Below are positions 1 through 64,000 of a DNA stretch of 64,000 nucleotides, piece by piece (position 1 is the first letter of the stretch; the number at the start of each line of letters is the position of its first letter). Origin of the DNA: Arthrobacter sp. zg-Y844 (GTDB taxonomy: Bacteria; Actinomycetota; Actinomycetes; Actinomycetales; Micrococcaceae); the NCBI RefSeq assembly GCF_024385465.1, contig NZ_JANFLS010000001.1:372001-436000 (forward strand). Direction: 5' to 3'. Both the position numbers and the translations under genes were made by a program. The notes under the pieces were generated by a model. It searched no databases. It worked only from the letters and a program-made list of their open reading frames with translations, and had not been told where the DNA came from.

Positions 1-1
1 G

Positions 2-772
2 ACCGTCACCGCCAACCGGATCCTCACGCCATCGATCATGGGCTTCGATGCCCTCTATGTGCTGATCCAGACGGTCCTGGTGTTTGCCTTGGGCGGCGGT
101 GCCCTGCTGTCCCTGGGCGCGCCGATCCGCTTCTGCCTCGAAGTGCTGCTGATGGTCGGGTTCTCGTTCCTGCTGTACCGGTGGCTTTTCACCGGCGGCG
201 GGAAATCCCTGCACTTGATGCTGCTGGTCGGAATTGTCTTCGGCACCATGTTCCGCGGCTTCTCCTCGCTGCTGCAGCGGCTGATCGACCCGAGCGAATT
301 CATCATCCTGCAGGACCTGTTCTTTGCCAGTTTCAACAATGTCGACGCCGCCCTGCTGGGCTACTCCGCCGCCGCCGTCGCGCTTGTCAGTGCCGTCGCC
401 TGGCGGATGCGCCACTCCTTCGATGTCCTGGCCCTGGGCCGCGAGACCGCGGTGAACCTGGGGGTGGACCACAAGCGGGCGGTCACCGCCACGCTGATCA
501 TCTGCTCGGTGCTCGTCGCGGTGTCCACGGCCCTGATCGGGCCGGTGACCTTCTTCGGGCTCCTCATTGCGTCCCTGGCCTACCAGCTCTGCGCGAAGTT
601 CCGGCATGCCTCGGTGCTGCCGATTGCCGTTCTGCTGGGAATCATCGCCCTGGTGGGCGGCCAGCTGGTGCTGGAGCGGATCTTCGACTTCGACACTGCG
701 CTGAGTATCGTCATCGAGTTCGTGGGCGGCATCGTGTTCCTCATCCTGCTCCTTAGGGGAAACGTGAAATGA
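2..772 (+). CDS. Iron-siderophore ABC transporter permease, FecCD family (5' end outside window)
   Basis: Inner-membrane permease subunit that would move a ferric siderophore across the membrane with the ATPase encoded next door. The reading frame is open from the first bases of the window, and the stretch NRILTPSIMGFDALYVL (bases 14-64) is the conserved loop of FecCD permeases of the CeuC/YclO type, so the true start lies upstream and the internal ATG at 38 is not the start. The visible part is almost wholly hydrophobic, with about six to seven membrane segments, and ends in the family-typical segment SIVIEFVGGIVFLILLL. The ATPase gene starts 37 bases downstream on the same strand. The substrate cannot be told from the sequence; petrobactin-type systems are the closest I recognise. 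Confidence 0.88.
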   Translation, partial: TVTANRILTPSIMGFDALYVLIQTVLVFALGGGALLSLGAPIRFCLEVLLMVGFSFLLYRWLFTGGGKSLHLMLLVGIVFGTMFRGFSSLLQRLIDPSEFIILQDLFFASFNNVDAALLGYSAAAVALVSAVAWRMRHSFDVLALGRETAVNLGVDHKRAVTATLIICSVLVAVSTALIGPVTFFGLLIASLAYQLCAKFRHASVLPIAVLLGIIALVGGQLVLERIFDFDTALSIVIEFVGGIVFLILLLRGNVK

Positions 773-809
773 CCGTCCTCCCCCTGCACCGCCCGAAAGG
801 CCCCTGTTC

Positions 810-1568
810 ATGATCTCCGTCAACGGCGTCACCAAGCGCTACTCCTCCACCGTCGTCGTGGACGGGGTGAGCTGCGAGATCAAGGAAGGCGGCATCACCT
901 CGATCATCGGGCCCAACGGTGCGGGCAAATCCACGCTGCTCTCCATGATCAGCCGGCTGCTGCCCATGGATTCCGGCACGGTTGCCGTGGACGGGCTCGA
1001 CGTCGTTTCCACCCCCGGCCGGGACCTCGCCCGGAAAATGGCGATCCTGCGCCAGGACAACCAGCTCACCGTCCGCCTGACCGTTCGGGACCTGGTGGGC
1101 TTCGGCCGCTACCCCCACAACGGCGGCCGGCCGGGACCCGAAGACAAGGTCCACATCGAGCAGGCAATGGCGTACCTGGACCTGACGGCGCTGGCGGACC
1201 GGTTTGTGGACGAGCTCTCCGGCGGGCAGCGGCAGCGGGCGTTCATTGCCATGGTGCTGGCGCAGGACACGGACTACCTGCTCCTGGATGAGCCGCTGAA
1301 CAACCTGGACATGAAACACTCCGTGGAAATGATGCGGCTGCTGCGCCGGCTCACGGACGACTTCGGGAAGACCGTGGTACTGGTCATCCACGACATCAAC
1401 TTTGCCTCCTGCTACTCGGACGACATCATTGCCATGTGCGACGGCCGGCTGATCCACCAGGGACCGCCGTCGGCCATCATGCAGCCGGACGTGTTGAGGG
1501 ATATCTATGAAATCGATATCCGGATCGAGGAGATCGACGGAAACCGGATCGGCGTCTATTTCGCCTAG
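810..1568 (+). CDS. Iron-siderophore ABC transporter ATP-binding protein
   Basis: Cytoplasmic ATPase that powers ferric-siderophore import with the FecCD permease encoded just upstream. The 252 residues hold a Walker A motif GPNGAGKST near residue 35, a Q-loop (RQDNQL), the ABC signature LSGGQRQRA, Walker B DYLLLDEP followed by NNLDMKHSVEMM, and the switch histidine in VLVIHDINFA. The LNNLDMKHSVEMM wording is typical of the CeuD/YclP/FepC group. It follows the permease by 37 bases and is probably cotranscribed. A substrate-binding lipoprotein and a second permease would be expected before the window begins. No clear Fur/DtxR box can be seen because the operon start is outside the window. Confidence 0.9.
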   Translation: MISVNGVTKRYSSTVVVDGVSCEIKEGGITSIIGPNGAGKSTLLSMISRLLPMDSGTVAVDGLDVVSTPGRDLARKMAILRQDNQLTVRLTVRDLVGFGRYPHNGGRPGPEDKVHIEQAMAYLDLTALADRFVDELSGGQRQRAFIAMVLAQDTDYLLLDEPLNNLDMKHSVEMMRLLRRLTDDFGKTVVLVIHDINFASCYSDDIIAMCDGRLIHQGPPSAIMQPDVLRDIYEIDIRIEEIDGNRIGVYFA

Positions 1569-1761
1569 CTTCGTATAGGGAACCGAAACAACCTCGTCAG
1601 GAACAATGCGCCCTACGAACTTTTTCCGGTAGAGCAGTAATCCGCCGATGAAGAGCATCTCCCGGAGGGGCAGTATCCGCCCGGCACATTGCGCAGAGGG
1701 GAAAGGCACTCCTAGGTTGGAATCCGCCGCACTTTCTTAACCCCTTCCAGGAAGGTCTCCC

Positions 1762-2061
1762 ATGGAGCCCAAGCTGCGCGTTGCCATCCGGCTCGACGTC
1801 GACCTGCGCCAGGCGCGGCTGGTGGTGCGCGGGAAGATCACGGAAGGGAACTGCAGGGTGCTGTACGTGCTCGCCCGCCGCACCAACGCTGCCCTGCCGG
1901 GCCTCAACGTGCTCCTGGACCTGAGGAAGGCCACCATCACTGAAGCTGCAATGGCGGGATTGATCCGCAGTGCGGAGACCGGCGAACTGCCGGTGCTTAC
2001 AGGCAGCTTTGCGTCGGACCCCCTGGCACCCCGGCAGCTGAGTATCCTGGCCCCGGCGTAG
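1762..2061 (+). CDS. Small hypothetical protein, possibly STAS-like
   Basis: A 99-residue soluble protein that I do not recognise with certainty. A good ribosome-binding site (AGGAAGG, seven bases before the ATG) and normal high-GC codon use support it as real. The pattern of a beta-rich first half (RLVVRGKI) followed by LNVLLDLRKATITEAAMAGLIRS recalls the strand-then-helix phosphorylation loop of STAS/anti-sigma antagonist domains, but the match is weak and no conserved serine stands out. It lies alone between the siderophore ABC genes and a convergent gene ending at 2072, with about 190 bases of non-coding DNA before it. Confidence 0.6.
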   Translation: MEPKLRVAIRLDVDLRQARLVVRGKITEGNCRVLYVLARRTNAALPGLNVLLDLRKATITEAAMAGLIRSAETGELPVLTGSFASDPLAPRQLSILAPA

Positions 2062-2071
2062 CACCATCCGG

Positions 2072-3484
2072 TCAGCGTGCCGGTGTCTGAGACCCTGTCC
2101 CTGATTCCCGTGCGGCCGGCGCAGGAATCCGGGCATGCAGCCAGGCGGAGGGAACATCGGTACCGAGATCGAGCTGGGCCCCGGTGGCAGCCGTGTGGAC
2201 GGTCCGCACGATCGCATCCCATACGAGGGACGAGGGCTGCGCGTCCAGCCGCATACCGCCGTCAACGGGGATTACGGAGTAGTGGCCGGCTTCAGCGGCA
2301 TGCAGCCAGCGGAACCCTGCGTAGGCCTCAACATGCGTGATGGACCAACTACTCCAAGGCGCGTTCCAAAGCCGCCCCACGGCTTCATCCGATCCAGGGG
2401 GCAGCGGCGCCGATTCCGAGGCCACCCGGGCATCAAACCGGGCTTCATCGATCACGAGCGGTGCGTGCCGGAGCGGCCATGCGGGGGCGACCCCGGCCCA
2501 GGCAGCCAGGGCCAGCGGAAGGTGCGCGTCCCGCATCAGCCGGATCTCGCGGCCGATTACATCACCGGCACCGTAGAACGACGGATCGGCGAGCAGCAGG
2601 GCCCGACCGGATGCCATCCACACTTCTGCGTTCCGCACCTCGCTGCCGCGCCGAGCAGTGAGCGTCAGGCGGGCCTCCGGATCGACAAACGGCGTGAGGT
2701 AGTCCTTCCCCTTCACCGTGGCCTGTCCCGATTCCCTCAGCAGATCCGAACGGACCAGTTCCCGCACGGCCTCCTGCTGTCCTGCAAGGTCAAAACGCCC
2801 CAGCTTTTCCCGGTGCCCAAGCGTCTGGAACAGTTCGACGGCGGCAGCCGGCAGCACCATCCCGGCGGGGACATACGGCTGCTCGGCCGAAATCCGGCTA
2901 AGGTCTTCCACCACCGTCCTGCGCTGTTCCGAAGCGAAATAGTCGGGCATGGGGTCGGACCGGGTGACCAGGTCAAACCCCGACCAGTCCAGGACATGCG
3001 TTGCGCCATGGTCCTTCATTTCCAACTGGTCCACGAGGTACTCGAAGAGCGCCTTCTGGCCTACGTGGTCCTCGAGCGCGTAGCTTGCCGTAGCTTCCAG
3101 AACCCCTGCCCCGATGACCCAGACCCAACGGTCCACACAGACGGTGTGCCCGTCCGCCTCATAAACAAAGCGGTGCCGCCGCCCGGGCAGTGCCTGGCCA
3201 GACTCGCGGTCAAACACCTTGGGCCACTCGTCAACGGAGAGGACGTGGATCGGAGCAAGAGTCGCCATGGTCTCGGCCAGCCCCGCCGTGGACAGGCGCA
3301 GCAGCGACGCTCCCCCGTTGCTGCCGGCCCTGATGACCAGGTTCGGCCGGAAACGGCCGGCCGGAACGGGCGGGTGCGCAAGGATCCACATGCTGCCGGT
3401 ACCGGGAAGCTCTTCCCATCCCGGCGGAAGGACTGCACTGACACCACGGAAACCGACTCTCGCGAAACCGGAAAACGGGTCCAT
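2072..3484 (-). CDS. Hypothetical protein, LpqN/PsbP-like N-terminal region, last gene of ESX-like cassette
   Basis: A 470-residue protein with no signal peptide or membrane segment. Residues about 10-160 (SAVLPPGWEELPGTGSMWIL, PNLVIRA, then alternating strands ending in EYLVDQLEMKDH) have the rhythm of the LpqN/PsbP/DcrB fold often found beside actinobacterial ESX/WXG100 genes. The second half (LPAAAVELFQTLG to LWNAPWSSWSITHVEAYAGF) is unlike anything I can name. Its ATG shares one base with the stop of the membrane-protein gene before it (TGATG at 3482-3486), so the two are translationally coupled. The cassette context suggests a cytosolic chaperone or accessory role, but that is inference. 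Confidence 0.65.
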   Translation of the reverse strand: MDPFSGFARVGFRGVSAVLPPGWEELPGTGSMWILAHPPVPAGRFRPNLVIRAGSNGGASLLRLSTAGLAETMATLAPIHVLSVDEWPKVFDRESGQALPGRRHRFVYEADGHTVCVDRWVWVIGAGVLEATASYALEDHVGQKALFEYLVDQLEMKDHGATHVLDWSGFDLVTRSDPMPDYFASEQRRTVVEDLSRISAEQPYVPAGMVLPAAAVELFQTLGHREKLGRFDLAGQQEAVRELVRSDLLRESGQATVKGKDYLTPFVDPEARLTLTARRGSEVRNAEVWMASGRALLLADPSFYGAGDVIGREIRLMRDAHLPLALAAWAGVAPAWPLRHAPLVIDEARFDARVASESAPLPPGSDEAVGRLWNAPWSSWSITHVEAYAGFRWLHAAEAGHYSVIPVDGGMRLDAQPSSLVWDAIVRTVHTAATGAQLDLGTDVPSAWLHARIPAPAARESGTGSQTPAR

Positions 3485-3903
3485 CAGAAATTGCTCCGTC
3501 CGTCGGCCTGGGACGACATTCCGCCCCCGCTGGTACGCCTGGCAGCTTCTTCCATGCGCCGGCGTCGAGCGGCCTTCTTTTCATCCCTTATCCACTGCGG
3601 CTGCAGGAACGGCGGCATCCAGAAACTGCCCAGGACCCCCAATATTCCTGCGATAAACATAAGAAGGATCAAGAACATGGTCACCAGCGCGTTTATGCCG
3701 CCGTCCATGGCGAACTGCGTCAGCGGCATCAGGATAAAAGCAGCACCAAGGTAGGTTGTGGCAAGCGCCGGTTCTCCGGACAGCACAATGTTGAGGCCGG
3801 TCCGGTAGTGGCGGAACCTGCCGTTGTAAACGAGGAGACCGCAAAGCATAAGAATGGTGCCCAGTGGAATCAGGATCAATGCCCCGACAGTATTGGCGTT
3901 CAT
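3484..3903 (-). CDS. Small membrane protein of ESX-like cassette, unknown function
   Basis: A 139-residue integral membrane protein. Hydrophobic segments lie at about residues 6-26, 47-63 (weaker) and 70-96, and the protein ends in a strongly basic, soluble tail (RDEKKAARRRRMEEAARR) that should stay in the cytoplasm. No family is recognised. The gene lies 96 bases downstream of the WXG-like protein gene and overlaps the following gene by one base. By position it could be a membrane partner or an immunity-like protein for the secreted candidate upstream, but the sequence itself does not show this. Confidence 0.65.
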   Translation of the reverse strand: MNANTVGALILIPLGTILMLCGLLVYNGRFRHYRTGLNIVLSGEPALATTYLGAAFILMPLTQFAMDGGINALVTMFLILLMFIAGILGVLGSFWMPPFLQPQWIRDEKKAARRRRMEEAARRTSGGGMSSQADGRSNF

Positions 3904-3999
3904 AAATTCGACACACGTCCGATCTTTTAGTGCGGCGGGACGGCGGCACGCCCGTGCCGGAGTCAGCCTAATCTATCCCATGGATTTGCCGGGGGACGG

Positions 4000-5334
4000 T
4001 TATCCCATCCAGCCAAATACGCGGTCCTTCACGCTGTCAATTGTCTTCTCGACGTTTTCCTTCGCATCCTCCACGGCCTTGCCCACGTTTTCCTTGGCAT
4101 CATCCACGGCCCTGTCGACGGTTTCCTTTGCGTCTTCCAAAGCCTTTTGCGCCTTTTCCGCTGCTTCTTCCGCGGCCTTATACGCGTTTTCCGCTGCTTC
4201 TTCCGCCTGTTCGGCCAAGGCCTCAGCGGCCTGCTGGGCCTGGTCCAGCCCAGGTCCGCTCAGGTAATCCCATCCTTCGCGGATTCCATCTCCGGCCCAC
4301 TCGGTAACGGTCTTGCCCCCCAGTACATCCAGGGGCTGCTCCATTGCCCACCCGACTGCAGAGCCGACAATGAAGCCGACAACCGTGCCTGCCGGGCCGG
4401 CGAAGCTTCCAACGCCAGCCCCGATGGCGCCGGCCCCCAGCCCGCCGACGACGCTGGCGCCGGTACGGAACCCCGCGATCTTGCTCGCCTCAGCGCGCCG
4501 TTCCTCCTCCGTCATCTCCGGGTTGCTGGCCAGCAGGTCGTTGTACGCCTCCTGTTCCTGGTCCTGATAGGTGAAATAGGCACCGCCGACCGTGAGCACC
4601 CAGCCGCCGCCCTTAACGGCCTTTCCACCCAGTCCTTCCTCGTGCGGAACATGAAATTTGTTCGAGTTGTCGACGTAGTCTTTGTACCGTTGGCTGCGAT
4701 CGTAAAGAAAATCGTTTCGCTCAGGCCGGATGTCGTAGTACGCGCCCGGTCCTGCGGGATGCTGTGAAGTGCGGAACCGCACTCCTCCAAGCGCAGTGTC
4801 CATTACGTTGAACATCACGCCCGCGAACTGCGTTGCCATAAAAGAGAAAAACGGATTGGTTTCCCCTGTTGTATCGGACAAGGCGGATACACAGTTCTCT
4901 TCCAGCCAAACAAATTCTGCGGCCAATTGGTTGACCGTGCCCTGCAGCGTGTCTCGTCCGAGGTCCGCCATGTCCTGCTGTTCCTCACCAAAGGAATCGC
5001 TGTTCACAAAGGCGTTATGGGCCGCAATATCTGCAAGGACCTGGGTGCGTGCGGTTTCCAGGTGGGCAATTCCGTCAGAAAACTCCTGGAGTGCTTTGGC
5101 TACCTGCTCGCATGCGGAGCTGACGAATCCGCCGTGGGGGGTGATATTCGCAAAAACACCGTAGGCCACCTCGGCCTCCGGCGCCTGGTAGATGCCCTGC
5201 AGGCCATTCCATTGAGCGGACGCGTCCGCGATGGCGTTTTCGAGTTCGGGCCCTGCGCCGCGAACCGCATCGGCACCCGCTGTCAGCTGTGCAGGGGAAG
5301 GCCAGCCCTGGAGCCCCGTTGTGTCAAAAGCCAT
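4000..5334 (-). CDS. WXG/LXG-like protein with glycine-zipper core and helical repeat tail
   Basis: A 444-residue protein, starting at the ATG at 5334 one base after the upstream stop. An in-frame ATG at 5382 lies inside the upstream gene and is rejected. Residues 1-150 are helical with an early QWNGLQGIY stretch, as in the N-terminal module of WXG100/LXG secreted proteins. Residues 293-328 are a glycine-rich zipper (VVGGLGAGAIGAGVG, then AGPAGTVVGFIVGSAVG), the sort of segment that inserts in membranes. Residues 363-436 are an Ala/Glu/Lys helix built from repeats such as EDAKENV, resembling LEA or apolipoprotein 11-mers. No enzymatic toxin domain is visible. Coupling to the small DUF6507-like gene suggests the two products pair. 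Confidence 0.7.
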   Translation of the reverse strand: MAFDTTGLQGWPSPAQLTAGADAVRGAGPELENAIADASAQWNGLQGIYQAPEAEVAYGVFANITPHGGFVSSACEQVAKALQEFSDGIAHLETARTQVLADIAAHNAFVNSDSFGEEQQDMADLGRDTLQGTVNQLAAEFVWLEENCVSALSDTTGETNPFFSFMATQFAGVMFNVMDTALGGVRFRTSQHPAGPGAYYDIRPERNDFLYDRSQRYKDYVDNSNKFHVPHEEGLGGKAVKGGGWVLTVGGAYFTYQDQEQEAYNDLLASNPEMTEEERRAEASKIAGFRTGASVVGGLGAGAIGAGVGSFAGPAGTVVGFIVGSAVGWAMEQPLDVLGGKTVTEWAGDGIREGWDYLSGPGLDQAQQAAEALAEQAEEAAENAYKAAEEAAEKAQKALEDAKETVDRAVDDAKENVGKAVEDAKENVEKTIDSVKDRVFGWMG

Positions 5335-5335
5335 C

Positions 5336-5704
5336 TCAGTACACCGCCACGGATGAGTGGCCGCCGGCGCTGCCTGCCTCAATCGGCAGTTCGGGGGCCT
5401 GGGTCATGACACCGCAGGCGTCGTCTGCCATCTTCTGGTCGCCTTCGAGATAGGCAGTTACAGCCTGGCCGACGCCGTCGACTGCGTTCTGCACCCGCGC
5501 AGCGGCCCATTCGGCCTGAAGGGCCACAATCTCGCGTATTCCCTCCAGGGCAGCGGCAACAGGGACACTCCCGCAACCGTCCGTTGCCTGGGAATAGGCG
5601 TTATCCAACGACGTGGCGGCATCCGCGATTCCTTCGTCGTCCCGGACCCGGGTCAGCAGACCCGAACAAGCGTCAACCTGAATTGTGTAACCGCTCAAAC
5701 TCAT
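5336..5704 (-). CDS. Small ESX-type helical protein, DUF6507-like
   Basis: A 122-residue, cysteine-containing, largely helical protein. The C-terminal stretch AVTAYLEGDQKMADDA is the part that recalls DUF6507, a small actinobacterial family related in size and organisation to WXG100 proteins; I am working from memory of that family. There is no signal peptide, as expected for ESX-type substrates. The start at 5704 is preceded by a G-rich Shine-Dalgarno (GGGGGAA). It is the first gene of the four-gene minus-strand cassette and its stop is one base from the start of the WXG/LXG-like gene. Confidence 0.65.
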   Translation of the reverse strand: MSLSGYTIQVDACSGLLTRVRDDEGIADAATSLDNAYSQATDGCGSVPVAAALEGIREIVALQAEWAAARVQNAVDGVGQAVTAYLEGDQKMADDACGVMTQAPELPIEAGSAGGHSSVAVY

Positions 5705-5824
5705 GATTCCCCCATGTTGTCCCCATCCCGACCTAACGGGTTGTCCTACGCGCAGGCCGGACCCTATAGTGCCGCCGCTGTGAGAACCCTAACCGGTCCG
5801 CGCAGTTTAGTGCCATGGGGAGAA

Positions 5825-7000
5825 CTACCCATGGCCGGCCCGCTGTCCTGCCTGACCAGCCGCTTCCGCGAGCCGCCCTACGGCCTCGGTCAGCACCTCC
5901 GGGGAGCAGGCGAAGTTCAACCGGACAAATCCGGCGCCCTGCTGGCCGAACCGCGGCCCCGGTTCCAGCGCCACCCGCGCCCGTTGCAGGGCCACCGCCG
6001 CGGGATCGTCGCCCCAGCCAAGGGCCCGGAAATCCAGCCAGGCGAGGTAGCCGGCCGAGGGTGGACGGTACCCCGCGCCCGGCAGATGCTCCGCCAGGAG
6101 CTCAGCCAGCAGGCGCCGGTTGGCAGCCAAAGACTCCATCACCCCGGCGAGCCAGGGACCGCCGTCGTTATAGGCCGCCGCCGTGGCATGCAGGCCGAGG
6201 ATGCTGGTGCGCGCGGAGACTTCCTCGGGCATGGACGCCAGCATCAGCCGGGTCCGGTCGCTTTGGCCGATCATCACCGCGCACTTGGTACCGGCGATAT
6301 TCCACGCCTTGCTGGCGGCGGTCACGCAGAGGCCGTATTCCCGCGCGTTCTCCGAGACGGTGAGGTAGGGAGTGAAGTCCCCCGGTTCGTACGTCAGCGG
6401 GGCGTGGATCTCGTCGCTGATCACGGCCACGCCGTATTTCACGGACAGGTCCGCGAGCGCCCGCAGGGTGTCGGCAGAGTGGACCAGGCCCAGCGGATTA
6501 TGCGGGTTGCACAGCAGCAAGGCGTCAGCACCGCGGGCAAAGGCCCGCTCAATGCCGGCCAGGTCCAATTCCCAGCCCTCACCGTCGGACAGGAGCGGTA
6601 CCTCCACCACCGTGGAGTCCGCTTCCAGCGGCAGCTCGTAGAAGGGCGGATAGACCGGCGGGGTGATGACCACGCTCCCATCCACGGGTACTGCCTGCCG
6701 CAGGCATTCCACAATGGCCACGCTCACGTCCGTGGTGCATCGCACGTCATCCGGGTCCACTGCCCAGGCCCAGGTCCGCGCGGCAAACCCCGTGAAGGCC
6801 TGCGCCACCGGCTGAGGCCCGGCGATATACCCGGTGTCCGAGGCCAGCACCCGGTCGATGATGGCCTGCTGCACCGGTTCCGCCAGCGGATAGTCCATTT
6901 CCGCCACGAACAGCGGCAGCACGTCCGCCGGATAGGTCTGCCATTTGTAGCTGGTGCGGGCCCGCAGGGCGGCCAGCGGCTCGGCGGCGATCTTCGTCAT
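5825..7000 (-). CDS. MalY/PatB-type PLP-dependent aminotransferase / C-S lyase
   Basis: Fold-type I PLP enzyme of 391 residues, likely a cystathionine beta-lyase (cystathionine to homocysteine, ammonia and pyruvate). The N-terminal half has YKWQTYPADVLPLFVAEMDYP, typical of MalY/PatB. The substrate and cofactor motifs are NPHNPLGLVHS, the aspartate in VISDEIHAPLTY and the Schiff-base lysine in TAASKAWNIAGTKCA. The start chosen is the ATG at 7000. The frame stays open to 8050, but that part lies opposite the well-supported methyltransferase gene and has no family match. The gene is divergent from that methyltransferase. Whether it acts in methionine synthesis or as a desulfhydrase cannot be told. 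Confidence 0.88.
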   Translation of the reverse strand: MTKIAAEPLAALRARTSYKWQTYPADVLPLFVAEMDYPLAEPVQQAIIDRVLASDTGYIAGPQPVAQAFTGFAARTWAWAVDPDDVRCTTDVSVAIVECLRQAVPVDGSVVITPPVYPPFYELPLEADSTVVEVPLLSDGEGWELDLAGIERAFARGADALLLCNPHNPLGLVHSADTLRALADLSVKYGVAVISDEIHAPLTYEPGDFTPYLTVSENAREYGLCVTAASKAWNIAGTKCAVMIGQSDRTRLMLASMPEEVSARTSILGLHATAAAYNDGGPWLAGVMESLAANRRLLAELLAEHLPGAGYRPPSAGYLAWLDFRALGWGDDPAAVALQRARVALEPGPRFGQQGAGFVRLNFACSPEVLTEAVGRLAEAAGQAGQRAGHG

Positions 7001-7054
7001 GCCGCCCAACCTACAGCTAACGTGCCCGCCGGCAGAACAACTAGGCTGGAGGGC

Positions 7055-8272
7055 ATGCCCGATACTTCCCTTGCCCATGTTCTGACCCCCGAGGGATGGC
7101 AGCTGCTGAACTCGCTTCCCCCCTATCTCGAATCCGAGTCCCTGAAGCTGAACACGGACCTGCGCAAGGCCGGGCATTCCCCCGAGCTGGTGGCCGCTGT
7201 GCTGACGCAGGCAAAACTGCGGATGAAGGCCCGCGGTAAGTTCGGCCCGTTCGCCGAGCACATGGTCTTCACCGCCCCCGGCCTGGAGCAGGCCACCCGG
7301 CTGAACGTGGCCGCCCTGCATGCCCGCCGCTACCAGGAGGCGGGGTTGGAGAAGGTGGCGGACCTCGGCTGTGGAATCGGCGCCGATTCCCTCGCCCTGG
7401 CCACCCTGGACCGGCAGGTGACCGCCGTCGAACTGGATGAGATCACCGCTGCGGCAGCCACCATCAACCTCATGCCCTGGCCGGAGGCAACGGTGGTCCA
7501 GGGCCGTGCCGAGGACTTCGACCTGACCGGGTTCGACGGCGTGTGGCTGGATCCGGCACGCCGGACCACGTCGACGTCGGGCACCACCCGCATCTTCGAC
7601 CCGGAGGCCTTCTCCCCTCCCCTGTCCTTCGTGGAGTCCCTGGCGGATGCCGGCCTGCCCGTCGGCGTGAAGATGGGCCCGGGCATCCCGCACGAGGCCC
7701 TGCCGGCCAACTGCGAGGCACAGTGGGTGTCCGTGGACGGAGATGTCACCGAGGCCACCCTGTGGTTCAACGCGCTGCGCCGCGAGGGAGTCCGGCGTGC
7801 CGCCCTGGTGATCGGTTCCGGCGGCGCTGCGGAGCTGACCTCCCCGGTGGACTACGACGCCGGTGCCCAGGACGTGGCCATGGGGCCTGCCGAGGGCTAC
7901 CTGTATGAACCCGATGGCGCCGTAATCCGTGCCGGGCTGGTGGCCGACGTCGCTGCCACCCTGGACGGGCATCTCCTGGATCCGCACATTGCCTACATCT
8001 GCGCGCCGGAACTGCGCGAAACTCCCTTCGCCCGCGCCTACCGGATCCAAGACGTCCGCCCGTACAACATCAGGGCGCTGAAGGCCTGGGTCCGGGAAAA
8101 CCGCATCGGTGTCCTGGACATCAAGAAGCGCGGCATGTCCGTGACGCCGGAAGAGGTCCGCAAGGCCCTGCTCACGGGCTCCGGCAAAGGTCCGAACAAA
8201 GCCACGCTGGTCCTCACCCGGATCGGCGAGGACCGCGTGGCCCTGGTGGTGGAACCGGTTCCGGCCGCCTAG
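7055..8272 (+). CDS. THUMP-like SAM-dependent methyltransferase
   Basis: A 405-residue protein with a class I Rossmann methyltransferase core: the SAM-binding loop VADLGCGIGADSLALA near residue 105, the acidic AVELDE at the end of strand 2, and the DPARR motif (VWLDPARRT) in place of the NPPY of base methyltransferases. The C-terminal region (YNIRALKAWVRENRIGVLDIKKRG) matches the Thump_like domain found at the end of these actinobacterial proteins. The ATG at 7055 has a strong GGAGGGC ribosome-binding site; the longer open frame upstream lies antisense to the aminotransferase and is not coding. A nucleic-acid substrate is likely but the target is unknown. Confidence 0.85.
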   Translation: MPDTSLAHVLTPEGWQLLNSLPPYLESESLKLNTDLRKAGHSPELVAAVLTQAKLRMKARGKFGPFAEHMVFTAPGLEQATRLNVAALHARRYQEAGLEKVADLGCGIGADSLALATLDRQVTAVELDEITAAAATINLMPWPEATVVQGRAEDFDLTGFDGVWLDPARRTTSTSGTTRIFDPEAFSPPLSFVESLADAGLPVGVKMGPGIPHEALPANCEAQWVSVDGDVTEATLWFNALRREGVRRAALVIGSGGAAELTSPVDYDAGAQDVAMGPAEGYLYEPDGAVIRAGLVADVAATLDGHLLDPHIAYICAPELRETPFARAYRIQDVRPYNIRALKAWVRENRIGVLDIKKRGMSVTPEEVRKALLTGSGKGPNKATLVLTRIGEDRVALVVEPVPAA

Positions 8273-8273
8273 G

Positions 8274-8293
8274 CGGTGCGGGCGGCCGCACCG
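8274..8293. terminator. Short hairpin between convergent genes
   Basis: Eight-base inverted repeat CGGTGCGG / CCGCACCG with a four-base loop, one base after the methyltransferase stop codon and nine bases before the convergent dehydrogenase stop. It is probably a bidirectional terminator, though there is no T-tract. Confidence 0.5.
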
Positions 8294-8302
8294 GAAAGCG
8301 GG

Positions 8303-9115
8303 TCAGGACCGGGAGAACTCGCTGGCTTCACGGACCTGCTCCGGTGTCGGCCGGACGCCGGTGTACAGCACGAACTGCTCCTCCGCCTGGATGGCAATGA
8401 CCTCCGCCCCGGTGATCACCGGTTTCCCGGCCGCTCGGGCGGCAGCGATCAGCGGGGTTTCCGCGGGCAGCGCCACGACGTCGAACACCACCCGGGCGGC
8501 AGCCACGGCGTCATCGCCGAAGGACTGAACGTCCTCGTCCTGCCCGGACATGCCCAGCGGGGTGACGTTGATGAGCAGGTCCGCCGTGGACGTGCCGGGC
8601 TCCGACCGCCAGGCGAAGTCGTAAAGATCGGCCAGCGCACGGCCGGCGGCTTCGTTGCGGGCAACCACTGTGACGTCGGAGAACCCCGCGTCCCGCAGCG
8701 CTGCGGCCACTGCCTTGGCCATGCCGCCGGATCCGCGCAGCAGCACCGAGTGCGTGGCCGGAACGCGGTGGTCCCGCAGCAGCCGGGCGATGGCCAGGTA
8801 GTCGGTGTTGTAGGCGGTGAGCACGCCGTCGTCGTTGACTATCGTGTTCACGGAATCGATGGCCTTCGCGGAGGGGTCCATCCGGTCCACGAGCGCAATC
8901 ACGTCCTCCTTGTACGGCATGGACACGGCGCAGCCGCGGATGGGGAGCCCGCGCACCCCGGCAATGGCCTGTGCCAGGTCAGCGGGGGCGAATGCCTTGT
9001 ACACGTAGTTCAGGCCCAGCTGGTCATAAAGGTAGTTGTGGAACCGCGTACCGATGTTGCTGGGACGTGCGGCCAGGGAAATGCACAGGGTCATGTCTTT
9101 GTTCAGGATCGGCAT
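8303..9115 (-). CDS. Shikimate 5-dehydrogenase-like protein (HI0607/SDH-L type)
   Basis: A 270-residue NAD(P)-dependent oxidoreductase of the shikimate dehydrogenase family. The substrate-binding part has RPSNIGTRFHNYLYDQLGL and IRGCAVSMPYKE, which correspond to the SVTxPxK region of AroE but in the wording of Haemophilus HI0607. The sequence then runs SVNTIVNDDG, the conserved NTD (AYNTDY), a nucleotide-binding loop LRGSGGMAKAV and the C-terminal EQFVLYTGVRP. HI0607-type proteins have poor activity on shikimate, so a housekeeping aroE role is doubtful and the true substrate is open. It is convergent with the methyltransferase gene and divergent from the ligase gene. Confidence 0.82.
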   Translation of the reverse strand: MPILNKDMTLCISLAARPSNIGTRFHNYLYDQLGLNYVYKAFAPADLAQAIAGVRGLPIRGCAVSMPYKEDVIALVDRMDPSAKAIDSVNTIVNDDGVLTAYNTDYLAIARLLRDHRVPATHSVLLRGSGGMAKAVAAALRDAGFSDVTVVARNEAAGRALADLYDFAWRSEPGTSTADLLINVTPLGMSGQDEDVQSFGDDAVAAARVVFDVVALPAETPLIAAARAAGKPVITGAEVIAIQAEEQFVLYTGVRPTPEQVREASEFSRS

Positions 9116-9272
9116 CCCCCTATTATGTCCGCGCCGGCCGCTGGCTTCGATTTCCCGGCGTGTTCGGGCCCTGGCCCGAAGCAGGCGCCTGCGGCTATAG
9201 GATTGGTACGGTTCTCAACGCAATGATGCGGGTCCGGGTACTTCAGTGGTAACGCATAAAGCAGGAGACAGT

Positions 9273-10418
9273 TTGGAAATCGAGTTCGCCAAGTCGGCCC
9301 AGTCAACATTGGGAGTCGAGTGGGAACTGGCCCTTGTGGACGGCACCACCGGAGATCTGGTCTCCGTGGCGGATGAGGTGCTGCGCGGCGTGAACGTCAA
9401 CGACCCCGCACTGCATGTTGATGACGAGCACCCGCACATCAAGCAGGAACTGCTGGAAAACACCGTTGAACTGGTGACCGGAATCTGCAGCACCGTCGCC
9501 GAGGCCAAGGCCGATCTTGCCCGTTCCCTCGCAGCGGTCCGGCAGGTAACCGATCCCATGGGCGTTGAACTGTTCTGCGCAGGGTCCCACCCGTTCAGCA
9601 CACCGCGTTCACAGCCGGTCACGGACAAGGAACGCTACGCCAAACTCATTGACCGGACCCAGTGGTGGGGCCAGCAGATGCTCATTTACGGGGTCCACGT
9701 CCATGTGGGACTGGACAGCCGGGACAAGGTGCTGCCCGTCCTGGACGGACTGGTGAACTACTTCCCGCATTTCCAGGCCCTGTCCGCGTCCTCCCCGTTC
9801 TGGTCCGGGGACGATACCGGCTACGCCTCCCAGCGCGCCCTGATGTTCCAGCAGCTGCCCACCGCCGGCCTGCCGTTCCAGTTCGGTTCCTGGACCGAGT
9901 ATGAATCCTATGTACAGGACATGTTCACCACCGGCGTCATCGATTCGATCAGTGAAATCCGGTGGGACATCCGGCCCGTTCCGGGTCTGGGCACCATTGA
10001 AATGCGGGTCTGCGACGGCTTGGCGGATATCCAGGACGTGGGTGCCATCGCCGCACTCACCCAGTGCCTGGTGCACGAGTTCTCCTCGATCATCGACGCC
10101 GGCGGCACCATCCCCACCATGCCGCCCTGGCACGTCCAGGAAAACAAGTGGCGTGCGGCCCGCTACGGCCTGGAAGCCATCGTGATCCTCGATGCCGAGG
10201 GCAACGAAAAGCTGGTCACCGACCACCTGCTCGAGGATGTCCTGCCCCGGCTGGCACCGATCGCCGCCGAACTGGGCTGCAGCGCCGAGCTGGCCGACGT
10301 CCGGACCATCATTGAGCGCGGCGCCGGGTACCAGCAGCAGCGCCGGGTGGCGGAGGAGAACGACGGCGACCTGCGCGCCGTCGTCTTCGACGGTATCCGC
10401 CGGCTGCGCGGCGCCTAA
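9273..10418 (+). CDS. Carboxylate-amine ligase, glutamate-cysteine ligase GCS2 family (YbdK type)
   Basis: ATP-dependent ligase of about 381 residues belonging to the GCS2 family, whose members join an amino acid to glutamate or another carboxylate. Landmarks are the GVEWELALVD motif at the N-terminus, HPHIKQELLENTVEL, the SAS-P-F-W segment (LSASSPFWSGDDTGYASQRALM) and the arginine/glutamate-rich EIRWDIRPVPGLGTIEMR. I chose the TTG at 9273 because AGGAGA lies six bases before it; a GTG at 9246 would add nine residues but has no ribosome-binding site. Micrococcaceae use mycothiol rather than glutathione, so true gamma-glutamylcysteine synthesis is not assured. Confidence 0.85.
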   Translation: MEIEFAKSAQSTLGVEWELALVDGTTGDLVSVADEVLRGVNVNDPALHVDDEHPHIKQELLENTVELVTGICSTVAEAKADLARSLAAVRQVTDPMGVELFCAGSHPFSTPRSQPVTDKERYAKLIDRTQWWGQQMLIYGVHVHVGLDSRDKVLPVLDGLVNYFPHFQALSASSPFWSGDDTGYASQRALMFQQLPTAGLPFQFGSWTEYESYVQDMFTTGVIDSISEIRWDIRPVPGLGTIEMRVCDGLADIQDVGAIAALTQCLVHEFSSIIDAGGTIPTMPPWHVQENKWRAARYGLEAIVILDAEGNEKLVTDHLLEDVLPRLAPIAAELGCSAELADVRTIIERGAGYQQQRRVAEENDGDLRAVVFDGIRRLRGA

Positions 10419-10430
10419 GCCGCACGCATG

Positions 10431-10466
10431 AGAAGGGCCCCGGCGGTATTCCGCCGGGGCCCTTCT
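10431..10466. terminator. Bidirectional terminator between ligase gene and tsaD
   Basis: Perfect 16-base inverted repeat (AGAAGGGCCCCGGCGG and its complement) around a TATT loop, lying between the convergent ligase and tsaD genes. Read on either strand it gives a very stable hairpin with A-rich and T-containing flanks. Confidence 0.85.
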
Positions 10467-10496
10467 GCGTTGCACCGGAGCCAGCAGCCGTGCGGT

Positions 10497-11579
10497 CTAG
10501 GCCCGGGCCGCTGCCACGTGGACGCTGGTGACCGGCAGTGACGGGTCCGTGCCGAAGCCGATCCCCGAGGGTTCGCCGCCTGCCATAACCACCTGCGCGC
10601 CCAGCGCGGCCACCATGGCGCCGTTGTCGGTGCACAGGGAGATCGGCGGGACCCGCAGTTTGATGCCCGCCGCGGCGCAGCGCTCCTCGGTCAGGGCGCG
10701 CAGCCGCGAGTTGGCTGCCACTCCCCCGCCCAGGAGCAGGTTGGTAATACCGTGCTCCGTGCAGGCCAGCACCGCCTTGGCCGTAATCACGTCCACCACG
10801 GCTTCCTGGAAGGACGCAGCGATGTCCGCCACCGGAAGGTCCTGGCCGGCTGCCTCATACTGCTCCACGCAGCGGGCCACGGCCGTCTTGAGTCCGGAGA
10901 AGGACCAGTCGTAGCGGTGCGGTCCCGGCACTTCGGCGGTGCCCATGTACTTGGGCTGGGTCAGGCCGCGCGGGAAGCGGATGGCTTTCGGGTTGCCTTC
11001 CCTCGCCAGCCGGTCGATGGCCGGTCCGCCGGGGTAGCCCAGCCCGAGGATGCGTGCCACCTTGTCGTAGGCCTCACCCGCGGCGTCGTCGATGGTGGAG
11101 CCGAGCAGCTCCACGTCGCTCGTGAGGTCGGCTACGCGCAGGATCTCGGTATGCCCGCCGGAGACCAGCAGCGCCCCGAGGTTTTCCGGCAGGGCGCCGC
11201 CGTCGAGCACGCCCACGCCCACGTGTGCCACCAGGTGGTTGATGGCGTAGAGCGGCTTGCCCGTGGCCAGGGCCAGTGCCTTCGCGGCGCTGACCCCCAC
11301 CATCAATGCCCCCGAGAGGCCCGGGCCGGAGGTGACGGCAATGGCGTCGAGGTCGGCGAGCGTCACGCCCGCTTCGGCCAGGGCCGCCTGCAGCGCCGGG
11401 ACCATTGCGTCCAGGTGCGCCCGGGAGGCGATCTCGGGAATGACGCCGCCGAACCGCACGTGTTCCTCCATCGAGGAGGAAACCGTGTTGGTCAGCAGGT
11501 CGGTCCCCCGAACGATTCCGATTCCGGTTTCGTCGCAGGAGGATTCGATGCCAAGCACCAGGGGGTCGGTGCGGTTCAT
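10497..11579 (-). CDS. tsaD: tRNA N6-threonylcarbamoyladenosine transferase TsaD
   Basis: Transfers the threonylcarbamoyl group to adenosine 37 of ANN-decoding tRNAs. The 360-residue protein has the ASKHA-type start [13 protein letters not shown], the iron/metal-binding histidines in INHLVAHV, the glycine-rich [24 protein letters not shown], and the C-terminal [12 protein letters not shown] with its metal-binding aspartate. The start overlaps the rimI stop by four bases. It is the last gene of a run containing tsaE, tsaB and rimI, so the t6A apparatus is nearly complete here; TsaC/Sua5 is not in the window. A strong hairpin follows at 10431-10466. Confidence 0.95.
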
Positions 11580-12094
11580 TTACTGTCCTTTGTTTCTGTT
11601 GCAGTCCCGGCCGGCGCCGGAGCGCCGGACCAGCCGGCCAGGGGCAGGCGCATGATCAGTGCGGAGGCGCCGTCGCGGTAATAGCGCGGCCGGACGTGGA
11701 TCTGTTCGAAGCCGAACCAGCGGTACAGGCGCTGGGCCCGCGGGTTGTCGTCGCGCACTTCCAGGAGCACGTCCTCGGCGCCGCGCTCCTTCGCTTCGTC
11801 CACCAGGGTGGTGAGCAGCCGGGAGCCGATGCCGGCTCCTTCGCTTTCGGGTACGACGGCGATGGTCTGGACGTCCGCGATCGGCAGTACGCACATCAGG
11901 CCGGCATAACCGAGGACGGTTCCGGCCGGGTCCACCGCCACGTAGTAGGACCGCGTGGACGTCTGGGCGAGTTCGTCGTGGAACATCTGCAGCGGCCACG
12001 CGTCAACGGGAAACAGCCGGCGTTCCAGTGCATCGACGGCGGGTATGTCGTCGGTGTCCATGCGTCGGATCCGCACGGTTTCCGCGGCGATCAC
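11576..12094 (-). CDS. rimI: Ribosomal protein S18-alanine N-acetyltransferase RimI
   Basis: GNAT-family acetyltransferase of 172 residues expected to acetylate the N-terminal alanine of ribosomal protein S18. The acetyl-CoA site is [17 protein letters not shown], followed by [24 protein letters not shown] and [14 protein letters not shown], the typical RimI C-terminal wording. It overlaps tsaB by four bases before it and tsaD by four bases after it. The last 20 or so residues ([17 protein letters not shown]) are a variable tail. In other bacteria RimI is also encoded beside tsaB and tsaD. Confidence 0.9.
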
Positions 12095-12759
12095 AGGGCG
12101 CGCTTCCGCGGGCCGGGGACCTTGGCGTCGGACTCGCGCAGGTACAGCGGGGTGCTGGGCAGCAGCGGCAGTCCGCGGACCAGGCGGACGACGGCGGTGC
12201 GTCCCAGGGCCGCGGCGGTGGGCTGCGCGTCGGCGAAACCCTCCACGGCGTGCAGGGTGTCCGGGTACAGGCCGGCTCCTGCCCCGTACACGGGCAGCGC
12301 GGGAACCCCGCCGGGGTCCGAGACGTGCGGGCCGTCCAACAATTCCGGTGTGCCGCCTGTGCTGCGGTAGGCCGCCCAGTAAACCTCTTTGCGCCGGGCA
12401 TCGGTGGCCACGGCGAATTCGTCAATGCCCAGGCGCCAGGCGTCCAGGGCGGCGTCCACCGCAATGGCGTCGAGGCTCATGACCCCGTGCAGCGGCTTGT
12501 CCCAGGCGAAGGCGAGGGTCCGGGCCGTGGCGATTCCGGCACGCAGGCCCGTGAAAGGGCCTGGGCCCACCCCTACGACCACTGCATCCAGGTCCTGCCC
12601 GGTTATCCCTGCGTCGGCCAGCAGGCCGGCGATTCCGGGGGCAAGGACTTCGGCGTGGGAGCGGGTGTCTTCGGTGGCGAAGGACGCCAGGATCTCTCCC
12701 TCCCCGTTGAGCAGTGCCGCACTGGCGATGGCGGAGGTATCAATGGAGAGAATCAGCAC
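12091..12759 (-). CDS. tsaB: t6A synthesis partner protein TsaB
   Basis: Non-catalytic partner that binds TsaD and helps form threonylcarbamoyladenosine at position 37 of tRNA. Family signatures are LILSIDTSAIASAAL at the N-terminus and VGVGPGPFTGLRAGIATARTLAF near residue 70. The start is a GTG at 12759, preceded by AGGAACC; an ATG eight codons upstream at 12783 has no ribosome-binding site. The 222-residue product overlaps rimI by four bases and follows tsaE after 57 bases. The C-terminal portion is less conserved, as usual for this family. Confidence 0.92.
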   Translation of the reverse strand: MLILSIDTSAIASAALLNGEGEILASFATEDTRSHAEVLAPGIAGLLADAGITGQDLDAVVVGVGPGPFTGLRAGIATARTLAFAWDKPLHGVMSLDAIAVDAALDAWRLGIDEFAVATDARRKEVYWAAYRSTGGTPELLDGPHVSDPGGVPALPVYGAGAGLYPDTLHAVEGFADAQPTAAALGRTAVVRLVRGLPLLPSTPLYLRESDAKVPGPRKRAL

Positions 12760-12816
12760 GGTTCCTATTCTACGGCGCGGCACGTATGGCCGTTTCCGGG
12801 CAGTTGCCGCGGGCGT

Positions 12817-13341
12817 TCAGCCCAGGTCCGGCGCCTGCTGCCAGCGCGGACCGAATCCCGCCAGCCGGATGGTGCGCTCTTCGTCGGTGTCCTCGTCGGA
12901 GTAGTCCGTGGCCGGGGCTCCCGGAGCGTCACCGCCCACGGCGCGGACCAGGGTGATCTCCAGCCGGCTGTCGGACAGGTGCTCCACCAGCCCCCGGCCC
13001 CACTCGACCACGGTGACCGAGCGGTCCATTGAGGCTTCGAGGTCGATGTCGTCCACCTCTCCCTCAGAGCCCAGCCGGTACGCATCCACATGGACCAGGT
13101 CCGGTCCGTCCCCCAGGCTCGGGTGTTCACGGACCAGAACGAAGGTGGGCGAAATGATGCCGGGCCGCACCCCGAGCCCGGCGCCAAGCCCCTGGGTGAA
13201 GGTGGTTTTCCCCGCACCCAGTTCACCGGTGAGCAGCAGCAGGTCCCCGCGGCGCAGGACACGGCCGAGGCGTTCGGCGAGCGCCTGGGTCTCTTCGGCC
13301 CCGTTGGTCCGGAATTCAGCTTCCCAAGCAGGTTCCTGCAT
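12817..13341 (-). CDS. tsaE: t6A synthesis ATPase TsaE
   Basis: P-loop ATPase of 174 residues that completes the TsaBDE complex. The Walker A motif LTGELGAGKTTFTQGLG starts near residue 38, followed by SPTFVLVREH, VHVDAYRL and VVEWGRG, the conserved order for TsaE. The ATG shares a base with the alr stop (TGATG at 13339-13343), which fixes the start and shows coupling to alr; the longer frame to 13524 is inside alr and rejected. A short acidic insert (TDYSDEDTDEERT) near the C-terminus is a lineage feature. Confidence 0.93.
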   Translation of the reverse strand: MQEPAWEAEFRTNGAEETQALAERLGRVLRRGDLLLLTGELGAGKTTFTQGLGAGLGVRPGIISPTFVLVREHPSLGDGPDLVHVDAYRLGSEGEVDDIDLEASMDRSVTVVEWGRGLVEHLSDSRLEITLVRAVGGDAPGAPATDYSDEDTDEERTIRLAGFGPRWQQAPDLG

Positions 13342-14591
13342 CACTTGGCCTGTACCGCCTGTGCCTGTTCGCCTTCTGCCGCCGGAGCTCCGGGCGCGGC
13401 TTCCAAGGCGATGGGCGGGGCGGGTACGTCTTTGTCCGCCGCGGTGTCCACATAGACGCGCGGAACCCGGCCGCCGATCCGGGAAATGATCTCGTAATTG
13501 ATGCTCCCGGCCGCTGACGCCCATTCATCGACGCTCGGCTGGCCCTCGCCGCCGAAGAGGACGGCTTCCCGGCCCTCGAAGGAATCCGGGGTGCCGGCAA
13601 TGCCGGTCCGATGCAGGTCAATCACCATCTGGTCCATGGCCACTCGTCCCACCACCGGGTACGTCTGTCCGTCTATCAGGACGGGGCCGCCGGTGGCAAC
13701 CCGCGGAATGCCGTCGGCATAGCCCAACGGCACCAGTGCCAGTGTGGTCGGCTCCTTGGTGCGGTAGTGCAGCCCGTAGGAGACTCCCTGGCCGGCCGGG
13801 ACTTCCTTGCACGCAGCGACAGTGGTCTTCAGGCTCATCGCCGGGCGCAGCCCCAGCTCCGCCGAGGTCTGCCCGGCGAACGGCGACAGCCCGTACATAC
13901 CCAGCCCGATGCGGACCAGGTCGAAGTGGGCATCCGGGCGGGACAGTGCACCCGGGGTATTGGCGATGTGCCGCACTTCGCGGTCCACTCCGGCGTCTTC
14001 GGCCACGGCGACCGCCTCGCGGAACTTCCGCAGCTGCTCATCGGTTTCCGGACGGTGGGGTTCGTCAGCGACGGCGAAGTGGGAGAAGATCCCGACCACG
14101 CGCAGCAGGCCCTCTTCCTGATAGGCCAGGGCCCGGCCGACGAAGGCTTCCCAGAGATCCTCCGGGCAGCCGTTGCGGCCCAGCCCCGTATCTATCTTCA
14201 AGTGCACCCGGGCCGGCATTTCCAACTCCCGGGCAGCCCCGACCACGGCGTCCAGATCCCAGCCGGAGACCCCAAGATCCACGTTGGCCCGGATCGCTTC
14301 ACCGAATTCGGCGTCCCGCGTGTGCAGCCAGGCAAGGACCGGTTCGGCGATGCCTGCGGCCCGAAGCGCCAGCGCTTCACTGATGTGCGCCACGCCCAAC
14401 CAGGCCGCGCCGGCCTGGATTGCCGCACGCGCAGTCTCGACCGCACCGTGGCCGTAGGCGTCCGCCTTCACCACGGCCATAACCCGCGCGGGGCTGACAA
14501 TGTGGGAGAGGTGGCGGACATTGTGCCGGATGGCAGCGAGGTCGATTATGGCAGCACGTTCGGACGGAGGCCGGAATTCAGGGTAGTTCAC
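13341..14591 (-). CDS. alr: Alanine racemase
   Basis: PLP enzyme that interconverts L- and D-alanine for peptidoglycan. The 416-residue protein carries the PLP lysine in VMAVVKADAYGHGAVETA near residue 42, the fold-type III barrel, FSHFAVADEPH, HIANTPGALSRPDAHFDLVRIGLGMYG, and the second catalytic tyrosine in VSYGLHYRTKEPTTLALVPLGYADG. A 30-residue Ala/Pro/Glu tail follows the normal end. It overlaps the GNAT gene by four bases upstream and tsaE by one base downstream. The alr-tsaE-tsaB-rimI-tsaD order is common in actinobacteria. Confidence 0.96.
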   Translation of the reverse strand: MNYPEFRPPSERAAIIDLAAIRHNVRHLSHIVSPARVMAVVKADAYGHGAVETARAAIQAGAAWLGVAHISEALALRAAGIAEPVLAWLHTRDAEFGEAIRANVDLGVSGWDLDAVVGAARELEMPARVHLKIDTGLGRNGCPEDLWEAFVGRALAYQEEGLLRVVGIFSHFAVADEPHRPETDEQLRKFREAVAVAEDAGVDREVRHIANTPGALSRPDAHFDLVRIGLGMYGLSPFAGQTSAELGLRPAMSLKTTVAACKEVPAGQGVSYGLHYRTKEPTTLALVPLGYADGIPRVATGGPVLIDGQTYPVVGRVAMDQMVIDLHRTGIAGTPDSFEGREAVLFGGEGQPSVDEWASAAGSINYEIISRIGGRVPRVYVDTAADKDVPAPPIALEAAPGAPAAEGEQAQAVQAK

Positions 14592-15112
14592 GTACCCATT
14601 CTTTCACTCCCGTCCACGTCCAGGGTCCGGTGCATGATGTGCAGGCCGGTCAGCCCCGTGGCGGGATGCCGGAAGGCTTCGGGCACGGTGGCGAGGATCG
14701 AGAAGCCGAGGGACTGCCACAGCGCCACCGCCCGGGTGTTGGTTTCCACCACGGCGTTGAACTGCATGGACCGGTAGCCGCGGCGGGCGGCCTCGGCCAG
14801 CACATGCTCGCCGAGAGCCCGTGCAACCCCCTGGCCGCTGAACTCCGAGGCGGTCATGAACGAGGCATTGGCGACGTGGCTGCCGTTGCCGGACTTGTTG
14901 GGGTGCAGCTGCGCGGTCCCGGCCGCCTTTCCATCCTTCAGGGCTACGAACACCACCGTGGGAGCAGGCTCCAGCCACAACAGCCGGGCCTGCTCCCCAG
15001 TGGTGCCGGTGTCCCAGCAGTAGGTTTCTCCGGCACGCACGATGGGTTCCATCAGGTTCCAGATGGCCGGCCAGTCACCGGGCCGGGCCTCCCGGATGGT
15101 CAGTGCATCCAT
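14588..15112 (-). CDS. GNAT-family N-acetyltransferase
   Basis: Acetyltransferase of 174 residues with a standard GNAT fold. The start TIREARPGDWPAIWNLMEPIVRAGETYCWDTG is followed by the acetyl-CoA loop ASEFSGQGVARALGEHVL (a weakened QxxGxG/A) and by AVVETNTRAVALWQSLGFSILATVPEAFRHP. The RAGETY segment recalls phosphinothricin/amino-acid acetyltransferases, but the substrate is not known. The start codon immediately follows the stop of the aldo/keto reductase gene with no gap, and its stop overlaps alr by four bases. Confidence 0.82.
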   Translation of the reverse strand: MDALTIREARPGDWPAIWNLMEPIVRAGETYCWDTGTTGEQARLLWLEPAPTVVFVALKDGKAAGTAQLHPNKSGNGSHVANASFMTASEFSGQGVARALGEHVLAEAARRGYRSMQFNAVVETNTRAVALWQSLGFSILATVPEAFRHPATGLTGLHIMHRTLDVDGSERMGT

Positions 15113-16168
15113 TTACGCGTCGAGGGCTGCTGCCCACAGATTGATCTTGGAATCGACCGCAAATTCGTCGATCCTGCGCAGCTCGTCCGCGGAGAAGTCC
15201 AGGTTGTTCACCGCAGCCAGCGAGTCTTCCAACTGCTTCACGCTGGAAGCGCCGACAAGGGCGGAGGTGATGGGTGCGCTGTCTGCCCGGCTGCGCAGCA
15301 CCCAGGCGATGGCCATCTGGGCCAGGCTCTGGACGCGGGATTCGGCAATGCCGTTGAGCCCCCGCACGCGTTCCAGGTTTTCCTCCGAAAGCTGGGACTG
15401 GTCCAGGGACTTACCGGCAGCAGCGCGGGAGTCCTCCGGCACACCGTTGAGGTATTTGTTGGTGAGCAGCCCCTGGGCGAGCGGCGAGAAGGCAATGGAT
15501 CCTGCGCCTACTTCGTCCAGGGCCGTGAACAGGTTGGGTTCGCCGTCCTCCACCCAGCGGTTGAGCATGGAATAGGAGGGCTGGTGGATCAGCAGCGGGG
15601 TGCCCATTTCACGCAGGATCCGGGCGGCTTCGATGGTCTTTTCCGGCGAGTAGGAGGAGATGCCTGCGTAGAGGGCCCGGCCGGACCGTACTGCCGTGTC
15701 CAGGGCGCCCATGGTTTCCTCCAGGGGCGTTTCGGGGTCAGGGCGGTGGCTGTAGAAAATGTCCACGTAATCCAGGCCCATGCGTTCCAGGGACTGGTCC
15801 AGGGAGGAGAGCAGGTACTTGCGGGAACCCCAGTTGCCGTACGGTCCCGGCCACATGTCGTAGCCGGCCTTGCTGGAGATCACCAGCTGGTCGCGGTACG
15901 GGCGGAAATCGTCCCGGAAGTGCCGGCCGAAGTTGGTTTCGGCGGAGCCGTAGGGCGGCCCGTAGTTATTCGCCAGGTCAAAGTGGGTGACGCCAAGGTC
16001 GAAGGCACGCCGCAGGATGGCCCGCTGGGTTTCAAAGGGCTTGTCATCGCCAAAGTTGTGCCACAGTCCCAGCGAGACCGCCGGAAGCTGGAGTCCGCTC
16101 TGTCCGACGCGTCGGTAGGGCATGGATTCATATCGGTTGTCAGCAGCAACATAAGTCATGGGCACCAT
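15113..16168 (-). CDS. Aldo/keto reductase, YghZ (L-glyceraldehyde 3-phosphate reductase) type
   Basis: NADPH-dependent reductase of 351 residues, close in wording to E. coli YghZ (YRRVGQSGLQLPAVSLGLWHNFGDD). The catalytic tetrad is visible: Asp and Tyr in HFDLANNYGPPYGSAETNFG, Lys in LVISSKAGYDM and His in VDIFYSHRPDPETP. The NADPH-binding end is present (QMAIAWVLRSRADSAPITSALVGAS). YghZ-type enzymes reduce L-GAP and methylglyoxal, so detoxification is the likely role. ATG at 16159 (MTYVAADNRYES) is an equally possible start; neither has a strong ribosome-binding site. Confidence 0.87.
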   Translation of the reverse strand: MVPMTYVAADNRYESMPYRRVGQSGLQLPAVSLGLWHNFGDDKPFETQRAILRRAFDLGVTHFDLANNYGPPYGSAETNFGRHFRDDFRPYRDQLVISSKAGYDMWPGPYGNWGSRKYLLSSLDQSLERMGLDYVDIFYSHRPDPETPLEETMGALDTAVRSGRALYAGISSYSPEKTIEAARILREMGTPLLIHQPSYSMLNRWVEDGEPNLFTALDEVGAGSIAFSPLAQGLLTNKYLNGVPEDSRAAAGKSLDQSQLSEENLERVRGLNGIAESRVQSLAQMAIAWVLRSRADSAPITSALVGASSVKQLEDSLAAVNNLDFSADELRRIDEFAVDSKINLWAAALDA

Positions 16169-16232
16169 ACTGCCACTGTTACCGGGCTCACGCCGCGCGG
16201 CGTTGGTCCGGCGTCGGGACCTGGGTTAACCC

Positions 16233-16282
16233 GCTGCAGCCGGCACCCGGCAGGAAAAGTACCTGCGGGTGCCAGCTGCAGC
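16233..16282 (-). terminator. Terminator after the treXYZ genes
   Basis: Imperfect 21-base inverted repeat starting GCTGCAGCCGGCACCCG, with one wobble pair and a one-base bulge, around a seven-base AAAAGTA loop. It lies 16 bases beyond the treZ stop codon in the direction of transcription and separates the trehalose genes from the aldo/keto reductase gene. Confidence 0.65.
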
Positions 16283-16297
16283 TGGATGCCGGTGTTG

Positions 16298-18040
16298 TTA
16301 GCCGGCCAGGATGGCCGCACCGTAGGCCGGCAGCTGCACGGCATCGCCGTAGAGCTTCGCCGGTGCGGTTTCCAGCAGCACCTCCGCCTTCCGGCCGAAC
16401 GGAAGCGGCAGCTCGCGCGGGGTGTCGGCAAAGTTCAGCGCCACCGCCGTGGAACCGCGCTGCATAACCAGCCAGCGGCCCACTTCGTCATAGTCCACCC
16501 GGACATTGCGCAGGTCCGGGTCCATCAGGTCGGGGGTCTCGCGGCGCAGCGCCAGGAGCCTGCGGTACAGGTCCAGCAGCCGGCCGTGGTCCCCCTCTTC
16601 CACCTCGGACCAGTCCAGCTTCGAGTTGGTGAAGGTGGACGGATCCTGGGGATTCGGCACCGTGTCCGGGTCCCATCCCATCCGCTCGAATTCCTTCAGG
16701 CGTCCCTCTGCCGTGGCCTTTCCCAGCTCGGGTTCGGGGTGCGAGGTGAAGAACTGCCAGGGCGTGGAGGCCCCGAATTCTTCACCCATGAAGAGCATGG
16801 GCGTGAACGGCGAGGCCAGGCTCAGCACCGCGCCGAGGGCGAGCTGTTCGTACCCCAGCGTCGCACTCAGCCGGTCGCCGGCCGCCCGGTTGCCGATCTG
16901 GTCGTGGTTCTGGATAGCGGTGACCAGCTGGCGTGCGGTCACTGCCTCCTTGTCCAACGGACGTCCGTGGCTGCGTTCCCGGAAGGAGGAGTACGTTCCG
17001 TTGTGGAAGAACCCTTCCTGCAGGACCTTCGCCAGTGCACCGAGTGAATCGAAGTCCTCGTAGTACCCGCCGTTTTCACGCGTGAGGTTGGTGTGGGCGG
17101 CATGGTGGAAGTCATCGGACCACTGGCCGGCAAGGCCGTAGCCGTTGACGTTCCGCGGGGTGATGAGCCGGGGGTTGTTCAAATCCGACTCCGCGATGAG
17201 GAACAGCGGCTTCCCCAGGGCTTCCGCGCATTTGTCCGTCGCAGCGGCCATCTCTTCGAGGATGTGCACGGCGCGTTCGTCATGCAGTGCGTGCACCGCA
17301 TCCAGCCGCAGTCCGTCCACGTGGTAGTCGCGGAACCACATGAGGACGTTGTCCACAATGTACTCGCGGACGACGTCGGAGAGCGGGCCGTCCAGGTTGA
17401 CCGAGTCTCCCCAGGTGTTCGCCTTCCCGTCGGTGAGGTAGGGGCCGAACATCGGCAGGTAATTGCCGCTGGGTCCAAGGTGGTTGTAGACGACGTCCTG
17501 GATAACGCCCAGTCCGGCCTGGTGGGCCGCGTCCACGAACCGCTGGTAGGCCTCGGGCCCGCCGTAGGTTTCCTGCACGGCGTACCAGAGCACGCCGTCG
17601 TAGCCCCAGTTGTGGGTTCCGTTGAAGGCATTGACGGGCAGCAGTTCGACAAAGCGCACACCCAGGTCCACCAGGTAGTCCAGCCGGCCGATCGCCGCAT
17701 CCAGCGTGCCTTCGGGAGTGAAGGTACCGATGTGCATCTCATAGATCGCCCCGCCGTCGAGTCCCGGGGAGACCCAGTCGGCGTCATGCCACTGGTACAG
17801 ATCCGGATCGAAGGTGCGCGAAAGTGCGTGCACGCCCTCGGGCTGCCGCCGGGACCGGGGATCCGGCACCGGCGTCTCGGCGTCGTCAATGAGGTAGCCG
17901 TAGTCGATGTCCTCGGTGAGTTCGGCGTGCTGGGCGTGCCACCAGCCGTTCTCTCCGCGGGTCATCGACAGGCGCCGGCCGTCGGCCAGCAGCGTCACGG
18001 TGCCGGCCTTGGGCGCCCACACATCGAAGTCGGTCCTCAT
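16298..18040 (-). CDS. treZ: Malto-oligosyltrehalose trehalohydrolase
   Basis: GH13 enzyme that cuts trehalose from the end of maltooligosyl-trehalose, the last step of the TreYZ route. The 580-residue protein has an N-terminal E-set domain ([19 protein letters not shown]), a barrel with [33 protein letters not shown], the nucleophile region [12 protein letters not shown], the acid/base [10 protein letters not shown] and a C-terminal beta domain. It overlaps treY by four bases, so treX, treY and treZ are translationally coupled. Confidence 0.94.
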
Positions 18041-20373
18041 TTGCCGTCCTCCCGAACAAGCAGCGCCACCGGATAGGTGCCGAACAGATCCGCAGCTGCC
18101 AGCCGGCCGCCGCTTTCGTGCGTCTTTCCAGTGATCACGTCACGGTAGGTGCCCGGAGCCAGGACGACGGCGGTGTCCTGCCATCCGCCTTGGCGCTGCA
18201 GCCCCAGCGGCAGACGGGTCACGAGCGTTACCGCTCCGCCGCGGTCGAACCCGAAGAGGTGTTCGGCCGCAGGTCCTTCCACCGCTACGGGGACGTATCC
18301 CGTGAACAGCTCCGGCCGGCCGCGCTTGAGCTGCAGGGCGCGGGTGGTGACGAGCAGCTTCGCTGTCGCGTCCTCGTCCAGGGCGGGGGCACCGGCGTCG
18401 GCGAACGACGCCGCGACCTCGCGCCGCCGGGCGAAGTCCACTTCGCGGCGGTTGTCCGGGTCCACCAGTGACCGGTCCCAGAATTCGGTGCCCTGGTAGA
18501 CATCCGGCACACCGGGCATGGTCAGCTGCAGGAGCTTGGCGGAGAGCGAATTGCTGTACCCCGCCTCCCGGACGCGTTCTACCAGCGCAGTGATTACCGC
18601 GTTGACGTCCGGATTGTCGAACGCCGCATCAATGGCTGCATGCATCCGCTCTTCGAACTCGGCGTTGGGAGCCGTCCAGGTGGTGCTGCTGGAGGCTTCG
18701 CGGGCGGCCTTCTCTGCGTAGGCATGTGCACGTTCCCGGCTCAGCGGCCAGGCCCCGACGAAGGTCTGCCAGAGCAGGTTCGCCATCGGCCCGTCATGCA
18801 TCGGAACAAGGGCGTCGAGGCGGGTGAATGCTTCGCTCCACTCCTCCGGGATTTCCGCGAGCACGGAGATCCTGGACCGGGTGTCTTCGCTGCGCTTGGT
18901 GTCGTGCGTAGTCAGGGCTGTCATGGCCGCCGGCTGTTCCAGCTGCCGGCGGAGCATCCGGGTGTGCATTTCAAACGGGGATACGGCGAAGTGTGCCGGG
19001 TCGGCGCCAACCTCGTTGAGGGAGGTCAGCCGGGAGTAACGGTAGAACGCCGTATCCTCGACGCCCTTGGCCATGACCATGCCGGAGGTCTGCTGGAAAC
19101 GCACCGCCAGCTCGCCCAGACTCGAAAGCGACACTGTTCCCGCGGAGTCTTCACCCAGCAGCGGGTTCAACAGCGGATGCAGGATGTCCAGCGCCGCCGC
19201 CAGGTCCGGCCGGTGCACCTTGGCCGCGATGACGGCCTCGGTCAGGTGGTCGGCGCCTTCGGGCAGGTAGCTGCGGTAGACCGGGAAGCAGGCCAGCAGT
19301 TCCGCGAGCGCATCTGCTGCCGTCTCCGGTTCCAGTCCGCTGTCCGCAGGGAGCAGGCGCACGAGGCGCTGCACCTCGGAGTGCAGCAGGCCGTCCGCGA
19401 TGACCCGCTTGGTGCCGTGGATCATCTGTGCGTACGGTTCCATGGGCACCAGCGCGGTCAGCGTGTCACTGCCCGCCGGGTCCACGAACAACCGGTCGAT
19501 GTCGGCCAGCGCGTCGTAGCCGGTGGTGCCTTCGGTTTCCCAGTCCGCGGCGAGCTTTTCGCCCGGTTCCAGGATCTTTTCCACCAGGATGTACGCTCCG
19601 CCGGTGATCTCGCGCAGCCGGGCCAGGTAGCCCTTGGGATCGGCGAGCCCGTCCGGATGGTCGATGCGCAGGCCGTCCACGAGGCCCTCGTCGAACCAGC
19701 GCTTAATTTCGGCGTGTGCCTCGTCAAAGACCCAGGGCTCTTCCACGCGGATGCCGGCCAGGGTGTTGACCCCGAAGAACCGGCGGTAGTTCAGCTCGCT
19801 GTCGGCGCGGCGCCAGTTCACCAGTTCGTAGGCCTGGCGGGCGTGCACGTCCTGCGCACTGTCGCCTTCTGCTGCGGTGCCTTCGGCCACCGGGAAACGG
19901 TGGTCGTAGTAGTGCAGTTCATTGCCCGCCAGCTTGAGCTGCTCGAGCTCATTGTCGCCGTCGCCCAGGACGGGCAGCCGCAGCTTCCCGTTCCCGGCGT
20001 CCCAGTCAATGTCGAAGGCTTCGGCATACCGGGAACCGCGGCCTTCCGCCAACACGGACCACCACCATTTGTTCCGGTGCGGCGTGGCGATGCCCATGTG
20101 GTTGGGCACAATGTCCACGAGCACGCCAAGACCGGCCGCGCGGGCGGCGTCGGAAAGGGCCTTCAGGCCCTCCGCTCCGCCGCGGGTCGGGTCGACGGCT
20201 GAAGGATCAGTGACGTCGTAGCCGTGGTCCGAGCCTTCTTCCGCCGTGAGGATCGGTGAGAGGTAGACCCAGTCCACGCCAAGGTCAGCCAGGTACGGCA
20301 CGAGTTCCGCGGCGTCGAACAGGGTGAAGGACGGGCGGATCTGCAGGCGGTACGTGGAGAGGGGTGTCCTCAT
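18037..20373 (-). CDS. treY: Malto-oligosyltrehalose synthase
   Basis: GH13 intramolecular transglucosylase that turns the reducing-end linkage of maltodextrins into an alpha,alpha-1,1 bond. Signatures are [19 protein letters not shown] at the N-terminus, [20 protein letters not shown], the catalytic [30 protein letters not shown] with the acid/base glutamate and the C-terminal [15 protein letters not shown]. The start at 20373 overlaps the treX stop (ATGA); the longer open frame to 20559 runs inside treX and is rejected. Length is 778 residues, normal for the family. Confidence 0.94.
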
Positions 20374-22550
20374 TCGGCGGCCTCGGTGTTTTGGGCGGCC
20401 ATGGCGGCGAGGGACGCGGCCACGGAGTGGTCGTGCTCCTCTTCCTCTTCGTGTGCCCGCAGGACCACCATGGACTTGGCAGCCACGGTCAGCTGGCTGT
20501 CCGCGGCAACCGGCTCCGAGTCGGCGTATTCGCCGGCGGTGTCGATCACCGTGTCCCACATGGGTGCGTATTCCTTCGCCGGAAGGGTGACCTTCACGGC
20601 TTCGTCGTGCGCGTTGAAGTACAGCAGGAAGTTCAGGTCGGTGATCCGCTGTCCGCGGGCATCCTTGCCCGAGATGCCCTGCCCGTTGAGGAAGACACCA
20701 AGGGAACGGCTGATCGGGGTGTCCCAGTCATCCGGGGACATGGTGGTGCCGTCCTCGTTCAGCCAGACGATGTCCGGCAGTGCCTCGCCCTCGCCGCGCC
20801 GCACGGGACGGCCGTCGAAGAACCGGCGCCGGCGGAACGTGGGGTGCTCGGCACGCAGGGTGTTGACCGCCGCGGTGAATTCCATCAGCGGCGCATCCAT
20901 GGTCTCCCAGTTGATCCAGCTCAGCTCGGAGTCCTGCGCGTAGGTGTTGTTGTTGCCCTGCTGGGTGCGGCCCAGCTCGTCGCCGTGCGCGATCATCGGC
21001 ACGCCCTGGGACAGGAGCAGGGTGGCGAGGAAGTTGCGCTGCTGGCGGGCACGAAGGGACAGGACGGAGGGGTCGTCCGTGGGGCCTTCAACACCGCAGT
21101 TCCAGGAGCGGTTGTGGGACTCGCCGTCGTTGTTGTCCTCGCCGTTGGCGTCGTTGTGCTTCTCGTTGTAGGACACCAGGTCATGCAGCGTGAAGCCGTC
21201 GTGGGCGGTGACGAAGTTGATGGACGCCACCGGACGGCGGGCCGAGGACTCGTACAGGTCGGCGGAGCCGGTGATGCGGGAGGCGAACTCGCCCAGCGTG
21301 GAGGGCTCTCCGCGCCAGAAGTCGCGGACCGTGTCGCGGTACTTGCCGTTCCACTCGGTCCACTGGGGCGGGAAGTTGCCCACCTGGTAGCCGCCGGGTC
21401 CAACGTCCCACGGCTCGGCGATCAGCTTGACCTGGGACACTACCGGGTCCTGCTGCACCAGTTCGAAGAACGCGGAGAGGCGGTCCACATCGTAGAACTC
21501 GCGGGCCAGCGTCGAGGCCAGGTCGAAGCGGAAACCGTCCACGTGCATTTCCGTGACCCAGTAGCGCAGCGAGTCCATCAGCAGCTGCAGGGAGTGCGGA
21601 TTGCCGACGTTGAGCGAGTTGCCCGTGCCGGTGTAGTCCATGTAGTACTTCTTGTCGTCTTCCACCAGCCGGTAGTAGGACGCGTTGTCTATGCCGCGGA
21701 AGGACAGCGTCGGGCCCATGTGGTTGCCCTCGGCCGTGTGGTTGTAGACCACGTCCAGGATCACTTCGATGCCGGCGAGGTGCAGCGCGCGCACCATGGC
21801 CTTGAACTCCTGTACCTGCTGGCCCTGGTCGCCGGTGGCGCTGTACGTGTTGTGCGGCGCAAAGAAGCCGATGGTGTTGTAGCCCCAGTAGTTCGACAGC
21901 CCCTTTTCCTGCAGGGTCGAGTCGTTGACGAACTGGTGCACCGGCATCAGTTCGATCGCGGTGATCCCGAGCTTCTGCAGGTGTGCGATTACGGAGGGGT
22001 GGGCGACGCCGGCGTAGGTGCCGCGCTGCTCCTCGGGTACGTCGGGGTGCAGCTCGGTCAGGCCCTTGACGTGGGCCTCGTAGATCACGGACTGGTGATA
22101 CGGGACCTTGGGCTTCCGGTCTCCGTCCCAGTCGAAGAACGGGTTGATGACGACGCCCATCATCATGTGCGGGGCGGAATCCTCGTCGTTGCGCGAGTGT
22201 TCGTCGCCGAAGTTGTAGCCGAACAGTGCCTGGTCCCAGTCGATTTCGCCGGCGACGGCCTTGGCGTAGGGGTCCAGCAGCAGCTTGTTCGGGTTGCACC
22301 GGTTGCCGTTCTCCGGATCGTTCGGCCCGTCCACGCGGTACCCGTACTTCTGCCCCGGCATGACCTGCGGCAGGTAGCAGTGCCAGACATACCCGTCGAC
22401 CTCGGTCAGGCGGATCTGGTGCTCGGTGCCGTCCTCATCGAACAGGCACAGGAATACGGAATCTGCCACCTCGCTGTAGAGAGCGAAGTTGGTGCCGTTT
22501 CCGTCGTAGGTTGCGCCCAGCGGATAGGCATCTCCCGGCCAAACTTCCAT
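20370..22550 (-). CDS. treX: Glycogen debranching enzyme TreX/GlgX
   Basis: GH13 isoamylase-type enzyme that removes alpha-1,6 branches from glycogen, supplying linear maltodextrins for TreY and TreZ. The 726-residue product begins with a CBM48 domain ([22 protein letters not shown]). The barrel has [18 protein letters not shown], the nucleophile in [16 protein letters not shown], the acid/base in [16 protein letters not shown] and [22 protein letters not shown]. The ATG has a good ribosome-binding site (AGGAG, eight bases). It is the first trehalose gene, 48 bases after nnr; a C-terminal tail of about 25 acidic residues is present. Confidence 0.94.
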
Positions 22551-22598
22551 GTAGTGCTCCTGACTAGTTCCCTGACAACACGTAATTGATATGTCTAC

Positions 22599-24158
22599 TT
22601 ACTTTTTTACCCCAGACTTGGAGCTTACTTGAATTCGTCCGCTTCTCCGTTGGGTGGATTCCGCCACCAGCGACCGGATCTGCGGGGCCAGCAGGGACGG
22701 CTGGACCGGTCCGTCAGCCGCGGCAAGCGCGCCGGCACGGCCGTGGAGACGGGCAGCAGCCGCGGCGAGCCGTGCATAGTGTCCCGGTTCCCGCTCTGTG
22801 TCCGGGGTGCGGTCCGTCGCCAGGAGGGCGCCGAGGATGCCGGCGAGTGTGTCTCCGCTTCCCGCGGTCGCCAGCCACGGCGTTGCCTCGGCCTGGCTGT
22901 AGAGTTCGCCGGTGGGAGCCGCCGCCAGAGTGGCCCAGCCCTTGAGCAGGACGGTGGCGCCGGTGCGTTGGGCGGCTAGGCGGGCGTAGCGGATGGGATC
23001 GGCTTCGATTTCGGTCCGTGACGCCTCCTCTCCCAGGGAACGCAGCAGCGCGGTGAGTTCGCCGGCGTGCGGGGTAAGCACGACGCCGGGGTGCAGCCCG
23101 GTGCGGACCTCGGCGATTGCGTCGGCGTCGATCACTGCGGGCAGCCCGGAGGCCATGGCGTCGCCGGCCCGGCGGCGCTGGTCCTCGTCGTTGCCTGCGC
23201 CGGGTCCGGCCACCCAGGCCTGGACGTGGGTGTCCCCTACGGTCCCTGGGCCGCAGACCGCTTCGGGGTGCGCCAGGTTGATCAGCCGGGCTACGGCGTC
23301 GGGGCCCAGGTAACGGACCATGCCGACGCCGGTGGCGAGAGCGGCGCCCGTGGCCATCAGCGCGGCTCCGGGGTAGGTCTCCGAACCGGCGGCAATGCCG
23401 AGCACGCCGCGGCTGTATTTGTGGTCTGCGGGTGTGGGGAAGGGCAAGAGGGACGCCAGGTCGTCCCCGGACAGGCGGTAGGCGGCCGGGGTTCCGAGGT
23501 GCGGGCCGAGCCCGATGTCGATGCAGCGGATTTCCCCGGCGGCTACAGCGCCCGGGCCGGCGAGCAGTCCGGTTTTGACGGCGCCGAAGGTCACGGTGAG
23601 GTCCGCCCGCAGGCACGTTCCATCCACCCGGCCGGAGTCGGCGTTGACGCCGCTGGGCAGGTCGCAGGCTACGACCAGCGGGCCCTGACCCTGCAGCCGT
23701 GCCGTGTTCAGTGTCTCTGCGATTATGCGGACGGGACCGCGGAGACCGCCGCTGCCGCCGGTGCCCAGGACGCCGTCGATGACGGCATCGGCCGCGAGGG
23801 CGGCATCGGCGAGGGCGGCGGCGTTGGACTCGGTGAGTGCCAGGACCTTTCCGCCCTGCGCCCTGAACGCCGCCAGTGCCTCGGGGTGCGCTGCGTCGGA
23901 GGTAAGCACCGCCGTCGTCGCTGCTCCGCGCCGGGCCAGCCGGGCGGCGGCATAAAGTGCGTCTCCCCCGTTGTTGCCGCTGCCGGCAAGGACGGTTACT
24001 CCGGCCCCGTAGAGGCGGCCGCGGCGGGCCGCCAGCCGGGCGGCCGTCGCCGCGTACAGCCCGTAGGCTGCGCGCTGCATCAGTTCCCCGCCCCGGCCTT
24101 CGGCCAGCAGCGGGGCTTCGGCCCGGCGGACCGCGGTGCCGGTGTACGCACTGATCAT
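22599..24158 (-). CDS. nnr: Bifunctional NAD(P)HX epimerase / ADP-dependent NAD(P)HX dehydratase
   Basis: Repairs hydrated NADH and NADPH. Residues about 1-215 form the YjeF_N epimerase domain, with TVLAGSGNNGGDALYAAARLARRGA. Residues about 235-515 form the ribokinase-like dehydratase, with HKYSRGVLGIAAGSETYPGAALM, VLTPHAGELTALL and the ATP/ADP-site aspartate in TAGSGDTLAGILGALLA. The start at 24158 (ISAYTGTAVRRAEAPLL) sits ten bases after the acpS stop and has AGGA upstream; the longer frame to 24212 runs into acpS. Length 519 residues matches the fused family. Confidence 0.93.
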   Translation of the reverse strand: MISAYTGTAVRRAEAPLLAEGRGGELMQRAAYGLYAATAARLAARRGRLYGAGVTVLAGSGNNGGDALYAAARLARRGAATTAVLTSDAAHPEALAAFRAQGGKVLALTESNAAALADAALAADAVIDGVLGTGGSGGLRGPVRIIAETLNTARLQGQGPLVVACDLPSGVNADSGRVDGTCLRADLTVTFGAVKTGLLAGPGAVAAGEIRCIDIGLGPHLGTPAAYRLSGDDLASLLPFPTPADHKYSRGVLGIAAGSETYPGAALMATGAALATGVGMVRYLGPDAVARLINLAHPEAVCGPGTVGDTHVQAWVAGPGAGNDEDQRRRAGDAMASGLPAVIDADAIAEVRTGLHPGVVLTPHAGELTALLRSLGEEASRTEIEADPIRYARLAAQRTGATVLLKGWATLAAAPTGELYSQAEATPWLATAGSGDTLAGILGALLATDRTPDTEREPGHYARLAAAAARLHGRAGALAAADGPVQPSLLAPQIRSLVAESTQRRSGRIQVSSKSGVKK

Positions 24159-24168
24159 GCGCTTTGTC

Positions 24169-24519
24169 CTAGCCTTCGGCGATGACCATTGCAGTAGCCA
24201 TGTTGCCGTCATGGCTCAGGGAAAGGTGCCAGGTCTGCACGCCCTTGCCCTCCGCCACGGCAGCCACGGTTCCGTCAATCTGCAGCAGCGGCGCTCCGGC
24301 GGGATCCAGCAGGACCTGGCAGTGCTGCCAGTTCATGCCGGCCGGGGCGCCCAGGGCCTTGGCCACGGCTTCCTTCGCCGCGAACCGTGCAGCCAGTGAA
24401 CGCAGGTTCAACTCCCGTTCCGCCGGTGCGAACAGCCGGGCACGGAGCCCGGGCGTGCGCTCCAGCTGGCGGCCGAACCGCGGCACGTCCACTACATCGA
24501 CGCCGATTCCGATAATCAC
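24169..24519 (-). CDS. acpS: Holo-[acyl-carrier-protein] synthase
   Basis: Transfers 4'-phosphopantetheine from CoA to the acyl carrier protein. The 116-residue protein has the magnesium-binding [12 protein letters not shown] start, [18 protein letters not shown] with the second metal ligand, and [17 protein letters not shown] at the end. It sits 13 bases after glmS and ten bases before nnr. The glmS-acpS-nnr order is seen in other high-GC Gram-positives. CoA for this step would come from the pathway that begins with CoaA, encoded divergently next door. Confidence 0.95.
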
Positions 24520-24532
24520 CGAGGGACGCTCC

Positions 24533-26419
24533 TTATTCCACCGTGACGGACTTGGCCAGGTTGCGCGGCTGGTCCACGTCGAAGCCCTTAGCCGATGCCA
24601 GCTCGCAGGCGAAGATCTGCAGCGGCACGGTGGTCAGCAGCGGTGCCAGCAGCGTCGGTGTTTCCGGCACGTAGAAGATGTGCTCGGCGTAGGCCTTGAC
24701 TGCGTCGTCGCCTTCTTCGGCGATCACGATCGTCTTGGCGCCGCGGGCCCGGATCTCCTGGATGTTGGAAACCACCTTGGCGTGCAGTGAATCCCGGCCG
24801 CGGGGCGACGGGACAACCACGAACACGGGCTGGCCTTCCTCGATCAGGGCAATCGGGCCGTGCTTGAGCTCGCCGGCAGCGAACCCTTCGGCGTGTATGT
24901 AGGCCAGCTCCTTCAGCTTCAGGGCGCCTTCCATTGCCACCGGGAAGCCGACGTGGCGGCCGAGGAAGAGCACCGATCCGGCATCCTTCATCAGCTGTGC
25001 CAGTTCCTTGATCTGCCCGGAGTTGTCCAGCACCTGCTGGATCTTGTCCGGCACCTTGCTGAGGTCCGCAAGGATGTCCTTGATCTCGCCCTGGAACTTG
25101 TTGCCGCGGATCTGTGCCAGGTACAGGCCGAGCAGATAAGCGGCGGTGATCTGTGCCAGGAACGCCTTGGTGGAGGCAACGGCGATTTCCGGTCCGGCGT
25201 GCGTGTAGAGGACTGCGTCCGATTCGCGGGGGATGGTGGAGCCGTTGGTGTTGCAGATGGCCAGGACCTTTGCGCCCTGTTCCTTGGCGTAACGCACTGC
25301 CATCAGCGTGTCCATGGTCTCGCCCGACTGGGAAATGGCCACGACCAGCGTGTTCGAGTCGACAATGGGATCGCGGTAGCGGAACTCATGGCTGAGCTCC
25401 ACCTCGACCGGCAGCCGGCACCAGTGCTCGATGGCGTACTTGGCCACCTGTCCGGCGTACGCGGAGGTTCCGCAGGCCAGGACCATGATCTTGTTGACGT
25501 TCTTGAGCTCCTCGGGGCTGACGCGCAGCTCATCGAGGGTGAGTCGTCCGTCGATGTCCGACCGGCCCAGGAGGGTGTCCCCCACAGCCTGCGGCTGGTC
25601 GTTGATTTCCTTCTCCATGAAGGAGTCGTAACCGCCCTTTTCGGCGGCGGCTGCATCCCAGTTCACGTAGAACTCAGTGCCTTCGGCGACCTCCCCGAAG
25701 AAGTCGGTGATCAGGACCGAGTCAGGAGTGATGGTTACCACCTGGTCCTGGCCCAGTTCGACGGCGCGGCGGGTGAAGTCGATAAAGCCGGAAACGTCCG
25801 AGCCCAGGAAGTTCTCGCCTTCGCCCAGTCCGACGACGAGCGGTGAGTTGCGCCGGGCGGCAACCACGGTGCCGGGCGAATCGGTGTGGACGGCCAGCAG
25901 GGTGAACGCACCCTCGAGCTGCTGGCAGGCAAGCTGCATGGACTTTGCCAGATCCGCGTCGCCCTCGCCGCGGTAGATGGAGGCCAGCAGCGCTGCGGCC
26001 ACCTCGGTGTCGGTTTCGGAAACAAACTCTGCACCGGCGGCCAGCAGTTCGGCCTTCAGCTCGGCGAAGTTCTCGATAATGCCGTTGTGGATCACGGCCA
26101 GGCGTCCGTTGTCCGCCAGATGGGGATGGGCGTTTTCATCGGTGGGGCCGCCGTGCGTGGCCCAGCGGGTGTGCCCGATACCGGTGGTGGCGGGGGTCAG
26201 CGGAGCCGCCTCCAGCTCGGCCACCAGGTTGGCCAGCTTGCCTGACTTCTTGCGGTATTCGATACCCAAGGGAGTGAGTACGGCGACGCCGGCCGAGTCA
26301 TAGCCCCGGTATTCCAGCCGCCGAAGGCCTTCCATTACTACTTCGAGAGCTCCGTGCCCGCCTGCACTAATACCTGCAATGGCGTCCGGGCGGCCTGCAT
26401 ATCCAATAATTCCACACAT
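24533..26419 (-). CDS. glmS: Glutamine-fructose-6-phosphate aminotransferase (isomerizing)
   Basis: Makes glucosamine 6-phosphate, the entry to UDP-GlcNAc and peptidoglycan. The protein of 628 residues must start at the ATG at 26419 because the next residue is the catalytic Cys of the Ntn glutaminase (CGIIGYAG). [32 protein letters not shown] and two SIS domains ([39 protein letters not shown]) follow, and it ends with the family-specific [13 protein letters not shown]. No glmS ribozyme-like sequence is evident upstream. GlmM, which uses the product, is encoded 1.1 kb away. Confidence 0.96.
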
Positions 26420-26539
26420 AGCACTAAGCGTACCGGCCCGCGGACCGGATGCCGAAAGCATGGTGTCCTTCCGCCTGTTGCGGCATCATTGCACGCTTCG
26501 GGCCGTTTGGGTTTGCCTGCTGTTCAGGGCAGAATTCCT

Positions 26540-27523
26540 ATGGTGACCGAACGCCATGTTAAGTCCTCCGCGGCCCAGCCGCCCGAGAGCAGTTTCACTC
26601 CCTTCGTCGAGCTGGACCGCAGGACCTGGTCGCGGCTGTCACATGAGATACGCTCCCCGCTCAACCAGGAGGACATCCTCCGGCTGCGCGGCGTCGGTGA
26701 CCAGCTGAACCTGGATGAGATCAGGGAGGTCTACCTTCCGCTCTCCAGGCTGCTGAACCTGTATGTGGCGGCTGCAGGCCGCCTGCACAGTGCCACCACC
26801 ACCTTCCTCGGCGAGAAGACCACCCGTACCCCGTTCGTGATCGGCGTGGCCGGATCCGTGGCTGTCGGCAAATCCACTACGGCCCGGGTCCTGCGTGAAA
26901 TGCTGCGCCGCTGGCCGGAAACTCCGAACGTGGAACTGATCACCACGGACGGTTTCCTGTACCCCAACGCAGAACTGGAACGCCGCGGGCTGATGCAGCG
27001 CAAGGGCTTCCCGGAATCCTATGACCGACGCCGGCTGCTGCGCTTTGTCAGCGAGGTGAAGAGCGGCGCCGAGGAGGTCCGGGCGCCGAAGTATTCGCAC
27101 CTGACGTACGACATTGTCCCCGGCGAGGAGATAGTGGTCCGCCGGCCGGACGTGCTCATAGTCGAGGGGCTGAATGTCCTCGCCCCGGCCCGGACGCGCG
27201 CCGACGGGCGTGCCGGCCTTGCACTGAGCGACTTCTTCGATTTCTCGATTTACGTGGACGCGCGCACCTCCTACATCGAGGAATGGTACGTCCAGCGTTT
27301 CCAGTCGCTGCGCACCGGGGCCTTCGCTGACCCGGCATCCTACTTCCACCGCTACGCGGATCTGACGGACGAAGAGGCCCGGGCCACGGCCCTGGACATC
27401 TGGAAGCGGATCAACGAGCCGAACCTCATCACCAACGTGCTGCCCACGAGGGGCCGCGCCCAGCTGGTGCTGACCAAGGACGCGGACCACTCGGTGCGGC
27501 GGATGCTCCTGCGCAAGACGTAG
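26540..27523 (+). CDS. coaA: Pantothenate kinase, type I
   Basis: First committed step of CoA synthesis. The 327-residue protein has [12 protein letters not shown], the P-loop [17 protein letters not shown] near residue 105, [28 protein letters not shown] and a C-terminal RRMLLRKT. The ATG at 26540 is taken as the start; a GTG follows directly and the frame is open back to 26354 but overlaps glmS there. It is divergent from glmS with about 120 bases between, and convergent with glmM. Confidence 0.95.
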
Positions 27524-27524
27524 G

Positions 27525-27551
27525 CCGGCGCGGGACTAGGTCCCGCGCCGG
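27525..27551. terminator. Bidirectional terminator between coaA and glmM
   Basis: Perfect 12-base inverted repeat CCGGCGCGGGAC / GTCCCGCGCCGG with a three-base TAG loop, directly after the coaA stop and 11 bases before the glmM stop on the other strand. Confidence 0.8.
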
Positions 27552-27561
27552 TGCAGTGCTG

Positions 27562-28932
27562 CTAGACCGTTGCTCCGGCGCCTGCGTTGAGGGCCAGATG
27601 GGTTTCCACCGTTTCGGCCAGCCGCCGTGCGGTCTCGGCGGCTGTCTCCATGTCCGCGGCCTCCACCATGACCCGGACCACCGGTTCGGTGCCCGAGGGG
27701 CGGAGCAGTACGCGCCCCGTTTCGCCCAGTGCCTGCCCGGCCTGCTGGACTGCGAGCCGTACCGGCTCGTTGGTCTCGACGGCGGACTTGTCCACGCCCT
27801 TGACGTTAATGAGCACCTGCGGGAGCTTCTGCATCACGCCGGCCAGCTGCTTCAGGGTCCGTCCGGTCCGCGCAACCTGTGCCGCCAGCTGCAGGCCGGT
27901 GAGGACGCCGTCTCCGGTGGTCGCGTATTCGGAGAAGATGACGTGCCCGGACTGTTCCCCGCCGAGGCTGTAGCCGCCGCGGCGCATCCCTTCGAGCACG
28001 TAGCGGTCCCCCACGCCGGTTTCGATGAGCTCGATGCCGGCCTCGCGGAGGGCGAGCTTCAGGCCGAGGTTGCTCATGACGGTAGCCACCAGCGCATTGT
28101 CCTTGAGCTTGCCGGCTTCCTTCATGGCAATGGCCATGATCGCCATGATCTGGTCACCGTCCACCACCGTGCCTTCATGGTCCACGGCAAGGCAGCGGTC
28201 GGCGTCGCCGTCGTGGGCGATACCCAGGTCGGCTCCATGCGCCACCACGGCCGCCTGCAGCTGCTCCAGGTGGGTTGAACCGTAACCCTCGTTGATGTTG
28301 AGTCCGTCCGGCTCGGCGCCGATGACCACTACTTCGGCACCTGCGTCGGCGAAGACCTGGGGAGAGCAGCCGCTCGCTGCCCCGTGTGCGCAGTCCAGGA
28401 CGACCTTCAGGCCCTCGATGCGGTTGGGGAGGGTTTGCAGCAGGTGGACCACGTACCGGTCCTCGGCATCGGCGAAGCGGTGGATCCGCCCCACCTCGCT
28501 TCCGGTGGGGCGCATGCTGGGCAGCGCCATTTCGGCCTCGATGGCGTCCTCGACGGCGTCATCCAGCTTCTGCCCGCCGCGGGCCAGGAACTTGATGCCG
28601 TTGTCGGGGGCAGCGTTGTGGGAGGCGGAGATAACCACGCCGAAATCTGCGCCGAGGTCAGCAACCAGGTACGCCGCGGCCGGGGTCGGCAGAACGCCGG
28701 CGTCGTAGACATCAACACCGGAGCTGGCCAGTCCGGCCTCCATGGCGGCGGAGATAAAGTCACCGCTGATGCGCGGGTCCCGGGCCACCACAGCGACCGG
28801 ACGACGGCCCTGTTCCACCCGGCGATGGCCCAGCACCACTGCTGCCGCCTGTGCAAGGCCCAGGGCAACTTCGGCGGTGATCAGCCCGTTCGCCAGCCCA
28901 CGGACGCCGTCCGTTCCAAACAATCTAGTCAT
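27562..28932 (-). CDS. glmM: Phosphoglucosamine mutase
   Basis: Converts glucosamine 6-phosphate to glucosamine 1-phosphate. Features of the 456-residue protein are the start [13 protein letters not shown], the phosphoserine loop [17 protein letters not shown] with the active serine, the magnesium loop [14 protein letters not shown], the sugar-binding [10 protein letters not shown] and the phosphate-binding [14 protein letters not shown]. It follows the ribosomal rplM-rpsI unit by 339 bases that contain two terminator-like hairpins, so it probably has its own promoter. Confidence 0.96.
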
Positions 28933-29271
28933 TACGTATCCTCAAGCAGGTTGTAGCCACAGCGGGAGCCGCTCACGGGCAACTTACTGGCCCATTCTGC
29001 CACCGGTGCACCCTTGTCTCCGAAACGGGAAACGCGAAAGTGTGCGCCAGTCAGGCAAATACCGCTCGGCTGTGTGGTCAAGCCGACGTCCAGCGGCCGC
29101 ATTAACGCCAAAAGGCAGCCGCCGTAGCGACTGCCTTTTGGTGAAACCCCACGCTCTTCGGCGCTTATGAACCCAAGCCCTGAAACCGGCGCTTGTGGAG
29201 CCAAGCGCTAAAAAGCGCCGAGGGCCCCGGGGTGTATTCGCTCCAGCGAATACACCCCGGGTAGGCGCTTT
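28933..29271 (-). other. Intergenic region between rpsI and glmM
   Basis: About 340 bases without a gene. It holds two hairpins: the nested one that begins inside rpsI (29201-29282) and a classical terminator (29108-29141). The remaining 170 bases before glmM are the likely place for its promoter, though I could not pick a convincing -35/-10 pair. Short pieces of AAGCGCT and GGCGCTT recur several times in 29155-29282. Confidence 0.6.
29108..29141 (-). terminator. Intrinsic terminator downstream of rpsI
   Basis: Inverted repeat CCAAAAGGCAG / CTGCCTTTTGG. Read on the minus strand the stem extends four more pairs (with a G-U) to a TACG tetraloop, and the 3' arm supplies a short T-tract. The G-U pair exists only in the minus-strand RNA, which supports that direction. 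Confidence 0.8.
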
Positions 29272-29282
29272 TTAGCGCTTGG
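29201..29282 (-). terminator. Nested double hairpin overlapping the rpsI stop codon
   Basis: Two concentric perfect inverted repeats. The outer arms are 19 bases (29201-29219 and 29264-29282), the inner arms 16 bases (29227-29242 and 29245-29260). The outer right arm contains the last codons and stop of rpsI. Together they make an 82-base structure far larger than a normal terminator. Confidence 0.8.
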
Positions 29283-29769
29283 AGTACTGAGGTGCCTTAC
29301 GGGCCTTCTTGAGACCGGCCTTCTTGCGCTCGATGACGCGGGCGTCACGAGTCAGGAAGCCTGCCTTCTTCAGGGCGGGGCGGTTGTTCTCGCGGTCGAT
29401 CTCGTTCAGCGAGCGGGCAACGCCCAGACGCAGCGCGCCGGCCTGGCCGGAGGGGCCGCCGCCGTGGATGCGTGCAATGACGTCGTAGGCGCCTTCGAGG
29501 TCAAGAAGCTTGAACGGCTCGTTGACTTCCTGCTGGTGCAGCTTGTTCGGGAAGTAATCCTCGAGCTCGCGGTCGTTGACGATCCACTTGCCGGTACCCG
29601 GGACGAGGCGCACGCGGGCAATAGCCTGCTTGCGGCGTCCGACGGCGGAGCCGGGGACGGTCAGGGCGGGACGTTCCTTGACGTCGGCCTGGACCGAGTC
29701 AGAGGATTCCGAGGTGTAGCTCGAAAGCTCCTCGGTGTTTTCATTGAGCTCTTCAGTGTTCTGAGCCAC
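29272..29769 (-). CDS. rpsI: 30S ribosomal protein S9
   Basis: Small-subunit protein whose C-terminal arm reaches the P-site tRNA. Residues about 38-165 are typical S9 ([41 protein letters not shown], and the basic end [12 protein letters not shown]). The first 35 residues are an acidic Glu/Ser/Asn-rich extension ([20 protein letters not shown]) with an internal repeat of [10 protein letters not shown] type, not found in E. coli S9. It follows rplM by 39 bases in a two-gene unit. Confidence 0.96.
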
Positions 29770-29808
29770 GATTCTCCTTGAATTAATTTCTTAGTTGGCG
29801 GGCCAGAA

Positions 29809-30252
29809 CTACTGGGCGACCTGGTTGATTTCGTAGGTCTTGGGCTGCTGAGCGGCGTGCGGGTGCTCGGCACCGCGGTAGACCTTCAGCTTGCTGATCT
29901 GATCAGCAGCCAGGGAGTTCTTGGGCAGCATGCCGCGGATGGCCTTCTCAACTGCACGTACCGGGTTCTGCTCCAGCAGTTCGGCGTAGTTGACGGAGGA
30001 CAGACCGCCCGGGTAACCCGAGTGGCGGTAGGCACGCTTCTGTTCGAGCTTGGCGCCGGTGAGGGCAACCTTCTCGGCGTTGATGATGATGACGAAATCG
30101 CCCATGTCCATGTGGGGAGCAAAGGTCGGCTTGTGCTTTCCGCGCAGCAGTGTTGCGGTCTGGCTGGCAAGACGGCCTAGGACAACGTCGGTGGCGTCAA
30201 TGACGTGCCACTGGCGGTTGATGTCGCCGGGCTTCGGGGTGTACGTACGCAC
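29809..30252 (-). CDS. rplM: 50S ribosomal protein L13
   Basis: Early-assembly large-subunit protein of 147 residues. Family landmarks are [59 protein letters not shown] and AIRGMLPKN. First gene of the rplM-rpsI unit, preceded by 320 bases that contain a good minus-strand promoter candidate at 30468-30496. Confidence 0.97.
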
Positions 30253-30572
30253 GGTGTTTGCCTTCGTTTCTTCTTCTTAGGTGGCGCGCCGCCCATGGAT
30301 GCCATGGACAGTGCAGCTTCTCTATGCGTTACCGGATGGTCAGGTGAGGACTGAATTAACCAGTGGTCCTGAGATCTCGGCTATTTCCCCGGGGCCAGGT
30401 GGCTCTGCAACTGAGCCGCTCCCGTGGGCATAGGCCTATCGAGGTAGGACACGCACAACGACTATAAACAATAGCCTGCTTGAGTAGTCAGGTCAAAAGC
30501 TGTCCCCGCGTTATGGCTCCAGCGCCGGATATTAGTTTTGCCCCTATTTTAGGACCGCAGCGCCCGGATCGG
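30253..30572 (-). other. Intergenic region between truA and rplM
   Basis: About 320 bases without a gene. It contains the rplM promoter candidate and a roughly 215-base leader between it and the rplM start. The leader has several short self-complementary pieces (for example AGGAC/GTCCT around 30340-30370) that could serve in autoregulation, but no known L13-leader structure could be confirmed by eye. Confidence 0.55.
30468..30496 (-). promoter_or_regulatory. Promoter candidate for rplM-rpsI
   Basis: On the minus strand TTGACC (30496-30491), then exactly 17 bases, then TATTGT (30473-30468). This is a near-consensus housekeeping sigma promoter placed upstream of rplM and just after truA. Confidence 0.6.
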
Positions 30573-31511
30573 CTATTCGCGCTGCGCCCGGGTCAGCTCG
30601 GCACGCCGGGCCAGATCGGAGTCGGCCGGATAGCGGACCTCCTCCAGCACCAGCGGGTGCGGCGGGGCCAGGAGTGACTTCGAGTCCCGGATCCGCGCGA
30701 ACATGCGTTCGGCAAGCCACTGGGGGCGCCGCTCCCCCGAGCCGACCAGCAGTGAGCCGCCCACCAGCGAGCGGACCATGTTGTGGCAGAAGGCATCAGC
30801 CTGGATGTGGGTGCTGATAACTCCGTCACCGCCTCGGTGGAAGCTGAACTCCAGGAGTTCACGGGTGGTGGTGGATCCGGTCCGCGGTTTGCAGAAGGAG
30901 AGGAAGTCCCGGATGCCCAGCACGCCGGCTGCGGCTTCGTTCATCCGGTCGATGTCCAGGGGTGCCTTGAACCACAGCGTGGTGTGCCGGGACAGCGGAT
31001 CCCGGGTTTCGGGCAGGTCGCAGATGCGGTAGCTGTAGCGGCGCCAGAGGGCCGAAAAGCGTGCGTCGAAGCCTGCCGGGGCAGGGACGGCCGACAGCAC
31101 TTCCACGGCTCCGCCCAGGGCATCCACGGCGCGCCGCTGGAGGCCTGCTTCCCGCGCCGGCATGGTCAGCTCCTTGTTCAGCACCCCGTGCAGCCTGCGC
31201 CGCAGGGAGACTCCCGGGTCCATGTCCCGCCCCCTGGCCAGCTCGTGCCATTCGGACGCAGTGAGGTCGAAGTGCACCACCTGGCCGCGGGCGTGGACGC
31301 CGGCGTCGGTCCGCCCGGCCACTGTCGTCCGGACCGGGCGGCGCAGCAGGACTGCCAGCCCGTCTTCGACCAGGCCCTGGACGGTCCGCAGGCCGGGCTG
31401 GGCGGCCCAGCCGGAGAAGGGAGCACCGTCGTAGGCGAGGTCCATCCGGACGCGGAAAGGCCCGCCATCCATTTCGGGGACGGCGGGCCTTTCAATAGTC
31501 ATAGCACCCAT
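30573..31511 (-). CDS. truA: tRNA pseudouridine(38-40) synthase
   Basis: Makes pseudouridine at positions 38-40 of the anticodon stem. The 312-residue protein has DLAYDGAPFSGWAAQPGLRTVQG, the catalytic aspartate in VAGRTDAGVHARGQV, the tyrosine in WRRYSYRICD and the C-terminal ADAFCHNMVRSLVGG. A longer insert than E. coli TruA lies around residues 90-125 (RDMDPGVSLRRRLHGV). It follows rplQ by 29 bases. ATG at 31502 is an alternative start. Confidence 0.94.
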   Translation of the reverse strand: MGAMTIERPAVPEMDGGPFRVRMDLAYDGAPFSGWAAQPGLRTVQGLVEDGLAVLLRRPVRTTVAGRTDAGVHARGQVVHFDLTASEWHELARGRDMDPGVSLRRRLHGVLNKELTMPAREAGLQRRAVDALGGAVEVLSAVPAPAGFDARFSALWRRYSYRICDLPETRDPLSRHTTLWFKAPLDIDRMNEAAAGVLGIRDFLSFCKPRTGSTTTRELLEFSFHRGGDGVISTHIQADAFCHNMVRSLVGGSLLVGSGERRPQWLAERMFARIRDSKSLLAPPHPLVLEEVRYPADSDLARRAELTRAQRE

Positions 31512-31540
31512 ATTAAGGGCACCGGGACTTCAGCGAAGAA

Positions 31541-32086
31541 TTACTTCTTCTCTTCGGTCGCTTCGACAGCCTCATCAGCGGAGTCGGCAGACTCAGCCGA
31601 ATCGGCGGACTCAGCGGAATCGGCAGATTCTGCCGACTCAGCGGAATCTGCAGACTCAACGGCAGGCGCCGGAGCGGCTGCAGCGGCAGCGGTGCTGGCT
31701 TCGGCCACTACCGACTGCTTGGCAGAAAGCGGCTCCAGGACCAGTTCGATGACAGCCATGGGAGCGTTGTCGCCCTTGCGGTTGCCGATCTTGGTGATAC
31801 GGGTGTAGCCGCCGTCGCGCTTCTCGACTGCCGGAGCAATGTCGGTGAAGAGCTCGTGGACGATGCCCTTGTCGGAGATCAGGGCCAGGACGCGACGGCG
31901 GGAGGACAGGTCCCCGCGCTTTGCGAACGTGATCAGCCGCTCTGCGTAGGGACGCAGACGCTTGGCCTTGGTCACCGTGGTGGTGATCTGCTTGTGCTCG
32001 AACAGCTGCGCGGCAAGGTTGGCCAGCATCAGTCGCTGGTGTGCCGGGCTGCCTCCGAGGCGCTTACCCTTGGTGGGTGTAGGCAT
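31541..32086 (-). CDS. rplQ: 50S ribosomal protein L17 with repetitive acidic tail
   Basis: Large-subunit protein near the exit tunnel. Residues 1-120 are normal L17 ([54 protein letters not shown]). Residues 125-181 are an Ala-rich linker followed by the hexapeptide SADSAE in near-perfect tandem copies and EEKK at the end; the repeat is listed separately. The E. coli protein ends near residue 127. It follows rpoA by 65 bases. Confidence 0.96.
31577..31654 (-). repeat. Tandem 18-base repeat encoding SADSAE in rplQ
   Basis: Encodes L17 residues 145-170 as [26 protein letters not shown]. At the DNA level the units differ mainly at third codon positions (for example GACTCAGCGGAATCGGCA), so the repeat is not the product of very recent slippage. 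Confidence 0.85.
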
Positions 32087-32151
32087 TACTTTTTCTCCTC
32101 AAACGGTGCCGTGCGGTGCTCAATGGCCCGAACGGCAAGAATTTGCTTCAG

Positions 32152-33162
32152 TTAGAGCTCGTCGTCCGAGTACTCGGACTCGTCCTCTTCAATAGCTGCG
32201 GCACGGGCGGCCAGGTCAAACCCGGGAGGGGAATCCTTCAGGGACAGACCCAGTTCAACCAGCTTTGCCTTCACCTCGTCGATGGACTTCGCGCCGAAGT
32301 TGCGGATGTCCATCAGGTCAGCCTCGGAGCGGGCTACGAGTTCACCCACGGTGTGGATGCCTTCGCGCTTGAGGCAGTTGTACGAACGCACGGTCAGCTC
32401 GAGGTCTTCGATCGGCAGGGCCATGTCGGCTGCCAGTGCGGCATCCGTGGGGCTCGGACCGATTTCGATACCTTCAGCGGCGGTGTTGAGTTCACGTGCC
32501 AGGCCGAACAGCTCAACCAGGGTGGTACCGGCAGAGGCGACAGCGTCGCGCGGTGCAATGGCATCCTTGGTTTCAACGTCAACGATCAGGCGATCGAAGT
32601 CGGTGCGCTGCTCAACACGGGTGGCTTCCACGCGGAAGGTCACCTTCAGAACCGGCGAGTAAATGGAGTCAACCGGGATACGGCCGATTTCCTGGTCACC
32701 GGACTTGTTCTGGCTGGCCGACACGTAGCCGCGGCCGCGCTCGATGGTCAGTTCGAGTTCGAACTTGCCCTTCGAGTTCAGCGTGGCGATGTGCAGGTCG
32801 GGGTTGTGGAACTCCACGCCGGCCGGCGGAGCGATGTCCGCGGCCGTAACCACGCCGGGGCCCTGCTTGCGCAGGTAAGCCACAACGGGTTCGTCGTGCT
32901 CGGAGGAAACCGAGAGGTTCTTGACGTTCAGGATGATCTCAGTGACATCTTCCTTGACGCCGGGAACCGTCGTGAACTCGTGCAGCACGCCCTCGATGCG
33001 GATGCTGGTTACAGCGGCACCGGGAATGGAGGACAGCAGGGTACGACGGAGGGAGTTACCAAGGGTGTAACCGAAACCCGGCTCCAGGGGTTCAATGATG
33101 AACCGTGAGCGGTTGTCGGCTACGACTTCTTCAGTGAGGGTGGGGCGCTGTGCAATGAGCAC
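32152..33162 (-). CDS. rpoA: DNA-directed RNA polymerase subunit alpha
   Basis: Scaffold of RNA polymerase and contact point for activators. The 336-residue protein has the N-terminal dimerisation part ([28 protein letters not shown]) and the C-terminal domain ([35 protein letters not shown]). I take the GTG at 33162 as the start because AAGGA lies seven bases before it; the ATG at 33168 is only two bases from that site. The acidic end [12 protein letters not shown] is usual in actinobacteria. It is followed by rplQ. Confidence 0.97.
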
Positions 33163-33280
33163 TTGCATTTCCTTTCAGCGAGCATCCGCTATATGACGCA
33201 ACACAAATGGTGGAAACGACGACGACGGGTCTTCCGCGGGCGTCTTGGACGGCTAACAGCCAGCCCGGGACCGGCGCCCT

Positions 33281-33320
33281 CCGGCGGGCAACCCACTTCG
33301 AGAAGTGGGCTGCCCGCCGG
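33281..33320 (-). terminator. Hairpin between rpsK and rpoA
   Basis: Inverted repeat with arms of 19 bases (CCGGCGGGCA... and ...TGCCCGCCGG) and a two-base loop. The single non-Watson-Crick position is a G-U pair in minus-strand RNA. It has no T-tract, so it may be an attenuator or RNA-stability element rather than a full terminator; rpoA starts about 120 bases further on. Confidence 0.6.
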
Positions 33321-33343
33321 GGAAACCGGAACCGCAGTGCTGC

Positions 33344-33745
33344 TTATACGCGGCGGCGCTTCGGGGGACGGCAACCGTTGTGTGCGCTCGGGGTGACGTC
33401 CTGAATGGAGCCAACCTCCAGGCCGGTGGCCTGCAGTGAACGGATGGCGGTCTCGCGACCGGAGCCCGGACCCTTCACGAAGACGTCGACCTTGCGGACG
33501 CCGTGCTCCTGTGCGCGCTTCGCGGCAGCTTCAGCAGCCATCTGAGCAGCGAACGGGGTGGACTTACGGGAGCCCTTGAAGCCAACCTCACCGGCGGAAG
33601 CCCATGAGATAACAGCACCGGACGGGTCCGTGATGGACACGATGGTGTTGTTGAAGGTGCTCTTGATATGCGCCTGGCCGAGCGCGATATTCTTCTTATC
33701 CTTGCGACGCGGTTTGCGGACCGCTCCACGAGTCTTGGGGGGCAT
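33344..33745 (-). CDS. rpsK: 30S ribosomal protein S11
   Basis: Platform protein of the small subunit, 133 residues. Landmarks: [44 protein letters not shown] and the C-terminal [17 protein letters not shown]. It follows rpsM by 65 bases. rpsD, which often follows rpsK, is absent; a hairpin and rpoA come next. Confidence 0.97.
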
Positions 33746-33810
33746 TACTTCTCCTACAAAGAGTTTGGTTTAGGTGGCCCGGATTCGGGCCGTGGCCGAA
33801 GACCGCTTAT

Positions 33811-34188
33811 TTAGCGGCCGGCCTTCTTCTTACCGGCAACGGTGCGCTTCGGGCCCTTGCGGGTACGAGCGTTGGTCTTCGTGCGCTGACCGTGGACGGG
33901 CATGCCGCGGCGGTGCCGGATGCCCTGGTAGCTGCCGATTTCAACCTTGCGGCGGATGTCGGCGGCCACCTCACGGCGGAGGTCACCCTCAACCTTGAAG
34001 TTGCCCTCGATGTAGTCACGCAGCTGAACGAGTTCAGCGTCGGTGAGGTCCTTGACGCGAGTTTCCGGGCTGATGCCGGTCTCTACAAGGGTCTGCTCTG
34101 CACGGGTCTTGCCCACGCCGTAGATGTAGGTAAGCGCAATCACTACCCGCTTTTCGCGGGGAATGTCAACGCCAGCGAGACGTGCCAT
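33811..34188 (-). CDS. rpsM: 30S ribosomal protein S13
   Basis: Head protein of the small subunit that contacts tRNAs and the intersubunit bridge. The 125 residues include [54 protein letters not shown] and a basic C-terminus. It lies 201 bases after rpmJ, an unusually wide gap for this operon, with only weak hairpins and no gene in it. Confidence 0.97.
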
Positions 34189-34389
34189 ATCGGCGGTTCT
34201 CCTTTGGTTATTACCGGAGGTCTGAAGCAGTGCGTCCCTGTTGCCAGGTCCCCGGCCTCCGTACCGGGGGTATGCGTCACGCGTATAGACGCTGCACTGC
34301 CATATTCAATTAACTACGCGTGGGCTGATCCCTGAAATCAGGGGCCCTCTTACCGTTGCCCTTTCGGGCTCCGGAGCTAGAGAAGCAGA

Positions 34390-34503
34390 TTAGCCCTGGC
34401 GCTGCTTGTGGCGCGGGTTCTCGCAGATCACCATGACTCGACCGTTACGGCGAATCACCTTGCACTTATCGCAGATCTGCTTGACGCTCGGCTGGACCTT
34501 CAT
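34390..34503 (-). CDS. rpmJ: 50S ribosomal protein L36
   Basis: A 37-residue protein read directly from the sequence: [19 protein letters not shown] at the start and [11 protein letters not shown] at the end. Cys11, Cys14, Cys27 and His32 (the CxxC...C...H set) are all present, so this is the zinc-binding form. It follows infA by 83 bases. Confidence 0.95.
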
Positions 34504-34586
34504 GGTTTTCCTTTGCGTGGTTGCAGGGTTGAGCTTGAACGGTCAGTGAACCGGCTGAGCGGTGCGCTGTCCGTCTTTGCAGCGGT

Positions 34587-34808
34587 TTATTTGTAGCGGT
34601 AGACGATGCGACCCCGGGTGAGGTCGTACGGGCTAAGTTCCACCACAACGCGGTCTCCAGGGAGGATGCGAATGTAGTGTTGACGCATCTTTCCCGAGAT
34701 GTGTGCGAGCACAATGTGGCCGTTGGCCAGCTCAACGCGGAACATCGCGTTGGGCAGGGCTTCGTTTACCGAGCCCTCGATCTCAATGACGCCGTCTTTC
34801 TTGGCCAT
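34587..34808 (-). CDS. infA: Translation initiation factor IF-1
   Basis: Binds the ribosomal A site during initiation. The 73-residue OB-fold protein reads [22 protein letters not shown] to [11 protein letters not shown], normal length for the family. The ATG at 34808 has a strong GGAGG ribosome-binding site seven bases upstream-to-start; the open frame continuing to 34976 is not coding. First gene of infA-rpmJ-rpsM-rpsK; the 171 bases before it should hold a promoter but no clear -35/-10 was found. Confidence 0.96.
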
Positions 34809-34979
34809 ATCCTCCGCTAACGTCTGTGTCACCGGCTTGACGCCGGCAACGGTTTTTCGAATGTGGCCGTTCCACCGGCCCAGCCAGCCGCATCGGCGCA
34901 CAAAGCATCGAAAGCGGTCAATCCGGGCACGAATGTAGAGACAACCAACAGATAACTCTACGGGAAGACCCCCCATAAG

Positions 34980-35804
34980 TTAAATCGCTCCGGCTGTCCA
35001 GTTCCCGCACCGGGTGTTTCCCCACGCCGCCAGCGCGCCGGGACGGTTGGTGATGATCCCGTCCACCCCCGCATCGAAGGCTTCCAGCCACTGTGCCGGG
35101 CGGTCCAGGGTCCACGGATACACGGACATCCCGTCGGCACGCAGCCGCGCCGTCAGGTCCGGGCGCTCGGCCAGGAACCGCCCGCCGGGATTGCACGCTG
35201 CAGCCTCCACCCGGAAGAGGAACCGCTGCAGCGCCGTCTCTCCATGCCTGCCCGACGGTGCTTTGCCGACCAGCAGTCCCCGCCGGAATTCCGGGGCGGC
35301 CAGGGCCAGGGCTGCTACGGTCCGCCGCGAAAAGGCCTGCACGAGAATGCGGTCTTTCAGTCCCGCCGCCCACAGGGCATCCGCCACAGGCTCCACCCCG
35401 CGGGGACTCCACTCTCCCTTGAACTCGAGTACCAGCCCCAGTTGCTGCCGGTCGGACAGGAACGTCACGAGGTCCCCGAGCGTCGGCACCGGCACTCCCC
35501 TGTGGTTTTCGGAAAACCAGGCACCGGCATCCGCCACGGCGAGGCGGGCGGCCGAGGTGCGGCCCACCCGCCCGCGCAGATTGGTCGTCCGGCCCAGTTT
35601 CGCGTCGTGCAGGAGCACCGCGGTTCCGTCGGCCGTGAGGCGAAGATCCGTTTCGATCATCGCAGCTCCGGCTGCTGCCGCCGCGGCAAATGCCGGAAGG
35701 GTGTTCTCCGGTGCCGCCGAACTGTTTCCCCTGTGGGCGATCACTGCCGGCAGGTTGCTCAGGGATTGTGCCGCCGGGGCTGCTGCTCTGTACGTCGAGG
35801 CCAT
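34980..35804 (-). CDS. Glycerophosphodiester phosphodiesterase
   Basis: Hydrolyses glycerophosphodiesters to an alcohol and glycerol 3-phosphate. The 274-residue TIM barrel has the signature VIAHRGNSSAAPENTLPAF with both catalytic histidine and metal-binding glutamate, then ETDLRLTADGTAVLLHDAKLGRTT with the second histidine, and VDGIITNRPGALAAW at the end. No signal peptide is visible, so it should be cytoplasmic (UgpQ-like). The chosen start is the ATG at 35804; an ATG at 35849 adds 15 residues. It sits between the map terminator and infA, separating genes often adjacent elsewhere. Confidence 0.9.
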   Translation of the reverse strand: MASTYRAAAPAAQSLSNLPAVIAHRGNSSAAPENTLPAFAAAAAAGAAMIETDLRLTADGTAVLLHDAKLGRTTNLRGRVGRTSAARLAVADAGAWFSENHRGVPVPTLGDLVTFLSDRQQLGLVLEFKGEWSPRGVEPVADALWAAGLKDRILVQAFSRRTVAALALAAPEFRRGLLVGKAPSGRHGETALQRFLFRVEAAACNPGGRFLAERPDLTARLRADGMSVYPWTLDRPAQWLEAFDAGVDGIITNRPGALAAWGNTRCGNWTAGAI

Positions 35805-35984
35805 GACTTCACGGTAGGGTGGCGGACCGCTCGAAAGCCGGGAAAACACTACTCTTCACCGGCCGTCCGCCAAGGATTCCCCGTGACATCAGCTGCAGTT
35901 CATCCAGGCCGCCGGCGGGACCCCGGCCCCCGGGCACGTGCCCGCACCGAGGCCGGCCCGTCGCGTCTGCGCATCCGCCCAGGA

Positions 35985-36029
35985 AAACCGGCAGGCCCCG
36001 TTCCTAGAAGGAACGGGGCCTGCCGGTTT
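35985..36029 (-). terminator. Intrinsic terminator of secY-adk-map
   Basis: Perfect 20-base inverted repeat (AAACCGGCAGGCCCCGTTCC and complement) with a five-base loop, 20 bases after the map stop. On the minus strand the stem is followed by TTTTCC, giving a strong rho-independent terminator. Confidence 0.92.
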
Positions 36030-36048
36030 AGTGCATGCGGAGGATTCC

Positions 36049-36873
36049 CTAGGGGATCGGAACCGGGGTAACCCCCAGCGGTTCCAGCCGGGAGGCACCG
36101 CCGTCGGGCGCCGTGAGCACCCAGATCCCCTTTTCATGGATCGCGACGGAGTGCTCCCACTGGCTGGAACGGCTGCCGTCTTCGGTGACAACTGTCCAAT
36201 CGTCATCGAGCGTGCGGGTGAGGATCTTGCCGCGTACCAGCATCGGCTCGATGGCCAGGCACAGGCCCGGCCGCAGCTTCGGCCCGCGGTGTCCGGTGCG
36301 GTAGTTCAGGACATCGGGTGCCTGATGCATTTCGGTGCCGATGCCGTGGCCGACATAGTCCTCGAGGATTCCCAGCTTCTTGCCCGGGACGCTGCTGACA
36401 TAGTCGTCCACGGCGTCGCCGATGTCCCCCACGAACTTGCCTTTGGCAGCAGCGGCAATGCCGTGCCACATGGCGTTCTCGGTGACATCCGACAGCCGCT
36501 GGTCCTCCGGATCCGGCGTACCCACGATCACGGTTCGTGCGGAGTCCGAGTGCCAGCCGTTCACCACTGCACCGCCGTCGATGGAAATGATGTCGCCGTC
36601 CTGCAGCACCCGGTCTCCCGGAATGCCGTGGACAACTTCTTCATTCACGGACGTGCAGACCGTGGCCGGGTAGTCGTAGTACCCCAGGAAGTTGGAGGTG
36701 GCTCCCGCTTCCTTGAGTACCCGGGCAAATACTGCATCGATTTCGCGTGTACTGACGCCGACGTCGGCGGCCTTGACCGCCGCGTCGAGCGCTGAGATCA
36801 ATACAAGGCCGGCTTCGCGCATGATGCGCATCTGCTCGTTGGTTTTGTATTCGATTCGAGGCTGGCCGAACAT
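36049..36873 (-). CDS. map: Methionine aminopeptidase, type I
   Basis: Removes the N-terminal methionine from new proteins. The 274-residue pita-bread enzyme shows the substrate histidine in NEEVVHGIPG and the metal ligands: Asp in ISIDGGAVVNGWHSDSART (two), His in VGHGIGTEMHQAP, Glu in AIEPMLV and Glu in SQWEHSVAI. No N-terminal zinc finger is present. It follows adk by 45 bases and is closed by a strong terminator, making secY-adk-map one unit. Confidence 0.95.
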   Translation of the reverse strand: MFGQPRIEYKTNEQMRIMREAGLVLISALDAAVKAADVGVSTREIDAVFARVLKEAGATSNFLGYYDYPATVCTSVNEEVVHGIPGDRVLQDGDIISIDGGAVVNGWHSDSARTVIVGTPDPEDQRLSDVTENAMWHGIAAAAKGKFVGDIGDAVDDYVSSVPGKKLGILEDYVGHGIGTEMHQAPDVLNYRTGHRGPKLRPGLCLAIEPMLVRGKILTRTLDDDWTVVTEDGSRSSQWEHSVAIHEKGIWVLTAPDGGASRLEPLGVTPVPIP

Positions 36874-36918
36874 GTGTCTTCTAACTTCCTAGCGGATAAC
36901 GTTTTGCGCCGGACTTTC

Positions 36919-37491
36919 TTAGCGCAGGTCCTTCAGTGCTTCCATGACACGCTCGGTGACTTCGTCGATGCCGCCGAGGCCATCCACCCGGGTGACGATT
37001 CCGCGGTCCTCGTAACGGGCGACGACGTCGGCCGTCTGCTGCTTGTAGAGGTCCAGGCGGTGCCGGATGACGTCTTCCGTGTCGTCGCTGCGGCCCTCGA
37101 GTTCCGCGCGCCGGAGCAGGCGGGCCACGAGTTCGTCGTCGTCGGCGGTCAGGAGGAGTACCGCGTCAAGCTTCTGGCCGTTGCCGGCCAGGATGTCGTC
37201 GAGTTCTTCAACCTGCGCCACGGTGCGCGGGTAGCCGTCCAGCAGGAAGCCCGATTCGACGTCGCCGTCAGCCAGCCGGCTGCGGACCATGGCGTTGGTG
37301 ACGGTATCCGGAACGAAGTTGCCGGCGTCGATGTATTTCTTCGCCTCCACGCCCAGGGGCGTTTCCTCTTTCACGTTCGAGCGGAAAATGTCGCCGGTTG
37401 ATATTGCCGTGACACCGAGCCGGTCCGAGATCCGAGCGGCCTGAGTTCCTTTACCGGCGCCGGGAGGCCCGATAATCAGCATTCTTGTCAT
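36919..37491 (-). CDS. adk: Adenylate kinase
   Basis: Interconverts ATP + AMP and two ADP. The 190-residue protein has the P-loop IIGPPGAGKGTQAARI, the AMP-binding DGYPRTVAQVEELDDIL and a short LID without zinc cysteines, the short form usual in actinobacteria. Its start overlaps the secY stop by four bases. Confidence 0.96.
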   Translation of the reverse strand: MTRMLIIGPPGAGKGTQAARISDRLGVTAISTGDIFRSNVKEETPLGVEAKKYIDAGNFVPDTVTNAMVRSRLADGDVESGFLLDGYPRTVAQVEELDDILAGNGQKLDAVLLLTADDDELVARLLRRAELEGRSDDTEDVIRHRLDLYKQQTADVVARYEDRGIVTRVDGLGGIDEVTERVMEALKDLR

Positions 37492-38798
37492 CGCAATAAC
37501 CCTTCGTAGTGACGTTGCTGGAGCTGCGCGTCAATTTGCTTAACCGTTTCCAGTCCCACACCAACCATGATGAGGATTGACGTTCCGCCGAACGGGAAGT
37601 TCTGGTTAGCTCCAACCAACACCAGAGCAATCAGCGGGATCAGGGCGACAAAGCCCAGGTAAAGGGCGCCGGGCAGCGTGATCCGGGAGAGCACGTACTG
37701 CAGGTATTCGGCGGTGGGGCGGCCGGCCCGGATGCCGGGAATGAAGCCGCCGTACTTCTTCATGTTCTCCGAGACCTCGTCCGGGTTGAACGTGATGGAG
37801 ACGTAGAAGTAGGTGAAGAAAACGATCAGCAGGAAGTACACCAGCATGTACAGCGGGTGGTCGCCGCTGACGAGGTAGTTGTTGATCCAGACCACCCATC
37901 CCGGCGGCGTGCCCTGCGAGGGAGTATTGAACTGCGCCAGCAGGCTGGGCAGGTAGAGCATGGAGGATGCGAAGATCACGGGGATCACGCCGGCCATGTT
38001 CACCTTGATCGGAATGTAGGTGTTCGTGCCCCCTACGGTCCGCCGGCCGACCATGCGCTTGGCGTACTGCACCGGAATGCGGCGCTGCGACTGCTCCACG
38101 AAGATGACCAGGGCCACCGTCAGGACGCCGACGGCGATGACGGCCAGGAAGATGGTCCAGCCCTGTGCGCTGAGGATGGCGCCAAGGGCGCTGGGGAAGG
38201 ACGCCGCGATCGAGGTGAAGATGAGCAGCGACATACCGTTGCCCACACCCTTTTCCGTGACGAGCTCGCCCATCCACATGATGACGCCGGTACCGGCGGT
38301 CAGCGTGACGATGAGCAGCAGGACGGTGACCAGGTTGTCGTCCGGGATGATCGGCAGGGCGCACTGGTTGTTGAAGAGTGCACCCGAGCGGGCCAGGGAG
38401 ACGACCGTCGTCGCGTTGAGCAGGCCCAGCGCGATGGTGAGGTACCGCGTGTACTGGGTGAGCTTCGACTGGCCCTGCTGACCCTCTTCGTAGAGGGCCT
38501 GGAAGTGCGGGATCACGACGCGCAGCAGCTGAACAATGATGCTGGCGGTGATGTAGGGCATGATGCCGAGGGCAAAGATGGAGACCTGCAGCAGCGCACC
38601 GCCGCTGAAGAGATTGACGAACTGGTAAATACCACCGGAGGTGGCACCCAGATTCAAGCACTGCTGCACATTGCCGTAGTCAACACCCGGGGCCGGGATA
38701 AAAGCACCCATGCGGAAGATAGTGATGATTCCCAGCGTAAACAACAGCTTGCGTCGCAGGTCTGGTGTCCGGAAAGCCCGGCCAATAGCGCTAAGCAA
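37488..38798 (-). CDS. secY: Protein translocase subunit SecY
   Basis: Central channel of the Sec translocon, 436 residues with ten membrane segments; recognisable parts are FTLGIITIFRMGAFIPAPGV, the plug region GGALLQVSIFALGIMPYITASI and GIRAGRPTAEYLQYVLSRITLPGA. The start codon is TTG at 38798, fixed by an AGGAGG four bases upstream. A TAGACT -10-like hexamer lies at 38854-38849 on the minus strand, but its -35 partner is unclear. SecY leads secY-adk-map, separated from rplO by a terminator. Confidence 0.96.
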   Translation of the reverse strand: MLSAIGRAFRTPDLRRKLLFTLGIITIFRMGAFIPAPGVDYGNVQQCLNLGATSGGIYQFVNLFSGGALLQVSIFALGIMPYITASIIVQLLRVVIPHFQALYEEGQQGQSKLTQYTRYLTIALGLLNATTVVSLARSGALFNNQCALPIIPDDNLVTVLLLIVTLTAGTGVIMWMGELVTEKGVGNGMSLLIFTSIAASFPSALGAILSAQGWTIFLAVIAVGVLTVALVIFVEQSQRRIPVQYAKRMVGRRTVGGTNTYIPIKVNMAGVIPVIFASSMLYLPSLLAQFNTPSQGTPPGWVVWINNYLVSGDHPLYMLVYFLLIVFFTYFYVSITFNPDEVSENMKKYGGFIPGIRAGRPTAEYLQYVLSRITLPGALYLGFVALIPLIALVLVGANQNFPFGGTSILIMVGVGLETVKQIDAQLQQRHYEGLLR

Positions 38799-38914
38799 GC
38801 GTCCTCCTGAAGTTTGGAAAGTCCGATCCGGACTTGTGACAGAAACAGAGTCTAGCCGCTCGCGGCCCGTACTGCGTTAACGCCGTACTGGACGCGGTAG
38901 TTGCCTTAAACGGA

Positions 38915-38958
38915 ACTGAACTCCCGGCGGACCGGATGGGGTCCGCCAGGAGTTCAGT
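38915..38958 (-). terminator. Terminator of the spc operon after rplO
   Basis: Inverted repeat with 18-base arms (ACTGAACTCC[C/T]GGCGGAC) and an eight-base loop; the one imperfect position is a wobble pair. On the minus strand it is followed by TCCGTTTAAG. It lies 86 bases beyond the rplO stop and separates rplO from secY. Confidence 0.75.
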
Positions 38959-39043
38959 GGTGAAACGTTGGATCGTGCGCCCCTCCCCTGCCGGTACACG
39001 CAATGTGTCCGGACGGGGAGGGTAACAGACCCGCCACGAGGTC

Positions 39044-39499
39044 TTAGACCGTTGTGGTGGATCCGCCGGCTGCGGCGATCTTTTCTGCAGCGCTGGCGGA
39101 GAAGGCGTTGGCCTGGACATCAACCTTGACGGTGATGTCGCCGGAGCCGAGCACCTTGACGGGCTGGTTCTTGCGAACCGCGCCCTTGGCAACCAGTGCT
39201 TCGATATCCACGGCGCCGCCTTCGGGGAACAGTTCCGAGATCTTGTCCAGGTTTACAACCTGGAACTCGACCCGGAACGGGTTCTTGAAGCCGCGCAGCT
39301 TCGGCAGACGCATGTGCAGCGGAAGCTGACCGCCGGCGAAGCCTGCCTTGACCTGGTAGCGGGCAGCCGTACCCTTGGTACCGCGGCCTGCCGTCTTACC
39401 CTTGGAACCTTCACCGCGGCCTACGCGGGTCTTGGCCGTCTTGGCACCGGGTGCCGGACGCAGGTGATGGACCTTCAGAGTTCTGTTTTCTTCGGGCAT
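39044..39499 (-). CDS. rplO: 50S ribosomal protein L15
   Basis: Large-subunit assembly protein of 151 residues: [36 protein letters not shown] at the N-terminus, [18 protein letters not shown] in the middle. The ATG at 39499 is one base after the rpmD stop; a longer frame to 39517 overlaps rpmD. Last gene of the spc operon here. Confidence 0.96.
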
Positions 39500-39500
39500 G

Positions 39501-39713
39501 TTACTTCGCCTCCTCAACCTTCACGAGGTGCGGAACCGTGTTGATCATGCCAACGGTCACTGCATCAGCAGTACGGACGACAGAGTCGCCGATGTGCTTC
39601 AGGCCCAGTGAACGCAGCGTGTCGCGCTGATTCTGCTTACCACCGATGGTGGACTTGATCTGAGTGATTTCCAGTCGAGCCGTGCTAACGACGACGTTCT
39701 TCGGAGTCGACAT
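39501..39713 (-). CDS. rpmD: 50S ribosomal protein L30
   Basis: A 70-residue protein: [34 protein letters not shown] is the diagnostic L30 stretch. The ATG shares one base with the rpsE stop, and the stop is one base from rplO. Confidence 0.96.
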
Positions 39714-40426
39714 CAGGCACCTGCCTTCTGCATGTTGCGGAGCATCGCGTAGGGAACGACCTGGTCGAGCGGAAGGCCGCGGCGTGCTGCCACTGCCTGG
39801 GGCTCTTCGAGGCGCTTCAGCGCATCAACCGTGGCGTGCACGATGTTGATGGCGTTGGAGGACCCGAGCGACTTGGACAGGACGTCGTGGATACCGGCGC
39901 ATTCCAGAATGGCGCGGACCGGACCACCGGCGATAACACCGGTACCGGGGGAAGCCGGACGCAGCAGGACAACGCCTGCAGCAGCTTCACCCTGGACGAG
40001 GTGCGGGATGGTTCCACCGATGCGCGGGACGCGGAAGAAGGTCTTCTTGGCTTCTTCAACAGCCTTTGCAATAGCGGAGGGAACTTCCTTTGCCTTGCCG
40101 TAGCCAACGCCGACCATGCCGTTGCCGTCACCGACAACAACGAGGGCGGTGAAGCTGAAGCGACGGCCACCCTTGACCACCTTGGCAACGCGGTTGATGG
40201 TCACGACGCGTTCAATGAACTTGTCCTTCTCATCGTTGCGTCCGCCGTCGCGGCCACCGCGGCCACCGCGTTCGCCGCGGCCTCCACGGTCGGAGCCGCG
40301 CTGCTCGCCGCGACGTCCGCCGCGGCGGTCGTCGGTACCGGTGGCTGCGGCTTCCTTGGTCTCAGTTGCCTCAGCAGCTGTAGCTTCAGTCACCTGATTT
40401 TCCTTTTCCTTGTTTACCTCGGTCAC
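39713..40426 (-). CDS. rpsE: 30S ribosomal protein S5 with N-terminal RGG extension
   Basis: Accuracy and mRNA-helicase protein of the small subunit. Residues about 68-237 are standard S5 ([47 protein letters not shown]). The first 65 residues are an added tail: a Thr/Ala/Glu stretch, then an Arg/Gly-rich part ([21 protein letters not shown]). Such RGG tails may bind RNA. It overlaps rplR by four bases and rpmD by one. Confidence 0.96.
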
Positions 40427-40806
40427 AGTGCCAGCCCACCTTCACGTGCGCCGTCTGCAACTGCAGCAATACGGCCGTGGTAGCGGTTACCACCGCGGTC
40501 AAAGACAACGGCTTCGATGCCGGCGGCCTTCGACCGCTCAGCAACGAGTTCGCCGACGCGCTTGGCCTTGGCGGTCTTGTCGCCGTCCAGTGCACGCAGA
40601 TCCGCTTCCATGGTGGAGGCGGAAGCCACGGTTACGCCGCGGCTGTCATCGACAACCTGGACGAAGATGTGGCGGGCAGAGCGGTTGACCACGAGGCGCG
40701 GACGAACCGCGGTTCCGGAAATCCGCTTGCGGATACGCAGCTGGCGTCGGCTGCGCAGGGCAGACTTGCTCTTGCTGTTTCGCTTCTTATTAATGCTGAT
40801 GGCCAT
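40423..40806 (-). CDS. rplR: 50S ribosomal protein L18
   Basis: Binds 5S rRNA in the central protuberance. The 127 residues include [39 protein letters not shown] and the C-terminal [26 protein letters not shown]. It starts two bases after rplF and overlaps rpsE by four. Confidence 0.96.
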
Positions 40807-40808
40807 GG

Positions 40809-41345
40809 TTACTTACCAGCCTTTCCGACCTTGCGGCGGACAATCTCGCCGGCGTAACGAATACCCTTGCCCTTGTAGGGGTCGGGCTTACGCAGCTTGC
40901 GGATGTTGGCGGAAACCTCGCCCACCTGCTGCTTGTCGATACCGGACACGGTGACCTTCGTCGGGCCAACCACGGTAAGCGTGATGCCTTCGGGGGCCGC
41001 GACGGGGACCGGGTGGCTGTAGCCCAGGGCGAACTCGAGGTCCGAACCCTTCGCTACCACGCGGTAACCGGTACCAACGATTTCCAGATCCTTCTTGTAG
41101 CCTTCGGTCACGCCGGTGATCATGTTGGCGATCAGCGTGCGGGTCAGGCCGTGGAGGGCGCGGGATTCACGCTCGTCGTTCGGGCGGGTAACCGTGATGG
41201 TGCCGTCTTCAAGCGTTGCCGTGATCGGGCTGGGCACAGTGTGGCTCAGCTCGCCCTTGGCGCCCTTGACGGATACAACGTTGCCGTTGATGGCGATATC
41301 TACTCCGGCAGGAACCGGGATGGGCAGACGTCCAATACGTGACAT
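40809..41345 (-). CDS. rplF: 50S ribosomal protein L6
   Basis: Stalk-base protein of 178 residues built of two similar halves: [32 protein letters not shown] and the C-terminal [16 protein letters not shown], the most conserved part. It lies 18 bases after rpsH. Confidence 0.96.
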
Positions 41346-41363
41346 TTTTCTTTCCCTTCCCTG

Positions 41364-41762
41364 CTACCAGACGTAGGCGAGGACTTCCCCACCTACACCC
41401 TTCTTGGCGGCCTGGCGGTCGGTCAGGAGACCTGACGACGTCGACAGGATTGCGATACCCAGACCACCCAGCACGTGCGGCAGGTTGGTGGACTTCGCGT
41501 AAACGCGCAGACCGGGCTTGGAGATGCGGCGAACGCCGGCGATGGAACGCTCGCGGTTCGGACCGAATTTGAGATCCAGGGTCAGCTTCTTGCCGACCTC
41601 GGCCTCTTCTTCCTTCCAGCCGGCGATGTAGCCCTCGGCCTTCAGGATGTCAGCAACGCGCGCCTTGAGCTTGCTGTAAGGCATGGACACGGAATCGTGG
41701 TATGCCGAGTTTGCATTGCGCAGACGCGTGAGCATATCTGCGACAGGATCTGTCATTGTCAT
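41364..41762 (-). CDS. rpsH: 30S ribosomal protein S8
   Basis: Assembly protein of the small-subunit platform and, in other bacteria, translational repressor of the spc operon. The 132 residues include [29 protein letters not shown] and [29 protein letters not shown] 90-base structured spacer precedes it where rpsN lies in many bacteria; that spacer is a conceivable site of S8 binding. Confidence 0.96.
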
Positions 41763-41781
41763 TTGGGCTCTTGCCCTCCCT

Positions 41782-41846
41782 CGTAACGGTTTCCTGCAGG
41801 ATCCCCGTGCGGCGTCGCCTCACGGATCTCCGTCGGACCTGTTACG
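41782..41846 (-). promoter_or_regulatory. Structured spacer between rplE and rpsH
   Basis: The 90 bases between rplE and rpsH hold no gene. They contain an outer inverted repeat CGTAAC (41782-41787) / GTTACG (41841-41846) and inner complementary pieces around CCGTG / CACGG, enough to fold into a multi-helix RNA element just before the rpsH start. Confidence 0.4.
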
Positions 41847-41852
41847 TAGTAA

Positions 41853-42422
41853 TTAATCTTCGGATTTGAACGGGAAGCCGAGCGCCTTCAGCAGCGCGCG
41901 TCCCTCGTCATCGGTCTTTGCGGTGGTAACCACGGTGATGTCCATGCCGCGTACGCGGTCGATCTTGTCCTGATCGATTTCGTGGAACATCGACTGTTCG
42001 GTCAGACCGAACGTGTAGTTGCCGTTGCCGTCGAACTGCTTGCCGTTCAGGCCGCGGAAGTCACGGATACGGGGCAGCGCCAGGGTGACCAGGCGGTCCA
42101 CGAATTCCCACATGCGGTCGCCGCGCAGCGTAACGTGCGCACCGATCGGCATGCCTTCGCGCAGCTTGAACTGAGCGATGGACTTGCGTGCCTTGGTGAC
42201 CTGGGGCTTCTGGCCCGTGATCTGGGTGAGGTCGCGTACCGCACCGTCAATGAGCTTGGAGTCCTTGGCGGCATCTCCAACACCCATGTTCACAACCACC
42301 TTGACGAGGCGGGGAACCTGGTTGACGTTCGAGTAGTTGAATTCGTCCTGCAGGGTCTGCTTGATCTCCGCTGCGTAGCGGGTCTTCAGACGGGGAACGA
42401 TCTTGGTGACAGTCTCAGTCAT
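41853..42422 (-). CDS. rplE: 50S ribosomal protein L5
   Basis: Binds 5S rRNA with L18. The 189-residue protein has [66 protein letters not shown] and [25 protein letters not shown]. The start overlaps the rplX stop by one base (TGATG). Confidence 0.96.
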
Positions 42423-42781
42423 TAGAGGTCCTTCCCAGAGCCCTTGGCCACGCGGATACGCACAGTGCGCTCACGGCCATCTTTTTCGACGGTTTCAGTG
42501 CGGAAGCCAACGCGGGTCGGCTTCTTGGTTTCCGGGTCGACAATGGCGACGTTGGAAACGTGGATCGGGGCTTCAACAACCTCGATGCCGCCGGTCTTGG
42601 AACCGCGGGAGGACTGGCCAACCTTGGTGTGCTTCGTGACGCGGTTGATGCCTTCAACGAGGATGCGGTTGCTCTCGGGGAAGACCTTCAGAACCTTGCC
42701 CTGCTTGCCGCGGTCTCCGCCGCGCTCAGCCTTAGCACCGGTGATGACCTGAACGAGGTCACCCTTCTTGATTTTTGCCAT
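42422..42781 (-). CDS. rplX: 50S ribosomal protein L24
   Basis: Assembly initiator of the large subunit. The KOW motif [29 protein letters not shown] opens the 119-residue protein, followed by [15 protein letters not shown]. It lies three bases after rplN. Confidence 0.96.
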
Positions 42782-42784
42782 GGA

Positions 42785-43153
42785 CTACAGCACCTCCGGA
42801 GCCAGCGAAATGATCTTCATGAACTTCTTGTCGCGAAGTTCGCGGCCAACGGGCCCGAAGATACGGGTACCGCGGGGGTCGCCGTCATTCTTCAAGATCA
42901 CTGCAGCGTTCTCATCGAACTTGATGTAGGAACCGTCCTGGCGGCGGCGTTCCTTCTTGGTACGGACGATGACGGCCTTGACCACGTCGCCCTTTTTGAC
43001 GTTGCCGCCGGGAATTGCATCCTTGACGGTGGCAACAATGGTGTCGCCAATGCCTGCGTAGCGACGGCCGGATCCACCGAGAACGCGGATGGTCAAGATT
43101 TCCTTGGCACCCGTGTTGTCGGCGACCTTCAGTCGCGACTCCTGCTGAATCAC
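42785..43153 (-). CDS. rplN: 50S ribosomal protein L14
   Basis: First gene of the spc operon. The 122 residues are close to the universal L14 sequence ([55 protein letters not shown]). It is separated from rpsQ by 381 bases with two hairpins, so the spc operon is probably transcribed on its own. Confidence 0.97.
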
Positions 43154-43408
43154 TTATTACTCCTGTCGTCGCGCCGGTTCTCGAAATGAGCCTTGCGGAA
43201 CGGATATGGGTGGACCCCGTAATACTGGTACTCAACGCCGGGCGGACCGGCCGCACGCCAGTGCAGCCGCCTTGCGCGGCGTCGAACAAGATTATCGGGC
43301 TTTTGTCTCATTCGGCGGTGAGGAGGCAGTACCGGAGCCCCGGTTCGAGACCGGATTCCGGACACACTTCCGCACCACACAGACAAGATTTCAAGTTTAT
43401 CGCGAAAA

Positions 43409-43450
43409 GGCCCCGGAAGCGAAATCGAAGATGATAACGCGGCCGGGGCC
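43409..43450 (-). terminator. Terminator downstream of rpsQ
   Basis: Eight-base GC-only stem GGCCCCGG / CCGGGGCC followed on the minus strand by TTTTCG. The loop is long (26 bases). It is the second of two hairpins after rpsQ. Confidence 0.6.
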
Positions 43451-43467
43451 CTCACGCTGTGGACGGT

Positions 43468-43506
43468 GCCGGCGTGTTCTCCGCTTGTCGCGGGGAACAC
43501 ACCGGC
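43468..43506 (-). terminator. Hairpin directly after rpsQ
   Basis: Seventeen-base arms (GCCGGCGTGTTCTCCGC and near complement) around TTGTC. The two imperfect positions are G-U pairs in the minus-strand RNA. It begins 28 bases past the rpsQ stop. Confidence 0.7.
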
Positions 43507-43534
43507 GGGCCGGCCGGTACTTCTTACTACTAGG

Positions 43535-43840
43535 TTACTTGGCCTTTTCGAGGATCTCGACCAGGCGCCACCGCTTGGTAGCGGACAGCGGCCGGGTCTC
43601 GGCGATCAGCACGAGGTCACCAATGCCGGCAGCGTTCTGCTCGTCATGGGCCTTGCGCTTCTCGGTCCGGCGAATAACCTTGCCGTAAAGGGCGTGCTTC
43701 ACGCGGTCTTCAACCTGGACAACGATGGTCTTATCCATCTTGTCCGAGACCACGTAGCCGCGTGCGGTCTTCCGGTACCCGCGGGCATCGGCGCCGTTTG
43801 CGTCAGTTGTCACTGCTGCCTCATTCTTGTTTTCGCTCAC
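43535..43840 (-). CDS. rpsQ: 30S ribosomal protein S17
   Basis: Last gene of the S10 operon. Residues 20-101 are standard S17 ([69 protein letters not shown]). The start overlaps the rpmC stop by four bases. Confidence 0.96.
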
Positions 43841-44166
43841 TTGGCATCATCCTCAGCGACCTTGGCTTCAGCTTCAGACTTGGTAGCCTTCTTCTTTGAC
43901 TTCTTCGGTGCCTCGGGTGCTGCTTCCTCAACGGGAGCGACAACCTCGGGACGAATGCCCAGCTCGCGCTCACGCAGCACCGTGTAGATGCGGGCGATAT
44001 CGCGCTTCACTGCACGCAGACGACCGTGGTTTTCCAGCTGGCCGGTAGCCGACTGGAAGCGGAGGTTGAACAGCTCCTCCTTGGCCTTGCGCAGTTCTTC
44101 TACGAGACGGTCCTTATCGAAGCCGTCCAGCTGCTCGGTTGTCAGCTCTTTTGATCCAACTGCCAT
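43837..44166 (-). CDS. rpmC: 50S ribosomal protein L29 with charged C-terminal tail
   Basis: Exit-tunnel protein that contacts trigger factor and SRP. Residues 1-72 are L29 ([51 protein letters not shown]). A 37-residue tail rich in Pro/Ala/Glu/Lys ([19 protein letters not shown]) follows; E. coli L29 lacks it. It starts two bases after rplP. Confidence 0.95.
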
Positions 44167-44168
44167 TT

Positions 44169-44585
44169 CTATTCACCACCCTCGCGACGCACAATGCGTG
44201 CCTTCAACGGCAGCTTATGGATCGCCAGGCGCAGGGCCTCACGAGCTACCTCTTCGGAAACACCGGAGAGTTCGAAGAGAACCCGGCCCGGCTTGACGTT
44301 TGCAACCCACCACTCCGGAGAACCCTTACCGGAACCCATACGGGTTTCAGCAGGCTTCTTCGTCAGCGGACGGTCCGGGTAGATGTTGATCCAGACCTTA
44401 CCGCCGCGCTTGATGTGGCGTGTCATGGCAATACGCGCAGCTTCAATCTGGCGGTTGGTGACGTATGCAGGCGTCAGAGCCTGGATACCCCACTCGCCGA
44501 AGCTGACGGCAGTGCCGCCGGTTGCAGCGCCGGAGCGACCCGGGTGGTGCTGCTTACGGTATTTGACTCGACGTGGGATAAGCAT
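44169..44585 (-). CDS. rplP: 50S ribosomal protein L16
   Basis: Helps position tRNA at the A site. The 138 residues read [61 protein letters not shown]. The start directly abuts the rpsC stop. Confidence 0.97.
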
Positions 44586-45428
44586 TTAAGCCTGTCCTCC
44601 TTCTGCTGCGGGGGCAGCTGCCTCAGCGGCCGGAGCCTCTGCAGCAGCAGGCGCGGCGGCTTTGTCGCCGCGCTCGGGACGACGACGGCGGTCGCCGCCA
44701 CGGTCACCGCGGTCGGCCGGGCCGCGGCCCGGACGATCGTTGGAGCGTCCGCGGGACGGTGCAGCAGCCTGCTGTGCAGCCAGTTCCTTAGCGGTAACGT
44801 CGCCCTTGTAGATCCAGACCTTCACGCCGATGCGGCCGAAGGTGGTCTTGGCTTCGAAGAAACCGTAGTCGATCTGCGCGCGGAGGGTGTGCAGGGGCAC
44901 ACGGCCTTCGCGGTAGAACTCGGAACGGCTCATTTCAGCGCCGCCCAGACGACCGGAGCACTGGATACGGATACCCTTGGCGCCGGCACGCTGTGCGGAC
45001 TGGATGGCCTTCTTCATCGCACGGCGGAAAGCCACGCGGGAAGAGAGCTGCTCAGCAACACCCTGGGCAACAAGCTGTGCTTCCATCTCGGGGTTCTTGA
45101 CCTCGAGGATGTTCAGCTGGACCTGCTTGCCGGTGAGCTTTTCGAGCTCGCCGCGGATGCGGTCCGCTTCGGCGCCGCGGCGGCCGATCACGATGCCCGG
45201 ACGTGCAGTGTGGATATCCACACGAACACGGTCACGGGTGCGCTCGATCTCAACCTTGGCGATGCCGGCGCGGTCCATGCCGGTGGACATCAGCTGACGG
45301 ATCTTGATGTCCTCGCGGACGAAGTCCTTGTAACGCTGGCCCGGCTTGTTGCTGTCAGCAAACCAGTGCGATACGTGGTCAGTGGTGATGCCGAGTCGGA
45401 ACCCGTGCGGGTTTACCTTCTGTCCCAC
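44586..45428 (-). CDS. rpsC: 30S ribosomal protein S3 with Arg/Gly/Ala tail
   Basis: mRNA-entry protein with a KH domain. Residues 1-210 are standard S3 ([64 protein letters not shown]). The last 65 or so residues are a disordered tail of Arg/Gly/Asp then Ala/Glu ([20 protein letters not shown]). It directly abuts rplV and rplP. Confidence 0.96.
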
Positions 45429-45794
45429 TTAGCGTTCCTCCTCGATCGTAGGGGTTGCGACTACCACGGTGACGTGGCTGGTCCGCTTGTTGATGCGGTA
45501 GGCGCGGCCCTGGGCCCGCGGCTGGAACCGCTTCATGGTGGGTCCTTCGTCAACGAATGCTTCGCTGACGAAGAGGTCACCCTCGTCGAAGGCCACGCCG
45601 TCACGGTCCGCGAGGACACGTGCATTGGCCATAGCCGACTGAATTACCTTAAGTACCGGCTCCGAAGCTGCCTGGGGGGCAAACTTCAGAATTGCCAGAG
45701 CCTCATTCGCTTGCTTGCCACGAACAAGGTTGACGACGCGCCGGGCCTTCATAGGCGTTACGCGGATATGACGCGCAATTGCCTTGGCTTCCAT
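45429..45794 (-). CDS. rplV: 50S ribosomal protein L22
   Basis: Lines the exit tunnel with L4. The 121 residues include [30 protein letters not shown] and the loop and end [29 protein letters not shown]. It lies 38 bases after rpsS. Confidence 0.96.
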
Positions 45795-45832
45795 TGCTTT
45801 CCTTCTCTCGTCTTCTGCCGAAAGAGCAGCGC

Positions 45833-46114
45833 CTAGCGGCGCTTGCCCTTGCGGTCGTCCTTCACATGGCCGCGGAATGTCCGCGTCAGAGCGAATTCGC
45901 CGAGCTTGTGCCCGACCATCGACTCGGTGACAAACACCGGAATGTGCTTACGTCCGTCGTGTACGGCGATCGTGTGCCCGAGCATGTCGGGGATGATCAT
46001 CGAACGGCGGGACCACGTCTTGATGACGTTCTTGGTGCCCTTTTCGTTTTCGGCCGCTACCTTGAGAAACAGGTGCTGGTCGACGAAGGGGCCTTTCTTC
46101 AGGCTGCGTGGCAT
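45833..46114 (-). CDS. rpsS: 30S ribosomal protein S19
   Basis: Head protein of the small subunit, 93 residues: [14 protein letters not shown] at the start, [50 protein letters not shown] as the core (given in part), basic end. It follows rplB by 12 bases. Confidence 0.96.
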
Positions 46115-46126
46115 GTTTCCAGGCTC

Positions 46127-46966
46127 CTATCGCTTGTTCTTGCCGGAACGACGGCGACGCACAATGAGGTTGTCGCTCTCTTTATTGGGACGGCGGGTAC
46201 GGCCTTCGCGCTTACCGTTCGGGTTGACCGGGTGGCGTCCACCGGAGGTCTTACCTTCACCACCACCGTGCGGGTGATCGACCGGGTTCATGGCGACACC
46301 ACGGACGGTCGGGCGTACGCCCTTCCAGCGCATACGGCCGGCCTTGCCCCAGTTGATGTTCGACTGCTCGGCATTGCCGACCTCGCCGATCGTGGCGCGG
46401 CAGCGCACATCAACGTTGCGGATTTCACCGGAGGGCAGACGCAGCTGGGCGAAGCGGCCTTCCTTGGCAACGAGCTGAACGGATGCACCGGCGGAGCGGG
46501 CCATCTTGGCGCCGCCGCCCGGACGAAGTTCAACAGCGTGGATGGTGGTACCCACGGGGATGTTGCGCAGGGGCAGGTTGTTGCCGGGCTTGATGTCAGC
46601 GCCGGCGCCGGCCTCTACGAAGTCGCCCTGCTTGAGCTTGTTCGGAGCAATGATGTAACGCTTGGTGCCATCAACGTAGTGCAGCAGGGCAATGCGGGCG
46701 GTACGGTTCGGATCGTATTCGATCTCGGCAACGCGTGCGTTGACGCCGTCCTTGTCGTGGCGGCGGAAGTCGATCAGACGGTACTGACGCTTGTGTCCAC
46801 CACCCTTGTGCCTGGTCGTGATCTTACCGGTGTTGTTACGGCCGCCCTTTTTGGGCAGCGGACGTACCAACGACTTTTCCGGCGTCGACCGCGTGATTTC
46901 GGTGAAGTCGGCTACGCTCGAGCCGCGACGGCCCGGGGTAGTCGGCTTGTATTTACGGATTCCCAT
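46127..46966 (-). CDS. rplB: 50S ribosomal protein L2
   Basis: Required for subunit joining and peptidyl transferase activity. The 279 residues include [19 protein letters not shown], the core [19 protein letters not shown] and the conserved histidine segment [20 protein letters not shown] near the peptidyl transferase centre. It follows rplW by 30 bases. Confidence 0.97.
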
Positions 46967-46996
46967 TATTTATTCCTCGTTAAAGTGGTCTCCGCC

Positions 46997-47302
46997 CTAG
47001 CTGAGCGGACCGCCGAAGATGTCGATTGTGCCGTCCTTGAGGGTGACAATGGCGCGCTTGGTGTTCTTGCGCTGTCCCCATCCGAACTTGGTCCGCTTAC
47101 GCTTACCGGCACGGTTGATGGTGTTGATCGAGTCGACCTTGACGGAGAAGATTTTCTCCACGGCCAGCTTGATCTCGGTCTTGTTGGAGCGGGGGTCGAC
47201 CAGGAAGGTGTACTTACCTTCGTCGATCAGGCCGTAGCTCTTTTCCGAGACGACGGGTGCAAGCACTACGTCGCGCGGATCCTTAGCGGTGGTCGCGCTC
47301 AC
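46997..47302 (-). CDS. rplW: 50S ribosomal protein L23
   Basis: Docking site for trigger factor and SRP at the tunnel exit. The 101 residues have [22 protein letters not shown] and the glutamate-containing [16 protein letters not shown]. The start overlaps the rplD stop by four bases. Confidence 0.96.
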
Positions 47303-47913
47303 TTGGCGTCCTCCTTGACTGTGTTCTTGCCGACGAACTCGTCGTAGGCAGCCTTGGTGAAGACCACGTCGTCGGCAACAAGCACGTCATAGGTGTTCAG
47401 CTGATCTACGTAGATCACGTGAACAGCCGGAACGTTGCGCACGGAAAGTGCGGCAACATCGTTGGCGCGCTCGATAACAACGAGCAGGTTCTTGCGGTCG
47501 GAAACCGAACGCAGGGCGCTCAGTGCATCCTTGGTGGAAGGCTTGGTGCCTTCAACCAGGGATTCGAGGACGTGGATACGGCCGTTGCGTGCCCGGTCCG
47601 ACAGGGCGCCGCGCAGTGCAGCAGCCTTCATCTTCTTGGGGGTGCGCTGGCTGTAATCGCGGGGCGTCGGTCCGTGGACAACGCCGCCGCCGGTCATGTG
47701 AGGAGCACGGATGGAGCCCTGACGAGCCCGGCCGGTGCCCTTCTGCTTGAACGGCTTGCGGCCTGCGCCGCTTACCTCGGCGCGCGTCTTCGTCTTGTGC
47801 GTACCCTGGCGGGCGGCTGCAAGCTGAGCAACTACCACCTGGTGGAGCAGCGGTACGTTCGTCTGAACGTCGAAGATCTCTGCGGGGAATTCAACAGTGG
47901 TTTCGTTAGCCAT
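47299..47913 (-). CDS. rplD: 50S ribosomal protein L4
   Basis: Tunnel protein of 204 residues that represses the S10 operon in E. coli. Features: [44 protein letters not shown] (core, given in part) with the tunnel loop, and [23 protein letters not shown]-like end. It lies four bases after rplC. Confidence 0.96.
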
Positions 47914-47917
47914 GAGA

Positions 47918-48574
47918 CTAAGCTCCCTTCACGGCAGAGCGTACGAGGACGACCTGGCCGCGGGCGCCGGGAACGGCACCCTTGATCAGCAGGAGCGACT
48001 TCTCGGCGTCCACACCGTGAACCGTGAGGTTCATGGTGGTGTGACGGACGGCGCCCATGCGGCCCGCCATCCGAACGCCCTTGAAGACGCGGCCCGGGGT
48101 GGATGCGCCACCGATGGAACCCGGCTTACGGTGGTTCTTGTGTGCACCGTGGGAGGCACCAACGCCATGGAAGCCGTGACGCTTCATGACACCGGCAAAG
48201 CCCTTACCCTTGGAGGTTCCGGTGACGTCGACCTTCTGGCCGGCCGCGAACATCTCAACGGAGAGTTCCTGGCCCAGCTCGTAAGTGTCGGCATCGGCGG
48301 TACGCAGTTCAACTACGTGGCGGCGCGGCGTAACGCCGGCCTTTTCAAAGTGGCCGGCCAGCGGCTTGGTCACCTTGCGCGGGTCGATCTGGCCGTAGCC
48401 GATCTGAACGGCGGTGTAGCCGTCCTTTTCCGCGTTGCGCAGCTGCGTGATGACGTTGGAGTCAGCCTGGACGACGGTTACGGGGATGAGCTTGTTGTTC
48501 TCGTCCCAAACCTGGGTCATGCCGAGCTTGGTGCCCAGCAGTCCCTTTACCTGGCGTGTAAGTGAAGTAGACAT
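47918..48574 (-). CDS. rplC: 50S ribosomal protein L3
   Basis: Early assembly protein reaching the peptidyl transferase centre. The 218 residues include [42 protein letters not shown] and [23 protein letters not shown]. It lies 17 bases after rpsJ. Confidence 0.97.
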
Positions 48575-48591
48575 AAGTATCCGCTCCCCCC

Positions 48592-48900
48592 CTACAGCTT
48601 GATTTCGATGTTCACGTCGGCAGGCAGGTCGAGACGCATGAGCGAGTCAACGGCCTTAGGCGTGGGGTCAATGATGTCGATCAGGCGCTTGTGCGTGCGC
48701 ATTTCAAAGTGCTCGCGGCTGTCCTTGTACTTGTGCGGCGAACGGATAACAACGTAAACGTTCTTTTCCGTGGGCAGCGGCACGGGGCCTACTACCGTTG
48801 CGCCTGCACGCGTGACCGTCTCAACGATCTTCCGTGCTGATACGTCGATGACCTCGTGGTCATACGACTTCAGCCGGATGCGGATTTTTTGTCCCGCCAT
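48592..48900 (-). CDS. rpsJ: 30S ribosomal protein S10
   Basis: First gene of the S10 operon; also the NusE transcription-antitermination factor. The 102 residues start [21 protein letters not shown] and contain [24 protein letters not shown]. The ATG at 48900 matches the family start; the open frame extending to 49131 is upstream leader, not coding. Confidence 0.97.
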
Positions 48901-49409
48901 GGCGTCGTGCCTCTTTCTTCGAGTAATGCTCTCTGTACAGTTTTTGCACCGAACTGCCTTACGGCCTGGCGCCCCTCCAACAGACTGAATCCGGATAATT
49001 CCGGGTTCCTCACCCTGCCGAGGCTCCGACCCCCGCGCTCGGGCGTGTCGCGGTGTTGAGACCAACGACGCCGAGCAAGAATAGGGGCGGGTTATATATG
49101 GGCTCTTTCCCTGAAGGATCCGACCCTGCATCAGGCATTATCCTGACCGGGACGAAATCTCACCACTGCCTGGCCCCTGCTGTTCGCAGGAACGTGGGCG
49201 CGTGTGGGCACAAAAGCGCTTGAACAACTTCTCTAGTCTGCCAGACTCGGGCACAGATGGCTAATCAGGTATCTGTCTCCGGAGGTCTCCCTCCAGGGTC
49301 CCGACGCCGGGCTGCCCAAGTCCGTTCACGCTGCTCCCGGGGTAAACCCCTCAACGGGCGGCGTGTTAACTTCCACCAGTCTAACGCACCGAGGGCGGCG
49401 CCTTGGAAG
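48901..49409 (-). other. Leader and promoter region of the S10 operon
   Basis: About 500 bases between rpsJ and a tiny upstream gene. It holds one promoter candidate (49137-49165) and a leader of roughly 230 bases. An alternative -10 hexamer TAGAGA occurs near 49230 on the minus strand. No tRNA or recognisable riboswitch was found. Confidence 0.5.
49137..49165 (-). promoter_or_regulatory. Promoter candidate for the S10 operon
   Basis: Minus strand TGGTGA (49165-49160), 17 bases, GATAAT (49142-49137). The -10 matches consensus at five of six positions; the -35 is poor. It would give a leader of about 230 bases before rpsJ. Confidence 0.3.
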
Positions 49410-49541
49410 TCAGGAGCTGCCGTCCCGGTTGGACCGGCGGATGCGCTTGGCCCGCTCGATTTCGGGGCGGAACCGCTTACGGGACCACCCGATACCTGCC
49501 ACCACTGCGGCCACGATCACCAGAAGGATAAGGAATTCCAT
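49410..49541 (-). CDS. Putative 43-residue single-pass membrane protein
   Basis: Read directly from the sequence: MEFLILLVIVAAVVAGIGW, one hydrophobic segment, then a strongly basic soluble tail (SRKRFRPEIERAKRIRRSN). The layout (hydrophobic N-terminus, Arg/Lys tail) is that of a real small membrane protein rather than chance, but the ribosome-binding site is only an AGG seven to eight bases upstream. It lies between the giant membrane protein gene and the S10 operon, on the same strand. No function is known. Confidence 0.5.
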   Translation of the reverse strand: MEFLILLVIVAAVVAGIGWSRKRFRPEIERAKRIRRSNRDGSS

Positions 49542-49753
49542 CTTCCGAGCCTAGCGGAGCCGTTGCCCGGCGTCAGCGGCACGGGGCTCCTCCTTAGTCT
49601 GCGCGCGGCGGTCTGCGCCTTGCACGGGATTGCTGCTGGTCCCTCCCCCGATCCCTCCGGCACCGGAGCCGGCCAGGTCGGCCGGAGCCGGTTGGCCGGT
49701 GCCGGAGAACAGCCTCTCCCCTGCGCTGCACGCGCCAAGGATCCGCCGGGCCG

Positions 49754-52700
49754 TCAGTGCGTGCGGTCCTCTTCGGGTCCCTGCATACGGCCCGGACCGT
49801 GTGCGTCCGTTCCGGGTCCGGCGTTGCTCCCGGATGCAGGCCCGACTCCATCGGCACTGCCGGTGGTGGAGGGTCCGAAGACCGCCGAGGCACTCCCCTG
49901 CGCCGGATACACCGCTGCCGGTGGCGCCGGCGGAGCAAACGCCGTTGCCGAACCCGACTGAGTGAACCCGGGCACCGGCACCGGAATGGCCGGTGGGGTC
50001 CCCTGCGTAGTTTGAACAGTTGGATTCCCCGGGTCATCGGTCCGCACGCGGGTGAGCCGCCAGACGGCCAGGGCGATCAGCCCGATACCCAGCAGGGCCA
50101 GGAGCAGGAACGTGTAGCCCCGCAGGTACCAAAGCACCGCCAGCGCTACACCGGCCGCGCCCCACAGGGTGAACAGCCGTCTGCTGGCCAGGAGGCCGAA
50201 GGCCAGGAGCCCGGCATGTGCCACCAGCGCCCAGAGCTGTTTTCCACCTCCACCGAAGATGACAGTGGACAGACCGCTGGCGGAAAGAATGACGGCCGAA
50301 ACCACCAGGACCGCAGTGCCCCGCCGGTCACGTTTGCGAAGGAACTCGTAAGCCGCCAATCCGGCCAGGACGGTGGCCCAGTACTGCAGGGACCAGAATC
50401 CGCTGACGTGGCCCAGGACGAGCCAGCCCATCCGCTGCACCGCGAGTGCAGTCACCAGCACGGCGGCCTGCACTGCCTGCTCGCGGAATCGGGATGGAAC
50501 CTCCAAGAGTGCCAACGCCAAGGCAGCAACCACAGTCAGTGCACCGGCTGCGGCGGACGAATCCGGGGCCATTGCCGGTATGGCGGCCAGAGCCGGGATA
50601 AGGGCCGACGCCGAACCCAGGATGCGCCGGCGGAGCTGCGAGGGCGAAATGCTGCCCGCCGCACCACCGGTCCCGGACTCTTCGACCGGACGGACGGGGG
50701 TAAGGAGGCGGATGGCTTGGAGAACAGCCACGGTCCCCCAGAGCGGCAGCAGCGAAGCGAAGCCGGTGTCCCCGCTGCCGGCCAGGATCGTGTCGAAGAG
50801 TCCCCGGAACAGGACCATCATTCCTACGGTGAGCAGGACCGGCGTCCCAACGGCCAGCCAGGTGAGGCTGCGCGTATAGGAGACCGCCAGGAAGATCACT
50901 GCGCCCAGGACGAAGGCAGCAGCCGTCAGGAAGCGGTTGTCTGCGGCCGCGCTGATCGCAAGGACGGTAGAGGTATACCCGATGGCAGTTACCAGCAGTG
51001 CCGTACGGGTGGGCTCGTCGAGGGACCGGCGCGCTTCCCCGCACAATGCCGCCGCTGCGAGGACGAGCAGAACCGATCCTGCCGCGCCGGTGGTGAGCAG
51101 CGGTTCCGGAATTGGCCCCCGGCTGCTGAACTCCAGCAGGTCGGCGAGGACCAGCCCCAGCACACCCAAAGCGTACGCGGCGGGATAAACAACCCAGGCT
51201 GACCTCGGGTGGCCTTCCGCGCGGCGCCGCGTGAACACCGCCGCGGCGGTGATGAGGAGCAGGACCAGGTGCAGCGCAACGACGTCCCGTTGGATTGCCG
51301 TTCCGGCAAGGAATCCGTAGGTGATCGGAAGCAGGGCCAGCAATGCGATGCTCAGCCACTGCGACGTTTCCGAGTATCCATGGGCGTCGAGCCGGCGATG
51401 CAGCAGGGTGCGGAACAACTGCTGTATCGCCAGAGCCATTGCCCCCGCAATGTACAGACCGTGCATGCCGACGCCGAGGTCGGTGGCTACGAGCACCGTC
51501 TGGACCACCAGCAGGCCCTGCACGCCGAGGAGATATAGACCGCGGTTGGGTTCCGAGCGCTTCAGTGCGAGGTGCGCCGAGTAGGCCAGCGCTGCCAGAA
51601 CCAGTAGTTCGTAGCCGCACAGCCCCAGTACTCCGGCACCTACGGCCGCGGCAGCGGCGAATCCTGCCAGCGCCGCTGCTTCATACCGGTCGGGAAGCAA
51701 CAGCGATGTGGCTGCGTTTGCGGCCAGCGCGGTCCAGAGCAACGCCAAGGTCCAGCCGGTCCCGTGTCCCTCGACCCCGCGGGATGCGGCAGTAGCCAGC
51801 AGCGCCACCAGTGCGGCGGCGGCGAGGAACTCGGCAGCAAACTTCAGCGGCCTGCCCCTCCGCACCCGGACGACGGCGGCCAATTGGCTGAACACTGCCA
51901 CGCCGGCGGCGCAGACGACAAGGAACATCAGCATGCCGCTTTGCGCTGCCGGGCCCTGGAGTCCGATATATGCCAGCGGAACTCCTGTTGATGCAGCCAG
52001 GCCGCCCCACCGCGCCCATGCTGCAAGCCCCAGGGGTTCCAGCATCCCGGCAAAGATGGCCCGCAGCACCTGTCCGACGGCAATGCCGACTGCCACGGCA
52101 GCGAAGACCCGGTGCACGTCCCCGGTCAGGTCGGCCGCCGCCAGCCCGGCCAGGACAACCGCCAGGATGTGGGCAGCCAGGAGGTAGGCACCACGGAGGG
52201 GGTTGCTGCGTCCCAGGGCTAGGTATGTGCAGTAGGCAAGGGCTGCCAGCACGAGGATCTCGTACCCCCTGACCCCCAGGACGCCCGCTCCAACGACGGC
52301 GGCTGCGGTGAAGCCGGCGGGTGCAGTCAGAGCCGGCCAGCTGCGGCGGAGCAGCAGCGCCGTAAACACGTTGACACCAAGCGCCGTTGCGAGAACGGCC
52401 ACGGTGGCAACTGCTCCGTTGCCTTCCGCCGCCCGTACGCCGATCTCCATCAGCAGCACCAGTCCTGCTGCGGCGACAGCTCCGACCGAAGCCTTGGTGC
52501 CGGGGACACTCCTACTGCCGGTGCCGCCGGCGGTCCCGCGGGAGACTGCGGCAGCGGGCGCCGGCAAACCGGTACCGGCCTCGCCGCGTTCACCGAAGTG
52601 CGTCCGTCCCGCCGCCCCAAGTGTGTAGGCACCTTGGGTGAGGACCGCGGACCCGATACCGATGAGCAGCAGGACGACTCCGGTCTCCGACCGTGCCGCC

Positions 52701-55423
52701 GTGTAGGTAAGGAGGTAATAGAGCGGGGGCAGCGCCGCCAGCACGCTGACGGTTGCCCACAGGAGTGTCTGGGAGAGTCCGAGCCCCCGGAGTTTCCGGT
52801 CCAGGAGGACCCGCAGGAGATGCTGGGCAGCCAGGCAGACCGCCATGGCAATGAAGATCCCGTGCACCCCTGCTCCGAGGTCTGCGGCAATCAGGGCAGA
52901 CAGAGCAGTCAGCTGGGTCTGTCCTGCCGCCAGGTAATAGGTTCGGTGCGTCTTGGGTGCCAGCTTCCAGGCCAGGACGGCACAGTAGCAAAGAGCAGCG
53001 GCTGCAAGCAGTTCGTAGCCCCTGACGCCAAGGACGCCTGCACCCGTAAGCGCAGCAGCCGCGAAGCCAGCCGGTGCAGCAAGGAGATACCTTCCGGAGG
53101 GCCGCAACACGGATGTCAAAACGTTTCCGGCCACAACGGTCCACAGGCCCAGCAAGGTCAACGCCAGCCCCGGCGATTCCTGGAAGCGGAGCAGCAGGGT
53201 CAGGACCGCCGCGGCAGCAGCGGCAGCCGTGATGGCGGCACCCGGGAAGCGTTCGGGTTTCGCGCGCCGGGTACGGACAACGGAAACCGCCTGGTTGGCC
53301 GTCAGTGCGAGCACCGCGGTGACGAGGCCCCAGGCTCCTGCATTCACGCCGGGTACTCCGGCAAGGGATGCAAGGACAGTCAGGGCCACCAGCAGGACAG
53401 CCGCAGCACGTGCGGCGAGGACGAATACCAGGCGTTCCTCCGCGCCGCCCCGCACCGCACGGACCACCAGGTAGGCAGAGAGGACTGCGGTGGCCAGGAC
53501 GCCCGGCCACAGTGCGTCACCGGGCATCAATGTGTTGGGCACGAAGGCCAGGGCGGCAGGCACCAGGACGGCATACTCGAGCAGTCCGCCCAGCTTCCAG
53601 GCAGCGGCCAGATACGTCATCAGGACCACGACGGCGGTTCCGGTGAAGGCAGCGGAACTTCCCGAAGACTCCCATTCGCGAACCACGTACCAGAGTCCGG
53701 CTGCCAGTGCGGTGCACGCCTGCAGAACCAGCAGGGCGGCCACATCGACGCGGAAGAACCTGCGTGCAGCCTCTTCGGGGGCAGCCGCCGGTTTCTTTTT
53801 GAGGCTGATGGCCGCCGCTGCAGGCCCGGATTCGGCTGCCGGGGCCGGCGGGAACGCGGCGGGAGATGACGGGGCCGGCGGGGCCGGCGGTGCCGACACA
53901 CCTGCGGGCTTTTCGCCCTGTCCCGCCGCCGTTGCCAGCGGAGCGGACCCCCCTGTTGATCCGGCACCGGCCTCGTGGCGGGAACGCTCGTCGATCTCCC
54001 CGTCCAAAGGCAGCCCGGTGCTCCTGGCAGCCACCTGCAGCAGGGCTGCGGCCCCGTACAAGGGGCGGCGTGCCAGGACCCCTGCCGTCTGGACCGCGAC
54101 CTGCACTGCGAACGCGAGCAACGTCAGCTGGGTGCTGTCCGTAAAGGAATAGAACAGGGACGTAAGTCCCACGGTGCCGGCTGCCCGCAGTCCGTAGCTG
54201 TTGACGAGCTGGTTTCGGGCGGGTCCCTGCCAAAGCATGACTGCGTAGTAGAGGGCGAATGTGAGGAACAGGATTCCCAGCTGCGCCGCGCTCAGCTGGC
54301 CGGAGATCTGGACGGTGGCTATGGCCGTAGCCGGAACCAGATAGCGGTGGGAGCGGACAAATGCGTCCACATAGAGGTTGTTCAGCCAGCCCGGACGCCG
54401 GACCGCCGCGAGGCTGATCAGGGTGGCGATGATGACGGTGAAGAGGAAGTACCAGACAATTCCCCAGCGCAGTGCCGCACCGGAAGCCAGGCCCGAGGAC
54501 AGCAGGAACGTCAAGGCGAGATAGGTGACTACCCGGCTTTCAATCTTTGCAGCGGCGTAGGCGAACGCCGCGGTTCCAACCACCGAGGTGACAAGCCAGG
54601 CTGCAGGCCCGTCCGGAAGCACGAAATTGAACAGGGCGAGTCCGACCACGGGGATCAAGGCCAGGCCAGTACCCGTAAAGGCTACGGCTGCCGGCCGAAG
54701 GCGGGCGCTCCTGGCATGGATGACCAGTCCTGAAACGTAGAACAAAGCCGTGACAGCGACAACTCCGAAGAAGCGCGCCTCTGCGGGGATGGCCAGCCCG
54801 ATGAACAGTGCCGCGGCAGCCACCAGCAGGAGGCTGGCGGAGTAGAGCGTGATGTTGATGTTGCGCAGGTCCCGGCGGCGTTTTTCTTCCTTCAGCTCGG
54901 CTTCCGTCTTCACCGGCGGAGCCGGCTTGGGGGGAACCGGCCTGGGCTGGACGGGAACGTTCCGGTTCGGTGCGGCAGGCACGGGGGCGACGGTCGGCGG
55001 GTGGCCGCCCGGCACCCCGGCAGGGGGCACAGCCGCTGACGGAGCATGGAACGGAGACGAGGGAACAGTGTAGGAAGAGACATACGAAGCAGTGGGTGCC
55101 GGGGCTGCAGCGGGGGCAGGTGCCGCGGCGGCAGCCGGAGCCGGTGTAGCAGCAGGTGCACCGTGGGCAGGTGAAGCAGGAGCCGGTGCGACGGCGGCAG
55201 GATCCGAGTCAGCCGAACCCTCCGGAACGTGGATGGTCGCCGGTGGCCGGAACCGCGCAGCTGCATCCCTGAATCCCGCCCGGTAGCCGTCCTCATAGAT
55301 TTGGGCCGGCGGCGGCAGCGGCCTGCCCTGGCCGTCGAGGGGTCGGGCGGCTTTTTTGCCTGCCGACCGCCCTACGGCGAAACTGGCTGCGGCTGCGGCC
55401 AGGAATAAGAGAAAGACCCCCAT
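49754..55423 (-). CDS. Giant polytopic membrane protein with internal repeats (SCO7613-like)
   Basis: A 1,889-residue protein of unknown function. The start is the ATG at 55423 with GGAAGG upstream (MGVFLLFLAAAAASFAVGR, an N-terminal membrane anchor); the frame runs on to 56299 but overlaps the divergent gene. An Ala/Pro-rich linker (about residues 70-190) ends in a charged coil (TEAELKEEKRRRDLRNIN). The rest is dozens of hydrophobic segments, interrupted by a second Ala/Pro linker near residue 500-560, with three copies of a unit of about 125 residues. The C-terminal 80 residues are a soluble Pro/Gly/Ser tail. The general type resembles actinobacterial proteins labelled SCO7613 C-terminal domain. 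No catalytic motif is visible. Confidence 0.75.
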   Translation of the reverse strand: MGVFLLFLAAAAASFAVGRSAGKKAARPLDGQGRPLPPPAQIYEDGYRAGFRDAAARFRPPATIHVPEGSADSDPAAVAPAPASPAHGAPAATPAPAAAAAPAPAAAPAPTASYVSSYTVPSSPFHAPSAAVPPAGVPGGHPPTVAPVPAAPNRNVPVQPRPVPPKPAPPVKTEAELKEEKRRRDLRNINITLYSASLLLVAAAALFIGLAIPAEARFFGVVAVTALFYVSGLVIHARSARLRPAAVAFTGTGLALIPVVGLALFNFVLPDGPAAWLVTSVVGTAAFAYAAAKIESRVVTYLALTFLLSSGLASGAALRWGIVWYFLFTVIIATLISLAAVRRPGWLNNLYVDAFVRSHRYLVPATAIATVQISGQLSAAQLGILFLTFALYYAVMLWQGPARNQLVNSYGLRAAGTVGLTSLFYSFTDSTQLTLLAFAVQVAVQTAGVLARRPLYGAAALLQVAARSTGLPLDGEIDERSRHEAGAGSTGGSAPLATAAGQGEKPAGVSAPPAPPAPSSPAAFPPAPAAESGPAAAAISLKKKPAAAPEEAARRFFRVDVAALLVLQACTALAAGLWYVVREWESSGSSAAFTGTAVVVLMTYLAAAWKLGGLLEYAVLVPAALAFVPNTLMPGDALWPGVLATAVLSAYLVVRAVRGGAEERLVFVLAARAAAVLLVALTVLASLAGVPGVNAGAWGLVTAVLALTANQAVSVVRTRRAKPERFPGAAITAAAAAAAVLTLLLRFQESPGLALTLLGLWTVVAGNVLTSVLRPSGRYLLAAPAGFAAAALTGAGVLGVRGYELLAAAALCYCAVLAWKLAPKTHRTYYLAAGQTQLTALSALIAADLGAGVHGIFIAMAVCLAAQHLLRVLLDRKLRGLGLSQTLLWATVSVLAALPPLYYLLTYTAARSETGVVLLLIGIGSAVLTQGAYTLGAAGRTHFGERGEAGTGLPAPAAAVSRGTAGGTGSRSVPGTKASVGAVAAAGLVLLMEIGVRAAEGNGAVATVAVLATALGVNVFTALLLRRSWPALTAPAGFTAAAVVGAGVLGVRGYEILVLAALAYCTYLALGRSNPLRGAYLLAAHILAVVLAGLAAADLTGDVHRVFAAVAVGIAVGQVLRAIFAGMLEPLGLAAWARWGGLAASTGVPLAYIGLQGPAAQSGMLMFLVVCAAGVAVFSQLAAVVRVRRGRPLKFAAEFLAAAALVALLATAASRGVEGHGTGWTLALLWTALAANAATSLLLPDRYEAAALAGFAAAAAVGAGVLGLCGYELLVLAALAYSAHLALKRSEPNRGLYLLGVQGLLVVQTVLVATDLGVGMHGLYIAGAMALAIQQLFRTLLHRRLDAHGYSETSQWLSIALLALLPITYGFLAGTAIQRDVVALHLVLLLITAAAVFTRRRAEGHPRSAWVVYPAAYALGVLGLVLADLLEFSSRGPIPEPLLTTGAAGSVLLVLAAAALCGEARRSLDEPTRTALLVTAIGYTSTVLAISAAADNRFLTAAAFVLGAVIFLAVSYTRSLTWLAVGTPVLLTVGMMVLFRGLFDTILAGSGDTGFASLLPLWGTVAVLQAIRLLTPVRPVEESGTGGAAGSISPSQLRRRILGSASALIPALAAIPAMAPDSSAAAGALTVVAALALALLEVPSRFREQAVQAAVLVTALAVQRMGWLVLGHVSGFWSLQYWATVLAGLAAYEFLRKRDRRGTAVLVVSAVILSASGLSTVIFGGGGKQLWALVAHAGLLAFGLLASRRLFTLWGAAGVALAVLWYLRGYTFLLLALLGIGLIALAVWRLTRVRTDDPGNPTVQTTQGTPPAIPVPVPGFTQSGSATAFAPPAPPAAVYPAQGSASAVFGPSTTGSADGVGPASGSNAGPGTDAHGPGRMQGPEEDRTH
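51303..51677 (-). repeat. Internal repeat 3 of giant membrane protein
   Basis: About 125 codons, from ALAGFAAAAAVGAGVLGLCGYE to LLPITYGFL. It shares with the other two copies the pattern GAGVLGxxGYE, LxLAALAYxxxLAL, a TDLGxxxHGxyIA segment and xLPxxY. Confidence 0.75.
51957..52326 (-). repeat. Internal repeat 2 of giant membrane protein
   Basis: From APAGFTAAAVVGAGVLGVRGYE to TGVPLAYIGL, about 123 codons. It contains VLAALAYCTYLALG, AADLTGDVHRVFAAVAV and VGQVLRAIFAGMLEPLGLA, aligned with copies 1 and 3. Confidence 0.75.
52705..53083 (-). repeat. Internal repeat 1 of giant membrane protein
   Basis: From APAGFAAAALTGAGVLGVRGYE to LPPLYYLLTY, about 126 codons. It contains LAAAALCYCAVLAWK, AADLGAGVHGIFIAMAV and AAQHLLRVLLDRKLRGLGLS. 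The distances between copies are about 750 and 650 bases. Confidence 0.75.
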
Positions 55424-55757
55424 GAAACTGCTACCTTCCGGTTCGAGTTCGACTGGAGACCATCCTAGGGTGCTGCACCTCACATCCCGGCAACTGTTCG
55501 ATCCGGTGTGCGTATCTTTCCGTGCGTGGCGCACCCGGGCGTCCTGTGCAGGAACAGTCCCCGCGTGCCCGCGGCCAAGGGGCAGCCGGCCGGTCCCGGT
55601 CCGGACCCGGAAGGCGGCCCGGCGACCCCCGGCCGAAATGCGCTCCGCCTGACGATCTGGGCCAAGGGCTGTTCCCGCCCGGATAACGAACTGGTAGCGT
55701 CGGCGCACGAGGAGCCAGGGGGAAGGCGCCCACACGAACGGAAAGGGCCTTGCGGCC
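55424..55757. other. Divergent promoter region
   Basis: About 330 bases between the giant membrane protein gene and the alicyclic-acid cassette, which are transcribed away from each other. It is GC-rich with no clear consensus promoter; GATAAC and TAGCGT near 55683-55702 are weak -10 candidates for the plus-strand operon. No operator palindrome stood out. Confidence 0.45.
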
Positions 55758-58700
55758 ATGTATCTTTCGGTCCTCGGAACGCACTCCGGCATCACCGGAA
55801 CGGTGCAGGTTCCCAACTCCAAATACCACGCCCACCGGGCGCTGATCCTGGCTTCCCTGGCTCCGGGCACCAGCCGCATTTCCGGCCTGACCGATGCCCG
55901 CCACGTGCAGTACACGGTGGCTGCGCTCCGCCAGCTCGGTACCGGAATAGAGGTGCAGGATGACACCTTTATCGTCCACGGCGGGCCGTACCGTCCACGG
56001 CGTGCCGTTGTCTCCGCCGGCAGCTCCGGAACCACGTTGTACTTCATGGCCGGACTCGCCTCGCTGGGGACACGCGACGTCGTCGTCACCGGGCAGAAAT
56101 ACTTCCAGCGCCGTCCCATCGGCGCATTGCTGGCCGCCCTGCGCGAGATGGGCGTCGACATCGCCTCGAGCGACGACTGCCCTCCCCTGCAGGTTGCCCA
56201 CGGGCGGCCGCGCGGCGGTGAAGTCCATATCTCCGGGACCCTCTCGCAGTGGATTTCCGGACTTCTGCTGCTGGCACCGTTTGCCCGCTCCGAAACCACC
56301 GTGGTGGTGGAGGGCCAGCAGAATGAATCCAGCTACGTGGAACTGACCCTCGCCATGATGGCGCGGTTCGGATTGCAGGTGGAGGCCTCCGAGGACCTCA
56401 GGCGCTTCCGGATTCCGGCGGACCAGCAGGCCGTCCCCGCGGACCTGCGGCTCCCCCCGGACATCGGGTCGGCGGCCTTCGGAATCGCGGCGGCGGCCCT
56501 GCATCCGGCAGATATTTCCCTTACCGGACTCAGCGCCACCTCCTCAACCGGATCCGACCATCCCGAGGCTGACTTCCTTGACCTGGCGGCACAGATGGGA
56601 GTGCCGATGGACTACGACCAGGCAACCGACGCGGTGAGGGTCCGCCATCAGGGCCTGGACCTGCAACCCGTAGACGTCGACTGCCGCCGCGTCCCGGACA
56701 TGCTTCCGGTGCTGTCCGTGATGGCGTGCCTCGCCAAGGGGCGGAGCGTTTTCCGCAACATCGACCATGTGCGGATGAAGGAGTCCGATCGGGTGGCCGC
56801 CATGCTGCAGCTGAACTCCATGGGCGCGGACCTCACCGTGGAGGGCTCTACCTTGGTGGTCCGCGGAGTCGGCAGCTTGGACGGGGCCGATCTCTCCTCT
56901 TTTAATGACCACCGGGTCCTCATGTCCCTGGCCGTGGCGGCCTCAGCCGCAGAAGGACGCAGCACCCTCACATACCCAAACGCCTACCGCATTTCCTACC
57001 CCGAATACCTGGCGGCCATGACCGCTTTCGGGCTGCGCATGAAGGTCGAGGACGGCGTGATCCAGCGTCCCCGCCGCAGCCGGCCGGCCCGGACCGCACG
57101 CGGAAGCCGCTCCCGAAGCATTTCCGGACCGGCCGCAGTGGAGGCGGCAGCGTCCGTCACCGGTCCGGACTGGGTACGGCGCTGGGCGGCGGAACGCCCC
57201 AACGAAACAGCGGTGGTCGACGGCGGCCCGCGGGTATCCGGGCACCTCACCTGGTCCGAACTCGACACGCAGGCCGACCGCGTCGCCGCAGCACTGCTGG
57301 AGCTGGGGGTGCGGCCGGGCGACCGGGTGGCTTTCCAGCTCCCCAACCGAAGCGAGTTCGTTGTCCTCACCGTGGCTGTCCTCCGCCTCGGCGCGGTCGC
57401 CGCACCCGTGATGCCGATCTTCCGGGAACGGGAGGTGGCGCTGGCACTGAACCGGGCCGGCGCCCGCGTCTTCGTTGCCGTCGAGGAGTTCCGCGGACGC
57501 CGGCCTGCGGAGGAACTGGCCGGGCTCCTGCAGCGCACGGACCGAGCCGATGCGGTGCCCGCCCCCAAGGTAGCGGATGTCCTCGTGCTGCCCAGTGCCG
57601 CGCCGCGGCGTCCCCTCCCCTCTGTTGCCGGCGGCCCGCGGTTCCACGACTGGGACGCTGTGCTGAGCCGCGTTACCCCTGCGGCTGTCCTCCGTCCCGG
57701 TGCTGCGCCAACCGCCGGGGATCCTGCACAATTGCTTTTCACCTCCGGAACCTCCGGGGAACCCAAGGGTGTGGTGCACCGTCATGGAACGCTTAGCCGC
57801 GCTGCGGCCATGGAAGCGGCGCACCTGGGCCTCACCAGTGATGACGCCGTCTTCATCCCGTCGCCCCTGGCCCACCAGACCGGCTTCCTGTACGGAATGT
57901 GGCTCTCGTTCGTCCTCGGCTGCCCGCAGATCCTGCAGCCGGTCTGGGACGTGGAGCGGGCCGTGAAACTCATGCGCGGGTGGCGCGCCACCTTCGTCCA
58001 GGCAGCCACCCCGTTCCTCACCGACTTGGTTGCCGCCGTAGACGCGGGTACCGCCGCTCCGCCCAGCCTGCGCATCTTCGTTGCCACAGGCGCCGCCGTC
58101 CCCCGGCACCTCGCTGAGCGCGCCACACGCGTCTTGGGCGCGGGCATCTGCGGTGCGTTTGGAACCACTGAAACCTGCCTGGCCACCCTGGCGTCGCCCG
58201 GGGACGAACCGGTAAAAGTGTGGGGCACCGACGGGCGGGCCCTGGCGGGTGTGCGGGCCCGGATAGTCGACGACGGCGGCCTCCTCCTGCCGCCCGGCGT
58301 GGAAGGAAATTTCGAACTTCTCAGTCCCACCGTCTTTGACGGGTACCTTGACCGTCCGGACCTGACCAAGGAAGTCTTTACCGAAGACGGCTGGTACCGC
58401 ACGGGAGACACCGCCGTCCTCGATGATGCCGGGTACCTGCGCATCACCGGACGGGTTCGCGACATCATCAACCGCGGAGGGGAGAAAATCCCGGTGGCCG
58501 AGATCGAGCAGCTGCTCTACCGGCATCCTGCCGTACGGGACGTTGCCGTGGCCGCCATGCCCGATGACCGGCTGGGCGAGCGGGCCTGCGCCTTTGTCGT
58601 TCCCGTGGCGGGGATGCGCCCGCAGCTGGGTGATCTCACCGGGTTCCTCGACCGGCACCGCGTCGCCAGGCATTACTGGCCCGAACGCCTCGAGCTGGTT

Positions 58701-58823
58701 GATGCCCTCCCCCGCAATGCGGTGGGCAAGGTGCAGAAGTTCCTGCTGCGGGACAGGGCCCGCAGCTTCCCCGACGGCGGCGGACCGCCGAAGCCCGGCA
58801 CACCGGATCGGAGCAGCCTGTGA
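55758..58823 (+). CDS. EPSP synthase-like / acyl-CoA ligase fusion, AnsJK/PlmJK type
   Basis: A 1,021-residue two-domain protein. Residues 1-430 are an EPSP-synthase fold: VPNSKYHAHRAL (Lys22, Arg27), SAGSSGTTLYFM (91-97), RRPIGALLAALREMG, LSQWISGLLL, Asp314, MKESDR (341-345), FNDHR (382-386). The usual PEP-site lysine near position 411 is replaced (RISYPEY), and the arginine of the GTAMR loop is Tyr95. Residues 470-1000 are an adenylate-forming ligase: LLFTSGTSGEPKG (659-671), FGTTE, RTGD (881-884), GRVRDIINRGGEKI, and the catalytic Lys991 (PRNAVGKVQK). This exact fusion is what I recall for PlmJK, which acts on shikimate toward cyclohexanecarbonyl-CoA. The next gene overlaps by four bases. 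Confidence 0.82.
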   Translation: MYLSVLGTHSGITGTVQVPNSKYHAHRALILASLAPGTSRISGLTDARHVQYTVAALRQLGTGIEVQDDTFIVHGGPYRPRRAVVSAGSSGTTLYFMAGLASLGTRDVVVTGQKYFQRRPIGALLAALREMGVDIASSDDCPPLQVAHGRPRGGEVHISGTLSQWISGLLLLAPFARSETTVVVEGQQNESSYVELTLAMMARFGLQVEASEDLRRFRIPADQQAVPADLRLPPDIGSAAFGIAAAALHPADISLTGLSATSSTGSDHPEADFLDLAAQMGVPMDYDQATDAVRVRHQGLDLQPVDVDCRRVPDMLPVLSVMACLAKGRSVFRNIDHVRMKESDRVAAMLQLNSMGADLTVEGSTLVVRGVGSLDGADLSSFNDHRVLMSLAVAASAAEGRSTLTYPNAYRISYPEYLAAMTAFGLRMKVEDGVIQRPRRSRPARTARGSRSRSISGPAAVEAAASVTGPDWVRRWAAERPNETAVVDGGPRVSGHLTWSELDTQADRVAAALLELGVRPGDRVAFQLPNRSEFVVLTVAVLRLGAVAAPVMPIFREREVALALNRAGARVFVAVEEFRGRRPAEELAGLLQRTDRADAVPAPKVADVLVLPSAAPRRPLPSVAGGPRFHDWDAVLSRVTPAAVLRPGAAPTAGDPAQLLFTSGTSGEPKGVVHRHGTLSRAAAMEAAHLGLTSDDAVFIPSPLAHQTGFLYGMWLSFVLGCPQILQPVWDVERAVKLMRGWRATFVQAATPFLTDLVAAVDAGTAAPPSLRIFVATGAAVPRHLAERATRVLGAGICGAFGTTETCLATLASPGDEPVKVWGTDGRALAGVRARIVDDGGLLLPPGVEGNFELLSPTVFDGYLDRPDLTKEVFTEDGWYRTGDTAVLDDAGYLRITGRVRDIINRGGEKIPVAEIEQLLYRHPAVRDVAVAAMPDDRLGERACAFVVPVAGMRPQLGDLTGFLDRHRVARHYWPERLELVDALPRNAVGKVQKFLLRDRARSFPDGGGPPKPGTPDRSSL

Positions 58824-60085
58824 GCACTGCAGCCATCGCACCCGACGGAAGGGGCAGCAGTATCCCGGACCCTGAATACCGAGAGCTGCTCACGTCCGTT
58901 ACCGCGTGGGTCGAGGGCCCCGGCGAGTCATGGGCAGACCGCATTGAAACCAGCGGCACCGCACCCGATGCCCTGTGGAAGGAACTCCGCGAGGCTGGCT
59001 TCCTTTCCCTGGCGGCACCTGTGGAACTGGGCGGCCGGGGGCTGAGCTTTGTCCAGTGGATGGGGCTGATGGAGGTCTTCTCCCGTTCACACGCTTCGGT
59101 CCGCATGATCGTGCACGTGGTCAACGGCACCTGGCGGGCCATGAATCCGCATGCCGACGAGGCGCAGCGAAGGAAATTCGTCCTTCCCTCCGTGGCAGGA
59201 GAGCTGCTGGTCGCCTTCACGCTCACGGAACCGGGCAACGGCACGGGAGCGGATATCACCTCGAGTGTCCGGCGGGTCGGCGACACCTACTACCTGACCG
59301 GCCGCAAGCATCTGATCACGTTCGGTGTGCGCTGCGACTACTGGCTGCTTTTTGCCCGGCTGGAGGGCAGCTCCGGCAGCGGCGGAACGGTCGCGCTGCT
59401 GGTGGACCGGCAGGCGCCCGGCGTCGAAGTGGAAGACACCTCGCAGACCATGGGGGTCCGCGGCACCGACCATGCCTCCCTTGCTTTCAGGGATACTCCG
59501 GTCCCCGTCGCCAACCGACTCGGAGCGGAGGGAGACGGACTCGCCGTTGCCCTCGGCGGCTTCCTCACCCCCAGCCGGATCTCCGTGGCGATGAGCTGCG
59601 TCGGGCTGGCCCAACGTGCCCAGCAGCTCGCAGTTGCCCATGCCCTGGAGCGGACCACTTTCGGGAAGCCGCTCGCCGCACGGCAGGCCATCGCCTTTGC
59701 GCTGGCGGAAAACGCCGCTGATATCGAGGCTGCCCGCGCTTTGACCCTGCACGCAGCTTCGGCCTGGCAGGACGGCGCTCCCGACGCCGGTTCGCTGTCC
59801 TCCATGGCCAAGCTGACCGCCGTCGATATGCTCACCCGTGTGACCGACAAGGCACTGCAGGTCCACGGCGGCATCGGCTACTGGAAGTCCGCACCCATCG
59901 AGCGGGTGTACCGCGACGCGCGGGCGCAGCGCTTCGAAGAGGGAACGAATGAGATCCAGAAAACCGTGATCGCCCGCGGTATCTTCCGCCGGGACCAGAC
60001 ACCGGCCGACGCCGCGCTGCCCGATCCCGATCCGTCTCCCGAGCCGTCTCCCGATCCGTCCGCGGCTCCTGCCGCCCGTCCCTGA
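58820..60085 (+). CDS. Acyl-CoA dehydrogenase, AnsL/PlmL-like
   Basis: FAD-dependent acyl-CoA dehydrogenase of 421 residues. Landmarks: LREAGFLSLAAPVELGGRGL, FTLTEPGNGTGADITSSVRRVGDTYYLTGRKHLITFG, RTTFGKPLAARQAIAFALAENAADIEAAR and the C-terminal HGGIGYWKSAPIERVYRDARAQRFEEGTNEIQ (in part) with the usual active-site glutamate. A Pro/Asp/Ser tail (PDPSPEPSPDPSAAP) follows the domain. The GTG start overlaps the stop of the fusion gene (GTGA), so translation is coupled. In the cyclohexanecarboxylate pathway the equivalent protein would handle a ring acyl-CoA intermediate; that role is inferred from context. Confidence 0.85.
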   Translation: MSTAAIAPDGRGSSIPDPEYRELLTSVTAWVEGPGESWADRIETSGTAPDALWKELREAGFLSLAAPVELGGRGLSFVQWMGLMEVFSRSHASVRMIVHVVNGTWRAMNPHADEAQRRKFVLPSVAGELLVAFTLTEPGNGTGADITSSVRRVGDTYYLTGRKHLITFGVRCDYWLLFARLEGSSGSGGTVALLVDRQAPGVEVEDTSQTMGVRGTDHASLAFRDTPVPVANRLGAEGDGLAVALGGFLTPSRISVAMSCVGLAQRAQQLAVAHALERTTFGKPLAARQAIAFALAENAADIEAARALTLHAASAWQDGAPDAGSLSSMAKLTAVDMLTRVTDKALQVHGGIGYWKSAPIERVYRDARAQRFEEGTNEIQKTVIARGIFRRDQTPADAALPDPDPSPEPSPDPSAAPAARP

Positions 60086-60092
60086 CGCCGGC

Positions 60093-62117
60093 ATGCTGGA
60101 CCGGGTCTTCTCCCCCGTTTCCCTTGGGCCGCTGCAGCTGGACCACCGGATCATCATGGGCTCAATGCACCTGAACCGGGAGGATGACCCGCTCGCCCTG
60201 GCCGCGTTCTATGCGGAACGGGCGGCCGCCGGAGCCGGGCTGATCGTCACGGGCGGAGCGGCCGTGAACCGCGCCGGCGCCGGCGGACCCAACTACCTGC
60301 TGATCAATGAGCCCGAAGCCGCCGCTCGGGTTTCCCCGATGCTCAACGCGGTGCACGATGCGGGCGGCAGGCTTGCCCTGCAGCTGTTCCACGCGGGACG
60401 CTACGCCCGGGAGGGCACATACGGGCTGCGTCCGGCCGCGCCGTCGGAGGTGTATTCAGGCTATTCACGCACGCTGCCCCGAGCGCTCACGCCGAAGCAG
60501 ATCGAAGACACGCTTGCGGACTTCGCCGCGGGTGCCGCTGCCGCCCGCGCCCTGGGCTTCGATGCCGTGGAAATCATGGGGTCCGAGGGTTACCTGATCA
60601 ACCAGTTCGCCTCGCCCCTGACCAACCTGCGACAGGACCGCTGGGGCGGGGATCCGCAAAGGAGACAGGCTTTTCCGCTGGCGGTGCTGCAGGCTGTCCG
60701 GGACGCCGTAGGGCCCGGCTACCCGGTCATCTACCGGACGTCGGGCGCAGACCTCGTCGCCGGGTCGAGCTCCCGGGAGGAATCGGCGGCCCTGGCGGTC
60801 GCACTGGCGCGGGAGGGGGCCGATGCCGTCAACATCGGCATCGGCTGGCATGAGTCCAGGGTCCCGTCCGTGCAGGGCATGGTTCCGCATGGCCGCTGGA
60901 TGGCCATTGCAGGGGAGATCCGCGCGGCCCTGGCGGCTGCGGGAGTTCCCGTGCCCGTCATCGCCGGCAACCGGATCAACTCGCTGGAGCATGCGGAGCG
61001 GGCCCTGGCCTGCGGGCACGCGGACCTGGTTTCCATGGCCCGTCCCTTCCTCGCCGACCCGGCGATCGTGGCCAAGACCCGGCGCGGAGCGTCGAACCTC
61101 GTCAACACCTGCATAGCCTGCAACGAGGCCTGCATCGACCGTTCACTGGGCGCCGAGCCTGTCTCCTGCCTGGTCAACCCGCGCGCCGGCCGCGAAACAG
61201 AGTTTCCGCTCCCGCTGAAGCCGCCCCGGCGAGCCGTGAGCACCCCCGCACGGGTTGCCGTGGTGGGGGCCGGCCCGGCGGGGATGCAGGCCGCGGCAAC
61301 CCTGGCGCTGGCCGGACATCGCGTGGACCTCTATGAACAGGACAGCTCCATCGGCGGGCAGTTCCGGCTGGCCGGCAAAGTGCCGGGCAAGGCAGACTTC
61401 CTGCAGACAATCCGCTACTTCACCCATGAACTGGCGCGGCTGGGCGTCCGCGTCCTGACCGGCGCCGCCCCCGAAGCCGCGCAGTTGGCCGGCTATTCAC
61501 ACCTGGTGCTGGCCACCGGTGTCCGGCCCCGGACCGTCCATCTGCCGGGCACCGGCCTGCTCCCCGTGCTGGACTACCGGCAGGCCTTCGCGGACCCGGC
61601 CCCGCTGGGCCGCCGTGTGGTCATTGTCGGTGCCGGCGGCATTGCAGTGGACCTTGCACGCCTGCTGGCGGATCCCGGCGTTGCGGGCGGTCCCCGGGAC
61701 GTGACGATACTGCGCCGGGGAGCCCGAATCGGGCAGGGCATCGGCCCGTCCACACGGTGGGCTGTGCTGCAGGACATCCGGGCTGCCGGCGTCCGGACCC
61801 TGGCCGGGACCACGCCGTTGGACGTGACTCCCCTCGGGCTCCGGGTCCGGAACCTTGACGGCACGACGGCGCTCCTGCTGGCTGACGCCGTCGTCCTGGC
61901 TGCGGGACAGGTGCCGTACAACCCGCTCCGGTTCCAGCGCGACGCCCGCGGCATGCCCGGTACGGTGATCGGCGGCGCGCTGGACGCCTCGGGCCTGAAC
62001 GCGGTCCGTGCCTTCCAACAGGGGCTGGCGGCCGGCACCGCCGTGGCGCGCCACCTCGACCGGCAGAAACCGGAGGACGGGCCCCGGCTTAAAAGCAGCA
62101 GGGCCCCGCTGCCATAA
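60093..62117 (+). CDS. NADH:flavin oxidoreductase, 2,4-dienoyl-CoA reductase-like (AnsM/PlmM type)
   Basis: A 674-residue iron-sulphur flavoenzyme of the FadH/OYE family. Residues 1-330 are an FMN-binding barrel (FSPVSLGPLQLDHRIIMGSM, LQLFHAGRYA, VEIMGSEGYLINQF). Cys340, Cys343, Cys347 and Cys359 give the CxxCxxxCx11C 4Fe-4S site. Residues 385-650 bind FAD/NAD(P)H (VAVVGAGPAGMQAAATLALAG; VVIVGAGGIAVDLARLL). It would reduce a conjugated double bond in an acyl-CoA. It starts seven bases after the acyl-CoA dehydrogenase gene and is followed by a terminator shared with tuf. Confidence 0.87.
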   Translation: MLDRVFSPVSLGPLQLDHRIIMGSMHLNREDDPLALAAFYAERAAAGAGLIVTGGAAVNRAGAGGPNYLLINEPEAAARVSPMLNAVHDAGGRLALQLFHAGRYAREGTYGLRPAAPSEVYSGYSRTLPRALTPKQIEDTLADFAAGAAAARALGFDAVEIMGSEGYLINQFASPLTNLRQDRWGGDPQRRQAFPLAVLQAVRDAVGPGYPVIYRTSGADLVAGSSSREESAALAVALAREGADAVNIGIGWHESRVPSVQGMVPHGRWMAIAGEIRAALAAAGVPVPVIAGNRINSLEHAERALACGHADLVSMARPFLADPAIVAKTRRGASNLVNTCIACNEACIDRSLGAEPVSCLVNPRAGRETEFPLPLKPPRRAVSTPARVAVVGAGPAGMQAAATLALAGHRVDLYEQDSSIGGQFRLAGKVPGKADFLQTIRYFTHELARLGVRVLTGAAPEAAQLAGYSHLVLATGVRPRTVHLPGTGLLPVLDYRQAFADPAPLGRRVVIVGAGGIAVDLARLLADPGVAGGPRDVTILRRGARIGQGIGPSTRWAVLQDIRAAGVRTLAGTTPLDVTPLGLRVRNLDGTTALLLADAVVLAAGQVPYNPLRFQRDARGMPGTVIGGALDASGLNAVRAFQQGLAAGTAVARHLDRQKPEDGPRLKSSRAPLP

Positions 62118-62133
62118 GCAACGGGGCCCTGCT
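62097..62133. terminator. Bidirectional terminator between the cassette and tuf
   Basis: Twelve-base inverted repeat AGCAGGGCCCCG / CGGGGCCCTGCT with a 13-base loop that includes the stop codon of the flavoenzyme gene. It lies between two convergent genes. Confidence 0.7.
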
Positions 62134-62166
62134 AAGAACCGATGAGGTTCAGGCTAAACCATCAAA

Positions 62167-63357
62167 TTACTTGATGATCTTGGTGACGCGGCCTGATCCA
62201 ACGGTGCGGCCGCCTTCGCGGATAGCGAAGCCGAGGCCCTCTTCCATAGCGATCGGCTGGATGAGCTCAACGGTCATCTCAGTGTTATCGCCGGGCATAA
62301 CCATTTCAGTGCCCTCGGGGAGGGTGATGACGCCGGTTACGTCCGTGGTACGGAAGTAGAACTGCGGGCGGTAGTTCGAGTAGAACGGGTTGTGGCGTCC
62401 GCCTTCATCCTTGGACAGGATGTAGACGTTGGCTTCGAAGTCGGTGTGCGGGGTAATGGAACCCGGCTTCACGACAACCTGGCCACGCTCTACGTCTTCG
62501 CGCTTGATACCGCGGAGCAGCAGGCCACAGTTCTCGCCGGCCCATGCTTCGTCAAGCTGCTTGTGGAACATCTCGATACCGGTAACCGTGGTCTTCTGGA
62601 CCGGACGGATGCCGACGATCTCGACCTCGGAGTTGATGGCGAGGGTGCCGCGCTCGGCGCGGCCCGTGACAACGGTTCCACGACCGGTGATCGTGAAGAC
62701 GTCCTCGATCGGCATCAGGAACGGCTTGTCCTTGTCGCGAACGGGGTCCGGCACGTTGTTGTCAACGGCTTCCATGAGCTCTTCGACGGCTGCAACCCAC
62801 TTGGGGTCGCCTTCGAGAGCCTTCAGGCCGGAAACGCGGACGACGGGAGCGTTGTCGCCGTCGAAGTCCTGGGAGCTCAGCAGTTCGCGAACTTCCATTT
62901 CCACGAGGTCGAGCAGTTCTTCGTCGTCAACCATGTCGGACTTGTTCAGTGCGACCAGCAGGTAGGGAACACCAACCTGGCGGGCGAGCAGGACGTGCTC
63001 GCGGGTCTGTGCCATCGGACCGTCGGTAGCGGCAACCACGAGGATTGCGCCGTCCATCTGAGCTGCACCAGTGATCATGTTCTTGATGTAGTCAGCGTGG
63101 CCGGGGGCGTCTACGTGTGCGTAGTGGCGCTTCTCGGTCTGGTACTCGATGTGCGAGATGTTGATGGTGATGCCGCGCTGGCGCTCTTCAGGTGCAGAGT
63201 CGATAGCAGCGAAATCGCGCTTTTCATTCAGATCAGGGTACTTGTCAGCAAGCACCTTCGAAATGGCAGCGGTCAACGTCGTCTTTCCATGGTCAACGTG
63301 ACCAATGGTGCCGATGTTGACGTGCGGCTTAGTCCGCTCGAACTTTGCCTTCGCCAC
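62167..63357 (-). CDS. tuf: Elongation factor Tu
   Basis: Delivers aminoacyl-tRNA to the ribosome. The 396-residue protein has the G1 motif [12 protein letters not shown]2 RGITIN, G3 DAPGHADY and G4 [10 protein letters not shown], and the normal C-terminus [14 protein letters not shown]. It lies 219 bases after fusA, with a terminator and a promoter candidate in between, so it may be transcribed separately from the str operon. Confidence 0.98.
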
Positions 63358-63423
63358 GGGTTCCTCCTAGAGAGTTAGAAGACTCAATCTCCAGCCGCGC
63401 TTTTCGCAACTGAAACTGATGTA

Positions 63424-63452
63424 AGTCTACTTGGGGCTGTTTATTTGATGAA
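63424..63452 (-). promoter_or_regulatory. Promoter candidate for tuf
   Basis: Minus strand TTCATC (63452-63447), 17 bases, TAGACT (63429-63424). The -10 fits the actinobacterial TAnnnT consensus; the -35 is weak. It lies between the fusA-side hairpin and tuf, about 65 bases from the start codon. Confidence 0.45.
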
Positions 63453-63503
63453 ATTGCCGATTTCCGCAGCAGCCTCGCAAGGCCGCTCAGTCTGGCTATG
63501 CGC

Positions 63504-63529
63504 CCGGTCCGGGCCGAAGCCCGGACCGG
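63504..63529 (-). terminator. UUCG-tetraloop hairpin between fusA and tuf
   Basis: Perfect 11-base stem CCGGTCCGGGC / GCCCGGACCGG. On the minus strand the loop is TTCG closed by C-G, the extra-stable tetraloop, so this hairpin is made for the fusA transcript. Confidence 0.8.
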
Positions 63530-63576
63530 CCGCACACGGTGGGTGGCCCGGCGTGAACCGGTCCACCCTCCAAGTT

Positions 63577-64000
63577 TTACTCGCCGCGCGTCTTCTGGAT
63601 GATCTCGTCGGCAACTGCCTTCGGGACCTCGGCGTAGCTGTTGAAGGACATGGAGTACACGGCGCGGCCCTGGGTCTTCGACCGCAGGTCGCCGATGTAG
63701 CCGAACATGCCGGACAGCGGGACGTGCGCCCGGATGACCTTTACGCCGGCTGCGTCTTCCATGGACTGCATCTGGCCGCGACGGGAGTTGATGTCACCGA
63801 TAACTTCACCCATGTATTCCTCAGGGGTGCGGACTTCAACATCCATCAGCGGTTCAAGCAGGACAGGGCTTGCCATACGTGCGGCTTCCTTGAAAGCCTG
63901 CCGTCCGGCAATCTTGAACGCCATTTCCGAGGAGTCGACGTCGTGGTACGCGCCGTCAAGCAGCGTAGCCTTGATGCCGACAACCGGGTAACCGGCGAGC
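63577..64000 (-). CDS. fusA: Elongation factor G, C-terminal part (5' end outside window)
   Basis: The last 141 or so residues of EF-G, the translocation GTPase. Domain IV/V sequence is clear: [61 protein letters not shown], then [18 protein letters not shown] and [10 protein letters not shown]. The frame stays open to the end of the window, so the ATG at 63924 is internal. fusA-tuf is the standard str-operon order. Confidence 0.96.

What the first reader, a model, noticed from the sequence alone, without database searches (positions are those of the whole stretch)
2072..5704. Four-gene WXG/DUF6507-like cassette with no recognisable secretion machinery
A small DUF6507-like protein, a WXG/LXG-like protein with a membrane-active-looking middle, a small membrane protein and an LpqN-like protein are encoded in a row, with gaps or overlaps of 1, 96 and -1 bases. 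This resembles ESX substrate-chaperone sets and toxin-immunity cassettes, but no EccC-type ATPase or known toxin domain is present. It may be a new contact-dependent or envelope system that uses a distant type VII apparatus.
Basis: partly seen in the sequence, partly recalled or inferred. Interest (0 to 1): 0.62.

Follow-up and report, generated by a model that had tools for sequence, protein, structure and literature searches.

The report
Arthrobacter pore-toxin cassette with double chaperone
Four neighbouring genes in an Arthrobacter chromosome look like a kit for exporting a membrane-piercing protein against rival bacteria, including a two-part helper that joins a mycobacterial-type export guide to a fold known from another weapon system's helper for greasy helices.

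Summary
The cassette is real and more than chance: an orphan type VII secretion (T7SS) effector cassette. EccC and EccD above curated cut-offs lie elsewhere in the same genome, so 'no machinery' holds only for the window. DUF6507 occurs in 47 of 52 EccC-positive and 5 of 145 other family genomes. The 444-aa protein has a helical, possibly PPE-like N-terminus and a conserved glycine zipper. Proteins in the same place after DUF6507 elsewhere carry nuclease, TNT or REase toxin domains, a few with YezG-like immunity genes. The 139-aa membrane protein is kept, alone or beside a diverged cassette, at the same site in relatives, as orphan immunity genes are. The 470-aa protein is predicted with good confidence as two domains: an EspG-chaperone fold, and a Mog1/PsbP/LpqN fold shared with T6SS Eag chaperones, which shield transmembrane helices. 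That N-domain follows 43 of 46 zipper proteins and 0 of 43 others, but on at most three independent changes. I read it as a bipartite chaperone for a membrane-inserting T7SS effector: a new variant of a known kind. No function has been tested.

The parts
5336..5704 (-). 122-aa DUF6507 protein: predicted PE/WXG100-like partner and targeting factor of the effector
   Evidence: PF20117 48.1 bits, cut-off 25; DUF6507 co-occurs with EccC in the family and lies within 10 kb of EccCa in 23 genomes
5438..5452 (-). YLEGD, candidate YxxxD T7SS export motif, residues 85-89 of the DUF6507 protein
   Evidence: sequence; of 121 aligned rows 49 have Y and 37 F at position 85, 113 have D at 89, 81 have an aromatic plus D/E; the aromatic is missing in several Arthrobacter relatives
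4000..5334 (-). 444-aa effector: PPE-like helical N-terminus, glycine-zipper segment, variable Ala/Glu-rich helix, short C-terminal tail
4870..5334 (-). N-terminal helical trafficking domain, residues 1-155, with WNG and YxAPE
   Evidence: AlphaFold helices 14-44, 54-110, 117-155; nine best Foldseek matches are all PPE chains, E 0.024-0.14; W42 in at least 90% of 45 aligned members
4351..4455 (-). glycine-zipper hydrophobic segment, residues 294-328
   Evidence: seven zipper motifs in hydrophobic context; G305, G309, G316, G320, G324 invariant in 8 members chosen without a zipper rule and the only invariant residues of 45 members chosen by the rule
4015..4248 (-). Ala/Glu/Lys-rich helix, residues 363-440, absent from most relatives aligned
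   Evidence: AlphaFold helix 363-440; alignment of 8
3484..3903 (-). 139-aa small membrane protein, 2-3 membrane helices, candidate immunity protein
   Evidence: hydropathy peaks 2.86, 2.47, 1.34; kept without its effector at the same site in relatives; pairwise dN/dS 0.10-0.25 over 15 pairs of six genes
2072..3484 (-). 470-aa two-domain chaperone
   Evidence: AlphaFold pLDDT 81.6, pTM 0.83
3005..3484 (-). N-domain, residues 1-160: Mog1/PsbP/LpqN/DUF1795 fold, Eag-chaperone-like
   Evidence: EagT6 6xrf Z 13.4, SciW 6xrr Z 13.2, LpqN 6e5d Z 12.9, PsbP 2xb3 Z 14.6, best row an uncharacterised Jonesia protein 3lyd Z 15.6; separate gene of 157 aa in the L015 paralogue
2171..2866 (-). C-domain, residues 207-438: EspG chaperone fold
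   Evidence: EspG1 5vba Z 11.6; EspG3 4w4j Z 11.2, 220 aligned, rmsd 4.9; EspG5 6vj5 Z 10.3; Foldseek 4w4j E 1.7e-6, prob 1.00

Best explanation
This is a self-contained cassette for a membrane-inserting, probably antibacterial effector exported by the T7SS encoded elsewhere in the chromosome. Proposed working: (1) the DUF6507 protein and the PPE-like N-terminus of the 444-aa effector pair as a helical heterodimer, with the YxxxD motif serving as the export mark for EccC [inferred]. (2) In the cytosol the 470-aa protein holds the effector export-ready: its EspG-like domain binds the PPE-like end, as EspG does for PE-PPE [fold shown by prediction, binding inferred], and its Eag-like domain covers the glycine-zipper segment so that it neither aggregates nor attacks the producer's own membrane from inside, the task that ExiAB performs for EsxX [inferred]. 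(3) After export and contact with a competitor the zipper oligomerises in the target membrane and depolarises it, as for EsxX and TelE [inferred by analogy]. (4) The 139-aa membrane protein protects producer and kin from the secreted form, as ExiCD does [inferred]; its gene is retained where the effector has been lost or replaced [shown].
For: T7SS link: EccCa 729 bits (cut-off 509), EccCb 619 (347), EccD 112 (95) in the own genome. DUF6507 in 47 of 52 EccC-positive and 5 of 145 EccC-negative family genomes; all 29 genomes with the EspG-like domain have EccC and DUF6507 (from; 16 of 82 places and genome G139 dropped as N-domain-only matches). Conserved unit: of 66 EspG-like places 46 have DUF6507 within 6 kb, 40 of them upstream on the same strand. 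Polymorphic toxins: among 43 non-zipper proteins after DUF6507, Pfam at E 0.001 finds Abhydrolase_8 in 8, Endonuclea_NS_2 in 7, TNT in 4, Tox-REase-5 in 4; of 10 downstream proteins that I picked, 3 match YezG-like immunity (1 above cut-off), each beside an Endonuclea_NS_2 match. Zipper: invariant glycines; the rule is met by 5 of 300 other genes of the loci and by 1 of 34 window genes, the effector itself. Chaperone: model and fold matches; N-domain with 43 of 46 zipper and 0 of 43 other proteins. Turnover: at the same site the cassette is diverged or absent between conserved flanks while the 139-aa gene is kept at 88-92% in four genomes, pairwise dN/dS 0.10-0.25. Precedent: for EsxX, soluble ExiAB sequesters the zipper in the cytosol and co-occurs with the toxin, while polytopic ExiCD protects from the secreted toxin and occurs as orphan immunity genes (passages of PMC12744356); Eag residues act as knobs for GxxxG/A holes of effector TM helices (passages of PMC7773334).
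Against: No experiment; secretion, binding and toxicity are untested. The 444-aa model is poor (pLDDT 55.7) and eukaryotic BAR domains score as well as PPE. The N-domain fold is equally that of LpqN, PsbP, Mog1 and T6SS immunity proteins, so the fold alone does not single out Eag. The zipper/N-domain association rests on at most three independent changes on the tree, the zipper threshold was set after looking (other thresholds), and L122 is a clear exception. Neither an EspG nor a DUF1795 family is among the Pfam matches of 20 members. For TelE, the six-pass neighbour did not protect E. coli and the soluble TipE did (passages). 40 of 121 DUF6507 rows lack the aromatic-xxx-D/E pair. No EccB was found in the genome. 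Five genomes with EccC have no DUF6507 detected, and five with DUF6507 have no EccC over the cut-off.
Confidence: 0.7

Rival explanations
1. The 470-aa protein, or its N-domain, is a cytosolic immunity protein that only neutralises the zipper, as ExiAB and TipE (DUF5085) do, and is not needed for export.
For: ExiA/ExiB bind the zipper in the cytosol and co-occur with the toxin; TipE neutralises TelE. T6SS immunity proteins TplEi/Tli4 and Tsi3 share the N-domain fold (Z 10.6-13.5). 20 of 66 EspG-like places have no DUF6507 detected within 6 kb.
Against: The C-domain matches a dedicated T7SS substrate chaperone fold. The gene left alone at the window's site in relatives is the 139-aa one, not the 470-aa one. 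Shielding and neutralising the zipper in the cytosol may be one and the same task.
Confidence: 0.2
2. The cassette is a T7SS envelope or permeability module: a PPE-like protein inserted into the producer's own envelope as a channel, with no antibacterial role.
For: Mycobacterial PPE proteins are known for envelope roles (recalled). No enzymatic family reached its cut-off in the effector. The site lies beside an ABC transporter that looks like an iron-siderophore one by eye.
Against: Proteins in the same place after DUF6507 carry nuclease, TNT and REase toxin domains; the site shows toxin-immunity-like turnover with orphan retention of the membrane gene.
Confidence: 0.07
3. The N-domain is an ordinary LpqN/PsbP-like domain that only holds or dimerises the EspG-like chaperone and does not touch the zipper.
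For: LpqN, PsbP, Mog1 and Eag folds cannot be told apart by these scores; the zipper association has few independent origins.
Against: N-domain with 43 of 46 zipper and 0 of 43 other proteins; it occurs fused and as a free gene (27 of 49 N-positive proteins also carry the C-domain), which fits a shared client better than a simple linker.
Confidence: 0.22

Closest known systems
PE-PPE-EspG export unit of mycobacterial ESX systems (e.g. PE5-PPE4-EspG3, PE25-PPE41-EspG5)
   Same: small helical partner with a YxxxD-like motif, larger WxG-bearing helical partner, globular chaperone; EspG fold matched at Z 10.3-11.6, PPE chains rank first in Foldseek for the 444-aa model
   Different: partner is DUF6507, not PE; the effector carries a glycine zipper; the EspG-like domain is fused to or beside a second chaperone-like domain; no EspG family among the Pfam matches of 20 members
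EsxX/ExiAB/ExiCD (S. aureus) and TelE/TipE (S. gallolyticus), T7SSb glycine-zipper toxins
   Same: helical T7SS N-terminus plus extended zipper; for EsxX a soluble zipper-binding protein that co-occurs with the toxin and polytopic immunity proteins that also occur as orphans, the same division of labour as proposed here (passages of PMC12744356 and PMC10434224)
   Different: Firmicute LXG proteins; soluble partner is DUF5085 (GyrI-like fold), not Eag/EspG-like; ExiCD are two six-TM proteins, here one protein of 2-3 TM
Eag (DUF1795) chaperones of T6SS: EagT6, SciW
   Same: fold of the N-domain (Z 13.2-13.4); neighbouring effector has a GxxxG hydrophobic segment; Eag binding uses GxxxG/A holes (PMC7773334 passages)
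   Different: different secretion system; T6SS clients have N-terminal TM regions; no DUF1795 among the Pfam matches; fused to an EspG-like domain here
WXG/LXG polymorphic toxins (PMC3482391, passages)
   Same: helical N-terminus with swapped toxin C-termini and, in some, neighbouring immunity genes
   Different: DUF6507-partnered group of one actinobacterial family; no paper in the library holds the word DUF6507
LpqN, M. tuberculosis lipoprotein
   Same: fold of residues 12-158 (6e5d Z 12.9)
   Different: no signal peptide or lipobox visible here; fused to an EspG-like domain

Membership tests
DUF6507 (PF20117) | score over Pfam's gathering cut-off | tested here: met
   48.1 bits against 25
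WXG100 / LXG | profile match of the 444-aa N-terminus over the cut-off | tested here: not met
   WXG100 8.5 bits against 27.3; no LXG among the 23 Pfam matches
PPE proteins | PPE-like helical fold of the N-terminal 150-180 residues | tested here: inconclusive
   nine best Foldseek rows are PPE chains at prob 0.97-1.00 but E 0.024-0.14; BAR domains score equally in VIA; low-confidence model
EspG chaperones | EspG fold over the domain | tested here: met
   Z 10.3-11.6, 209-220 residues aligned, rmsd 4.5-5.1, Foldseek E from 1.7e-6; a predicted model
EspG chaperones | sequence match to the Pfam EspG family | tested here: not met
   no EspG family among the five matched by any of 20 members at E up to 1
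EspG chaperones | binds a PPE tip and keeps it soluble | not testable with these tools
   needs complex prediction or pull-down
Eag (DUF1795) chaperones | Mog1/PsbP-type fold | tested here: met
   EagT6 Z 13.4, SciW Z 13.2; equally PsbP, Mog1, LpqN
Eag (DUF1795) chaperones | encoded next to an effector with TM/GxxxG helices | tested here: met
   43 of 46 zipper proteins, 0 of 43 others; few independent origins
Eag (DUF1795) chaperones | sequence match to DUF1795 | tested here: not met
   not among the five families matched by any of 20 members
Glycine-zipper T7SS toxins (TelE, EsxX type) | extended, conserved glycine zipper in a hydrophobic segment | tested here: met
   G305, G309, G316, G320, G324 invariant; motif rule and background
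Glycine-zipper T7SS toxins (TelE, EsxX type) | membrane depolarisation and T7SS-dependent export | not testable with these tools
   needs bench work
T7SS (ESX) machinery in this genome | EccC and EccD above curated cut-offs | tested here: met
   TIGR03924, TIGR03925, TIGR03920
T7SS (ESX) machinery in this genome | EccB, as in mycobacterial ESX | tested here: not met
   TIGR03919 best 12.9 bits, cut-off 154

The most novel reading that the evidence does not exclude
The 470-aa protein is a bipartite effector chaperone in which an EspG-type T7SS targeting domain is joined to an Eag-type transmembrane-helix-shielding domain, a kind known from T6SS. It holds both ends of a PPE-like glycine-zipper effector, so that a membrane-inserting toxin can cross the producer's cytosol and be handed to EccC without self-insertion. 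The separately encoded versions of the two domains in related cassettes would be the unfused form of the same device.
Probability: 0.5. Interest if true: 0.8.

Novelty: new variant of a known kind. Interest (0 to 1): 0.7.

Why it matters
If right, it brings the PE-PPE-EspG export logic, best known from mycobacteria, to antibacterial effectors of Arthrobacter and its family. It gives DUF6507, which no paper in the searched library mentions, a testable role. It also offers an answer to how a T7SS can handle a pore-forming cargo in the cytosol: a dedicated transmembrane-segment chaperone with the fold used by T6SS, doing by other means what ExiAB does for EsxX. Non-pathogenic Arthrobacter strains would be safe models for testing EspG-type chaperoning.

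Tried and rejected
Sequence searches of solved structures gave nothing convincing for the 470-aa profile or DUF6507, and only helix-rich low-complexity matches for the 444-aa protein; the fold search was needed. Pfam's Apolipoprotein, Mce4 and DUF6861 hits of the 444-aa protein are all under cut-off; Apolipoprotein covers the Ala/Glu-rich helix, DUF6861 the hydrophobic stretch, Mce4 the N-terminal helices; rejected as composition. A separate apparatus inside the window was rejected. An alignment of the small membrane proteins was abandoned after a coordinate error. The promoter and terminator scan was at chance level.

The zipper/N-domain association was tested on a tree and found to rest on at most three independent changes, so I do not use its Fisher p-value as independent evidence. 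The zipper threshold (three motifs) was set; with one motif the counts are 43 of 50 against 0 of 39, with five 40 of 42 against 3 of 47. The 45 members were chosen by that rule, so their invariant glycines are partly by construction; the eight, chosen through the chaperone, are not (there other residues are invariant too). The DUF6507 profile was built by iteration and its training set held EccC-adjacent members, so its match beside EccC is not independent.

Rows dropped: 16 of 82 places that match only the N-domain (and genome G139, whose only match is of that sort) were left out. 23 of 121 DUF6507 places were not fetched: three own-genome places and one G159 place were already held, the other 19 were weak, partial, on short contigs or inside a merged region. 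Of 121 DUF6507 genes then found in the fetched stretches, 11 had no downstream protein assigned (L043, L094 twice, L112, L127, L133, L137, L161 twice, L177 twice); the own L016 cassette was also missed by that script. L118 and L120 count as exceptions, but one search shows matches over residues 29-432 and 9-430 there, so they are gene-calling misses; L122 remains a true exception. L114:5938-7314, L157 and L160 have hydrophobic C-termini but fail the rule and lack a detected N-domain. L120 was left out of the tree and. In the phylum search only four first-look candidates per genome were scored in the rows shown, so absence outside the family is only moderately tested.

Full report
What is there. 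Four minus-strand genes at 2072-5704 encode proteins of 122, 444, 139 and 470 aa with gaps of 1, 96 and -1 bases. Only the first is over a curated cut-off: DUF6507, 48.1 bits against 25. The window is part of a 3.37-Mb genome in nine contigs.

Machinery. No EccC-type ATPase domain was found in the window, but contig C4 of the same genome encodes EccCa/EccCb (729 and 619 bits, cut-offs 509 and 347), EccD (112, cut-off 95), a pore-forming-ESAT-6-family protein (153.8, cut-off 100) and a WXG100-like protein under its cut-off. EccB was not found (12.9 bits, cut-off 154). In 197 family genomes DUF6507 occurs in 52 and EccCa over its cut-off in 52; 47 have both and 140 neither. Of 121 DUF6507 places, 25 lie within 10 kb of EccCa, in 23 genomes.

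Paralogues in the same genome. Contig C3 holds two more DUF6507 cassettes. One repeats the window's order: DUF6507, a 382-aa zipper protein, a 152-aa membrane protein (no detected similarity to the 139-aa one), and the 470-aa protein split into a 157-aa and a 283-aa gene. The other has DUF6507 with a proline-rich tail, a 625-aa protein with Abhydrolase_8 (77.8 bits) and a 194-aa lipoprotein-like protein, and no such chaperone.

Conservation. The four genes in the same order are found in 6 of 6 named loci (seven sets). Relatives of the 470-aa protein occur in 30 of 197 family genomes; 29 after dropping G139, and all 29 have EccC and DUF6507. Of 66 EspG-like places (16 N-domain-only of 82 dropped), 46 have DUF6507 within 6 kb, 40 upstream on the same strand. 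In 396 genomes of the phylum the profile found, besides the own genome, one weak match limited to the N-domain (limits of that search are told under Tried and rejected).

The chaperone. AlphaFold on eight sequences gives pLDDT 81.6 and pTM 0.83. Residues 207-438 match EspG3, EspG1 and EspG5 (Foldseek E 1.7e-6 for 4w4j; Z 10.3-11.6 with 209-220 residues aligned and rmsd 4.5-5.1). Residues 1-160 match the Mog1/PsbP/LpqN fold: an uncharacterised Jonesia protein (Z 15.6), PsbP (up to 14.6), the T6SS chaperones EagT6 (13.4) and SciW (13.2), LpqN (12.9) and T6SS immunity proteins (10.6-13.5). No Pfam family with E below 0.03 was matched by any of 20 members. These scores cannot separate Eag from its fold-mates; the choice of Eag rests on context.

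The effector. The 444-aa model is poor overall (pLDDT 55.7), with better-predicted N-terminal helices 14-44, 54-110 and 117-155. Its nine best Foldseek matches are all PPE chains (E 0.024-0.14), but VIA-align scores eukaryotic BAR domains as high. Residues 294-328 form a glycine zipper. G305, G309, G316, G320 and G324 are among the invariant residues of eight members chosen through the chaperone, and are the only invariant ones of 45 members chosen by a zipper rule (so partly by construction). The rule is met by 5 of 300 other genes of at least 200 aa in the loci. The passages read on Eag chaperones say that GxxxG/A motifs of the client's helices receive chaperone 'knob' residues (PMC7773334).

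Association. In 100 stretches I found 89 distinct proteins encoded after DUF6507. The N-domain follows 43 of 46 zipper proteins and 0 of 43 others; the EspG-like domain follows 39 of 46 and 3 of 43. Two of the three zipper exceptions are gene-calling misses. Other thresholds change little. On a tree of the N-termini the zipper needs three changes, so at most three independent pairs exist and the sign test is powerless. The counts are strong as description, weak as independent proof.

A polymorphic toxin family. The 43 non-zipper proteins, 458-1095 aa, include at E 0.001 Abhydrolase_8 in 8, DNA/RNA endonuclease in 7, TNT in 4 and Tox-REase-5 in 4, some in the same protein. I scanned ten downstream proteins: three match YezG-like immunity (one above cut-off), each beside an Endonuclea_NS_2 match; a fourth such neighbour (L149) has none. 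That T7SS exports WXG/LXG polymorphic toxins, with Actinobacteria listed, was known (PMC3482391, passages).

Turnover at the site. With the flanking genes as anchors (flanks 83-100% identical in L085-L087 and L089-L092, 65-89% in L081-L084), the intact cassette is 88-95% identical in one relative (L090). In a genome of the same species (L085, the six outer flank genes 99-100% identical) it is reduced to the 139-aa gene (88%) plus a zipper fragment of another effector. In L087 only the 139-aa gene is left (91%). In L086 and L091 the 139-aa gene (91-92%) stands beside a whole diverged cassette (effector 25%, chaperone 36%). In L089 only a diverged membrane gene is left (37%). L092 and L081-L084 carry other versions at the same site, L082 two. 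The four genes kept at 88-92% are open, with pairwise dN/dS of 0.10-0.25 among six genes (low pairwise values can also reflect constraint before the effector was lost). L088 has a related gene (47%) with none of these flanks. EsxX's outer immunity genes exiC and exiD behave alike: they occur as orphans in strains without the toxin, while the soluble exiA-exiB go with the toxin (PMC12744356, summary and passages).

How it probably works. DUF6507 and the PPE-like N-terminus form the export pair; EspG-like and Eag-like domains keep the two ends of the effector soluble; EccC takes the complex; the zipper inserts in the rival's membrane; the 139-aa protein protects kin. Shown: genes, co-occurrence, fold of the chaperone by prediction, conserved zipper, turnover and retention. 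Inferred: every binding step, export, toxicity and immunity. Against: cytosolic neutralisation alone, as by ExiAB or TipE, would fit the N-domain too; for TelE the six-pass neighbour did not protect (passages); 40 of 121 DUF6507 rows lack the aromatic-xxx-D/E pair, though Lap1 partners of LXG toxins use FxxxD (PMC9600955, passages) and 37 rows here have F.

Known or new. DUF6507 is in no paper of the library. No paper holds both 'Eag chaperone' and 'type VII secretion'; four hold 'DUF1795' and 'type VII secretion' (listing only); one holds 'EspG' and 'Arthrobacter' (listing only, on pig feed); two hold 'type VII secretion', 'Arthrobacter' and 'WXG100' (listing only). I saw passages of PMC12744356, PMC10434224, PMC9600955, PMC3482391 and PMC7773334, and listings of the rest. 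Verdict: a new variant of a known kind, with an unusual chaperone that deserves a direct test.

Noticed in passing
L018:5704-9729 (own genome C1:195001-213000): 1341-aa stand-alone ATPase with FHA and EccC-like FtsK domains (EssC/EccCa models 244/200 bits, under cut-off), away from the ESX locus; EccCa-model matches of some sort occur in all 197 family genomes.
   Followed up: no
L016:8661-12561 (own genome C3:100001-120000): Third DUF6507 cassette: DUF6507 with a long proline-rich repeat tail, 625-aa protein with Abhydrolase_8, 194-aa lipoprotein-like protein; no EspG-like or Eag-like partner seen.
   Followed up: partly
window 1762-2061: 99-aa gene next to the cassette is only 69% identical in the same-species genome where the outer flanks are 99-100%, and was not matched at the site in several relatives: it seems to travel with the cassette.
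   Followed up: no
L114:5938-7314, L157:5938-7314, L160:5854-7269: 458-471-aa proteins with a hydrophobic C-terminal hairpin. In L114 and L157 the next gene is a 487-494-aa protein positive for the EspG-like domain but not for the N-domain; in L160 it is a 513-aa protein with neither domain detected. Possibly a diverged version of the same chaperone.
   Followed up: no
L017:11703-12113: 136-aa protein with one hydrophobic stretch beside EccD, perhaps a reduced EccB by eye; no EccB found in the genome, so this ESX type may be a minimal one.
   Followed up: partly
e.g. L131:7459-8636, L144, L165, L176: Near EccC many genomes carry a tandem of a DUF6507-like protein of about 111 aa, a protein of about 101 aa (in the own genome an ESAT6_3 family member) and a second DUF6507 gene followed by a 670-1095-aa protein, several with toxin domains.
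   Followed up: partly
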